Assembly (NCBI GenBank): GCA_902571095.1
Contig: CACGAV010000009.1
Coordinates: forward strand, 1-44,291
Direction of reading: 5' to 3'
Source of the DNA: an uncultured Pelagibacteraceae bacterium
GTDB taxonomy: Bacteria > Pseudomonadota > Alphaproteobacteria > Pelagibacterales > Pelagibacteraceae
Length of the DNA: 44,291 bases
In this document: positions 1 to 44,291 of the stretch, piece after piece
How the letters are laid out: each line of letters opens with the position of its first letter
Numbering within the stretch: position 1 is the first letter of the stretch
Made by a program: the position numbers and the translations under genes
Notes under the pieces: model-generated
Seen by the model: only the letters and a program-made list of their open reading frames with translations
Databases searched by the model: none
What the model was told of the DNA's origin: nothing

Positions 1-613
1 CAATCTTATCAGCTAAAGTCATTGCCTCGACTTGATCGTGTGTAACGTAAATCATATTCGTACTAAGTTTTTTATGGAGTTTTGAAATTTCTACACGCAT
101 TTCTGATCTTAAAGCTGCATCAAGATTTGAAAGCGGTTCATCAAATAAAAACAATTTAGGGTTTCTCGTTATTGCACGACCTATTGCCACTCTTTGTCGT
201 TGTCCACCAGAAAGTTGTCTTGGTTTTCTCTCAAGAAGATCTTCAATTTGAAGAGTTTTAGCAGCATCTTTTACTTTTTTATCTATTTCATTTTTATCAA
301 GTTTTTCATTTTTCAATCCGAATGACATATTTTCATAAACATTCATGTGTGGATATAAAGCGTATGATTGAAAAACCATTGCAATTCCTCTTTTTGATGG
401 AATTAAATTATTAATTATTTTTTTATCTAAATGTATTTCACCTTCATCAACAGACTCTAAACCAGAAATCATTCTTAGGAGTGTGGACTTTCCACATCCT
501 GATGGACCTACTAAAACAATAAATTCGCCGTGATTTATTTTGATATTAAATTTGTCAATTACCTTGTTTTCACCAAATGATTTTTCAATATTTTTTAATT
601 CTATAGTAGCCAT
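1..613 (-). CDS. Sugar ABC transporter ATP-binding protein (UgpC/MalK type), 3' part outside window
   Basis: This is the N-terminal ~204 residues of a CUT1-family ATPase subunit that powers sugar import at the inner face of the membrane. Reading from the ATG at 613, the Walker A motif is GPSGCGKST, the ABC signature is [14 protein letters not shown], Walker B is [12 protein letters not shown], and the H-loop is THDQVEA. The C-terminal regulatory (TOBE/MalK-like) domain would lie beyond base 1, so it cannot be assessed. The gene is divergent from the binding-protein and permease genes that begin at 771. It is the obvious partner ATPase because no other one is present beside the permeases. The gene symbol is left blank because ugpC, malK and msmX cannot be told apart from this fragment. 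Confidence 0.95.
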
Positions 614-770
614 ACAACTTCTGGTTTAACTTTAATTTATTTTTTTAAATTTTTTAACAAAATAAAGTAATGCAAAATCTATATGTCTTCTATGATTTTT
701 TTATGGGGTTTTCATTCTCAACAGATTTGGTAGGTTTTCTCGTTTATATATAAAATTATTAGGGGGATAA
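614..770. promoter_or_regulatory. Divergent control region between ABC ATPase and binding-protein genes
   Basis: These 157 bases form the largest gene-free stretch in the window and must hold promoters for both directions. On the plus strand there is a possible -35 TTGGTA (727-732), a 16-base spacer and a -10 TATAAA (749-754). A strong Shine-Dalgarno AGGGGG follows at 761-766, five bases before the ATG at 771. It is one of the clearest ribosome sites in the window and fits a highly expressed binding protein. No convincing palindromic operator was found. The promoter call is tentative; the ribosome site is solid. Confidence 0.5.
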
Positions 771-2093
771 ATGAAAAAAGTAATAATTTATCTTTTTGCT
801 TTTGTATTTTTGGCAAACTCGAGTTACGCCGGAATTACATTTTGGACGACTGAAGTACAGCCGGCTAGGATGGAAAAGCAGAAAGAAATGGCTAAAGCTT
901 TTGAAGCCAAGTCAGGTATTAGCGTAGAAGTAATTCCTGTTGAAGAAAAAGATCTTGGAAAAAGAGCTACAGCTGCAGCAGCTGCAGGTGATCTACCTGA
1001 TGTGATCTATCATACACTTCAGTACGTATTACCGTGGGCAGAAGCTGGAATATTAGATGTTAATGCTAACAACGCAGTTGTTAAATCTTTGGGCAAAGAT
1101 ACTTTTGCTCCAGGTGCACTTAACATGGCAAAAAAAGGTGGAAAAATCGCTGCTGTACCAGTTGATGGCTGGACACAGATGGTTGTTTACAGAAAAGATT
1201 TATTCAAAGAATTTAATCTTCAACCGCCAACAAATTATGAAAACATTTCTAAAGCTGTAAAAGCTTTATCTAATGCTGACAGATTTGGATTCGTAGCCGC
1301 TACTAAAACAGATGAAAACTTTATGAGCCAAGTACTAGAACATGTACTTTTAGCTAATGGAGTTAATTTTGTTAAAAAAGGTGGAACAAAAAAACAAGGT
1401 AAAGAACTTAAAAATGCTTTAATATTTTACAAAGAGCTTGCTAAAGCAAGCCCTCCAGGAGAATTATTCTGGAAACAATCTAGAGCACTTTACTTTGCTG
1501 GTAAAACACCAATGATTATTTGGTCACCATTTATTATGGATGAATTAGCTGGTCTTAGAGACTCTGCTCCTCCAACAATAAATAGCGATCCTACATCGCC
1601 AGAACTTGCATCAAAAACTGGATTCATTACAAACTTTAGTGGTCCAGATAATAAAAAAGGTGCTGCTTGGGCTGATGTTAGATACTTTGGTATTACTGCT
1701 GATGCTGATACTGATGAAGCTAAAAAATTCATAGAATACTCAATGGATGAAGGTTACACAGCTACATTATCTATCGCACCAGAAGGTAAATTTCCTGTAA
1801 GAAGAGGAAATGCTAGTGATCCAGCTGCGTTTACAAAAGCTTGGAGTAAACTTCCAGTTGGTGTTGATAGAAAGAAACCTTTAACAGAACTTTATTCTGG
1901 TGATGTTATTAATAACATTGTGGCAGGTTTAGATACTGCTAACAGATGGGGTGTTAAAGAAGGTGAGCTTTCTAGAGCATCAAAAATCATCAATGCACAA
2001 TTCTTAAATAGAATCACAAGAGAATTTATTGATGATCAAATTTCAGCAGATGAGGCAGTTGATAAAATCAACGCTGAATTAGCTAAATTTTAG
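771..2093 (+). CDS. Sugar ABC transporter periplasmic substrate-binding protein (CUT1 family)
   Basis: This 440-residue protein captures a carbohydrate in the periplasm and delivers it to the permeases encoded just downstream. The first 20 residues are a signal peptide: Lys-Lys, a hydrophobic stretch, and a cut after SSYA. No lipobox cysteine is present, so it should be soluble. The mature protein has the extracellular solute-binding family 1 pattern: early ITFWTTEV strand, DLPDVIY near residue 85, PVDGWTQMVVYRKDLF near 130, and the late KFPVRRG motif. Length is normal for the family. Codon use is richer in G/C than in neighbouring genes, consistent with strong expression. The ligand cannot be read from sequence; the hydrolase at the end of the operon points to a glycoside. 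Confidence 0.93.
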   Translation: MKKVIIYLFAFVFLANSSYAGITFWTTEVQPARMEKQKEMAKAFEAKSGISVEVIPVEEKDLGKRATAAAAAGDLPDVIYHTLQYVLPWAEAGILDVNANNAVVKSLGKDTFAPGALNMAKKGGKIAAVPVDGWTQMVVYRKDLFKEFNLQPPTNYENISKAVKALSNADRFGFVAATKTDENFMSQVLEHVLLANGVNFVKKGGTKKQGKELKNALIFYKELAKASPPGELFWKQSRALYFAGKTPMIIWSPFIMDELAGLRDSAPPTINSDPTSPELASKTGFITNFSGPDNKKGAAWADVRYFGITADADTDEAKKFIEYSMDEGYTATLSIAPEGKFPVRRGNASDPAAFTKAWSKLPVGVDRKKPLTELYSGDVINNIVAGLDTANRWGVKEGELSRASKIINAQFLNRITREFIDDQISADEAVDKINAELAKF

Positions 2094-2105
2094 TAAAAAT
2101 ATTTT

Positions 2106-2140
2106 TAAAAAGCGGGTAATATATTATTATCCGCTTTTTA
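2106..2140 (+). terminator. Stem-loop between binding-protein and permease genes
   Basis: The arms at 2106-2121 and 2125-2140 are complementary over 16 pairs, with one G-U pair, around a 3-base loop. The right arm ends in CCGCTTTTTA, giving a GC core followed by a T run as in an intrinsic terminator. It starts 12 bases after the binding-protein stop and ends one base before the permease ATG at 2142. It probably works as a partial terminator or as a 3' mRNA stabiliser, so that the binding protein is made in excess over the permeases. It also covers the place where the permease ribosome site would normally be. Confidence 0.85.
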
Positions 2141-2141
2141 T

Positions 2142-3401
2142 ATGAACGATACATTATCAAAAATAGAAAAAAGAACAGCTTACACGCTTTTATTACCGGC
2201 GGTATTTTTAGTATTCGCTATAGTATTATTTCCAATTTTTGCAAATATTTGGATAAGTTTTAAAGAAGTACAATTAAAAGATATTAGAATTCCTGAGCCA
2301 AGAGCAAAAAAGATAGTAAAAAGTATTCCTGAAGATAAAACTAAATTAAAAATAGTTTATAGACTAAGAAATAGTTCACTAATTGAAGATATTAATAATA
2401 TTAAATTTTCAGATAATTTACCAAGTAACATTGAACCTGTTGAGCTTGACTCAAGATGCGAATTTAAATCAAAAAAAATTAAATGTGATTTTGGAAACTG
2501 GGAAGCTAAATATAGGCAAAATTTTGAGATTATTATTCAAAATATTAATAATGATGTAATTGATAAAAATACTATTAAATCTCAAAAACCTAAGCTTTCT
2601 GGTGATGCTGACAATATTTTATTAACTACAAAATTTACTTTAAAAAACTTCAAGCAAGTTTTTAACGAAAATGAATTTTTAGATTTATTACTAACTACTT
2701 TTTATTTTACTTTTTTTGGAACAGTTGGTGCAATAATTTTTGGTATGTTTGCAGCACAATTAGTAAATCAAAAGTTTTATGGCAGGACTTTTATGAGGAG
2801 TATTCTGCTGTTTCCATATGTCGGACCTGTTGTTGCGTTAGCATATACGTGGACTTTATTGTTAGATCCTAATAGCGGGACTTTAAATGCTTTGTTAGTC
2901 AATTTTGGAATTATTGATAAACCGATAAATTTATTAGGTCAGAAGTATATGACACTAAATCTTTTGGGTTTTGATATAAAATTAAGGTTAGCACTAACAA
3001 CAGTAATAATGTTTGAGATTTGGAGATATTTTCCCCTAGCCTTCTTGTTCATTCTAGCGAGATTGCAAGCGGTACCTAAAGATTTGTATGAAGCTGCTGA
3101 GGTTGATGGCGCTGGACCACTAAGAAAATTTATTAATATTACTCTGCCACAGATAACAGCAATTTTATCTATTTTATTTATGATTAGATTTATTTGGAAT
3201 TTTAATAAATTTGAAGACATTTTTCTTTTGACCGGGGGAGCATCGGGAACAAGAACATTGCCAATAAATGTTTACCAACAAGGTTTTGCTGTTTCTAACA
3301 TAGGAATGGGGTCAGCGGTTTCAATTGTTATAGTTATGCTATTAATAATTTTTATGATTATTTATTTCAAATTAATTGGGAAGCGTGCAAATGAGATATA
3401 A
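2142..3401 (+). CDS. Sugar ABC permease, MalF/UgpA type, with DUF11-like periplasmic insertion
   Basis: This 419-residue inner-membrane protein is one half of the transport channel. A first helix (about residues 15-37) is followed by FKEVQL, where ordinary family members of about 295 residues continue with a short loop into the FVGLENYxxVF-like segment. Here that segment (KFTLKNFKQVF, about 164-174) is delayed by roughly 115 extra residues. The extra part has the look of a DUF11-type immunoglobulin-like repeat: KFSDNLP, a paired C106 and C115, then FGNWEA. The remaining five helices and the EAA loop (YEAAEVDGAGPLRKF, ending in LPQI) are normal. The start at 2142 abuts a stem-loop and has no visible Shine-Dalgarno; no better start exists. 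The 3' end overlaps the next permease. Confidence 0.92.
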   Translation: MNDTLSKIEKRTAYTLLLPAVFLVFAIVLFPIFANIWISFKEVQLKDIRIPEPRAKKIVKSIPEDKTKLKIVYRLRNSSLIEDINNIKFSDNLPSNIEPVELDSRCEFKSKKIKCDFGNWEAKYRQNFEIIIQNINNDVIDKNTIKSQKPKLSGDADNILLTTKFTLKNFKQVFNENEFLDLLLTTFYFTFFGTVGAIIFGMFAAQLVNQKFYGRTFMRSILLFPYVGPVVALAYTWTLLLDPNSGTLNALLVNFGIIDKPINLLGQKYMTLNLLGFDIKLRLALTTVIMFEIWRYFPLAFLFILARLQAVPKDLYEAAEVDGAGPLRKFINITLPQITAILSILFMIRFIWNFNKFEDIFLLTGGASGTRTLPINVYQQGFAVSNIGMGSAVSIVIVMLLIIFMIIYFKLIGKRANEI

Positions 3402-4584
3402 ACCATTAGTAATTTATTTATTTATATCGTCTATTTTTTTTACATTAGTAGGTTCAATTTGGAAAATAATGGCAACCCTTCAAGGACTTAAGTTAACAGA
3501 AATAAATTTTAATATAAATTTTCTTTTAGCTTTATTATTAAGTTTATCACTTGTTTTTATTGGTAATAGAATTAATCATCTATTTAAAATACTAGTGCTA
3601 CCATTAATATTTACTTTTATTTATATTGCTATAAATGAAAGTGCTCCAATTTGGTATAATGTTGGAATTCTTTTAATAAGTTTATTTTTTACAAATAGAG
3701 TTAAGAATTATAACTTAAATTATCTTAAAGAAGATTTTGTGTCCGAAAAAATCGTTTTTGACTTCTTGTCTTTATTTGCGATTGTATTTTTCGCTTTTAT
3801 CATTTTGTTTCCATTTTATTTAATGTTCGTTACAAGTTTTAAATTACAAGCAGCATTACTATATAATCCTTTAGATTTAAGTATTGATTTTACCAAAAAT
3901 ATTTCTGACCAATTTAAATCTTATCTAGTAATTTTTAAAACTTATGACTTTGGAAGATATATTTTAACAAGCTCTATAGTTTCAATAGGAACTGTAATTA
4001 TTACTTTGATCTTTGCAATACCAGCTGCTTATGCAGTTGCTAGATTAAACTTTTTTGGTAAAACTTTTTTATCAACCTCAATATTAATTATATACATGTT
4101 TCCTGCCATTGTTTTAGTAATACCTCTTTATACTGTCTTTAGTCAGTTAGGATTAAGAAATTCAATTGAGGGCCTTCTAATCGTCTATACAGCAACAACG
4201 TTGCCTGTCGCTATTTATATGCTTCAAGGATATTTCAAAAGTATACCAAAAGAAATTGAAGATGCTGGTCTTATGGATGGACAAAATTGGTTTGGAATAA
4301 TAATTAAAATTATAATCCCTTTAAGTTTACCTGCAATTGCATCTGTTGCTTTATATGTTTTTATGATTGCATGGAATGAATTTCTATTTTCATTAATGTT
4401 CTTGGATAATCCTAAATCATTTACATTATCTAGAGCAATTAATCATTTAACTGGAGATGCAGAAACACCTAGACAATATTTAATGGCAGGATCTGTTGTT
4501 GTAACACTCCCAATTCTTATGATTTTTGTTTACTTCGAAAAATATCTTGTAAGCGGATTAACTGCAGGAAGTGTAAAAGGTTAA
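3391..4584 (+). CDS. Sugar ABC permease, MalG/UgpE type, with extra N-terminal membrane domain
   Basis: This is the second channel subunit. I place the start at the ATG at 3391, giving 397 residues. TTG (3376) and GTG (3385) lie upstream in frame, but a GGGA ribosome site at 3378-3381 suits the ATG. The conserved permease core begins near residue 123 (FLSLFAIVFFAFIILFPFYL, then TSFK). The EAA loop reads IPKEIEDAGLMDGQNWF. Usual MalG-like proteins have about 280 residues and start at that core. The first ~120 residues here add about four hydrophobic helices (roughly 7-28, 43-58, 65-82 and 88-101). Four extra helices would leave the core topology unchanged. The gene overlaps the previous permease by 11 bases and the next gene by one base. 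Confidence 0.92.
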   Translation: MRYKPLVIYLFISSIFFTLVGSIWKIMATLQGLKLTEINFNINFLLALLLSLSLVFIGNRINHLFKILVLPLIFTFIYIAINESAPIWYNVGILLISLFFTNRVKNYNLNYLKEDFVSEKIVFDFLSLFAIVFFAFIILFPFYLMFVTSFKLQAALLYNPLDLSIDFTKNISDQFKSYLVIFKTYDFGRYILTSSIVSIGTVIITLIFAIPAAYAVARLNFFGKTFLSTSILIIYMFPAIVLVIPLYTVFSQLGLRNSIEGLLIVYTATTLPVAIYMLQGYFKSIPKEIEDAGLMDGQNWFGIIIKIIIPLSLPAIASVALYVFMIAWNEFLFSLMFLDNPKSFTLSRAINHLTGDAETPRQYLMAGSVVVTLPILMIFVYFEKYLVSGLTAGSVKG

Positions 4585-5840
4585 TGAAAGAAACAATCAA
4601 AATTGCAAAAGAAGTTTTAATAAATAATAGAAGATCTGGTTATACACTACCTACAAATAATGAATTGTACCCCGCCCAGTGGAATTGGGATTCGGCTTTC
4701 ATAGCTTTGGGATACTCATATTTTAATATGGAGTATGCAATTGAAGAATTAGAAAAACTTATATCAGGCCAGTGGGAAGACGGTATGATACCTCATATGT
4801 TATTTCACGATAATGACGAAAGTTATTTTCCAAATCACAAAACATGGGATTGTGGTAATAAGGTGCCCTCTTCTGGTATTACACAGCCACCAATAATTGC
4901 AACAATAATTAAAAAAATTGTCGACCAAAATAAATTAGATAAAAATCAAATGAAAAGAATGGAAATTATAATAAAAAAATTAAAAAAATATTTGGACTGG
5001 TTTTATAATTACAGAGATACAAATAAAATTGGTCTTGCTGCAATTATCCATCCTTGGGAAAGTGGGCTTGATAACTCCCCTATTTGGGATGGTCCATTAG
5101 ATAAAGTGAAAATTGAGGAAAACTTAAAGTATGAAAGAAGAGATCTTAATGTTTCAAGGAGTTCAAATAGGCCTCTGAAAAAAGATTACGATGGTTATAT
5201 AACCTTGTTAAATCAATTTAAAAAAAACAAATACAATCCAAGAAAAATTGTTAATGAGTCAATGTTTAATGTGATTGATATTGGTTTTAATTCAATACTT
5301 ATTAGAGCTACAAAAGATCTTGTAGAGATATCAAAAAAATTTAATTTAGATTTTACTGATCTTAAAAATAAAATATCAAAGTCAGAAGAAAGTTTAATTA
5401 AATTTTATAAAGATGATGATCAAAGTTTTTTTTCTTATGACTTTAAAAACCACAATTTAATAAAAGTAGATGCAATTTCTAATTATTTTATATTATTTGC
5501 GAACCTTGAAAATCAAGAAATAAATAATAAAATTATTGATAAACTTAAAAAATATAACTCACAGAAAGATTATTTTTTTACTACTGTAAACCCTAAAGAT
5601 AAAGCTTTTGAGGAAACAAGATATTGGAGAGGACCCGTTTGGATAAATTCAAATTGGATAGTTTATCAAGGCTTGATTAATAAAGATAAAATCTTCTCAT
5701 CATTAATAAAAAATAAGACTTTAGAATTATTAGAAAATAAAAAATTTCATGAATACTATAATTATAAAACTGGCGAATGTTTGGGGGCCAATAATTTTTC
5801 TTGGTCAGCAGCTCTGTATTTAGATTTAAAATTTAATTAA
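4584..5840 (+). CDS. Cytoplasmic glycoside hydrolase, GH63/MGH1-like
   Basis: This 418-residue protein has no signal peptide. It resembles the (alpha/alpha)6-barrel MGH1-like/GH63 enzymes such as mannosylglycerate and glucosylglycerate hydrolases. Visible hallmarks are WNWDSAF (33-39), SGQWEDGMIPHMLFH (61-75), SSGITQPP (96-103), HPWESGLDNSPIWD (156-169), RYWRGPVWINSNW, and the closing TGECLGANNFSWSAAL. By family analogy D163 is the likely acid, and E390 in FHEYYNY is a possible base. The start codon shares its A with the preceding permease stop, so translation is coupled to import. I infer that it splits the imported glycoside into sugar plus aglycone or two sugars. Related trehalase-like or debranching-like activities are not excluded. 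Confidence 0.85.
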   Translation: MKETIKIAKEVLINNRRSGYTLPTNNELYPAQWNWDSAFIALGYSYFNMEYAIEELEKLISGQWEDGMIPHMLFHDNDESYFPNHKTWDCGNKVPSSGITQPPIIATIIKKIVDQNKLDKNQMKRMEIIIKKLKKYLDWFYNYRDTNKIGLAAIIHPWESGLDNSPIWDGPLDKVKIEENLKYERRDLNVSRSSNRPLKKDYDGYITLLNQFKKNKYNPRKIVNESMFNVIDIGFNSILIRATKDLVEISKKFNLDFTDLKNKISKSEESLIKFYKDDDQSFFSYDFKNHNLIKVDAISNYFILFANLENQEINNKIIDKLKKYNSQKDYFFTTVNPKDKAFEETRYWRGPVWINSNWIVYQGLINKDKIFSSLIKNKTLELLENKKFHEYYNYKTGECLGANNFSWSAALYLDLKFN

Positions 5841-6681
5841 TTTTTCTAACAATAAAAACGTAAATTATAGAAGTTATAAACATCACTATAGCGTAAGTAG
5901 CTGTTGGTATTAAATATGCTATATCACTAAAGAGCTGACTTGCCACGAATACAGCTAAAGTTCCGTTTTGAAGTCCGCACTCAAGTGAAATAGATTTTCT
6001 TTGTGAAACTCCACTGGCAAGAAATTTTGCAACATAATAGCCGATAAACATCATGACAATATTTAAAACTAAAGTAATTAATCCTGCTTGTTTTATATAA
6101 CCCATTATATTCTCCCACTCTTCAACCCATATAGCGGCAAAAACAATTACAAATAAAAGAACTGAGATTCTTTCGATCAATTGAGATTTAGACATAACAA
6201 AGTTTGTTACAAATTTTCTTATTAACATTCCAATAAGTACTGGAAGAGTTACAACCAAAAACATTTTCATTGATATTCCTATCATAGAAATTTCTTTTGA
6301 AATTTCCCCAACTTCTAACAATTCTGCAGATTTAAATACAATAAATGGAACCGAAATAATGCTGATTAAACTTATAATTGCTGTTAATGAAATTGAAAGA
6401 GCCACGTCTCCATTAGCAAATTTTGTAAGTACATTAGATGTTACACCACCAGGAGCAGCAGCAATAATCATTACACCAAGGGCAATCTCTAAAGGTAAAT
6501 TAAAAATTTTAAGTAATAGAAAAGCAATAATTGGAAGTAGTATTAACTGACAAATTAATCCAACTAAAAAATCTTTTGGTTGTTTTACTACTCTTAAAAA
6601 ATCTTGACCAGTTAAGCCTAATCCAAGGGCTAACATTATAAGTGCAAGGGCTATAGGCGCAATTTTTGTTACCACTTCCAT
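5833..6681 (-). CDS. Bile acid:sodium symporter family (BASS) transporter
   Basis: This 282-residue protein consists of about nine hydrophobic helices and belongs to the sodium-coupled BASS family. The family pattern is visible in GLGLTGQDFLRV (21-32), the APGGVTSNVLTKFANGDVAL region, and the late SLECGLQNGTLAV motif; these two conserved segments hold the sodium-binding residues in known members. Marine bacterial relatives import organic acids rather than bile salts, and the substrate here is unknown. It is the last gene of the minus-strand ntrY unit, three bases after gap. Its 3' end overlaps the convergent hydrolase gene by eight bases, so there is no room for a separate terminator. Confidence 0.9.
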   Translation of the reverse strand: MEVVTKIAPIALALIMLALGLGLTGQDFLRVVKQPKDFLVGLICQLILLPIIAFLLLKIFNLPLEIALGVMIIAAAPGGVTSNVLTKFANGDVALSISLTAIISLISIISVPFIVFKSAELLEVGEISKEISMIGISMKMFLVVTLPVLIGMLIRKFVTNFVMSKSQLIERISVLLFVIVFAAIWVEEWENIMGYIKQAGLITLVLNIVMMFIGYYVAKFLASGVSQRKSISLECGLQNGTLAVFVASQLFSDIAYLIPTATYAIVMFITSIIYVFIVRKIN

Positions 6682-6684
6682 TTA

Positions 6685-7689
6685 TTAAATAAGTTTAGAT
6701 ATTTGTATTGATGTATCACACATACGATTTGAGAAACCCCATTCATTATCATACCAAGATAGTACTCTACTAAATTTATTTTTGACAACTTGTGTTTGGG
6801 TAACATCAAATATTGAACTGTGTGCATCGTGATTAAAATCTTTTGAAACTAGTGGCTGTTTATTAATTCCAAGAATACCTTTTAACTGACCATTAGCGGC
6901 TTTTGTCATGGCATCATTTATACTATCAGCAGTAACATCTTTTTTTGTGACTAATGTAAAATCAATTAAAGAGACATTTGGAGTTGGAACTCTTATGGCG
7001 GTGCCATCAAGTTTTCCTTTAAGACTAGGTAAAACTAAACTCATTGCTTTTGCAGCTCCTGTTGATGTAGGTATCATTGCTCCCTCAGTAGATCTTGCTC
7101 TTCTTAAATCTTTATGAAGAGTATCTAATAATTTTTGGTCTCCTGTGTAACTATGAATAGTAGTCATATATCCATACTCAATACCAAAACTATTCTCCAA
7201 AACCATTGCAACAGGTGCTAAACAATTTGTTGTGCAAGATCCGTTGGAAATAATATTGTGCTCTTTTTTTAAATCTTTACTATTTACTCCTTGAACAATT
7301 GTAAAATCTACATCTTTTCCGGGAGCTGATATAATAACTTTTTTTGCTCCAGCTTTTAAATGTTTACCTGCAGTTTCCTTATTCAAAAATAATCCTGTGC
7401 ATTCTAAAACAATATCAGCACCAACTTTACCCCAGGGTAAATTTGCTGGATCTCTTTCAGCATAAACTTTTATATTTTGATTTAAAATTTTAAAACCGTC
7501 TTTTGATGTGCTCACATCATGTGGCAAAGTTCCGTGCGTACTATCATATTTTATTAAATGTGCGTTGGTATCAATAGAACCAAGATCGTTAATACCAACA
7601 ACTTGAATTTTATCTTTATAATTTTCTAGTAAGGCTCTTAGAATAAGACGTCCAATTCTTCCAAAACCATTTATTCCAATTTTAACCAT
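6685..7689 (-). CDS. gap: Glyceraldehyde-3-phosphate dehydrogenase, type I
   Basis: This 334-residue cytoplasmic enzyme interconverts glyceraldehyde-3-phosphate and 1,3-bisphosphoglycerate with NAD(P). The Rossmann motif is INGFGRIGR (6-14) and the active-site cysteine is C152 in SNGSCTTNCLAPV. The partner histidine lies in TTIHSYTGDQ, and the C-terminal WYDNEWGFSNRM motif is intact. An Asp after the second beta strand (GINDLG) fits NAD preference. Length is standard. It follows gpsA by 21 bases and precedes the BASS gene by three, so carbon metabolism shares a transcript with ntrYX and trkAH. With tpiA and eno also in this window, the lower glycolytic or gluconeogenic path is well represented. 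Confidence 0.97.
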   Translation of the reverse strand: MVKIGINGFGRIGRLILRALLENYKDKIQVVGINDLGSIDTNAHLIKYDSTHGTLPHDVSTSKDGFKILNQNIKVYAERDPANLPWGKVGADIVLECTGLFLNKETAGKHLKAGAKKVIISAPGKDVDFTIVQGVNSKDLKKEHNIISNGSCTTNCLAPVAMVLENSFGIEYGYMTTIHSYTGDQKLLDTLHKDLRRARSTEGAMIPTSTGAAKAMSLVLPSLKGKLDGTAIRVPTPNVSLIDFTLVTKKDVTADSINDAMTKAANGQLKGILGINKQPLVSKDFNHDAHSSIFDVTQTQVVKNKFSRVLSWYDNEWGFSNRMCDTSIQISKLI

Positions 7690-7710
7690 ATAGTTAATAT
7701 ACCTATTTAT

Positions 7711-8661
7711 TTACAACTTTAAATTAAATTTTTTATTGTTACAAAGTGCATCCAACAAAGAATGTAATAAAGGAAAATCTTTTTGTGGAAAATCTTTTAA
7801 AACTTTAGAACCTATTTGAAATGCTAATTCAGCACCTTCAATAGTTTCATTTGGCATAAATTTTTTTTTAGCTTCTGTATATATTTGACCTTGACCTAAA
7901 TATTGGCCCATTTTACTATTTCTTCCTCCAGCGCTACTAACATATAAATCACCCAATCCTGCAAGACCATAAACAGAACTTTCAGATCCGCCTAGTAACT
8001 TAACAAAATTTCTCATTTCAAAAAGCGATCTTTGAAGTAGCAAAGCTGCAGTATTTAATTCATTTGCTGAACCAATGATCATAGAATAAAAGTTTTTAAT
8101 AGCAGCACAAATCTCTATACCGCGCAGATCGTCTGAATGCTCAATAAAATAATAATTTGTTTTAATTAATTTGCTTATCTTTTTTGCTAGTTCAATATTT
8201 TTATTAGCGAATACTACACCAGTTTTATTTTTTTTAGCCAAATCTTTAGCTAAGCAAGGACCTGCCACAACAGATGTATCATCATTAGAAAATTTGTCAG
8301 TTAGAATAATAAATTTATTATTTTCAACATTTAGACCCTTTGTTAGAAGTAAAATTGGAATTTTATTTTTTTCATTATTTAATTCTTTGGAAATCCAATT
8401 GATACCTTTTGAATTTACGCCAACAACAATTAAATCAGGTTTGCCTTTTAATTGTTGTGGTAATTGATCAGATTTTAGAAAATTTATTTCTTTAGAAACA
8501 TTACAATTTAATATTTTGTGAAAGAAAGTTTTGGTTAATTCATCAATTCTATCATTTTCAAGAGGTGAGCCTAAAACAGTAACTTTATGACCATTATCTA
8601 TACATGGAAAAGTGAAGGCAGATCCCATTACACCAGCACCTATAATTAATATTTTGCTCAT
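7711..8661 (-). CDS. gpsA: Glycerol-3-phosphate dehydrogenase [NAD(P)+]
   Basis: This 316-residue cytoplasmic enzyme reduces dihydroxyacetone phosphate to sn-glycerol-3-phosphate, the backbone for phospholipids. Visible motifs are the nucleotide-binding GAGVMGSAF (7-15), GPCLAKDLA (family form GPSFAKE), the catalytic lysine in AAIKNFYSMI, and GLAGLGDLYVSS followed by RNSKMG. It is slightly shorter than the usual 330-340 residues. The Ser-Phe of the GPSFA motif is replaced by Cys-Leu, a conservative drift. It lies between trkH (two-base gap upstream) and gap (21 bases downstream). Next to gap it marks the triose-phosphate branch point. Confidence 0.93.
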   Translation of the reverse strand: MSKILIIGAGVMGSAFTFPCIDNGHKVTVLGSPLENDRIDELTKTFFHKILNCNVSKEINFLKSDQLPQQLKGKPDLIVVGVNSKGINWISKELNNEKNKIPILLLTKGLNVENNKFIILTDKFSNDDTSVVAGPCLAKDLAKKNKTGVVFANKNIELAKKISKLIKTNYYFIEHSDDLRGIEICAAIKNFYSMIIGSANELNTAALLLQRSLFEMRNFVKLLGGSESSVYGLAGLGDLYVSSAGGRNSKMGQYLGQGQIYTEAKKKFMPNETIEGAELAFQIGSKVLKDFPQKDFPLLHSLLDALCNNKKFNLKL

Positions 8662-8663
8662 AA

Positions 8664-10079
8664 TTAATTTTTAAAAAAAACCTTTCGAAATAATATAAAA
8701 ACTGCAAGCATCTCAACTTTAGCTATGATCATGAAAATGATAAGTGAAATTTTTGAAAATGTGAATAAGTTTGAAAATTGCACGTCTTCAATACCATAAA
8801 TACTTGAAGCGGCGGTATTAGTGAGTGTTAAAATAGATAATTTAAATGAATTTTCAAAGTCTAAATTATCTATAAGTAAAATACTGCTTAAAATAAATAA
8901 GCTAAAAAAGAATAATATAAAAATCAAAAAGGATATTTTAATATTATCTGAATTAATTTTTTTTTCAGAAAACATTATTTTTGTATTCATAATTACATTT
9001 GGTTTTACAAGTTTATAAATTTCTAAAAGAAAAGCTTTTGTTAAAATATAAATTCTTAAAAATTTTATACCTGATGTTGTTGATAAAACAGAACCTCCAA
9101 TGAGAGTTAAAATAATAAAATATAAACCAAAGTTTTCAGGTACAGTACCGATAGAAATTCCAGATGTAGAAATACTACTAAGTATATTAATAAAAACTTC
9201 TAATATTTTTGCATCGTTAAAAAAATAAAATATTATTGAAAATATAATTATTAAAATTATTAAATAAATATCTTCTTTATGATGCTTTAAATTATTTCTG
9301 GCTAAGAAAATATTATAAAACAGATAAAAGTTTAAAATTGGTATTAAAAAAGTAATACAAAGTAAAAATGATTGAAAATTACTTCTTATAATATTCTCAA
9401 GTGAATCTACAGGTAGAAAACCGCCAGATGAAATTATAGTTAGACTTAAATTCATGCCATCGAAAAGACGAATTCCTGAGAATAAAAAAAGTAAAAATAT
9501 TAAAACTGTTAAAGAAAGATAAATAAAAAAAATTCTATATGTAACCCCAATCAAATTTGATGAGAAATTTATTTTTTTTTCAATAATATAGGATAAATCA
9601 ATCATTTTAAAATTTATTTGTTTATTTGAAAAAATTAATACCAAAAAAATTAAAAAGTAAAAACTGCCAACCCATTGAGATGATGATCGCCATAAAATTA
9701 AAGGATCATCTAAAATATTAATATTGTTTATGACCGTAAATCCAGTTGAAGTTAAACCTGAGATTGCCTCGAAATAAGAGTCAATAAATGAAATATTATA
9801 GATACCAAATAAATATGGAATCAAAATCAAAAAAGACATAAAAAAATAAATTAAAAAGATTAGGAATAATTGTCCATAAATACTTATTTTATCTTTATCT
9901 TTTTTTCCAATTTTAATTAAAGAAATAGATATTATTATTGATATAACTAATACAGCTAAATAAGAATTAAGATTTTTAAGATAATTAAAATAAAAAGAGT
10001 AAAAAATATTTAGTAATGACATTAATGCTATAGGTAAACAGCTTAGCCCTAAAAAATAAAAACTAGGTTTAAAGTTCAT
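8664..10079 (-). CDS. trkH: Trk-type potassium uptake membrane subunit
   Basis: This 471-residue inner-membrane protein forms the potassium translocation path of the Trk system. It has the four-fold helix, pore-loop, helix plan of the TrkH/KtrB family. The four selectivity-loop segments can be read as GLTSTGFTVI, SSGGFLPVD, SISTSGISIG and LTNTAASSIYG. The fourth loop, lacking a clear central glycine before the serine pair, is the most divergent. It lies two bases downstream of trkA, its cytoplasmic gating partner. The sequence is very rich in Ile, Leu, Phe and Asn, as expected for this base composition. Confidence 0.93.
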   Translation of the reverse strand: MNFKPSFYFLGLSCLPIALMSLLNIFYSFYFNYLKNLNSYLAVLVISIIISISLIKIGKKDKDKISIYGQLFLIFLIYFFMSFLILIPYLFGIYNISFIDSYFEAISGLTSTGFTVINNINILDDPLILWRSSSQWVGSFYFLIFLVLIFSNKQINFKMIDLSYIIEKKINFSSNLIGVTYRIFFIYLSLTVLIFLLFLFSGIRLFDGMNLSLTIISSGGFLPVDSLENIIRSNFQSFLLCITFLIPILNFYLFYNIFLARNNLKHHKEDIYLIILIIIFSIIFYFFNDAKILEVFINILSSISTSGISIGTVPENFGLYFIILTLIGGSVLSTTSGIKFLRIYILTKAFLLEIYKLVKPNVIMNTKIMFSEKKINSDNIKISFLIFILFFFSLFILSSILLIDNLDFENSFKLSILTLTNTAASSIYGIEDVQFSNLFTFSKISLIIFMIIAKVEMLAVFILFRKVFFKN

Positions 10080-10081
10080 TG

Positions 10082-11449
10082 TTATGAAGTTATTCTAAAG
10101 ATATCTTCAACTTCTTTTAATTGTTCTCTTTTTGATAGAACAATAACTATATCATCTTTCTCAAAAACAAAATTAGATTTTGGCATAATTACTTTGTCTT
10201 TTCTTACAATTGCGCCAATTCTGACTTCTTCGGGTAAGTTGGAATCTTTAATAGACTTATTTACAATATCTGATGTTTCTAAAATCTTTGCCTCTAAAAA
10301 TTCATATTGACCATCTAATAAAGAATAAACAGTATCTATAGTGCCCATATGAACATGTTTCATTATAGTTGAAACTGTTGCCATACGTGGATCTACTAGG
10401 TCATCGATCTTTAAGGACTCCTGTAAAAGTTTATAATTATGTTTATTAATTATGGCTATTGTTCTTTTGGAAGGTTTATATTTTTCAGCCAACACGCAAG
10501 CCATGATGTTATCCTCGTCATCATCGGTTAATGAAAAAACAGTTTCAATTTCCTCAATGTTTGCCTCTTTAAGAATTTTTTCATCAAGAGGGTCTCCATT
10601 AATAACAATAGCAGAGGAAAGCTCACCTGCTAATTGTTCTGCTCTTTCTTTATTTTTTTCTATAATTTTAGTCCTTAATCCTTCGGTACTCTCTAAAAGT
10701 TTAGCTAAATGTAAACCTATATTTCCTCCACCTATAATAAGGATTTTTTGCGCTACTTTTTCATCATGGCCAAAAACAGAAAGGAGTTTGTTTATTTGCT
10801 CAGTGTTTACAACAAGGTAAACTTTATCACCAACTTTCATTTGATCATTTTTTTTGAAGAAAACAAAGTTTTCTTTTCTTACTGCACCAAAGATATAGGC
10901 CTTAAATTCTGGAAATTTTTTTGTTAAATCTTTTAAAGGAATATTAGCGATAGGACATTTGTTTTCTATAAGTATTTCAAGTAGTTTTACTTTGTCCTTA
11001 ATAAAAGGAACATTGTCTAATGCACCAGGTGCCTCTAATTTTCTATACAAAGATTTAGCTACCTCCCTTTCAGGTGAAATTATTACATCTATTGGTATAT
11101 TAGATTTGCTATAAAGCTTACTCCATTTACCGTCTAAAAATTCTTGAGATCTTATTCTTGCAATTTTTTTTGATATATTAAAAAGTGAACTTGCTATTTG
11201 ACAAACAATCATGTTTGTTTCGTCGTTTCTGGTAACGGCAATGATCATGTCTGTATCTTTAGCGCCTGCATTTTCCAAAACAGAGGGATATGTTGCTCTG
11301 CCTACTATTCCTTTTACATCCTGAGTATCATTAATCTTTTTTATATCTTCTGAAGATTGATCTATAACAGTAACAGAATGACCTTGAGCCTGGAGCTGCT
11401 TGCTTATTGAAAAGCCAACCATACCAGCACCACAAATAATAATGTTCAT
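10082..11449 (-). CDS. trkA: Trk potassium uptake regulatory subunit
   Basis: This 455-residue soluble protein binds NAD(H) or nucleotides and gates TrkH from the cytoplasm. There are two tandem RCK units. The first Rossmann motif is GAGMVGFSI (6-14), with its TrkA_C domain near residues 140-220. The second is IIGGGNIGLHLAK (about 237-249), with a C-terminal TrkA_C domain ending in VLSKREQLKEVEDIF. Length matches the family. It sits two bases after ntrX, and ntrX-trkA is a conserved alphaproteobacterial neighbourhood. The presence of trkH directly downstream makes the transport complex complete here. Confidence 0.96.
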   Translation of the reverse strand: MNIIICGAGMVGFSISKQLQAQGHSVTVIDQSSEDIKKINDTQDVKGIVGRATYPSVLENAGAKDTDMIIAVTRNDETNMIVCQIASSLFNISKKIARIRSQEFLDGKWSKLYSKSNIPIDVIISPEREVAKSLYRKLEAPGALDNVPFIKDKVKLLEILIENKCPIANIPLKDLTKKFPEFKAYIFGAVRKENFVFFKKNDQMKVGDKVYLVVNTEQINKLLSVFGHDEKVAQKILIIGGGNIGLHLAKLLESTEGLRTKIIEKNKERAEQLAGELSSAIVINGDPLDEKILKEANIEEIETVFSLTDDDEDNIMACVLAEKYKPSKRTIAIINKHNYKLLQESLKIDDLVDPRMATVSTIMKHVHMGTIDTVYSLLDGQYEFLEAKILETSDIVNKSIKDSNLPEEVRIGAIVRKDKVIMPKSNFVFEKDDIVIVLSKREQLKEVEDIFRITS

Positions 11450-11451
11450 GA

Positions 11452-12813
11452 TTAATTAATACCTTTAATACCTAAAGACTTTAACTTTCGATGTAACGCT
11501 GATCTCTCCATGCCAATAAATTCAGCTGTTTTCGATATATTTCCCTTGTTTTTCTTCAATTGAGTAAGCAGGTAAGTTTTTTCAAAATTTTCCCTAGCTT
11601 GCTTCAAAGGATATGTTAATGATACATTTGCATTTTGGAAATCTTCGGATGCATTTTTACTCAAAATTTCATTTAGCAATCTTCCAATGTTAGATTTATT
11701 TTCATTTTGAGAAAGAATTGAAATTCTTTCTACTAAATTTCTTAATTCTCTTACATTTCCTGGCCAATTATAGCTATACAGTAAATCATTATTTACATCT
11801 ATTTCGATTTCGGGGATGCCATTTATTTCAGAAATTTTTTTTTGGAAATACTTAATTAATAAAGGTATGTCGGTAGGTCTTAGACTTAAGCTTGGTATTT
11901 CAATCGGGACAACATTGAGCCTATGATAAAGGTCCTCTCTAAAATTGCCTATAGCAATTTCATTTTTTAAATCTTTTGATGTAGATGATACAATTCTGAC
12001 ATTTACAACTATATCTTCTTTTCCATTAATTCTTTTAAATTTTTGGTCCATTAATACTCTTAAAATTTTAGCCTGCGTATCTAATGGAATTTCTGAGACT
12101 TCATCAATTAAAAGAGTTCCGCGTTTAGCTTTCTCCAAAAATCCATATGAAATAGATCCATCTTTATTCTCAGACCCAAAAAATTCTTTTTCATAATTAT
12201 CTGGTTGTAACAGCGCACCATTTAGAACAACGAAAGGCTCTTTTTTTCTTTGTGAATTTTTATGAATTTTTCTGGCTAATAATTCTTTTCCTGATCCTGT
12301 AGGACCAGAAATAAGTATTCTACTATCAGTAGATGACAGCTTTGAAATTAATTTTTTAATTTTTATTAATTGATGACTCTCTCCAATAAAATCAAAAGAA
12401 TGAAAAGACTTGTTCTCAAGTTGAACATTTTCCTTTTTTAATTTAATATTTTCCAAACCTCTTCTAATGAAGTTGAGTAATTGTTCAGGAGCAAAGGGTT
12501 TTGTAATAAACTCATAAGCTCCAAGCTTTAAGGACTCTACAGCCATTTCAACATTTGCATGACCAGAAATCATTATAACTGGGACTAAATCTGAAATATT
12601 TTTTATCTTTTTCAAAAGGTCAATTCCATCCTTGTCTCCTTTATCTAGTTTCACGTCTATGACAGCTATATCTGGTAATTTACTGTTAATTTCAAAAACA
12701 GCTTGATCAAAATTTGCTGCTTCTCTTACACTATAATTTTTGTCTTTAAGTATCTCCGAAATAAGATTTCGAATATCAAAATTATCATCGATTACTAGTA
12801 TTTCTTGTTTCAT
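11452..12813 (-). CDS. ntrX: NtrX-type response regulator lacking the GAFTGA motif
   Basis: This 453-residue transcription regulator is the partner of the NtrY sensor. It has a receiver domain (about 4-120) with acidic pair D9/D10, phospho-acceptor D53 and K105. An AAA+ domain follows, with Walker A GPTGSGKE (170-177) and Walker B GTLLIDEV (232-239). A Fis-type helix-turn-helix ends the protein (about 415-450, NISKTAEFIGMERSALHRKL). In sigma-54 activators the L1 loop carries GAFTGA. Here the matching stretch (212-226) reads FGSENKDGSISYGFL, so contact with sigma-54 is not expected. It may act by binding DNA with the housekeeping sigma factor. Its start overlaps the ntrY stop by one base. Confidence 0.94.
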   Translation of the reverse strand: MKQEILVIDDNFDIRNLISEILKDKNYSVREAANFDQAVFEINSKLPDIAVIDVKLDKGDKDGIDLLKKIKNISDLVPVIMISGHANVEMAVESLKLGAYEFITKPFAPEQLLNFIRRGLENIKLKKENVQLENKSFHSFDFIGESHQLIKIKKLISKLSSTDSRILISGPTGSGKELLARKIHKNSQRKKEPFVVLNGALLQPDNYEKEFFGSENKDGSISYGFLEKAKRGTLLIDEVSEIPLDTQAKILRVLMDQKFKRINGKEDIVVNVRIVSSTSKDLKNEIAIGNFREDLYHRLNVVPIEIPSLSLRPTDIPLLIKYFQKKISEINGIPEIEIDVNNDLLYSYNWPGNVRELRNLVERISILSQNENKSNIGRLLNEILSKNASEDFQNANVSLTYPLKQARENFEKTYLLTQLKKNKGNISKTAEFIGMERSALHRKLKSLGIKGIN

Positions 12814-14588
12814 TAAAAAATAGGTAAAGAAATTAAAATTTCTGCTCCTTTAGGATTTTTTATAAAATTAATATCACCATTATGTTCGCTAATAATTTTT
12901 GTCACAATTGGCAAACCTAATCCAGTTCCCTCTTTCTTAGTGGTAAAATATGGTTTTGTAATGTTTTTAATATCATTAAACCCTGGGCCGTTATCTAGCA
13001 TTTTGATGACTATATATTCATTATTCCTACTTATTTCTACATCAATTTTTCCTTGAAAATTGCTGTTTTTTTGTTTTTTTTCCCGAATAGACTCGAGCGA
13101 ATTTTTTATCAAATTCAAAAAGACTCTATAAAGTTGTTCAGCGTCACCATTGATAAAAAAAACTTCGTTATTTGTATTCTTTGTACTAAAAATATTTTCT
13201 TTTTCTGACATTTTATAAAAATTCACAGCTCTTTTCATAACGCTACTTACATCGATTTTTTTTAATAAAGGTGACGGCATTCTTGCAAAACCAGAAAACT
13301 CATCGACTAACTTTTTTATATCAACAATCTGTCTATCGATTGTTTCAAGATATTTCTTAAACTCGTTTTTATCATCTTTTAGTTTTTCTGAATACTTTTC
13401 TTTTAATCTATCAATTGAAAGCTGTATCGGTGTAAGAGGATTTTTGATTTCGTGAGCTAACTTTCTTGCAACATTTTCCCATGCTGAATACCGTTCAGAC
13501 AATAATAACTTATCCTGCTGTTTTTTTAATCTATCAATCATATTGTTAAAATTTTCATTAAGTGTTTTAATTTCTTCATCTGAATCGATTTCTGGAACTT
13601 TACTGTCTAATTTACCTGAGCTTATTTTTTTAGATGCTGAAATTAAATTAACTATTGGTTTGGTTAGTCTTCCTGCAAACGTAATAGCTAAAACAACAGT
13701 AAAAAATAGTAACATTGATACAACAATTACATAAATTATTGCAAAAGTTACTTTTATGCCGGTTCTATTATTTTCCACTGTGTAATAAAAATTTACAGCT
13801 TGTTCTGTATCAGCTAGATAGTTAAGTAATTGTGGTTGAACATTTCTTGAAACATAAAGATAAGTATCAACATAATTATTCAGTTTTATCATAAAAGCTG
13901 TTTTATTCTCCGCAGAACCTTGGATTGAAATGGGCTTGCCTTCTAATGCTGAGTCAAATTCATCGTCTGATGGAAATTTAAACGTATCTTCTGGATTGTT
14001 TGTGTCTCCTAATAAAATAGTACCTGAACTATCAATTAAATAAATTTCATCTAACCTCCTAAGTAATTTTTGAGCTCTAATATTTTTTTGTACTCTTTTG
14101 GGATTAGAAAATAAAATTTCAGAGTATCTATTCAAATCCAAGCTAACTAAATATACATCTGCTTCAACTGATCTTTTTGTTTCATCTATGTAATTTTTAG
14201 CTACTTCATATGAGTTATTTACAGCAGATGTAATTTTTTCATCGAAATATTTTTGTAGTCCAACATTAAATAATACCAATGAAAAAATTGCTACAACTAG
14301 GGACGGTATAAAAGCAAATAAAGAAAATTGTAAAACATATTGTAAACTAGTTTTAGAACCAGTCTTGTTAGATTTATACTGTAAAAACAACTTGGAAGTT
14401 TCTTGAACTAATAAAATTAAAAAAATAATAAGAACAGTAGCATCTAGTATTAAAAGGTACTGTAAATTATCCTCATTAAAAAAAAAGAAGCTTCGATTAA
14501 TAAAGGTAATAAAAGTAAATATCCCTAAAATAATTGAAATAAATGATATTGCAAAAAACCATCTAAAGTTTTTAATAGTATTTAACAT
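12813..14588 (-). CDS. ntrY: NtrY-type sensor histidine kinase, compact form without PAS domain
   Basis: This 591-residue membrane sensor kinase phosphorylates NtrX. Three helices near the N-terminus (about 11-31, 45-62 and 85-109) precede an extracytoplasmic sensing region (about 110-279). A fourth helix (280-303) leads into a HAMP linker (304-358). The HisKA domain follows directly, with H379 in RKLAHEIKNPLTPIQ. ATP-binding motifs are the N box (FLNLIKNSLESI), G1 (MLDNGPGFND) and G2 (GTGLGLPIV). Typical alphaproteobacterial NtrY proteins exceed 700 residues and carry a PAS domain between HAMP and HisKA; I see none here. It heads the minus-strand unit running through trkAH, gpsA and gap. Confidence 0.94.
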   Translation of the reverse strand: MLNTIKNFRWFFAISFISIILGIFTFITFINRSFFFFNEDNLQYLLILDATVLIIFLILLVQETSKLFLQYKSNKTGSKTSLQYVLQFSLFAFIPSLVVAIFSLVLFNVGLQKYFDEKITSAVNNSYEVAKNYIDETKRSVEADVYLVSLDLNRYSEILFSNPKRVQKNIRAQKLLRRLDEIYLIDSSGTILLGDTNNPEDTFKFPSDDEFDSALEGKPISIQGSAENKTAFMIKLNNYVDTYLYVSRNVQPQLLNYLADTEQAVNFYYTVENNRTGIKVTFAIIYVIVVSMLLFFTVVLAITFAGRLTKPIVNLISASKKISSGKLDSKVPEIDSDEEIKTLNENFNNMIDRLKKQQDKLLLSERYSAWENVARKLAHEIKNPLTPIQLSIDRLKEKYSEKLKDDKNEFKKYLETIDRQIVDIKKLVDEFSGFARMPSPLLKKIDVSSVMKRAVNFYKMSEKENIFSTKNTNNEVFFINGDAEQLYRVFLNLIKNSLESIREKKQKNSNFQGKIDVEISRNNEYIVIKMLDNGPGFNDIKNITKPYFTTKKEGTGLGLPIVTKIISEHNGDINFIKNPKGAEILISLPIF

Positions 14589-14633
14589 TTTAATTTCTTA
14601 ACATTTTACATAAATATAAGGTAAATTAATATA
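14589..14633. promoter_or_regulatory. 45-base divergent promoter region, ntrY and ispDF
   Basis: Only 45 bases separate the ntrY start (minus strand) from the ispDF start (plus strand). Both transcription units must therefore start here, with overlapping promoters, or start inside the opposite gene. An AAGG at 14619-14622 is a possible ribosome site for ispDF. The AT content is too uniform for me to choose -35 and -10 elements with confidence. Confidence 0.35.
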
Positions 14634-15770
14634 ATGAGTTTTTGCTTAATTTTGTTAGCTGCGGGTAATAGTAAAAGATTTGCTTCTAAAACCCCAAAAC
14701 CTTTCGTGAAAGTTGGTGTAAAAACCATTTTGGAGCACTCATTATTTAAATTTGAGAAGATCAAACAAATAAAGAAGGTGATTGTCGTTATTAACAAAAA
14801 TCATAGAAAATTCTTAAAACAAATTAAGTTTAATAGTTTTGTTAAAATAATAGGTGGTAGAACAAGACAAAATTCCACCGATAAGGCTCTAAAATATATT
14901 AAAAAAAATAATATTAAGTGCTCAAAAATACTTATACACGATTCTGCACGGCCAAATTTTTCACTGGGACTAATAAAAAAGATTATTAAAAATTCAAAAA
15001 AAAATAACGTTATTCCAATAATACCTATTCATGATGCTTTGAAAGAATCTTTTGGGAAAAATAGAATTTTAAGTTTGGCAAGGGAAAATTTCTTTACAAC
15101 GCAAACACCGCAAAGTTTTAATTTTAAGGAGATAATAGATCTTCATTCAAAAAATAAATCTATTTATAAAGATGATGATTTATCTCTAGTTCAAAATTTC
15201 AGAAACGTTAAATTTATTGATGGTGAAAAAAATAATTTCAAAATTACTAATATAGATGATCTTGAGATGCTTAAGAATTTTATGAATTTAAAAAGTAGAA
15301 TAGGAATAGGATTTGATGTTCATAGACTTGTGCCTAAAAGAAAACTTTATTTAGGAGGTTTAAAGATAAAATCGAAACTTGGAACATTAGGTCATTCAGA
15401 TGGAGATCCAGTTCTTCATTCAATTACAGACGCAATCTTAGGCGCAAGCAGTATGGGTGATATTGGCCAAATGTTTTCAGATAAAAATAAAAAATTTAAG
15501 AATATAAGATCCACAATTTTATTAAAGAAAGTTGTAGAACAAATTAAATCAAAAGGTTATTACATAAAAAATTTAGATATTAATATTATTACACAAACAC
15601 CTAAAATTAAAAAATACAAAAAAAAAATGATAGAAAATATTTCTAAACTTTGCAAAATATCAAAAAAAAATATTAATATAAAAGGCAAGACAACAGAAAA
15701 ATTAGGTGTTATCGGTAAAGAAAAAGCTATCGCTGCTGAAGTAATTGTATCCATAATTAAATATGATTAA
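14634..15770 (+). CDS. ispDF: Bifunctional IspD/IspF isoprenoid enzyme
   Basis: This 378-residue fusion acts in the methylerythritol phosphate route to isoprenoids. The N-terminal IspD part (about 1-220, CDP-ME synthesis) shows LLAAGNSKRF, PKPFVKVG and HDSARPNFS. The C-terminal IspF part (about 222-378, cyclisation to ME-cPP) shows GIGFDVHRL with metal ligands D228 and H230, then GHSDGDPVLHSITDAILGA and the late TTEKLGVIG motif. Such fusions are common in Alphaproteobacteria. Dxr, the enzyme two steps before IspD, lies at 42777-43943. The 3' end overlaps pgpA by eight bases. Confidence 0.96.
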   Translation: MSFCLILLAAGNSKRFASKTPKPFVKVGVKTILEHSLFKFEKIKQIKKVIVVINKNHRKFLKQIKFNSFVKIIGGRTRQNSTDKALKYIKKNNIKCSKILIHDSARPNFSLGLIKKIIKNSKKNNVIPIIPIHDALKESFGKNRILSLARENFFTTQTPQSFNFKEIIDLHSKNKSIYKDDDLSLVQNFRNVKFIDGEKNNFKITNIDDLEMLKNFMNLKSRIGIGFDVHRLVPKRKLYLGGLKIKSKLGTLGHSDGDPVLHSITDAILGASSMGDIGQMFSDKNKKFKNIRSTILLKKVVEQIKSKGYYIKNLDINIITQTPKIKKYKKKMIENISKLCKISKKNINIKGKTTEKLGVIGKEKAIAAEVIVSIIKYD

Positions 15771-16272
15771 TAAATTAAATTATTATTTTATAACTCTTTT
15801 TGTTTTTGGTGACTCAATTCAAAAATACCGAGGAACCTGGGCATCATTGTTTACTACGTTGTTTTTATTTTCTCTTATCTATTTTTTAAAAATTCCAGTT
15901 TTAATTTTGTTTATATTTATATTAGCAATTTTATTTTATTCTTTTTTTGCTATTAAATCTTGCCTAAAAAAATTTAAAGATGAAGATCCTCAAGAAATAG
16001 TAGTTGATGAATTTATTGGTCAATCTATACCCATTATCCTGTATGAACTTTTTCATTCAGATCGAGCTAATTCGAATGTAGAAACTCTACAAATTTATTT
16101 CTGGTTCTTTTTATTGTTTAGATTATTTGATGGACTGAAACCTTTTCCAATCGATTATATAGACAAAAAATATAAAAATACTTTCGGAATTATATTCGAT
16201 GATATTTTAGCAGGATTTTATGTGGTTATTTGTCTTGTATTATACATGGTTGGAAAAAGTTTCTTTTTTTGA
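15763..16272 (+). CDS. pgpA: Phosphatidylglycerophosphatase A
   Basis: This 169-residue membrane enzyme removes phosphate from phosphatidylglycerophosphate to give phosphatidylglycerol. The PgpA pattern is present: FGDSIQKYRGTWASLF near the N-terminus (family form GTxGSL), DPQEIVVDEFIGQ (about 77-89) with the metal-binding Asp and Glu residues, and FRLFDGLKPFPI followed by FDDILAGFY. Three to four hydrophobic helices surround these. It overlaps ispDF by eight bases and shares one base with cinA downstream, so all three should be one transcript. Together with cdsA and gpsA in this window it outlines phosphatidylglycerol synthesis. Confidence 0.93.
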   Translation: MINKLNYYFITLFVFGDSIQKYRGTWASLFTTLFLFSLIYFLKIPVLILFIFILAILFYSFFAIKSCLKKFKDEDPQEIVVDEFIGQSIPIILYELFHSDRANSNVETLQIYFWFFLLFRLFDGLKPFPIDYIDKKYKNTFGIIFDDILAGFYVVICLVLYMVGKSFFF

Positions 16273-16745
16273 TGAAAAAATTAAATAAAAAACTTGTAAG
16301 TTTGCTTAGAAAAAAAAATCTTAAATTAGCAACAGCTGAATCATGTACTGGCGGAATGCTTTCAAGCTCTATTACTTCTGTGAGTGGATCATCGAAGATA
16401 TTTATAATGGGTTTGGTCACGTACTCGAATAAATCTAAAAATCTACTCTTAAAAGTACCTAAACAAATTTTAAAAAAGTATGGGGCCGTAAGTAGTAAAT
16501 GTTGTTTGTATATGGTTAATAATTTAAATAAAATTAGTAAAAGTAATATTTCTGTTTCGATTACTGGGATTGCAGGACCAAGTGGTGGTAGTGAAAAAAA
16601 ACCAGTTGGATTAGTGTATATAGGTGTAAAAAAAACTAACAAAGTTAAAATAAATAAATACCTTTTTAAACAAAAAGGTCGATTAAAAATTCAAAAAGCT
16701 GCAGTAAAAAAATCTATGGAATTAATTTTAAGTATTCTTAAATAA
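16272..16745 (+). CDS. CinA C-terminal-domain protein (nicotinamide-nucleotide amidase type)
   Basis: This 157-residue protein is a stand-alone CinA C-terminal (PncC) domain, which deamidates nicotinamide mononucleotide to nicotinate mononucleotide in NAD salvage. Motifs are LATAESCTGGMLSSSI (with the catalytic serine), VTYSNKSK and SVSITGIAGPSGG followed by KPVGLVYIG. The N-terminal molybdopterin-like domain of full CinA is absent. I choose the ATG at 16272, which overlaps the pgpA stop as ATGA. An upstream ATG at 16230 would add 14 residues inside pgpA and is less likely. The 3' end overlaps the convergent ratA-like gene by 18 bases. Confidence 0.92.
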   Translation: MKKLNKKLVSLLRKKNLKLATAESCTGGMLSSSITSVSGSSKIFIMGLVTYSNKSKNLLLKVPKQILKKYGAVSSKCCLYMVNNLNKISKSNISVSITGIAGPSGGSEKKPVGLVYIGVKKTNKVKINKYLFKQKGRLKIQKAAVKKSMELILSILK

Positions 16746-17177
16746 ATGAATAGCCCTTTTTTCAAATGCATCTGCAATATTTTTTAGTCCTTTATCAAAA
16801 GATTTTTTCATTATCATACTATAAAAAATATTTTCTATCTCAAAATCTATTTTAAAATTGACTTCACTTTGATTATTAATTTCTCGTATTTGCCATTCAT
16901 TTTTTAAATGTTTTAAAGGGCCATCAATATTACTTACCAAAATTTTATCTTTATCTTTATAATAAGTAACGTGACTTTTATAAGTTTGATTTAAAAATTT
17001 TTTACCAACCGTTAAGTCTGCTTCAATTTCAAGCATATCTTTCATATCTACTCTTCTATGTATTTTGCCACTCAAACACCAAGGAACAAATTCAGGATAT
17101 TTCTCTATATCCAATATCATTTTAAAAAGATCGTTTTTTTTACAAGGAATAATTTTTATTATTGAAGCTTTAGGCAT
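16728..17177 (-). CDS. RatA/Coq10-like START-domain protein
   Basis: This 149-residue cytoplasmic protein belongs to the polyketide cyclase/START family close to mitochondrial Coq10 and bacterial RatA. Visible features are the opening VPWC-containing strand ([17 protein letters not shown]), [19 protein letters not shown] and the long C-terminal helix of [14 protein letters not shown]. In Alphaproteobacteria this gene commonly follows lipA and is thought to help ubiquinone delivery in respiration, so the database label toxin is probably misleading. It overlaps the 3' end of lipA by 19 bases and the convergent cinA gene by 18. Confidence 0.88.
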
Positions 17178-18100
17178 TTAATTTGTTCATCTCTAACTTT
17201 TTGCAATTTTTTAAAATCTTCGTCAGCATGATATGAAGATCTGGTTAAAGGAGATGAAGCAACTAATAAAAATCCTTTTGCTAAAGCAATATTTTTGAGT
17301 TCGACAAATTCGTGAGGTTTATAATATCTTTGCAAAGGATAGTGCTGTGGTGATGGCTGAAGGTACTGACCAATAGTTAAAAAATCAACGTTGGCTGTTC
17401 TTAAATCATCCATAACTTGTAAAATTTCATTTTTACTTTCACCCAAGCCAACCATTAAACCTGATTTAGTAAAAATTTCTGGTTTAATTTTTTTTACTGA
17501 CTCTAGTAATTTGATTGATGCAAAATATCTTGATCCAGGTCTTACTGTTAGATAAAGACTTGGAACAGTTTCTATATTATGGTTAAAAACATCAGGAGAG
17601 GCTTCCACAAGTTTTTTAAATGCATTACCTTTTCTTAGAAAATCTGGAGTCAAAACTTCAATTGTTGTTTTGGGATTTTCTTTTTTAGTAGCCATCACCA
17701 CATCTCTGAAATGATTGGCACCTCCATCCTTTAGATCATCTCTATCAACAGAAGTAATAACAACATGATTAAGTTTTAGTTCCTTTACTGCTTTCGAAAT
17801 TTTTAAAGGTTCAAGAATATCAAGTTTTCCAGGTTTTCCTGTTTTTACATCACAAAAGGCACAGCCTCGAGTACAAGTATCTCCCATTATCATAAAAGTT
17901 GCGTGTTTTTTGCTCCAACACTCAGTTATGTTTGGGCAATTTGCTTCCTGACAAACAGTGTGTAATTTATTTCTATTTACAACTTCTTTAGTTTTAAAAA
18001 AAACCTGGGTATCCAATAATTTTGATCTTATCCAACTAGGTTTTTTTTTGATTGGATTAATTGGTTTATTTATTTTTTCAGGATGTCTTGGTTTAGTCAT
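17159..18100 (-). CDS. lipA: Lipoyl synthase
   Basis: This 313-residue radical-SAM enzyme inserts two sulfurs into octanoyl groups bound to dehydrogenase E2 and glycine-cleavage H proteins. Both iron-sulfur sites are visible: the auxiliary cluster cysteines C50, C55 and C61 ([12 protein letters not shown]) and the radical-SAM CxxxCxxC at C76, C80 and C83 (CTRGCAFC). The late RSSYHA motif supplies the auxiliary-cluster serine. Length is normal. It overlaps ftsB by eight bases at its start. In many Alphaproteobacteria the pyruvate dehydrogenase genes sit between these two genes; they are not here. Confidence 0.97.
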
Positions 18101-18392
18101 TTAGTTTAATTAATATTTCTCCTTCTTTACCGTATTTAAATTTATCTCTAATTAAAATATCAATAAAATCAAAGTTTAAATTTTGTGAAAGCAAATTATT
18201 CTTATTTTCCATGATTTTATTTTTTTGTATTAAATTAGTTTGTTTTTTTTCTAACTCACCTAATATACTTTTTTTCTCAAAATATGATACCAAGCCTCTA
18301 TCTCCAGCAAAAAGATTGATTAAAATATAAAGTAATAAAAATATATTTATAAATAGTATTTTTCTTCTTTTTAAAGTTTTATAAAATCCCAT
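18093..18392 (-). CDS. ftsB: FtsB/DivIC-family septum formation initiator
   Basis: This 99-residue single-pass membrane protein is of the FtsB type, part of the FtsQ-FtsB-FtsL divisome subcomplex. A basic N-terminus and one helix (about 13-29) are followed by a coiled coil (about 35-70). The family C-terminal motif is readable as [15 protein letters not shown] (close to the usual RDKLGYxxPGE form). Position just downstream of eno (two-base gap) is conserved in Proteobacteria and supports the call. Confidence 0.88.
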
Positions 18393-18394
18393 AG

Positions 18395-19591
18395 TTAGAT
18401 TTTAGCCATTTTTGAGGAATTTCCAAGTTCCTCTTCAATTCTCAATAAACGATTATACTTGGCAACCCTCTCCGATCTAGCCAATGATCCAGTTTTAATC
18501 TGGGAAGAATTTGTCGCAACAGCCAAATCAGCTATAAATGTATCCTCCGAGTCGCCAGATCTGTGTGAGATAATTGTTTTTAAACCTTTTTTATGTGCTA
18601 ATTCGATTACATCCAATGTTTCACTCACTGTTCCAATTTGATTTAGCTTTACTAAAATTGCATTAGCAGATTTTTCTTCAATACCTTTTTTTAATCTTTT
18701 GATATTCGTTGCAAATAAATCATCGCCGACTATTTGTATGTTGGTGTTATTTGTTAATTTTTTCCAAGAGTCCCATTCGTCTTCTTTGAAAGGATCCTCA
18801 ATTGATTTGATAGGATATTTTTTAAGTAGTTCTAAATAATTGTTATGTGTGATCGGTTTTTTAAGTTCATTTGCAGCAACATCTAGACAAATAGAAATAT
18901 CCTCTCCTGGTATAAGGCCAGATTTTTCTATAGATTTAATTATTAATTTAATTGCCTCTTCCGTATTATTAACATTAGGTGCAAAACCACCCTCATCACC
19001 AACGTTAGTGTTATCAACAATTGTTCTCAAATTTTGTATTACTAAAAAACTTTTTCTCATAGCTTCGGTAAATGAGTTAGATTTTTCAGGTCGAATCATG
19101 AACTCCTGAATATCCAAGTTGTTACTAGCGTGCCTTCCGCCATTTATTATATTCAAAAGAGGTATTGGTAATTGATATGTTCGTGATTTTTTAATGCACT
19201 TAAATAAAGATAATTTTTTTTCTATTGAATTTAACTTACATATAGCCATTGAAACAGCCAAGATTGCGTTTGCGCCAAGTTTTTTCTTTTGCTCTGTCCC
19301 GTCCAATTCGATTAATGTATGGTCTATTTTTTTTTGTTCAGTACAATCAGAATTAACTATTACTTTTGAAATAGGATCATTAATATTTTCAACAGCTCTT
19401 AATACACTTTTTCCCAAATAATCTTTATTATTTTTGTCTCTTAGCTCATAGGCTTCGTGTGTTCCTGTTGATGCACCCGAAGGCACTATCGCAAAAGCAG
19501 ATTCATTTTCTGAAAAAACTTCGGCTTCGACGGTTGGATTGCCTCTGCTGTCAAAAACCTGCCGACCCTTAACTTTTTTAATTTTTGCCAT
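18395..19591 (-). CDS. eno: Enolase, unusually short
   Basis: This enzyme interconverts 2-phosphoglycerate and phosphoenolpyruvate in the cytoplasm. It has 398 residues, against about 420-435 in most bacteria. All catalytic landmarks remain: the flexible loop [36 protein letters not shown], the metal ligands around SIEDP and GDDLFATN, the base lysine in [19 protein letters not shown] and [17 protein letters not shown]. About 16 residues are missing between DVAANEL and KYPIKSIED, and about four between EFMI and VGDEGG, compared with the E. coli form. The ATG lies 14 bases inside the end of kdsA. The trimmed loops look like lineage shortening, since no motif is lost. Confidence 0.95.
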
Positions 19592-20411
19592 TCTTTATTA
19601 AATTGTCTATTTCAACTAATTGATTTAATAGGCTCGACATCTTAGATAAAGGAACCATATTAGGTCCATCAGATGGGGCGTTGTCTGGATCAGGATGTGT
19701 CTCGATAAAGACTGCGGCTACACCAACAGCAATTGCTGCACGAGAAAGATATTCTACAAATTCTCTTTGTCCTCCGCTTTTGTCTCCCATTCCACCAGGT
19801 TGTTGAACTGAATGCGTTGAGTCGAAAACTACTGGGTATCCATTCTTAGCCATAATGGGTAATGATCGCATATCTGAGACTAAAGTGTTGTAACCAAAAC
19901 TAGCACCTCGTTCTGTAACTAAAATATTTTTATTACCGGAGTCTTCAATTTTTTTTGTAACATTGACCATGTCCCAGGGAGCTAAGAATTGACCCTTTTT
20001 GACATTAATTACTTTTCCTGTTTTCGCTGCAGCAATCAATAAATCAGTTTGTCTACAAAGGAATGCTGGTATCTGTAAAACATCGACGTGATTAGAAACG
20101 ATTCCACATTGTTCAATTGTATGAACATCTGTTAATAATGGAACATCAATTTGTTTTCGAATTTTATCAAAAACCGGCAAAGATTTTTCAAGACCAGCTC
20201 CTCTCTTGCCATTTAGACTAGTTCTATTTGCCTTATCAAAAGATGTTTTATAAATAAAACCAATACCTAGTTTATCAGTAATTTTTTTTAATTGATTTGC
20301 AACATCTAGTGCGTGCTTTTCATTCTCTAATTGGCAAGGACCCGCAATTAAAGTAAATGGTCCTGTATTTGAAATATTCAATTTTCCACATTTTACAGAT
20401 TTATTTGCCAT
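19578..20411 (-). CDS. kdsA: 3-deoxy-D-manno-octulosonate 8-phosphate synthase
   Basis: This 277-residue aldolase joins phosphoenolpyruvate and arabinose-5-phosphate to make Kdo-8-phosphate for the lipopolysaccharide inner core. Motifs include [10 protein letters not shown] near the N-terminus, [66 protein letters not shown] and [16 protein letters not shown]. The conserved Asn in KANRTS and the Cys in AGPC are noted; the latter occurs in metal-dependent forms. Its stop overlaps eno by 14 bases, and its start shares a base with the pyrG stop. It feeds the lipid A pathway encoded at 34249-39996. Confidence 0.97.
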
Positions 20412-22036
20412 TATTTTTTCCTTCCATTCGCTCCTGCTGCTTTGATAAAAGATGAAAATAATGGATGGGGTGTAAAAGGTCTAGATTTAAATTCAGGATG
20501 AAATTGTACGCCAATAAACCAAGGGTGATTATTTAATTCAATTATTTCAGGAAGAGTGCCATCTGGGGAGAGAGCAGAAAAAATTAGACCTTTTTTTTCA
20601 AAATCATTTTTATATTTAATATTCACTTCATACCTATGTCTATGTCTTTCTTTAATTTTATTTTCAGAGTAAATTTTAGATATTAAAGAATTGTTTTTTA
20701 ATACAGCGTCATATAATCCTAACCTCATTGTTCCACCTAAATTCTTTCTTGTTCCTTTAATTTTTCTCTCCCCTTTTTGCCACTCGTCTAGCAAGCCAAC
20801 TACAGGGGTGCAATTATTACCAAACTCACTTGTTGATGCATTTTTAATATTTAACAAGTTTCTAGCAGCTTCTATGACTGCCATTTGCATACCAAAGCAA
20901 ATACCAAAGAAAGGTATATTATTCAATCTTGCGTATTTTATGGCAGCAATTTTACCTTCGGTGCCTCTTTTGCCAAAACCTCCTGGGATAAGAACTCCCG
21001 TTACTTCTTTTAACAATGGTTTTATATTTTCAGGTTTTAGATTTTCTGAGTCTATTCTCTTTAAATTAACCTTTACATTATTTGATATACCTCCATGTAT
21101 TAAAGCTTCGTCTAGTGACTTATATGCATCCTTTAGGTCAACATATTTTCCTATTATCCCGATATTTACGTCTTTTTTTGGATTCAAAACTCTAGAGGTA
21201 ATATTTTTCCATTTACTTAGGTCTGGTGATTTTTTGCTTTTAATATTGAAATACGAAAGCACCCTTTCATCTAATTTTTCTTTATGAAAACTTATTGGTG
21301 CCTCATATATTGTTTTTACATCAACCGTCTCTATAACATTATCTATAGGAACATTACAAAATAAAGATATTTTTTTTCTTTCTGTCTTTGGAATTTCCCT
21401 TTCAGATCTACAAATTATTATATCTGGTTGAATTCCTAAGCTTCTTAACTCTTTTACTGAATGCTGAGTTGGTTTTGTTTTTAATTCACCAGATGCTTTC
21501 AAATAAGGTACTAATGTTAAATGAATAAATAAACTATTTTTTTTTCCTACATCATTTGAAAATTGTCTAATAGCTTCGAGAAATGGCAAGCTTTCTATAT
21601 CCCCAACTGTACCGCCAATCTCACATATTATGAAATCCTCTTTTTTTACATCTTGCGAAATAAATTTTTTAATTCTGTCAGTAACATGCGGAACTACCTG
21701 AACAGTTCCTCCTAAAAAATCTCCTCTTCTTTCTTTCTGAATGATATCACTATAAATTCCTCCAGTAGTTATATTGTCAGATTGAGTTGCTGATATTCCA
21801 GTAAATCTCTCGTAGTGTCCTATATCTAAATCTGTTTCTGCTCCATCGTCAGTAACAAAGACTTCACCATGCTGGAACGGATTCATAGTTCCAGGATCAA
21901 CATTTAAGTATGGGTCAAGTTTTCTTACCCTAACTTTAAAACCTCTTAATTGTAATAATGATGCCAACGAAGCTGAAGAAAGACCTTTTCCAAGTGATGA
22001 AACCACGCCGCCAGTGACAAAAACATATCGCGCCAT
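20411..22036 (-). CDS. pyrG: CTP synthase
   Basis: This 541-residue enzyme aminates UTP to CTP using glutamine. The N-terminal synthase domain opens with the ATP-binding [17 protein letters not shown] and continues with the conserved [20 protein letters not shown] segment. The C-terminal class I glutamine amidotransferase domain holds the nucleophile cysteine in [10 protein letters not shown] and the His-Glu pair in [11 protein letters not shown]. Length is standard. It sits between secG (upstream, 39-base gap) and kdsA, a common alphaproteobacterial order. CTP made here is used both by CdsA and in Kdo activation. Confidence 0.98.
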
Positions 22037-22075
22037 GGAAGAATAATATATCTAATTTTTAATAGAAAATAAAGT

Positions 22076-22381
22076 TTATTTTGTCGACTCAGGTATTTTG
22101 GGTTCTTTGCTATCTTCGTTCTCCTCAATTTTTTCAAGTACAGACTGTGTATCCTGCAATTCCCCTCTAGAAATAACAACTAAGCAAATACTTGATATTA
22201 TAAACAAGGTAGCAATTATTGTAGTGGATTTTGTTAAAAAATTTCCAACGGTCCTTGTAGATGCGAAATTATCTTGGGACAAACCTAGTCCTAAAGCACC
22301 ACCTTCTGACCTTTGTAATAAAATTAGTATGATAAGAACAAGCGCCAAAATTACATTTGCTACAATAAAGATTGTCTCCAT
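22076..22381 (-). CDS. secG: Preprotein translocase subunit SecG
   Basis: This 101-residue protein has two membrane helices (about 4-21 and 52-70) joined by the SecG-typical segment ILLQRSEGGALGLG and a glycine/serine-rich loop. SecG associates with SecYE in the protein export channel. The charged C-terminal tail, rich in Glu, Lys and Pro, is variable in the family. It lies five bases after tpiA, and tpiA-secG-pyrG is a widespread order. Overlapping open frames on both strands here are by-products of composition. Confidence 0.93.
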   Translation of the reverse strand: METIFIVANVILALVLIILILLQRSEGGALGLGLSQDNFASTRTVGNFLTKSTTIIATLFIISSICLVVISRGELQDTQSVLEKIEENEDSKEPKIPESTK

Positions 22382-22386
22382 AACAG

Positions 22387-23139
22387 TTATTTATAGAAAT
22401 TTTTTATGATATCAATAAAATTCTTTGAGGATTTTGATGCACCACCAATTAAAAAGCCATCTAATTCATTAATTGCTTTGAAATTTAACACACTTTGTTT
22501 ATCAACAGATCCGCCATATAAAATTCTAATATTTTTCCTTTTTAATCTAAACTTTTTATTAAGATATTTTTTGATATTTACTATAATTTTTTCCAATTCA
22601 TTTTTTGATGGAACACGCCCACTTCCGATCGACCATAAAGGTTCATAGGCTATAATAATTTTTTTTAAATATTTTTTTGAAGTTATTGACTGGGATAATT
22701 GTTTTTTTAAAACTGAAAAAGTTTTTTTATTTCTTTTTTCAATTTTATTTTCACCTATACACAAAATTACACTTAGTTTATTTTTAAGTGCTAAAGAAAT
22801 TTTTTCGCCAATTAATTTATTATTTTCTCCTGATGCTCTATTTTCGGAATGACCAATTAAAGTATAATTTATTCCAAGTTTTTTAATCATAAAGGGACTT
22901 ATGTTACCAGTGTGAGCGCCATAAAAATCTTTATGATAACAATTTTGTGAAGATATAGAAATTTTACTACTTTTAAATCTTTTCGAAAAATCATGTAATA
23001 ATGTGAAAGGTGGAGCAATTATAATTTTATATTTCTTTTTATTATTTTTATCTCTTTTAAAAAAAGCATTAATTTTGTATAAAATTTTATGAGAGCTTGG
23101 AATACCAAACATTTTCCAATTTCCAATAAAATATCTCAT
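22387..23139 (-). CDS. tpiA: Triosephosphate isomerase
   Basis: This 250-residue enzyme interconverts dihydroxyacetone phosphate and glyceraldehyde-3-phosphate. I use the ATG at 23139, giving MRYFIGNWKM, because AGGTGA at 23145-23150 is then a well-placed ribosome site. An in-frame GTG at 23148 would add only three residues. Catalytic residues are visible: Asn and Lys in GNWKM, His in LIGHSENRA, and Glu in IAYEPLWSIGSG. The phosphate-binding LYGGSV and FLIGGAS motifs are present. The HSE(N)R variation, Asn for the usual Arg, is mild. It heads the eight-gene minus-strand unit. Confidence 0.95.
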   Translation of the reverse strand: MRYFIGNWKMFGIPSSHKILYKINAFFKRDKNNKKKYKIIIAPPFTLLHDFSKRFKSSKISISSQNCYHKDFYGAHTGNISPFMIKKLGINYTLIGHSENRASGENNKLIGEKISLALKNKLSVILCIGENKIEKRNKKTFSVLKKQLSQSITSKKYLKKIIIAYEPLWSIGSGRVPSKNELEKIIVNIKKYLNKKFRLKRKNIRILYGGSVDKQSVLNFKAINELDGFLIGGASKSSKNFIDIIKNFYK

Positions 23140-23212
23140 ATCAGTCACCTATTTTAGGACTTTAATTATAGATTTTTTTGTCCAATTAATTTAAATTTCA
23201 TAAATTAAAATT
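23140..23212. promoter_or_regulatory. Divergent promoter region, tpiA and ppiD-like genes
   Basis: These 73 bases must drive both the eight-gene minus-strand unit and the seven-gene plus-strand unit. For tpiA the ribosome site AGGTGA (reverse strand) is clear. On the plus strand a weak candidate is TTGTCC (23178-23183), a 17-base spacer and TAAATT (23201-23206). That would place the transcript start at or next to the ATG at 23213, implying a leaderless message. The promoter elements are tentative. Confidence 0.35.
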
Positions 23213-24667
23213 ATGCTAGCTTCAATAAGAAAATTTTCTAAATCAATTTTTGCTAAGATTTTCATCGCAATAATAGCTTTGCCTTTTGTAATGTGGGGTA
23301 TGGGTGATGTTTTCAGATCTGGAAAGCAGAATGTAATAGTTGAAATAAATAACGAAAAGATAAGCTCAAAAGAATTTGTTGAACATCTTCAAAAAATTAA
23401 TATTTCAAAAGAAGAAATGGATAAAATTGGAAAAACAAAATTTTTAAATGATGCGCTTTCAAATTATATAAGTGAAAAAATTATTAGTATCGAAGCTAAA
23501 AAAAAAGGAATTCAATTAAGTGATGAAGCTCTAAAAGAAATACTTATAAACGATAAAAGTTTTCATAAAGATGAAAAATTTTCAAGAACAAAATATGAAA
23601 GATTTTTAATTGCAAGAGGATACACAGCATCAAGTTATGAAGGATATGTGAGAAGCATGGAGTTAAAGGCACAGTTATTAAATTACTATAGTGGAGGTAT
23701 AAATTTACCAAACTTTATTATTGATGATTTATTTAAAAAAGAAAATATGGTTAAAGAGATTGAATATATAAATTTAAATGAAATTTATTCTAAAAAAATT
23801 ATATCTTTAAATGAAATAGATGAATTTTACACCAAGAATAAAAAATTATTTGAGGAAAGATTTATTTCTTTTAGATATATTAAATTAACTCCAGAAATTT
23901 TGACTAAAAAAAAAGAGTTCGATGAAGATTTCTATAAAGAATTGGATCAATTAGAAAATGATATTCTTGATGGAAAAGATTTTAATTCAATAGTTACTAA
24001 CAATACTAGTTCAGTAAAACAACATAATTTTATTAATGAAAGAAAAACCTATCAAAGTGGGATTGTTGAAAAAGAATTAAAAGATGATTTTATTTCAAAA
24101 ATTTTTGAAATTGAAAATTTAAATTCTCCAGAGTTCATAATATTAGAAAATGATTATTATATTGCTGAGATTTTAGATGAAAAAAATACTGTCCTTACAC
24201 TTAAAGATAAGGACCTTGAAAATACTATTAAAGCTCAGTTGTCAATTGCTCATAAGATTGAAGAAAATTCAAAGTTGATTGAAAGAATTGAGAATAAAAA
24301 ATTTAATAAGTCCGATATATCTGAAATGTCTAAAAAATTTAATGTTACTATAAATTTATTAAAGATTAATGGTATAGAGGATAATAAAAAATTTAACTCA
24401 AATTTTGTAAAAGCAATATATGAACATAACAGTAATGAAATATTTGTTATGTCCGATACTATGTTTCAAAAAAATTACCTAGTAAGAATAGTAAAAGAAA
24501 ATTTGAAAGAAATTAATAAAAATTCATCAAATTATAAAAATTACCGTAATAAAGCTAATGTAGAGTATGTTTCAAAAATTTATAAATATTATGATAAATT
24601 TATTAATTCAAATTATAAAATTAACGTAAATGAAAATGTCCTTGAAAGGTTGAAAAATTCATTTTAA
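23213..24667 (+). CDS. PpiD/SurA-like periplasmic folding factor, membrane anchored
   Basis: This 484-residue protein has a short cytoplasmic N-terminus, one membrane helix (about 14-31, ending WGMGDVFRSG) and a large periplasmic part. The helix region and the following VEINNEKISSKEFVEHL and FLNDALSNYISEKIISIEAKKKGI segments match the SurA_N/PpiD chaperone domain. The gene order tpiA, ppiD, trpE is common in Alphaproteobacteria. E. coli PpiD has 623 residues with a central parvulin domain. Here I cannot find a clear parvulin signature, and the middle region (about 190-330) is highly diverged and rich in Lys and Asn. It may be chaperone only. The trpE start overlaps its stop by one base. Confidence 0.8.
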   Translation: MLASIRKFSKSIFAKIFIAIIALPFVMWGMGDVFRSGKQNVIVEINNEKISSKEFVEHLQKINISKEEMDKIGKTKFLNDALSNYISEKIISIEAKKKGIQLSDEALKEILINDKSFHKDEKFSRTKYERFLIARGYTASSYEGYVRSMELKAQLLNYYSGGINLPNFIIDDLFKKENMVKEIEYINLNEIYSKKIISLNEIDEFYTKNKKLFEERFISFRYIKLTPEILTKKKEFDEDFYKELDQLENDILDGKDFNSIVTNNTSSVKQHNFINERKTYQSGIVEKELKDDFISKIFEIENLNSPEFIILENDYYIAEILDEKNTVLTLKDKDLENTIKAQLSIAHKIEENSKLIERIENKKFNKSDISEMSKKFNVTINLLKINGIEDNKKFNSNFVKAIYEHNSNEIFVMSDTMFQKNYLVRIVKENLKEINKNSSNYKNYRNKANVEYVSKIYKYYDKFINSNYKINVNENVLERLKNSF

Positions 24668-26124
24668 TGAAATTAAACACTAGTTTAGCAAATTTAAAAA
24701 GAAATCATAAAAAAAAAAATAATCAGACTATTTTTTATATTGAAAATTGCAAAAACTATGATTTTGTTGAAAACTTATACAAATTTATTTTGAGTAAGAA
24801 AAATAGTTTTATTTTTGAGTCAGTCGAAAAAGGCACTATTAGAGGAAGATATACTATAATGGGTTATAATCCTGATAGAACCTACAATATAACAAATAAT
24901 AAAATTGTGGAGAATGATTTTAAAAAAAAGAAAATTATTAAAAAAAATGTTCTTAAATATTTAAATACTTTAATAGAAAAATTTAAAGTAAAGTCTTCAT
25001 CAAAAATACCAGGGATGTCCTCGATGTTGGTTGGTTATTTTTCATATGATATTATAAGATTAATTGAAAAGATCCCTGACAAATGTAAAAAAGATATTAA
25101 CATCCCTGATATAAGGTTAATGAGACCAAGGAATTTAATTATATATGATAATTTAAAAAAAAAGATTTTTTATATTCAAAATATTTATAAAGAGGAGTCT
25201 ATAAAAAACTATGAATTTAAGTATCATACGATAAAGAAAACTTTCCAAGAACTACAACATTTTGGAAGAATAAAACTTCCACAAGGATTTCATGTTAATA
25301 AAAAGAAGGTTAAAATCAGTTCGAATATTTCTAAATCAGCTTTTAAAAAAAATGTGATTAAAGCAAAAAAATATATTAAAAGTGGAGATATTTTTCAGGT
25401 TGTTTTAAGTCAAAGATTTGAAGCAAAAATTGATAAACCGTCATTAGAAATTTATAATACATTAAGAGTATTAAATCCTTCACCATTTATGTTTTATTTT
25501 AATTTTGAAGATTTTCAAATTCTAGGTAGTAGTCCTGAAATTTTAGTGAGATTATTTAATAATGAGGTTACTATTAGACCTATTGCTGGAACTAGACCAA
25601 GGGGCGTAAATAAAAAACACGATAAAAAATTAACATCAGAACTTTTAAAAGATCCTAAAGAACTTGCTGAACATCTTATGCTTTTGGATCTAGGAAGAAA
25701 TGATGTTGGAAAAGTTTCAAAAACTAATAGCGTTAAAGTAACAGAAAGATTTAAAGTAGAAAAGTATTCTCATGTCATGCATATTGTTTCAAATGTTAAG
25801 GGTAAACTTAGAAAAAACCTTTCTTTGTTTGAAACATTTTTATCGGGATTTCCTGCTGGAACTGTTAGTGGAGCACCTAAAATAAGAGCAATGGAGATCA
25901 TTGATGAATTAGAAAGTTCAAAAAGAAAACTTTATGCTGGGGGTATTGGTTATTTCACCGCTAATCAAAGTTTTGATACCTGCATAGCTTTGAGGACCGC
26001 ATTAATTAAAAATAAAAAAATTTACGTTCAAGCTGGTGCAGGAATTGTAGCAGATAGTAATTCTAATAATGAATATAATGAAACCGTCAATAAAGCCGGA
26101 GCATTACTTAAGGCTATTAATTAA
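24667..26124 (+). CDS. trpE: Anthranilate synthase component I
   Basis: This 485-residue chorismate-binding subunit makes anthranilate with ammonia supplied by TrpG. The tryptophan-feedback site region is present near residue 50 (FIFESVEKGTIRGRYTIMG). Catalytic-domain hallmarks are SGDIFQVVLSQRFE, FYFNFEDFQILGSSPEILV, TIRPIAGTRPRG, LMLLDLGRNDVGKV, FPAGTVSGAPKIRAMEII and YAGGIGYF. The start overlaps the ppiD-like stop (TAATG), so there is no leader and no room for a trp attenuator. Control must be at the protein level or at the distant promoter before 23213. Confidence 0.97.
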   Translation: MKLNTSLANLKRNHKKKNNQTIFYIENCKNYDFVENLYKFILSKKNSFIFESVEKGTIRGRYTIMGYNPDRTYNITNNKIVENDFKKKKIIKKNVLKYLNTLIEKFKVKSSSKIPGMSSMLVGYFSYDIIRLIEKIPDKCKKDINIPDIRLMRPRNLIIYDNLKKKIFYIQNIYKEESIKNYEFKYHTIKKTFQELQHFGRIKLPQGFHVNKKKVKISSNISKSAFKKNVIKAKKYIKSGDIFQVVLSQRFEAKIDKPSLEIYNTLRVLNPSPFMFYFNFEDFQILGSSPEILVRLFNNEVTIRPIAGTRPRGVNKKHDKKLTSELLKDPKELAEHLMLLDLGRNDVGKVSKTNSVKVTERFKVEKYSHVMHIVSNVKGKLRKNLSLFETFLSGFPAGTVSGAPKIRAMEIIDELESSKRKLYAGGIGYFTANQSFDTCIALRTALIKNKKIYVQAGAGIVADSNSNNEYNETVNKAGALLKAIN

Positions 26125-26694
26125 ATGAAAACTTTATTAATAGATAATTACGATAGTTTTACATACAATCTTTATCATTACCTTCTCTCATCAAAATGCA
26201 AAGTAGATGTTATAAGAAATGATAAAATAAATTCTAAAGAAATCTTAAAGAGAAAATATAAAAAAATTGTTATTTCGCCTGGTCCTGGTAACCCAAGCCA
26301 AGCAGGAAATTGCTTAAAAATTGTAAAAAATCTATCAAAAAAAATTCCTATACTTGGAGTGTGTTTGGGACATCAAATCATTGGGCAAGCATTTGGTGCT
26401 AAAATAATAAATGCAAAAAAACTTATGCATGGAAAAACAAGCAAAATTTCACATAAAAAAACTGGAATCTTTAAAGGGGTAAAGAATAATCTTATTGGAA
26501 CTAGATATCACAGCTTAATAATCGACAGAAAAACATTAAATAAAGATTTCATTATTACGGCTAAAACAAAAGATGATGTGATAATGGGAATTATGCATAA
26601 GAAATACAATTTACATGGGGTTCAATTTCACCCTGAAAGTATAAGCACTAAAGAAGGCATGAAGTTAATAAGAAACTTTTTAAATTTTAAATAA
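26125..26694 (+). CDS. trpG: Anthranilate synthase component II (glutamine amidotransferase)
   Basis: This 189-residue class I amidotransferase releases ammonia from glutamine for TrpE. The opening LLIDNYDSFTYNL, SPGPGNPSQAG, nucleophile cysteine in GVCLGHQIIGQAFGA and the catalytic His-Glu in VQFHPESISTKEG are all visible. It may also serve folate synthesis as PabA, as is usual when only one such subunit exists. The ATG directly follows the trpE stop with no gap. Alphaproteobacteria such as rhizobia carry a trpE-trpG fusion; here the two are separate. Confidence 0.96.
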   Translation: MKTLLIDNYDSFTYNLYHYLLSSKCKVDVIRNDKINSKEILKRKYKKIVISPGPGNPSQAGNCLKIVKNLSKKIPILGVCLGHQIIGQAFGAKIINAKKLMHGKTSKISHKKTGIFKGVKNNLIGTRYHSLIIDRKTLNKDFIITAKTKDDVIMGIMHKKYNLHGVQFHPESISTKEGMKLIRNFLNFK

Positions 26695-26695
26695 A

Positions 26696-27688
26696 ATGGA
26701 AGAAATTATTAAAAAGCTCAAAAATAAACAAAACTTAAATTTTGAAGAAAGTAAATCTATTTTTGAAAAAATGATGTCGGGTAAAGTTAATGAAGAACAA
26801 ATTCAAGATTTTTTAATCTTTTCTTCAGCAAAAGGTGAAACTTCAGATGAAATTGCTGGTGGAGTTTATATTTTGCGAGATAAAGCAACTAAAGTAAATA
26901 CGCCAGATGGAACAATAGATACTTGCGGTACAGGTGGAGATGGAAAAAATACCTTAAATATTTCTACTGCTGCAGCGCTATTGCTGTCTAGTTTTGGAGT
27001 AAAAGTAGCAAAACACGGTAATAAATCTGTTTCTTCAAAATGTGGGTCTGCTGATGTATTAGAAAAATTAAATATAAGTATTTCTCTAGGTCCTAAAGAA
27101 GTGGAGGCTAGTATTAACAATAACAACTTTGGATTTATGTTTGCTCCAAGTTATCATTCTGCAATGAAATATGTTGGGCCAGTTAGAAAAAAAATTGGGA
27201 AAAGAACAATATTTAATTTAATCGGGCCTTTAAGTAGTCCGGCAAAAGTGAAAAGACAAGTTGTTGGGGTTTTCGATAAAAAATTACTTAAAATTTTTGC
27301 TGAAGCACTTAAAAATTTAAATTTAAAAAAAGCATTAATTGTAAATAGTGAAGACGGACTTGATGAAATTTCTCCATACGCAAATACGAATATTGTCGAA
27401 CTTAATGATGGAAAAATTAAAGAAACTTTTTTGAATCCAAAAGATTTAGGTATTGAAGCCGCTAGTTTTAATAATATTGTTGGAAAAGACCCTGAATATA
27501 ATGCAGAAAAAATGAGAGAAATATTTCAAGGAAAAGACAATGATTTTTCGATTGCTGTATGTTTAAATGCTGCTGCAGGTTTGCTTATAGCAGAAAAATC
27601 AAATTCTTTTAAAGACGGGTACGAAGAATTGAGAAAGCATATTCTTTCTGGAAAAGTTATAAATCATATAACAAAATTAGAAAAATGA
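26696..27688 (+). CDS. trpD: Anthranilate phosphoribosyltransferase
   Basis: This 330-residue enzyme attaches phosphoribose from PRPP to anthranilate. The PRPP-binding DTCGTGGDGKNTLNIS segment (about 76-91), the KHGNKSVSSKCGSADVLE segment and FMFAPSYHSAMK are textbook family motifs. VGPVRKKIGKRTIFNLIGPL follows. Length is normal. It starts one base after the trpG stop, and its own stop overlaps trpC by four bases (ATGA), so the trp genes are translationally coupled. Confidence 0.97.
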   Translation: MEEIIKKLKNKQNLNFEESKSIFEKMMSGKVNEEQIQDFLIFSSAKGETSDEIAGGVYILRDKATKVNTPDGTIDTCGTGGDGKNTLNISTAAALLLSSFGVKVAKHGNKSVSSKCGSADVLEKLNISISLGPKEVEASINNNNFGFMFAPSYHSAMKYVGPVRKKIGKRTIFNLIGPLSSPAKVKRQVVGVFDKKLLKIFAEALKNLNLKKALIVNSEDGLDEISPYANTNIVELNDGKIKETFLNPKDLGIEAASFNNIVGKDPEYNAEKMREIFQGKDNDFSIAVCLNAAAGLLIAEKSNSFKDGYEELRKHILSGKVINHITKLEK

Positions 27689-28479
27689 GCTTAGAAAAAA
27701 TTCTTGCTAAACAATTATCTCGTGTAAACAAACTAAAGCTTGTTTACCCTGTAGATTCTCTAAAAGAAAGGATTAAATCATATAATAATTTTATTAATTT
27801 TAAAGAAAAACTAATTAAGGAAAAAAATAAAGTTTCTGTTATAGCAGAAATGAAAAAAGCAAGTCCTTCAGCTGGAACTATAATTAAAAATTACAAACCC
27901 ATAGAAATTGCAGAAAATTATTATAATAATGGCGCATCTTGTTTATCAATACTTACAGAAGAAGAGTATTTTCAAGGAAAATTGGAACATATTGATGAGG
28001 TTAAAAAAAAGGTCAAACTTCCAGTTTTGATGAAAGATTTTTTTACTGACGATTACCAGGTATATTTATCAAAAGCTTGTGGTGCCGACTGTATCTTAAT
28101 AATTTTATCTGCTGTTAATGATTCTCTTGCCGATAAAATATATCAAAAGGCAAATGAACTTAGTTTAACAACATTGGTTGAAGTACATAATGAAGATGAA
28201 GCCAAAAAGGCATTAAAATATAAAGAAGCAATTATAGGAATAAATAATAGAAATTTATCTACTTTGAAAACTGACATTGTAACAACATATAAACTCTACG
28301 AAATTTTAGCCGTTCATAAACAACCAATTGTGTGTGAAAGTGGGTTAAAATCTGAAAGAGAGGTAGAGGAAATAGTAAAAAAAACAAAGATAAATAATTT
28401 TCTTATAGGTGAATCACTTCTTAAAGACTTAGACAAAAACTCAACACTTTTAAAAAAAATCACTCAAATAAGTACATAA
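27685..28479 (+). CDS. trpC: Indole-3-glycerol phosphate synthase
   Basis: This 264-residue TIM-barrel enzyme closes the indole ring from carboxyphenylamino-deoxyribulose phosphate. Motifs are SVIAEMKKASPSAG with the catalytic lysine, LTEEEYFQGKLEHI (family SVLTDxxFFxG), PVLMKDFFTDDYQVY, TLVEVHNEDE, IGINNRNLSTLKTD and CESGLKSE. It is monofunctional; no TrpF domain is attached. trpF, trpB and trpA are not in this window. The gene ends 69 bases before the lexA start that I favour. Confidence 0.97.
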   Translation: MSLEKILAKQLSRVNKLKLVYPVDSLKERIKSYNNFINFKEKLIKEKNKVSVIAEMKKASPSAGTIIKNYKPIEIAENYYNNGASCLSILTEEEYFQGKLEHIDEVKKKVKLPVLMKDFFTDDYQVYLSKACGADCILIILSAVNDSLADKIYQKANELSLTTLVEVHNEDEAKKALKYKEAIIGINNRNLSTLKTDIVTTYKLYEILAVHKQPIVCESGLKSEREVEEIVKKTKINNFLIGESLLKDLDKNSTLLKKITQIST

Positions 28480-28497
28480 AATAAGGATAATTTAACA

Positions 28498-28526
28498 TTG
28501 ATATTAAAGTAGAACTTTTGTAGAAC
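28498..28526 (+). promoter_or_regulatory. lexA promoter with embedded SOS box
   Basis: A -35-like TTGATA (28498-28503), a 17-base spacer and a -10-like TAGAAC (28521-28526) form a plausible housekeeping promoter. The 15-mer GAACTTTTGTAGAAC at 28512-28526 is a perfect match to the alphaproteobacterial LexA box GAAC-N7-GAAC, and its second half is part of the -10 element. LexA bound here would cover the promoter, so lexA represses itself. A second match lies before umuDC. Confidence 0.88.
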
Positions 28527-28548
28527 AGAAATGTACAGGATTTGTTCT

Positions 28549-29223
28549 ATGCTTACAAAAAAACAAAAAAACTTATTGTTATTTATTAATAAAAAAATAA
28601 GATCTTCAGGTGTTTCCCCCTCGTACGAGGAAATGAAAAATTCACTCAACCTTAAGTCGAAATCTGGAATTCATCGCTTAATATCTGCATTAGAAGAAAG
28701 AGGTTTTATTAAAAGACTTGCTCATAAGGCAAGAGCACTTGAAGTGGTAAAGTTGCCAGAAAATGCTAGTGCACACGATTTATTTAACAGTTTTACACCA
28801 AGTGTTATAAAAGGTGGTTTAGATAAAAGCTCAAGTCAGTCTAGCAAAGTTTCAATTCTTGGATCTATAGCGGCAGGAACCCCTATAGAAGCAATTCAAC
28901 AAGAAGTTGATAAAATCAACTTACCTGCTGATTTTAATAAAAACGACGATCATTTTGGATTAAGAGTAAAAGGTGACTCTATGATCGAAGCAGGCATTAA
29001 TGATGGGGACACGGTTATAATTAAAAAAAGTTCTAATGCTGACAATGGACAAATAGCCGTAGTTTTGATCGATAATGAAGAGGCAACTCTAAAAAGAATT
29101 AGAAAAAAAGGAAATACCATTGCTCTAGAAAGTGCTAATAAGAAATACGATACTAAAATATACGCAGCGAAAAGAATTAAGATTCAAGGAAAATTAGTTT
29201 CTTTATATAGAAACTTCAATTAA
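28549..29223 (+). CDS. lexA: LexA repressor
   Basis: This 224-residue protein represses the SOS regulon and cuts itself when RecA is activated by damaged DNA. I choose the ATG at 28549 (MLTKKQKNLL), where alphaproteobacterial LexA proteins start; the ATG at 28531 would add six residues and lies too near the transcript start. The winged-helix DNA reader spans about 1-70 (SKSGIHRLISALEERGFI). The cleavage bond is A109-G110 (SIAAGTP), the catalytic serine is S144 (KGDSM) and the lysine is K182 (ATLKR). It follows trpC and is likely transcribed from its own SOS-controlled promoter plus read-through. gltX follows after 19 bases. Confidence 0.97.
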   Translation: MLTKKQKNLLLFINKKIRSSGVSPSYEEMKNSLNLKSKSGIHRLISALEERGFIKRLAHKARALEVVKLPENASAHDLFNSFTPSVIKGGLDKSSSQSSKVSILGSIAAGTPIEAIQQEVDKINLPADFNKNDDHFGLRVKGDSMIEAGINDGDTVIIKKSSNADNGQIAVVLIDNEEATLKRIRKKGNTIALESANKKYDTKIYAAKRIKIQGKLVSLYRNFN

Positions 29224-29242
29224 AATAGTTTAATTTCAACTC

Positions 29243-30634
29243 ATGGCTTTTATTTGTAGGTTTGCGCCCTCACCCACAGGACCATTACACATTGGCGGTG
29301 TTAGAACAGCTTTGTTTAATTGGTTATTGGCAAAAAAAAATAAAGGAAAATTTTATCTTAGAATAGAAGATACGGATAAAGAAAGATCTAAAGATGAGTT
29401 TAAAAAGCAAATAATTGAATCTCTATCATGGGTTGGGGTTAATCATGATGATAAAGAAATTATTCAGTCAAAAAATATTGATAAACATAAAGAGATCGCT
29501 GAAGAGCTTTTAAAAAAAGGATTTGCATATAAATGTTATTGCTCTGAGGAAGAAATTAAAGAACAAAAAGAAAAATGTAAGAAACAAGGTATCCCTTATG
29601 TTTACAATAGAAAATGGAGAGATTCAAAAAATCTTCAGGTTCCAAAAAATGTAAAGCCAGTCATAAGGTTTAAAAGTAAAATTTCAGGAAATACTGTTAT
29701 TAAGGATTTGGTTCAGGGAGATATTAATATTTCTAATTCAATTATTGAAGATTTTGTTATATTAAGACAAGATGGTTCGCCAACCTATCAACTATCTGCA
29801 ACTGTAGACGATCATTCAATGAAAGTTTCACATGTAATAAGGGGTGATGATCATAAAATTAATACATTCAAACAAAAGCAAATTTATGAGGCAATGAACT
29901 GGAATGTTCCTCAATTTGCACACATACCTTTAATACACAGTGAAAAAGGATCTAAGCTTTCTAAAAGAGATAAATCTTCGACAATTGATGATTACGTTAA
30001 AATCGGAATTTTACCAGATGCACTTCGAAATTATTTGCTACGATTAGGTTGGGCATATAAAGATAAGGAAATCTTTTCTTTAGATGAAAGTATTAATCTT
30101 TTTGATTTAAAAGGTGTGGGAAAATCTCCATCAAAACTTGACATGTCTAGAATACTCTCTCTGAATGAACATTATATTAAAAATATAGATGAAAAAATTC
30201 TTTTTGAATTTTTAAAAAATTATGCTCAAAATTACAAAAAATCTATTAACCCATCCAAAGAAAGCGCAATTATAAAATCTTTAAACTTCTTGAAAAATAA
30301 AGCAAAAACACTTGATGATATCTATCAAAATTCCCAATATATACTCAATGATGAGGTAAAAATTACTCCAGAAGATATTAAACTTTTAGATACAAATTCT
30401 AAGAAAATTATAAGTGAGTTTGTTGAAGAATTTAAAAATATGAAATCTCCAAATAAAGAAAGTCTTGAAAGATTAGTTAATGACCTAATTAATAAACACA
30501 AAACTAACTTCAAAGGAGTTGGACAACCATTAAGAATTGCTTTAGTAGGTTCTAGATTTGGTCCTGGAATTTATAACATTGTCCTCTCGCTCACAAAAGA
30601 TGAGGTAGTAAAAAGAATTTCTAAAATTAACTAA
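29243..30634 (+). CDS. gltX: Glutamyl-tRNA synthetase
   Basis: This 463-residue class I synthetase charges tRNA with glutamate. The HIGH motif appears as FAPSPTGPLHIGG (7-19), and the KMSKS motif as GSKLSKRDKSST (about 235-246). The RIEDTDKERS segment and the GDDHKINTFKQ segment are also typical. The all-helical anticodon-binding domain occupies the last third, ending in RFGPGIYNIV. Only 19 bases separate it from lexA, so it may be partly induced with SOS. lexA followed by gltX, with or without comEC between, is a known alphaproteobacterial arrangement. Whether the genome has GlnRS or uses transamidation cannot be told from here. Confidence 0.96.
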   Translation: MAFICRFAPSPTGPLHIGGVRTALFNWLLAKKNKGKFYLRIEDTDKERSKDEFKKQIIESLSWVGVNHDDKEIIQSKNIDKHKEIAEELLKKGFAYKCYCSEEEIKEQKEKCKKQGIPYVYNRKWRDSKNLQVPKNVKPVIRFKSKISGNTVIKDLVQGDINISNSIIEDFVILRQDGSPTYQLSATVDDHSMKVSHVIRGDDHKINTFKQKQIYEAMNWNVPQFAHIPLIHSEKGSKLSKRDKSSTIDDYVKIGILPDALRNYLLRLGWAYKDKEIFSLDESINLFDLKGVGKSPSKLDMSRILSLNEHYIKNIDEKILFEFLKNYAQNYKKSINPSKESAIIKSLNFLKNKAKTLDDIYQNSQYILNDEVKITPEDIKLLDTNSKKIISEFVEEFKNMKSPNKESLERLVNDLINKHKTNFKGVGQPLRIALVGSRFGPGIYNIVLSLTKDEVVKRISKIN

Positions 30635-30653
30635 GTTCTTTTACCAATTAAAC

Positions 30654-30698
30654 TTGACGATCTTCTATCTTACCTTTATAAAAGAACAAATCAAGAAC
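30654..30698 (+). promoter_or_regulatory. umuDC promoter and SOS box
   Basis: TTGACG (30654-30659), a 17-base spacer and TATAAA (30677-30682) make one of the best housekeeping promoters in the window. The 15-mer GAACAAATCAAGAAC at 30684-30698 fits GAAC-N7-GAAC exactly, as at lexA. It begins one base after the -10 and covers the expected transcript start near 30689. The leader would be only about 14 bases before the ATG at 30703. LexA repression by occlusion of the start site is the natural reading. Confidence 0.9.
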
Positions 30699-30702
30699 AT
30701 TT

Positions 30703-31086
30703 ATGAAGCTTAAGTTACCATTTTATATTCACAAAGTTGGCGCTGGCTTCCCTTCGCCTGCTACCGATTATATCGAGGACGATGTAGATTTAAACACGCA
30801 TTTAATAAAAAATGCACCGGCAACATTTATAATAAGAGTACAAGGTAAATCTATGTCCAATGTTGGAATCTACGACGGAGATCTGTTAATCGTTGACAGA
30901 AGTATTAATCCAAAAAGTTCATCAACAGTAATAGCAAATGTAAATGAAGAATTAGTAGTAAAAACTTTCATAAAAGGAAAAAATAATAATTACCTGACCT
31001 CTGGTCCTAATAAAATTGAATTAAGTGAAAATCCTAACGTAATAATTTGGGGAGTAGTTACTTATGTCATCCATAAATTACAATAA
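30703..31086 (+). CDS. umuD: UmuD-like self-cleaving polymerase V subunit
   Basis: This 127-residue S24-family protein becomes active for error-prone repair after RecA-stimulated self-cleavage. The alignment to E. coli UmuD is clear from GFPSPATDYIEDDVDLN onward. The catalytic serine is S50 (QGKSM) and the lysine K87 (LVVKTF), each ten positions earlier than E. coli S60 and K97. The cut site would be A14-G15, where E. coli has Cys-Gly. The removable N-terminal arm is therefore only about 14 residues, against 24. It overlaps umuC by 23 bases and is preceded by a promoter with an SOS box. Confidence 0.93.
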   Translation: MKLKLPFYIHKVGAGFPSPATDYIEDDVDLNTHLIKNAPATFIIRVQGKSMSNVGIYDGDLLIVDRSINPKSSSTVIANVNEELVVKTFIKGKNNNYLTSGPNKIELSENPNVIIWGVVTYVIHKLQ

Positions 31087-32344
31087 AAAAAAAATTGCTC
31101 TTGTAGACTGCAATTCTTTCTATGTTTCTTGTGAAAGATTATTTAATCCAAAAATACAGCACAAGCCGGTTGTAGTTTTATCAAACAATGACGGATGTGT
31201 AATTTCCAGATCCAATGAAGCAAAAACATTAGGAATAAAAATGGGAGAACCATATTTTAAAGTGAAAGAATTAATAAAAAAAAATAATGTTCAAATTTTT
31301 TCATCAAATTATGCCCTGTACGGCGACTTATCTAGAAGAGTAATGAGAGTTTTAAAAACTTTTTCAATAAATGTCGAAATTTACTCTATTGATGAAGCGT
31401 TTATAGATTTATCTTTTTTAAAAGAAGAGGATGTTGAAAACTATGGGAAAGAGATAAGAAAAAAAGTTTTGAAATGGACAGGAATACCTACAAGTGTTGG
31501 GATTTCAACAACAAAAACCCTTAGTAAAGTGGCAAATCATATTGCTAAAAGAGAGAAAACAGGCGTTATGTACTTAAACAAAAACATTGATGAAAGGTTA
31601 AAAAAATTTCCTATTCAAGATGTTTGGGGTGTGGGTAGACAATTGTCTAAGCTATATATTAAAAATGGTATACAAAATGCCTATCAATTAAAATCTGTTT
31701 CTAATACGTGGGTAAAAAAAAGTACAAATGTTCTCGGTTCAAGAACAGCAATGGAATTACGCGGTATAACTTGTATTCGACTAGAACTTCATGAAGAGAA
31801 AAGAAAAAATTGTTGTGTATCAAGATCTTTTGGAAAAAGAATAACGGACTTACAAAAATTAGAAGAAGCTGTATCAACTTACTGTTTAAACGCTGCTGAA
31901 AAAATAAGGGGCGATGATCAAATATGTAGAGGGTTAACGGTATTTATTAGAACTAGCCCGTTTAATAAAAATAGAAAATATTACTCAAATTCACAAACTA
32001 TTGAGCTGCCGATTGCTACAAATGATAGTATTGAACTTGTTAAATACGCAAGAAAGATTTTAAAAACCATGTATAAGCCCGGATATCAGTATCAAAAAGC
32101 TGGAATTATTTTATCTAAACTAAAAGATGCAGATAAAAATGAGACAAACCTATTAACACCACTTATGGATGATAGATCTAAAACGTTAATGAAGGCCATT
32201 GATTATACAAATAATAAATATGGCAGACATGCAATTACAGTAGCTAGTGCGGGAATACACAAAGGCTGGAAGATGAGAAGAGAACATTCTTCAAAAATAG
32301 ATACTGCTTCTTTTAATTATTTACCTAAAGTAAGTGCGTCATAA
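31064..32344 (+). CDS. umuC: Y-family DNA polymerase V catalytic subunit
   Basis: This 426-residue translesion polymerase copies damaged templates. Catalytic acidic residues lie in IALVDCNSFYVSCERLF (first Asp) and SIDEAFIDLS (Asp-Glu). VVVLSNNDGCVISRSNEAK is the UmuC-specific form of the finger region. The helix-hairpin-helix region is near VWGVGRQLSKLYIKNGI, and the little-finger domain covers about 240-350. The C-terminal tail matches UmuC (ASAGIHKGWKMRREHSS). The segment where E. coli has the clamp-binding QLNLF reads ETNLLTPLMDD and is weak. The start at 31064, inside umuD, is the only ATG upstream of the first catalytic Asp. Confidence 0.95.
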   Translation: MSSINYNKKKIALVDCNSFYVSCERLFNPKIQHKPVVVLSNNDGCVISRSNEAKTLGIKMGEPYFKVKELIKKNNVQIFSSNYALYGDLSRRVMRVLKTFSINVEIYSIDEAFIDLSFLKEEDVENYGKEIRKKVLKWTGIPTSVGISTTKTLSKVANHIAKREKTGVMYLNKNIDERLKKFPIQDVWGVGRQLSKLYIKNGIQNAYQLKSVSNTWVKKSTNVLGSRTAMELRGITCIRLELHEEKRKNCCVSRSFGKRITDLQKLEEAVSTYCLNAAEKIRGDDQICRGLTVFIRTSPFNKNRKYYSNSQTIELPIATNDSIELVKYARKILKTMYKPGYQYQKAGIILSKLKDADKNETNLLTPLMDDRSKTLMKAIDYTNNKYGRHAITVASAGIHKGWKMRREHSSKIDTASFNYLPKVSAS

Positions 32345-32360
32345 ATATAATAAATCTCGG

Positions 32361-32390
32361 TTGAAAAAAGGGTAAAGAATTGTTTATAAA
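32361..32390 (+). promoter_or_regulatory. Candidate sigma-70 promoter for the ATP-grasp gene
   Basis: TTGAAA (32361-32366), an 18-base spacer and TATAAA (32385-32390) lie in the 51-base gap after umuC. The expected transcript start, about seven bases past the -10, falls on the ATG at 32396. No Shine-Dalgarno sequence is present between the two. The gene is therefore probably expressed as a leaderless message, separately from umuDC. Spacing is by inspection only. Confidence 0.6.
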
Positions 32391-32395
32391 AACCA

Positions 32396-33316
32396 ATGGA
32401 TAAAAATATTTATGTGATACATGAAAATGATGAGTGGCTTATTCCGTTAAGGGAAAGTTTTAAGAAGATTAAAGCTCCATTCAAAGAGTGGCATATGGAT
32501 AAGGAGAGCTTCGATTTTAAAAAAACACCGCCTAATGGAATTTTTTACAACAGAATGAGTGCGAGTGCACATTCGCGGGGTCACAGATACGCTCCAGAAA
32601 ATACAAAAGACGTACTTGGTTGGTTAGAAAAAGATAAAAAAAGAGTTGTAAACAATTCTAGAGCTTTAGAATTAGAGATAAGTAAACAAAAACAATATGA
32701 GGAATTAAAAAAATTCAATATAAATTTTCCAGAAACTTATTACGCTAAAAACAAAAATGAGATCCTAGAAAAATCAAAAAATTTTAAAAAACCATTTATT
32801 ACAAAACATAATAGAGGCGGAAGAGGTCTAGGAGTAAAATATTTTAAAAATACAGGTGAACTTGAAAAATATATTAATGGAGATTTTGAAGACTCAATTG
32901 ATGGAATTACTTTGTTACAAGAATATGTGGTGTCTGATCCGAAAATAATTACAAGAGTGGAGTTTGTAAATGGAAAGTTTTTATATGCTGTACAAGTTGA
33001 TGCTAGTGATGGTTTTGAACTATGTCCTGCTGATGCCTGTAATGTTGAAGAAAAGTTTTGTCCAACAAATCCTGATGGAAATAAATTTATGATAGTAAAA
33101 GATTATAAAAATCTAGAACTTAAAAAATACCAAGATTTACTTAAATCAAATGGTATTGAAATAGCAGGTATTGAATATATTAAAGGTAATGATGGAAAAC
33201 ATTATACTTATGATATCAATACAAACACAAATTATAATTCAATTGCAGAGAGAAAAAGTAATTTAAAAGGAATGGATTCTATTGCATCATTTCTTTATAA
33301 TGAATTAAGAAAATAA
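32396..33316 (+). CDS. ATP-grasp ligase-like protein, RimK-related, function unknown
   Basis: This 306-residue cytoplasmic protein has the RimK/glutathione-synthetase type ATP-grasp fold. An N-terminal pre-ATP-grasp part (about 1-100) opens with IYVIHENDEW. The nucleotide-binding glycine-rich loop is FITKHNRGGRGLGVKYF (about 134-150). The adenine-binding and metal-binding region follows, with LLQEYV, ITRVEFVNGKFLYAVQVD and, near the end, YDINTNTNYNSIAE in place of the usual E-x-N metal motif. Such enzymes join a carboxylate to an amine using ATP, but the substrates are unknown here. It stands alone between umuC and a TPP riboswitch, with its own promoter and no evident pathway partner. Confidence 0.85.
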   Translation: MDKNIYVIHENDEWLIPLRESFKKIKAPFKEWHMDKESFDFKKTPPNGIFYNRMSASAHSRGHRYAPENTKDVLGWLEKDKKRVVNNSRALELEISKQKQYEELKKFNINFPETYYAKNKNEILEKSKNFKKPFITKHNRGGRGLGVKYFKNTGELEKYINGDFEDSIDGITLLQEYVVSDPKIITRVEFVNGKFLYAVQVDASDGFELCPADACNVEEKFCPTNPDGNKFMIVKDYKNLELKKYQDLLKSNGIEIAGIEYIKGNDGKHYTYDINTNTNYNSIAERKSNLKGMDSIASFLYNELRK

Positions 33317-33320
33317 TTTA

Positions 33321-33380
33321 AGGGGTGTCTATCAAGACTGAGATTATACCCTAGAACCTGACCGGTAATTCAGTAAGGGA
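33321..33380 (+). promoter_or_regulatory. TPP riboswitch (THI element), compact form
   Basis: The hallmark THI-box elements are in order. GGGT (33323-33326) pairs with ACCC (33348-33351). A three-pair hairpin GTC/GAC (33327-33329 with 33336-33338) closes a six-base loop. CTGAGA is at 33338-33343, CCTGA at 33357-33361, and the 3' arm GTAAGGGA at 33373-33380. It senses thiamine pyrophosphate. At about 60 bases it is short; the outer P1 stem is not obvious and the P4/P5 arm is trimmed. The AGGGA of the 3' arm is the only candidate ribosome site and lies two bases before the ATG at 33383. Ligand binding would thus block translation directly. Confidence 0.92.
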
Positions 33381-33382
33381 AT

Positions 33383-34252
33383 ATGAAAATAAAATTAGCG
33401 CTTGAATGGTTTATAAATCCTGACCACCTACCCTTCATTGTAGGTTTAGATAAAGGATTGTATAAAAAAAATAATATCGAATTAGAAATTATTGAACCTG
33501 AAGGTCATTATGATGGTTTTAAAGAACTTGCGCAAAATAATATACAATTAGCAACAAACGAACCATTACACTTAATTGAAAAATACCAAAAAAATATTTG
33601 TTCTATTGGAAATTTTTTTGAAACAAATGGAGGTATTATATTCACAACTAAAGGTTATGAAAATTTGATCAATGGAAAAGAAATTAAAATTACTTCGCCA
33701 GTAAGTAACCCTGTTACAGATAAAATAGCTAACGATATTATTCAAAGACATTTAAAAAAAATTAATAAAACCAATAAAAATATAAAAATTGTAGCTAATG
33801 ATTTTTATCATATCAAACATCTAAAAACCGGATTCGATGCTGCATGGTTATGTTTTGAAAATTTTGAAGGCGTTGAGTCTAAACTAGAAGGTTTAGAAGT
33901 TAAAAAATTATACTTAGAAGATGTTCAAATACCAAATTTTTGTGCGCTCGATGTATTTGTATCTAAAACCTTTGCTAATGGTAATAAGAATTTAATAGAT
34001 GACTTTAAATCTATGGCACAAGAAAGTATCAAAATTTTAAGCAGAGACTTAGACTATTCAAAATCTTCTTATTATGCATATACAAAAACGAAACCCTCTC
34101 CTTTGATGGATAATATTATTAAAGATACAATACACAGATTTAAAAACCCTTTTGATAATTCAAAAAATAAGTGGAAAAATTTACACCAATACGTAGTAAA
34201 TCAAAAAATTTCAGATATATCTGATTTACAATACGCAGATATGTTTGTTTAA
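33383..34252 (+). CDS. THI5/NMT1/ThiY-family pyrimidine-precursor protein without signal peptide
   Basis: This 289-residue protein belongs to the NMT1/THI5 family, which includes the bacterial ThiY binding protein for thiamine pyrimidine precursors and the yeast Thi5 enzyme that makes HMP-phosphate. The family opening is clear: LALEWFINPDHLPFIVGLDKG, then ATNEPLHLIE and the central GFDAAWLCFENFEG. ThiY proteins are exported, yet here the sequence starts directly in the first beta strand with no signal peptide. The riboswitch just upstream leaves no room for one. No ThiX/ThiZ transporter genes are adjacent. The CCCFC motif of Thi5 is not seen; only one Cys lies in the matching area. Thiamine role is firm, exact activity is not. 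Confidence 0.85.
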   Translation: MKIKLALEWFINPDHLPFIVGLDKGLYKKNNIELEIIEPEGHYDGFKELAQNNIQLATNEPLHLIEKYQKNICSIGNFFETNGGIIFTTKGYENLINGKEIKITSPVSNPVTDKIANDIIQRHLKKINKTNKNIKIVANDFYHIKHLKTGFDAAWLCFENFEGVESKLEGLEVKKLYLEDVQIPNFCALDVFVSKTFANGNKNLIDDFKSMAQESIKILSRDLDYSKSSYYAYTKTKPSPLMDNIIKDTIHRFKNPFDNSKNKWKNLHQYVVNQKISDISDLQYADMFV

Positions 34253-35376
34253 AGACTATCGATTAAAACTGAACTAGCTATTTCAGAAGATTTTTCTGTT
34301 TTAAAATTTCTGATTATTTCTTGAGTTTTAATAACCTGTTTTTCTAATGTACTTTTGTTGCTTAAAAGCATATCAACTGTATTATAAATGTTAGCAGGAT
34401 TACATTTAGACTGTAATAATTCAGGGATAATTTCTTCTTTCGCAGCTATATTGATAATATTTGCAAATTTAACTTTAACTAACATTTTAACTATAAAAAA
34501 GTTAATCATGCCCATCTTATAAATTATAATAGATGGAACTTTTGCATTGCAGATTTCTAATGAAATAGTTCCTGATTTTGACACTGCAAAAATAGAAGAC
34601 TTAAGTATATGAGATTTTATTTTTTCATCTCCTATAGCTCCACAATTTTTAAAACCTTGTTTTAATAGAAGATTTTGAATTAACTGAACATTTTCTGATG
34701 TGGAATGAAAAACAAAAAATAAATCTTTGTACTTCTCGTTCATCTTTTTAACAAATTGAAACAAAATTGGTATTAAAACATTAATTTCAGACAATCTACT
34801 ACCAGGATAGATGGAGAAGATTTTTTTGTTATCTTTTATAATCTGGCTTATATCTACTTTGCTTTTTTCTTGCTCCTCTAATAAGGGATGTCCTGTGAAT
34901 GTTGATTGGATACCCTCTTTATCAAAATATTTTTTTTCAAATGGAAATAATAATAAAATATGGTCTAAAAAGGATTTTAGCTGTTTTACCCTTTTCTCTC
35001 TCCAAACCCAAACTTGTGGTGCTACAAAATGTATTGTTTTGATGCTTGGGTCAATTTTTTTCACTTCTTTTGCCACACGTAATGTGAAATCAGGGCTATC
35101 AACTGAAAAAAGAATATCTGGTTTAAACTTAAGAATTTCTTTTACAGTATCGTTTATTTTTCTCTTTATTTTAAAAATATTTAATATAACTCTTGTAAAT
35201 CCAAGATAAGTGATCTCTTTTAAATCATAAAGAGACTTAATACCTAAAGCTTTTAGATGTTCACCACCAACAGATAAATATTCTATATCTGCTCTTGAGT
35301 TTTTAATTTTTGAAATAACTTTAGATGCTAATTTGTCTCCAGATGGCTCACCGGTTAGTATAAATATTTTTTTCAT
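34249..35376 (-). CDS. lpxB: Lipid-A-disaccharide synthase
   Basis: This 375-residue peripheral membrane glycosyltransferase (GT19) joins UDP-diacylglucosamine to lipid X, making the lipid A disaccharide. Motifs are IFILTGEPSGDKLASKV at the N-terminus, YLSVGGEHLKALG, IHFVAPQVWVWREKRVKQ, FTGHPLLEE, IYPGSRLSEI and VSKSGTISLEICNAKVP. I prefer the ATG at 35376, which overlaps the msrA stop as ATGA, over a TTG two codons upstream. lpxB usually follows lpxI directly; here msrA and a sugar dehydrogenase intervene. Its stop codon overlaps the convergent riboswitch-controlled gene. Confidence 0.96.
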   Translation of the reverse strand: MKKIFILTGEPSGDKLASKVISKIKNSRADIEYLSVGGEHLKALGIKSLYDLKEITYLGFTRVILNIFKIKRKINDTVKEILKFKPDILFSVDSPDFTLRVAKEVKKIDPSIKTIHFVAPQVWVWREKRVKQLKSFLDHILLLFPFEKKYFDKEGIQSTFTGHPLLEEQEKSKVDISQIIKDNKKIFSIYPGSRLSEINVLIPILFQFVKKMNEKYKDLFFVFHSTSENVQLIQNLLLKQGFKNCGAIGDEKIKSHILKSSIFAVSKSGTISLEICNAKVPSIIIYKMGMINFFIVKMLVKVKFANIINIAAKEEIIPELLQSKCNPANIYNTVDMLLSNKSTLEKQVIKTQEIIRNFKTEKSSEIASSVLIDSL

Positions 35377-35945
35377 CCCCAAATTTTGCTTAATGTTTCA
35401 TCTCTTTGACAGCCTTTTTTGTACATCAGATACCTTATAAAATTCTTTTCATAATAGTCTTGATGGTATGTCTCTGCCATATAAAATTCATTGAAATTTT
35501 TAACGTAAGTAACAACTTTTTTATTAAACTTATTTTCAATTTTCTTAATTGAAGTCTCTATAATTTTCTTTTGATCACTATTTTCATAAAAAACTACTGA
35601 CTTATAACTTTCACCTTTATCACAAAATTGACCGTTAGCATCAAATGGATCAATATTAATCCAAAAAATTTCTAAAAGCTTTTCAAAATTCGTAATAGAT
35701 GAATCGTATGTAATCTCTAAAGTTTCATAGTGACCTGTAGTATTCTTAACAACATCTTTGTATTTAGGATTTTTTACATGTCCGCCAGAATATCCTGCGA
35801 TAGTTCCTATAACTCCTTTAACTTTATCAAAAGACTCTTCCATACACCAAAAACAACCTCCAGCAAAATAAACTTTGGATATGTTTTCTGCATTTAAATT
35901 TACTGGAAATAATAAAAAAAAAATAATTAATAAAGTTTTTTTCAT
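35373..35945 (-). CDS. msrA: Exported peptide methionine-S-sulfoxide reductase
   Basis: This 190-residue protein repairs oxidised methionine. The first 19 residues form a signal peptide with a cut after NLNA, so it acts in the periplasm, unlike the usual cytoplasmic MsrA. The active-site motif is FAGGCFWCMEE with nucleophile C31, followed by GVIGTIAGYSGG, HYETLEITYD, FWINIDPFDANGQFCDKG and the late MAETYHQDYYEKN. No MsrB domain is fused. Both ends overlap neighbours as ATGA: the sugar dehydrogenase before it and lpxB after it. Confidence 0.95.
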   Translation of the reverse strand: MKKTLLIIFFLLFPVNLNAENISKVYFAGGCFWCMEESFDKVKGVIGTIAGYSGGHVKNPKYKDVVKNTTGHYETLEITYDSSITNFEKLLEIFWINIDPFDANGQFCDKGESYKSVVFYENSDQKKIIETSIKKIENKFNKKVVTYVKNFNEFYMAETYHQDYYEKNFIRYLMYKKGCQRDETLSKIWG

Positions 35946-37003
35946 TTATACATTCTCCAAAGCTCTCCATTGTCAGACAACATATATAGTTCTCCAGTCT
36001 CTTTTTGTATTTTTATATCTCTTATTCTCCCAATATTTCCTTGAAAAATTATTTGTTCACTTAGGAATTTATTATCTTTGAATTGTATTTTTCTTAATGA
36101 CTGATCTTTAAGAGAAGTAATTAAAGCATCCCCATTCCATTCTTTAAACTCATCACCTTTATATATAGTCATTGCGCTAACAGCTATCGAGGGAACCCAA
36201 TACTTAATTGCTTTTGTAAAACCTGGTTTCCATTTAGGTCCAATTTTTGTTCCTGAATAGTTTGTTCCACCCCACCCTAATATTTTCCATCCATAGTTCT
36301 CACCATAATTAGCTGTACCAAACCAATCTCCTCCTTTGGCACCATGATTGGTCATATAAATTTTATTATCAAAAGGTGATAAAGCCATGCCTTGTGGATT
36401 TCTTACGCCAATTTGAAATATTTCAGGTAGCCAATCTTTTTTGTTTTTAAATTTAGGATTATCTTTTGGGATAGATCCATCAAGGTTAACTCTTATTATA
36501 CTGCCTGGATGTTGTGTTGCATCTTGAGCTATCATGCCTTTACCTCTTTCACCTGCACTTACATATAGATGCTTGTCTTTAATTACTAATCTAGATCCAA
36601 AATGATAACCAGAATCTATTGGGGGTTCAGCCTGAAAAATATTTTTAAATTGAATATTTAATTGGTTAAAACTGCCTTTGGCAACAGAAGTACTTGTTTT
36701 CCAATTACCTCTATTTTCTGAATAAGAAATATAAATATGTTGATTATCATATAAAACATCAAGCAGGCCACCTTGCCCACCCGCTAAAACCGAAAGATTG
36801 TGTTTAATTTCAGTTATTTTTTTATTTTTTAGATTTAAACTGTATAATTTACCTGCCTTCTCAGTAAATATAATATTGCTCTGATCGACAAAAGTAAGAC
36901 TCCAAGGTTTATCTAAATTTTCAACTATTTTTTCTAATTTAATTTCTTCTGCATATAAATTAGAGATAATTAGAAAAAATATAAATATAAATATTTTTTT
37001 CAT
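35942..37003 (-). CDS. Exported PQQ-dependent aldose sugar dehydrogenase-like protein (YliI/Asd type)
   Basis: This 353-residue protein has a signal peptide (cut after NLYA, residue 18) and a six-bladed propeller of the glucose/sorbosone dehydrogenase family. Typical segments are LDKPWSLTFVD, IIFTEKAGKLY, GGQGGLLDVLYD, YHFGSRLVIKDKHLYVSAGERG, PGSIIRVNLDGSIPKDNP, QIGVRNPQGMALSP, ANYGENYGWKILGWG and GNIGRIRDIKI. Related E. coli YliI oxidises aldoses in the periplasm with PQQ and passes electrons to the respiratory chain. Whether this organism makes or takes up PQQ is not shown here. It overlaps lpxI and msrA by four bases each. Confidence 0.9.
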   Translation of the reverse strand: MKKIFIFIFFLIISNLYAEEIKLEKIVENLDKPWSLTFVDQSNIIFTEKAGKLYSLNLKNKKITEIKHNLSVLAGGQGGLLDVLYDNQHIYISYSENRGNWKTSTSVAKGSFNQLNIQFKNIFQAEPPIDSGYHFGSRLVIKDKHLYVSAGERGKGMIAQDATQHPGSIIRVNLDGSIPKDNPKFKNKKDWLPEIFQIGVRNPQGMALSPFDNKIYMTNHGAKGGDWFGTANYGENYGWKILGWGGTNYSGTKIGPKWKPGFTKAIKYWVPSIAVSAMTIYKGDEFKEWNGDALITSLKDQSLRKIQFKDNKFLSEQIIFQGNIGRIRDIKIQKETGELYMLSDNGELWRMYK

Positions 37004-37794
37004 TTAACGGTAATAAACATCTTGTTTTTATTAGCAAAATTAATACATTCTTTTCTCTCTAAAAAAATGTTTCGTTTACTTTTCAATACAACACCTTTAA
37101 GTCCTGCAAATTTGCATTGCGTTAAAGTTTTTAATCCAACGGTTGGTAAATCAATTCTTAGATCTTGCTTTTTCTTTGGAAATTTAACCAGAACACCTTT
37201 GTTTCTAAATTTTCTGCTTTTACATTTTACAAGCATTTTTTGAGTTCCATCTCTGCCTTCTACAGCTACGATTTTTTTATTTCTGACTACTACCCCTTGG
37301 CTAAATGTATAATTTCCTAATTTATTAAGAGTATTAACTGCCTTGCTTATATCTGCTTTATCTTCTTTATTGGGTTTTGTTTTTGAGTAATTACCTTTTT
37401 TTAAAGTTAACTCAGGATTATAAGTTAATGAGCTTAGAGTTTTTATCTTTTCTTTACTTAATATTTTAATGATTTCTTTTAATAATGCAGCATCACCAAG
37501 CCTTGAGCTTTTTATTATCCTAGGCATATAATATACACCTTTTAAATCTAAACGTAATTTGTATAAATTAGGCTTTTTAACTCTCCCTGCAAACAAAACT
37601 TCATTACATGCGTTTTTTTTTAATATTTTAATAATTCTGCCAAATTGTCCAATTGATACAGAGTAAGAATGTGTATCTTTTTTAAATACCCTGCCTTTAG
37701 TTAAATCAATAATTAAATATCTAAGCTTTCTTTTTTTTACTTTTTTTAGGATTTCTTTTGGAAAAGATGTGTCTCCAAATATTAAACCAATCAT
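37000..37794 (-). CDS. lpxI: UDP-2,3-diacylglucosamine pyrophosphatase LpxI
   Basis: This 264-residue cytoplasmic enzyme (former DUF1009) hydrolyses UDP-2,3-diacylglucosamine to lipid X, replacing the unrelated LpxH used by enteric bacteria. The N-terminal domain opens with LIFGDTSFPKEIL and contains YSVSIGQFGRIIKILK and VLFAGRVKKPN. The C-terminal domain carries DISKAVNTLNKLGNYTFSQG, VVRNKKIVAVEGRDGTQKML, KKKQDLRIDLPTVGLKTL and AGLKGVVLKS. Position directly after lpxA, sharing one base with its stop, is the standard alphaproteobacterial order. Confidence 0.93.
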   Translation of the reverse strand: MIGLIFGDTSFPKEILKKVKKRKLRYLIIDLTKGRVFKKDTHSYSVSIGQFGRIIKILKKNACNEVLFAGRVKKPNLYKLRLDLKGVYYMPRIIKSSRLGDAALLKEIIKILSKEKIKTLSSLTYNPELTLKKGNYSKTKPNKEDKADISKAVNTLNKLGNYTFSQGVVVRNKKIVAVEGRDGTQKMLVKCKSRKFRNKGVLVKFPKKKQDLRIDLPTVGLKTLTQCKFAGLKGVVLKSKRNIFLERKECINFANKNKMFITVK

Positions 37795-38576
37795 TATTCA
37801 GATAATGGTGTACAAATAGGTCTTTTTTTATCCTTTTCTATAAATTTAGTGACCTCTTGTACTAATTCATTTCCTTTAAATTCACCATTTATACTATTTA
37901 GATTCTCTTGAAGATTGTTAGATGAAAAAATTTTTTTATATGCTTTATCCAATTCAATTATTTTTTTGTTATCATACTTTTTTCTTCTAAGTCCAATTAA
38001 ATTTATTCCTTTTAAATAGTTCCTGTTTCCAAAAGAAAGGCCAAAAGGAATTACATCTTTAAGTACCCCCGTCATTCCACCGATCATTGCTAATCTTCCT
38101 ATTCTAGTAAATTGCTGAACAGCTGAATTACCTCCAATAACAACTGAGTCTTCAATAGTAACATGTCCACCCAAAGGAACATTATTTGCAATAACAACAT
38201 TATTTCCTATTTTACAATCATGAGCAATATGGGATGAGATCATTAATAAACAATTATTTCCAACAACTGTCCTGTTGCCACCTCCAGCTGTACCAGGATT
38301 AATTGTAACGTATTCCCTAATAACATTATTTTCTCCAATAACTAAACTATTTTCTTCGCCCTTAAACTTTAAATCCTGTGGATCAGTTCCAATACTTGCA
38401 AAAGGATAAATTTTTGTACCTTTTCCAATTTTTGTATTACCCTCTATATGCACATTAGAAATTAATTCAACGCCATCATCTATTTGAACCTTCGGTCCAA
38501 CAAAACAAAAAGGTCCAATCTTAACATCTTTTCCTATTTTTGCTTTCGTATCAATTTGACTCAATTTATTTATCAT
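37794..38576 (-). CDS. lpxA: UDP-N-acetylglucosamine acyltransferase
   Basis: This 260-residue left-handed beta-helix enzyme performs the first step of lipid A synthesis, moving a hydroxyacyl chain to the 3-position of UDP-GlcNAc. Hexapeptide repeats run through the first ~190 residues (GKDVKIGPFCFVGPKVQI onward). The catalytic histidine lies in ISSHIAHDCKIG, preceded by INPGTAGGGNRTVVG. The C-terminal part (LNLIGLRRKKY-like segment at NLIGLRRKKYDNKKI) is helical. Length is normal. It overlaps fabZ by four bases and lpxI by one. Confidence 0.97.
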   Translation of the reverse strand: MINKLSQIDTKAKIGKDVKIGPFCFVGPKVQIDDGVELISNVHIEGNTKIGKGTKIYPFASIGTDPQDLKFKGEENSLVIGENNVIREYVTINPGTAGGGNRTVVGNNCLLMISSHIAHDCKIGNNVVIANNVPLGGHVTIEDSVVIGGNSAVQQFTRIGRLAMIGGMTGVLKDVIPFGLSFGNRNYLKGINLIGLRRKKYDNKKIIELDKAYKKIFSSNNLQENLNSINGEFKGNELVQEVTKFIEKDKKRPICTPLSE

Positions 38577-39025
38577 TTATTTCTGTCTACTATTGTTGCT
38601 GACCATTCTGCATCAGCCATTTTTTTATCATTGACTTTTGCTACGCCTTTATATTTCCAAACTCTTCCATGTGATCGAACAGCCTCTATAAATAAATGCA
38701 ACTCACAATCTGGCATTACCGGATTTCTAAAACGAGCTTTTTCAACACTCATTAAATAAACAAGTTTGTCTTTATATTCTTTTGGATCAATTCCATGGGC
38801 TGTAAGAGCTGCAGCTGCTTGACCAAATGCTTCAACTATTAAGACACCGGGCATAACTGGTTGCCCAGGAAAATGGCCGTCAAAAAAGAATTTACCTTTT
38901 TTTACATTTACTATAGCGGTAGCCGATTTTAATGGAACAATATTAATTAATTTTTCTATCAAAAGCATTGGCTCTCTGTGTGGAAGGAGTTTTTGTATCT
39001 CTTCTTTGGTTATTGTATTACTCAT
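38573..39025 (-). CDS. fabZ: 3-hydroxyacyl-[ACP] dehydratase
   Basis: This 150-residue hot-dog-fold enzyme dehydrates 3-hydroxyacyl-ACP in fatty acid elongation and so competes with LpxA and LpxD for the same substrates. The active site is plain: FFDGHFPGQPVMPGVLIVEA, with the catalytic His and Glu. LLPHREPMLLIEKL at the N-terminus and RFRNPVMPDCEL are also typical. It lies between lpxD and lpxA with four-base ATGA overlaps on both sides, the conserved proteobacterial order. Confidence 0.97.
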   Translation of the reverse strand: MSNTITKEEIQKLLPHREPMLLIEKLINIVPLKSATAIVNVKKGKFFFDGHFPGQPVMPGVLIVEAFGQAAAALTAHGIDPKEYKDKLVYLMSVEKARFRNPVMPDCELHLFIEAVRSHGRVWKYKGVAKVNDKKMADAEWSATIVDRNK

Positions 39026-39996
39026 TTTTTTCCTTTTAAAAATTCTTTTAATGGTACGGCAGGATATCCCATGACAGTTGTATTATCTGGAATATCTTTT
39101 ATAACTCCGCTTCCACCACCTATACGAACATTATTTCCAATCTTTAAGTGTCCAGATACTCCGGCCTGTCCGCCGATTGATACATTGTCGCCAATTGTTG
39201 AACTACCTGCAAAGCCTACTTGTCCTGCTATCATGCAATTTTTTCCTAGTCTAACATTATGGGCGACGTGGACTTGGTTATCCAAAAAAGTATTTTCACC
39301 TATAACTGTATCTCCTATGGATCCTCTATCTATAGTACAATTTGATCCTAATTCGACATTACTTTTTAAAATTACTCTTCCAATGTGAGGAAATCTAAAA
39401 TTCTTATTTTTGGTAGGTATAAAACCAAAACCTTTAATACCAACTTTACATCCATCCTGTATCACAACATCATCGCCTATGATTGAATTTCTAATTGTAA
39501 CATTTGAACCAATTAAACATTTTTTTCCAATTTGTACACCATGCTCAATGACAGTATTATATCCAACAACTGTTTTAGATCCTATTTTAACATCTTTTCC
39601 AATAAAACTATTCTTACCAAATGTGACAAAAGAATATTTTGGAGACAATTTAGAGGCTTCTTTTAATGATTTATCTGGAAAATCAATTTCTGCATATGGA
39701 TAAAATTTTTTAGAAACTTTAGCTGTAGTAAAAAGTACATTTTTTACCAAAATTTTAATACAATTATTAGGTAGATATTGTTGCAAATTATTTGTGGTTA
39801 TGCACACAGCTGCCTTAGTTTTTTTAGCAAACATTTTATAATCAAGGGAATTAAAAAATGAAATATCATTTTTATTTGCCATTTCTAAAGTTTTAATATC
39901 AGAGATGGATATTGAATTTTTTTTGTTTGTAAATCCAGGTAATAATTCATTTAGATTGAATGGACCTTTCGGTAAAAAAAAGATTGATTCTGGCAT
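39022..39996 (-). CDS. lpxD: UDP-3-O-acyl-glucosamine N-acyltransferase
   Basis: This 324-residue trimeric enzyme adds the N-linked hydroxyacyl chain in lipid A synthesis. An N-terminal uridine-binding domain (about 1-105) precedes a long left-handed beta helix of hexapeptide repeats (about 110-310). The catalytic histidine is in DNQVHVAHNVRLG. Other landmarks are GFGFIPTKNKNFRFPHIG and CTIDRGSIGDTVIG. The final helix carries VPLKEFLKGKK. It follows ompH by six bases. Confidence 0.96.
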   Translation of the reverse strand: MPESIFFLPKGPFNLNELLPGFTNKKNSISISDIKTLEMANKNDISFFNSLDYKMFAKKTKAAVCITTNNLQQYLPNNCIKILVKNVLFTTAKVSKKFYPYAEIDFPDKSLKEASKLSPKYSFVTFGKNSFIGKDVKIGSKTVVGYNTVIEHGVQIGKKCLIGSNVTIRNSIIGDDVVIQDGCKVGIKGFGFIPTKNKNFRFPHIGRVILKSNVELGSNCTIDRGSIGDTVIGENTFLDNQVHVAHNVRLGKNCMIAGQVGFAGSSTIGDNVSIGGQAGVSGHLKIGNNVRIGGGSGVIKDIPDNTTVMGYPAVPLKEFLKGKK

Positions 39997-40002
39997 TTTA
40001 TA

Positions 40003-40524
40003 TTAATTTAAATTAATAGATTTAACTTCTTTATCTAATATTTTTAAAATTACATCAGTTAATTCAAAATTTGAATTTGCTAATAGTATATATTTTTTAT
40101 CAACAACCATTTCAATTTTATTTTCAGACATATATTTCTTTAAAATTGGGTTTGTTGCTGAAATTAATTTTGTTCTAGCCTCATTTTTTTTCTGTACCCA
40201 TTCGTTTTGGGATTTTCGCTTTCTTTTTTGATAATCAAGACTTTTGTTTCTCAATTCGCTTAAAGTCTTTTTATACTCTTCAGGAGATACAAGTTTTTTT
40301 TTCGCTATTAAATCTGTTTCCTGTTTTTTTAGAACCGAGGCTTCTTTTTCAAATTTTTTACTCTCACTATCGAATTTTTTCTTTAAAAAATTTTGAGCAC
40401 TCTTACCTGCCTTACTTTCATTTAATATTTTTTTCATATCAATAAAGTAAATATCTGCGGCTAAAACTAAGTTAGAATAGGTTATTAATAAAACTGAAAT
40501 TGTAAAAATTTTTAAGTACTTCAT
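40003..40524 (-). CDS. OmpH/Skp-family periplasmic chaperone
   Basis: This 173-residue protein has a signal peptide of about 23 residues (ending LVLAA) and a Lys/Glu-rich body, about residues 35-125, predicted to form the long coiled-coil arms of Skp. The mature start DIYFIDMKKILNESKAGK and the ending IEMVVDKKYILLANSNFELT match the Skp core strands. It holds outer-membrane proteins in solution on their way to BamA, encoded two bases upstream in the same unit. Symbol skp or ompH would both be used for it. Confidence 0.9.
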   Translation of the reverse strand: MKYLKIFTISVLLITYSNLVLAADIYFIDMKKILNESKAGKSAQNFLKKKFDSESKKFEKEASVLKKQETDLIAKKKLVSPEEYKKTLSELRNKSLDYQKRKRKSQNEWVQKKNEARTKLISATNPILKKYMSENKIEMVVDKKYILLANSNFELTDVILKILDKEVKSINLN

Positions 40525-40526
40525 TT

Positions 40527-42773
40527 TTAAAAAGATGTTCCTATTTGAAATTTAAAAGTTTGAGTAGTATCACTATCAGCAGCAGACAAGTCCTGAGCTA
40601 AAACAAAATTTAATGGTCCTATAGGAGTATACATATTTGTAGCTATACCTATAGAAGATCTTATAATACTAGATTGACCTACTGAAGCATCATAATCTGC
40701 GTGCCAAAGATTTGCAAAATCCACAAAACCAGCTATATCTGTTTGTGTACTTTCTGGTAGCAAATTTGGCAAAGCTGCCTCAAAATTTAGAGCTGCAGCG
40801 TAATTACCTCCCACATAGTCACCATTATCAACCGGACCAACTTTTCTGCTCTCAAAACCTCTTAGTCTTCTTGATGGAATGTGTAATCTTTTACTAATTC
40901 TTACATCATCTTCTAATGCTGTTACTGCAGCACTGTAAAACTTAACTGCACCAATTAAATCATCGCTAAATGTATGATACTTGCTATAGCTTAATTGATT
41001 TAAAATTGAAGAGTGATCGTCTGCATAAACAGGTATACCTTGTCTAAATCCAATTATAGAGCCATCTGTAGGCATAAAAGTTCTATCTCTTGTATCCCTT
41101 TCTAAACCGTATGAAAATGTGAGGTCTGTAAAAGTACCAGCCTGCCTCTTAAGAGATGAAGACGCTGTACTTTCAACATCTAAATCATCGTGTGAAAAAG
41201 TTAATCTTGGCGAAAGATAAACATCATCATACTGTTCAAATCTGGTTCCAAGACCAAATGAAGTAAGGGTATTTTCATATCCAGAATCAGATCTGTCTGT
41301 TCTAATACTTTGAACTCCAAAGTCTACTGAGTTACCAGAATAAGCATAGTTTGGTATTATTACATCAAGAGCTCCTCTGATAGACGCCTGAGATATTTCA
41401 AGATTTGTATCAACTTTATATCCTTTACCCAAATAATTATTTTCTTTTAAACCAAAAGCAAAAGTAGTTCCGTCAGTTCCTGTACCTGCGGCAGCTGAAA
41501 TTTCACCAGTTGGTTTTTCCTCAACTTTAATTTCCATAATTTTTAGATCTTTAGACGAACCATCTCGTAAATTCAAATTAACACTTTTAAAAATATTTTT
41601 AGACTTAAGTTTAGAAATTGATTTTTCTAATTTTACTTTACTAAATGGGTCACCTTCATCTAGATCAAGCTCTGATCTTATTACAGAATCATTAGTCACT
41701 GTATTCCCAGAAATATTAACTCTTTCGATTTGAACTTTTCTGCCTTCAAAAATATTAAACTTAATATTTATAAAATCACCGTCAATTGTTTCTGAAACAT
41801 TGTGTTCAACAAATTGAAGCTCGTTATCATCAACTATATCATCTATATTTTCTAAAATTTTAGCAATCTTAAAAGGCGAATAATATTCTCCAGCAAATTT
41901 GGTAAACTTACTTTTCAATGGTCTAAAGATAGACTTATCAAATACAGGATCTATATTTGTAGATATTTTTTTAATTCTATACCTTTTTCCAGCGCTTATA
42001 CTAAAACTTAACTCTATACCCTCTTTATCTTTTAAAAGAATATTACTAGATAAAACTTGCACATCATAATAGCCCTTTGAAAGATAATAATTTTTTAACA
42101 ATCTTTGATCTAGCTCAATTCTTTGTTCATTAAGGTATACATTTCTTGAAATTACTTTCCAGAACTTAGCTTCTTCAGATGCTATAACATCTCTTAATCT
42201 TTTAGTTTTAATTTTCTTGTCACCTATAAAATTTATTTTTGTAATTTTTTCCCTTTTGCCTCTCGTAATATCAAATATTAAATTAACTAAATTTTCACCA
42301 TCTGAAACCTCTTGGACTCTTGCTTCAACCTCGGGTGAATAATATCCTAATGTTTGATAGAAAAATTTTATTATTTCAAGATCATTTTTAACATCACTTT
42401 TAATAAAAGAAGACTTCTCCTTTAACGACATAGATGTTAAAATTGCTTCACGAAATTTTTTGGTTTTTTCACCCTCTAAAATTATAGAATTAATAATCGG
42501 ATTCTCAACTACTGTTATTTTCAAAACTCCATTATTAAAACTGGTTGATATATTAGAAAAAAACTTAGTCTCAAATAGTTTTTTAATAACGTTGTCGATA
42601 TCTGTTTGATTGTAGTTTCGGTTTTTTTCAATATCTCCATAAACAATTATAGTTTCTTGAGAAATTCTTTTATTACCGTTAACTTCTATCTTTTTAAGAA
42701 TATCTGCATTCAGATTGAATGATGATATCAAAAAGAACAATACAGTATAAATTTTAAAAGTAATTTTTTTCAT
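40527..42773 (-). CDS. bamA: Outer-membrane protein assembly factor BamA
   Basis: This 748-residue outer-membrane protein inserts other beta-barrels. It has a signal peptide (cut after NLNA, residue 23), five POTRA repeats (about 24-420; for example KIEVNGNKRISQETI and VERVNISGNTVT) and a C-terminal 16-stranded barrel (about 425-748). The lid-loop motif VRGF appears as LRGFES, and the protein ends in phenylalanine as outer-membrane barrels do. It starts three bases after dxr, with no rseP gene between, and is followed by the Skp-like gene. Confidence 0.96.
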   Translation of the reverse strand: MKKITFKIYTVLFFLISSFNLNADILKKIEVNGNKRISQETIIVYGDIEKNRNYNQTDIDNVIKKLFETKFFSNISTSFNNGVLKITVVENPIINSIILEGEKTKKFREAILTSMSLKEKSSFIKSDVKNDLEIIKFFYQTLGYYSPEVEARVQEVSDGENLVNLIFDITRGKREKITKINFIGDKKIKTKRLRDVIASEEAKFWKVISRNVYLNEQRIELDQRLLKNYYLSKGYYDVQVLSSNILLKDKEGIELSFSISAGKRYRIKKISTNIDPVFDKSIFRPLKSKFTKFAGEYYSPFKIAKILENIDDIVDDNELQFVEHNVSETIDGDFINIKFNIFEGRKVQIERVNISGNTVTNDSVIRSELDLDEGDPFSKVKLEKSISKLKSKNIFKSVNLNLRDGSSKDLKIMEIKVEEKPTGEISAAAGTGTDGTTFAFGLKENNYLGKGYKVDTNLEISQASIRGALDVIIPNYAYSGNSVDFGVQSIRTDRSDSGYENTLTSFGLGTRFEQYDDVYLSPRLTFSHDDLDVESTASSSLKRQAGTFTDLTFSYGLERDTRDRTFMPTDGSIIGFRQGIPVYADDHSSILNQLSYSKYHTFSDDLIGAVKFYSAAVTALEDDVRISKRLHIPSRRLRGFESRKVGPVDNGDYVGGNYAAALNFEAALPNLLPESTQTDIAGFVDFANLWHADYDASVGQSSIIRSSIGIATNMYTPIGPLNFVLAQDLSAADSDTTQTFKFQIGTSF

Positions 42774-42776
42774 TTT

Positions 42777-43943
42777 TTATTTGTTAATAATATCCAAGGT
42801 CTTATTTCTTGCCCATTCATCAATTCTATAAATTTCCTCAATATCTGGGGTCTTTTTTATAGCATATTTCCTAAAATCTCTATCCTTAAAAACCTCCTTT
42901 AGACACTGGTAGATTGAATTAAAGGTGATTTTTTTTTTTATGAAACTTTCCACTAAAACTTCATTGCTAGCATTAAGAATTATCGATCCAGAATTGTTAA
43001 AATAATTTTTTTCCAATAGTGTAACAATTGGAAATTTTTTTTTATTAACTTTTTCAAACTTTAAATGATCAAGGTTATTTAGGAAATTATTTTTATTTTT
43101 AATTAATCTATTGATATTAATTTTATTATCATAAATAGCATTTGCTATAGGTATTCTCATATCTGTTTCATGATATAAAAACTTCGTTTGTCCGTTATTA
43201 AAAAAAACTATAGCGTGAATTAAAGACTTTGGATGAATTAATATCTCATATTTTTTTATATCGAAAGGAAAAAACTTTTGAGCTTCTATTATTTCCAAAA
43301 CTTTATTCATTAAATTAGAGGAGTCTATTGATATTTTTTTTCCCATTTTCCAATTTGGGTGTTTAGAAGCTTGATTGGGACTTATATTTTTAAAAAAATT
43401 TAATGGTTTATTTAAAAAAGGTCCACCTGAAGCTGTTATATATATTTTATTTATATCCTCGTTCTTAAAATTTTTTGTAAGTTGATAAATTGAAAAATGC
43501 TCAGAATCTAAAGGTAAAACTTCTGTTTTATTTTTTAAAGAAACTTTTTTAATAAGATGCCAACCACAAATAATACTTTCTTTATTTGCAAGCAAAATTT
43601 TTTTACTTTTTTTTGTAAATTCAATTGTGGGCTCTAGTCCAGCAATGCCTACTATTCCTGAAATTGTTATATCAAATTTTATTTTTGAAGGTACCTTGAA
43701 ATAATTGTTGTAGATTTTTGTGTATTTTTTTTTAAATTTTTTAATAATTTTAAAATATGTGTTAGAATCATTTATTATAAAATATTTTGGCTTATATTTA
43801 TAAATTTGCTTTAAAATTAAATTATAATTTGAATTAGCTGAGAGTAAAATAATTTGAAATTTTTTTAAATTTTTTTCAATAACATTAAGTGATGAAACAC
43901 CAATAGATCCTGTAGAACCTAAAATTGCAATTTTTTTTTTCAT
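42777..43943 (-). CDS. dxr: 1-deoxy-D-xylulose 5-phosphate reductoisomerase
   Basis: This 388-residue NADPH enzyme makes MEP, the second step of isoprenoid synthesis. Motifs are the nucleotide-binding ILGSTGSIGVSSLNVI, LLANKESIICGWHLI, LPLDSEHFSIYQ with metal ligands, TASGGPFLNKPL and HPNWKMGKKISIDSSNLMNK. The C-terminal helical domain is complete. The product is used by ispDF at 14634. It overlaps cdsA by four bases (ATGA). Lys and Asn content is high even for this window. Confidence 0.96.
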   Translation of the reverse strand: MKKKIAILGSTGSIGVSSLNVIEKNLKKFQIILLSANSNYNLILKQIYKYKPKYFIINDSNTYFKIIKKFKKKYTKIYNNYFKVPSKIKFDITISGIVGIAGLEPTIEFTKKSKKILLANKESIICGWHLIKKVSLKNKTEVLPLDSEHFSIYQLTKNFKNEDINKIYITASGGPFLNKPLNFFKNISPNQASKHPNWKMGKKISIDSSNLMNKVLEIIEAQKFFPFDIKKYEILIHPKSLIHAIVFFNNGQTKFLYHETDMRIPIANAIYDNKININRLIKNKNNFLNNLDHLKFEKVNKKKFPIVTLLEKNYFNNSGSIILNASNEVLVESFIKKKITFNSIYQCLKEVFKDRDFRKYAIKKTPDIEEIYRIDEWARNKTLDIINK

Positions 43944-44291
43944 GGAAATAAATTAAATTTATATACAATAAAAGCAAAAAGTACGACAAACATTAACCCG
44001 TCAATCCTATCAAATATTCCACCATGGCCTGGTAAAATTTTTCCTGTATCTTTAATTTTTTCAAGTCTTTTAAAATACGAAATTATAAAGTCACCAAATT
44101 GTGCTATTATAGAAAATATTATTGCTAAAATAAAATATCTTGGTTTGTAAAAAAAATCCGCTTTCATAGTTGAAATTGACTCAACTATGAAGCCGATAAT
44201 AAAAATTGATGCTACTGAAAATAATATTGACCCGAGTACACCGGATAAAGTTTTATTTGGACTTATTTTTGAAATCTTTTTCCATTTAAAA
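43940..44291 (-). CDS. cdsA: Phosphatidate cytidylyltransferase, N-terminal part outside window
   Basis: These are the last ~117 residues of an inner-membrane enzyme that makes CDP-diacylglycerol from phosphatidate and CTP. The reading frame is open to the window edge, so the start lies beyond 44291. The family opening KISPNKTLSGVLGSIL (usual form SPKKTxxG) is visible near the edge. The CDS signature is present in full: SYFKRLEKIKDTGKILP, then GHGGIFDRID. A last membrane helix ends the protein. The order cdsA-dxr is standard. PgpA at 15763 acts later in the same phospholipid branch. Confidence 0.95.
   Translation of the reverse strand, partial: FKWKKISKISPNKTLSGVLGSILFSVASIFIIGFIVESISTMKADFFYKPRYFILAIIFSIIAQFGDFIISYFKRLEKIKDTGKILPGHGGIFDRIDGLMFVVLFAFIVYKFNLFP

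Follow-up and report, generated by a model that had tools for sequence, protein, structure and literature searches.

Genomic context and recognition of the element

The window analysed here (44,291 nucleotides from an uncultured Pelagibacteraceae bacterium) carries a THI-box element on the forward strand, squeezed between two genes of the same orientation. An ATP-grasp gene (32396..33316, +) ends 5 nt before it, and behind it begins the presumably regulated gene, which encodes an NMT1/THI5-like protein of 289 aa (33383..34252, +; PF09084, 7.5e-25). The element fills the 66-nt gap between the ATP-grasp stop (33316) and the NMT1/THI5-like ATG (33383). As this gap (33317-33382) is almost entirely riboswitch, the promoter has to be located within the upstream gene or ahead of it. 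Further upstream, at 28531-32344, lexA, gltX (identified by its sequence), a gene for a UmuD-like peptidase and umuC follow one another, an order conserved in the relatives read. The row provides this streamlined genome with a set for SOS mutagenesis.

Within 33321-33380 the motifs GGGGUG, CUGAGA, ACCC, GAACCUG and AAGGGA follow one another, and a permissive-threshold cmscan matched RF00059 at 33311-33398 (40.2 bits, E 9.9e-7 per 301 bases), with helices P2, P3 and P4 all present and in order in the RF00059 feature test. The score lies below the RF00059 gathering score of 54.3; with the curated Rfam thresholds no match was obtained anywhere in the window, and in the permissive scan no family besides RF00059 exceeded 16 bits at the element. 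It is the sole credible RF00059 match in the 901,930-base genome (30 contigs), where the runner-up reached 17.7 bits. Across the family, 83/99 genomes have an RF00059 match at E<=1, and in 16 of the 99 it exceeds the gathering score. The E-value of 1e-6 together with this conservation rules out a chance resemblance, so that the THI box which the earlier note had proposed at 33321-33380 is real.

Parts of the element

The variant THI box as a whole spans 33322..33380 (+) and consists of P2, P3 and the P4/P5 arm. R1, a covariance model trained on 50 distinct leaders of the variant type, matches it with 81.1 bits, a score to which the window sequence contributed as one of the rows that built R1. 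The 5' strand of P2, GGGGU (33322..33326, +), pairs with 33346 and 33349-33351, and the corresponding columns (1-5 with 35-40 of A1) are paired in 100% of cells. A short P3 hairpin, GUCU-AUCA-AGAC (33327..33338, +; A1 columns 6-9/24-27), is paired in 94.3% of cells with two-sided changes in 2 of its 4 pairs. It is followed by CUGAGA (33338..33343, +), the T-loop motif with a described role in pyrimidine binding (PMC9544697, PMC7824784, PMC3764141), which is invariant in 50/50 distinct leaders. The remodelled 22-nt P4/P5 arm, CCUGACCGGUAAUUCAGUAAGG (33357..33378, +), has CCU/AGG as P4 and a UAAU loop, and is closed at the canonical J4/5 position by a covarying pair, A33361-U33374 (33361..33374, +). 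AAGGGA (33375..33380, +) is at once the 3' strand of P4 and a Shine-Dalgarno-like site 2 bases before ATG.

Over the 50 distinct leaders, which come from 10 genera, all 16 pairs together are paired in 93.3% of cells, compared with 26-65% when the partner strand is slid. Invariant in these 22-nt-arm leaders are GGGG, CUGAGA, AACCUG before and in P4, the L5 UAAU and the last A. The k-junction adenines that precede P4 and close AGGGA (A34, A35 and A59 of the first A1 row) are also invariant and, in our own mapping, would correspond to A56/A84 of E. coli. The invariance of the pyrimidine pocket, AACCUG, L5 and the last A argues for a working pocket. Local folding energy in the window is ordinary (z -0.26). 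A C.A mismatch in the middle of P5 (33363, 33372) is kept in 42/50 distinct leaders and is U-A in the other 8/50; perhaps it is a functional site.

A remodelled P4/P5 arm without the CG dinucleotide

Arm classes were read from the 83 hits in the family that scored 28 bits or more. The arm measures 22 nt in 61 elements, 23 nt in 7 (genus g5), 24 nt in 4 (genus g12) and the canonical 26 nt in 11. While the canonical arm reads CCUG-AU-P5-L5-P5'-CG-N-AGG, the 22-nt arm reads CCUG-W-CYGG-UAAU-UCAG-W-R-AGG, with the 5' W replaced by G in 4/50 leaders. Compared with the canonical arm it has lost one base of J4/5 per strand, two bases of L5 and the CG dinucleotide. This CG is absent from all 61 22-nt and all 7 23-nt arms and is kept in 15/83 elements (11 canonical, 4 24-nt). 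Since the arm is common to 61/83 elements, a sequencing error or decay confined to the window genome is ruled out. The two W positions pair with each other in all 50 distinct leaders (A-U 28, U-A 18, G.U 4, unpaired 0, counts that are inflated by related sequences), and on the ThiV tree the G.U form appears separately in g2, g6 and g4. RNAalifold and RNAfold of the window sequence alone both predict A33361-U33374 within the same P4/P5 fold. The remodelled arm is thus a real structure.

By our alignment the lost CG would be C77-G78 of E. coli thiM. In the E. coli structure these two nucleotides touch the pyrophosphate of TPP (PMC7824784); they have been assigned to a 'GCG' pyrophosphate-binding motif (PMC9544697) and to the most conserved set together with G60, U59/A80 and the J3-2 T-loop (PMC3764141), and an analysis of 11,056 sequences reports ligand-pocket and k-junction nucleotides as the most conserved (PMC4005666). 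In canonical RNAs affinity falls by at least 2-4 orders when the charge of the ligand tail is reduced (PMC7824784).

In the loci read outside the family the dinucleotide is rarely lost. A phylum control of 110 searched genomes, 49 of them matching, supplied 70 loci (30 high-scoring loci from as many genomes plus the 40 rows with the lowest scores), of which 69 keep CG (52 by pattern, 17 of the 18 others by eye and cmscan); the exception (L294) looks truncated. All 24 loci fetched from the sister family (f2) keep CG, as do 7 of 8 weak R1 matches fetched from other Alphaproteobacteria, the eighth (L344) having UG. A loose arm pattern run over 21 genomes was too unspecific.

The earlier note had described all core elements as fitting in about 60 bases. 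The compactness holds, the completeness does not, as the pyrophosphate-contacting CG of J5/4 is gone. That note had named as evidence against its claim a covariance alignment in which the ligand-binding core is lacking, and this was found in part: the pyrimidine pocket is intact, while C77, G78 and J4/5 are deleted. With the CG/J4/5 half deleted and the pyrimidine pocket kept, the term TPP riboswitch states descent and not ligand.

Loss of P1

The outer P1 stem had been called not evident, and this extends to the whole 22-nt class. In the window, cmscan pairs 3/5 P1 positions, with an A inserted. Across the 22-nt class the mean P1 run is 2.39, against 2.42 (sd 0.17) in shuffles with G.U allowed; in a second test 95/300 shuffles were as good with G.U and 12/300 with Watson-Crick pairs only, a marginal result which leaves room for a few members with a weak P1. 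In the window's genus a five-pair run, absent from the window, occurs in the three ThiV-type members. P1 is clear in the 26-nt class (mean run 5.91 vs 2.62 in shuffles) and also exceeds shuffles in the 23-nt (5.14 vs 3.11) and 24-nt classes (4.5 vs 2.98). Loss of P1 therefore accompanies the 22-nt arm, the only class without the helix. With both P1 and CG missing, an ordinary TPP riboswitch is ruled out as a full description. An AU-only helix of 33312-33317 with 33392-33397, a candidate for a displaced P1, has 6-7 pairs in 7/9 NMT1-type leaders; it is broken in G095 and G049, and the other NMT1-type leaders are close relatives.

The translation start

AGGGA (33376-33380) ends 2 bases upstream of the ATG at 33383, and AAGGGA is the only Shine-Dalgarno-like site, in agreement with the earlier note. 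Among the window genes surveyed (24-40 kb), 4/18, the element's gene included, have a Shine-Dalgarno-like 4-mer within 20 nt upstream, which makes AAGGGA a rarity here. As most nearby genes (14/18) do without such a site, Shine-Dalgarno pairing may be less important than the structure around the start codon. The gap from AGG to the start is 2-8 nt in 60/60 22-nt-arm leaders measured, and with AAGGGA lying inside the 3' strand of P4 this bears out the suggestion that aptamer and expression platform are the same RNA. This sharing of AGGGA between aptamer and translation site is not peculiar to the variant, since canonical 26-nt SAR11 forms have it too, with a gap of 9-10 nt. Folding computation finds AGGGA mostly paired even before any ligand is bound (class mean of 0.39 unpaired). 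There is no terminator: 33322-33382 runs into the ATG without a U-run.

Genes behind the riboswitch

The NMT1/THI5-like protein has 4nmy_A as its best solved relative (E 3e-6), and it matches THI5/THI13 chains over its N-terminal part at E 0.017-0.12. For a candidate role as THI5-type HMP-P synthase the phmmer alignment gives a mixed picture: a THI5 histidine pairs with a histidine of the window gene product that all nine aligned relatives share, and an Asn stands where THI5 has Lys; we take these THI5 positions to be catalytic residues. The AlphaFold model of the product has a mean pLDDT of 40.1 (3 rows). No hydrophobic leader or signal sequence was seen in the protein sequence, and no ABC partner genes of its own adjoin 33383-34252. 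The protein may serve HMP supply or salvage inside the cell.

The gene behind the element is exchangeable. In the window's genus (g1) 13 elements precede an NMT1-like gene (9), ThiV (3) or TenA (1). The six g1 genomes read share a common locus, lexA-gltX-umuD-umuC-(ATP-grasp)-riboswitch-X-lpxB, in which X is ThiV in G072 and G033, TenA in G077 and the NMT1-like gene in G041, G049 and the window. G077 and G049 lack the ATP-grasp gene, and an extra ORF separates X from lpxB in G049. The TenA at the riboswitch position of G077 (L333:5073-5738) scores above the cut-off of TIGR04306 (thiaminase II), and G077 has another TenA-like frame outside this locus. ThiV, TenA and the NMT1-like gene at one locus suggest different routes to the thiamin pyrimidine behind one sensor. 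Among 21 g1 genomes a 291-aa NMT1-like frame occurs in 11, a 475/483-aa ThiV in 6 and both in none (chance 210/54264, about 0.004, calculated by hand on incomplete genomes); the two are mutually exclusive in this genus. ThiC is absent from 21/21 g1 genomes (control 13/14), and TenA is present in 13/21.

CG-bearing or canonical arms of g7, g9 and g12 also precede ThiV homologues. Two 24-nt, CG-bearing elements of g12 (L014, L022) stand before a protein of 223-225 aa, and two canonical, CG-bearing ones (L005, L011) before a 254-aa protein with a short-chain-dehydrogenase-like N-terminus; both are possibly unrecognised thiamin-regulated genes.

Distribution and age

R1 finds the element in 81/98 family genomes and in 37/40 high-quality ones, and with either RF00059 or R1 a single credible element was found per genome. 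Its scores separate the arm classes (22-nt 68-88 bits, 23-nt 48-56, 24-nt 41-46, canonical 27-36), the 22-nt rows themselves having built the model. Three genomes, each at least 94% complete (G001, G064, G069), lack the element by both models. Wider scans, which score only the best candidates per genome, gave matches at E<=1e-6 in 33/289 class genomes (two Pelagibacteraceae at 88 and 81.1 bits, the rest at most 44.6), and at E<=1e-9 the window's genome alone matched among 398 phylum genomes. Thus, R1 recovered no comparable variant outside SAR11 among the best candidates of these 289 class and 398 phylum genomes. The arm pattern occurs in at least 120 stretches; the 80 listed titles are all Pelagibacteraceae, Pelagibacterales or Candidatus Pelagibacter, and CUGAGA lies upstream of the arm in all 120 stretches among the matches listed. 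Viral relatives were found neither with the arm pattern (0 viral contigs) nor in a protein search (0).

A tree of 68 ThiV-type proteins represents 68 of the 83 rows; left out were four leaders (two of g12, two canonical), the nine in front of NMT1-like genes, the one in front of TenA and that of G002, which lies at a contig end. A branch supported at 100/100 places the 22-/23-nt forms opposite the 26-/24-nt forms, with the caveats that long branches meet there and that the root serves for drawing only. Canonical arms in the sister family indicate that the remodelled arm is probably derived.

A possible off-switch for pyrimidine acquisition

Few bacteria are as abundant as SAR11, which rely on vitamin B1 pyrimidine precursors dissolved in their surroundings. 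Tentatively, we favour reading the element as a SAR11-specific, streamlined TPP-riboswitch descendant that switches off, at the level of translation, genes by which the cell acquires the pyrimidine half of thiamin. A ligand with a 4-aminopyrimidine ring would sit in the CUGAGA/P2-P3 pocket and bridge to the P4/P5 arm; once bound it would stabilise P4, whose 3' strand AAGGGA lies by the start codon, so that initiation would be blocked. The lack of P1 means that neither a P1/anti-P1 rearrangement nor a separate expression platform is available. The regulated genes (ThiV, TenA, NMT1-like) all serve pyrimidine acquisition, which speaks for an off-switch. What the data show is the sequence and its fold, conservation and covariation, the missing P1 and CG and the gene context, and we infer ligand binding, the direction of switching and ribosomal use of AAGGGA. 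In our view TPP remains the likeliest ligand, for which a remodelled and more continuous P4/P5 would make up for the missing C77/G78 contacts. Canonical-arm elements of sister genera preceding homologous ThiV favour such an unchanged ligand, and uptake physiology has been called consistent with TPP feedback on thiV (PMC11452348). Against this off-switch stand the ordinary folding energy and the AGGGA that is mostly paired without ligand. With C77/G78 absent and the charge of the tail worth at least 2-4 orders of affinity, a TPP site would also need new contacts.

Alternatively, the same off-switch could have acquired an altered or relaxed specificity and respond to a pathway compound without pyrophosphate (HMP, AmMP, thiamin or TMP), the pyrophosphate sensor being deleted and only the pyrimidine pocket kept. 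This is possible, if not what we would expect. C77-G78 are missing in 61 + 7 of 83 family elements as opposed to 1/70 in the phylum sample, and the loss falls on one side of the 100/100 ThiV-tree branch, which makes it old and kept. All three kinds of gene behind the element handle the pyrimidine in a genus lacking ThiC and often possessing TenA, in contrast to the sister family, where at the one locus read gene by gene a canonical riboswitch precedes ThiB. The 2024 study of SAR11 uptake itself calls the ligand specificity of the thiV riboswitch unconfirmed (PMC11452348). However, gene context does not separate ligands, given the ThiV genes behind CG-bearing arms of g7, g9 and g12, and a small ligand would offer fewer contacts to hold P4. 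A sharper form, in which main-clade SAR11 THI boxes are a variant class directly sensing a pyrophosphate-free thiamin precursor (HMP or a close relative), appears rather unlikely; deletion of both P1 and the pyrophosphate sensor would fit bacteria that import or salvage that very precursor.

It is improbable that the element has decayed to a ligand-unresponsive fixed hairpin which merely sets the translation rate. The losses of P1 and of the pyrophosphate loop and the ordinary folding energy would agree with decay, uptake experiments have suggested a constitutively expressed transporter (PMC11452348), and well-conserved predicted TPP aptamers of diatoms proved unresponsive (PMC9544697). But the CUGAGA pocket, P2, L5 and the joint are invariant in 50/50 leaders from 10 genera, none of which a fixed hairpin needs, and the element stays when the gene behind it is exchanged. 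A register shift, in which an ON state with CUGA paired to UCAG would leave AAGGGA free and compete with the OFF state formed by P4, is very hard to credit: the window's ON state lies only 1.1 kcal/mol above OFF and CUG and CAG are invariant, yet over the class the ON-OFF difference ranges from 0.9 to 8.4 kcal/mol, the ON state of U-A members has just 3 pairs, and invariant bases give no covariation test.

If the preferred off-switch still binds TPP, it would represent a second way for an RNA to hold pyrophosphate, in about 60 nt and without P1; if it does not, it would be a new specificity within a textbook riboswitch class. In either case, three different genes exchanged behind one fixed riboswitch amount to a sensor that outlives its gene.

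Comparison with known systems

A SAR11 thiV 'TPP riboswitch', of the same gene family and lineage as the window-type elements, is already in print (Meyer 2009, PMC2704228; McRose 2014, PMC4260697; PMC11452348), and P. ubique RNAs, TPP included, were noted to tend to be short (PMC2704228). The literature passages covered describe neither the loss of the pyrophosphate contacts nor that of P1. The SAR11 element resembles the TPP riboswitch (RF00059; E. coli thiM, tbpA) in P2, P3, the CUGAGA T-loop, AACCUG, P4 with AGGGA, the L5 UAAU and the thiamin-related genes downstream, and differs from it in the lack of P1, the J4/5 internal loop and the pyrophosphate-contacting CG and in its score below the gathering cut-off. 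In E. coli tbpA, exchange between P1 and anti-P1 hides or shows the Shine-Dalgarno sequence (PMC11487190). Such an exchange cannot work in the P1-less SAR11 element, and a ligand stabilising P4 would be the simplest mechanism.

The HMP-PP riboswitch (thiS motif; PMC6478431), likewise compact, is a thiamin-precursor sensor whose aptamer is embedded in an intrinsic terminator, whereas the SAR11 element has no terminator and is directly followed by the start codon. Placing the Shine-Dalgarno sequence within the aptamer is a trait shared with other translational riboswitches whose fold and ligand are unrelated to those of the SAR11 element. The SAM-V and SAM-II riboswitches are built in this way, and in the translational preQ1 riboswitch, too, the Shine-Dalgarno sequence is part of the aptamer (PMC10622847).
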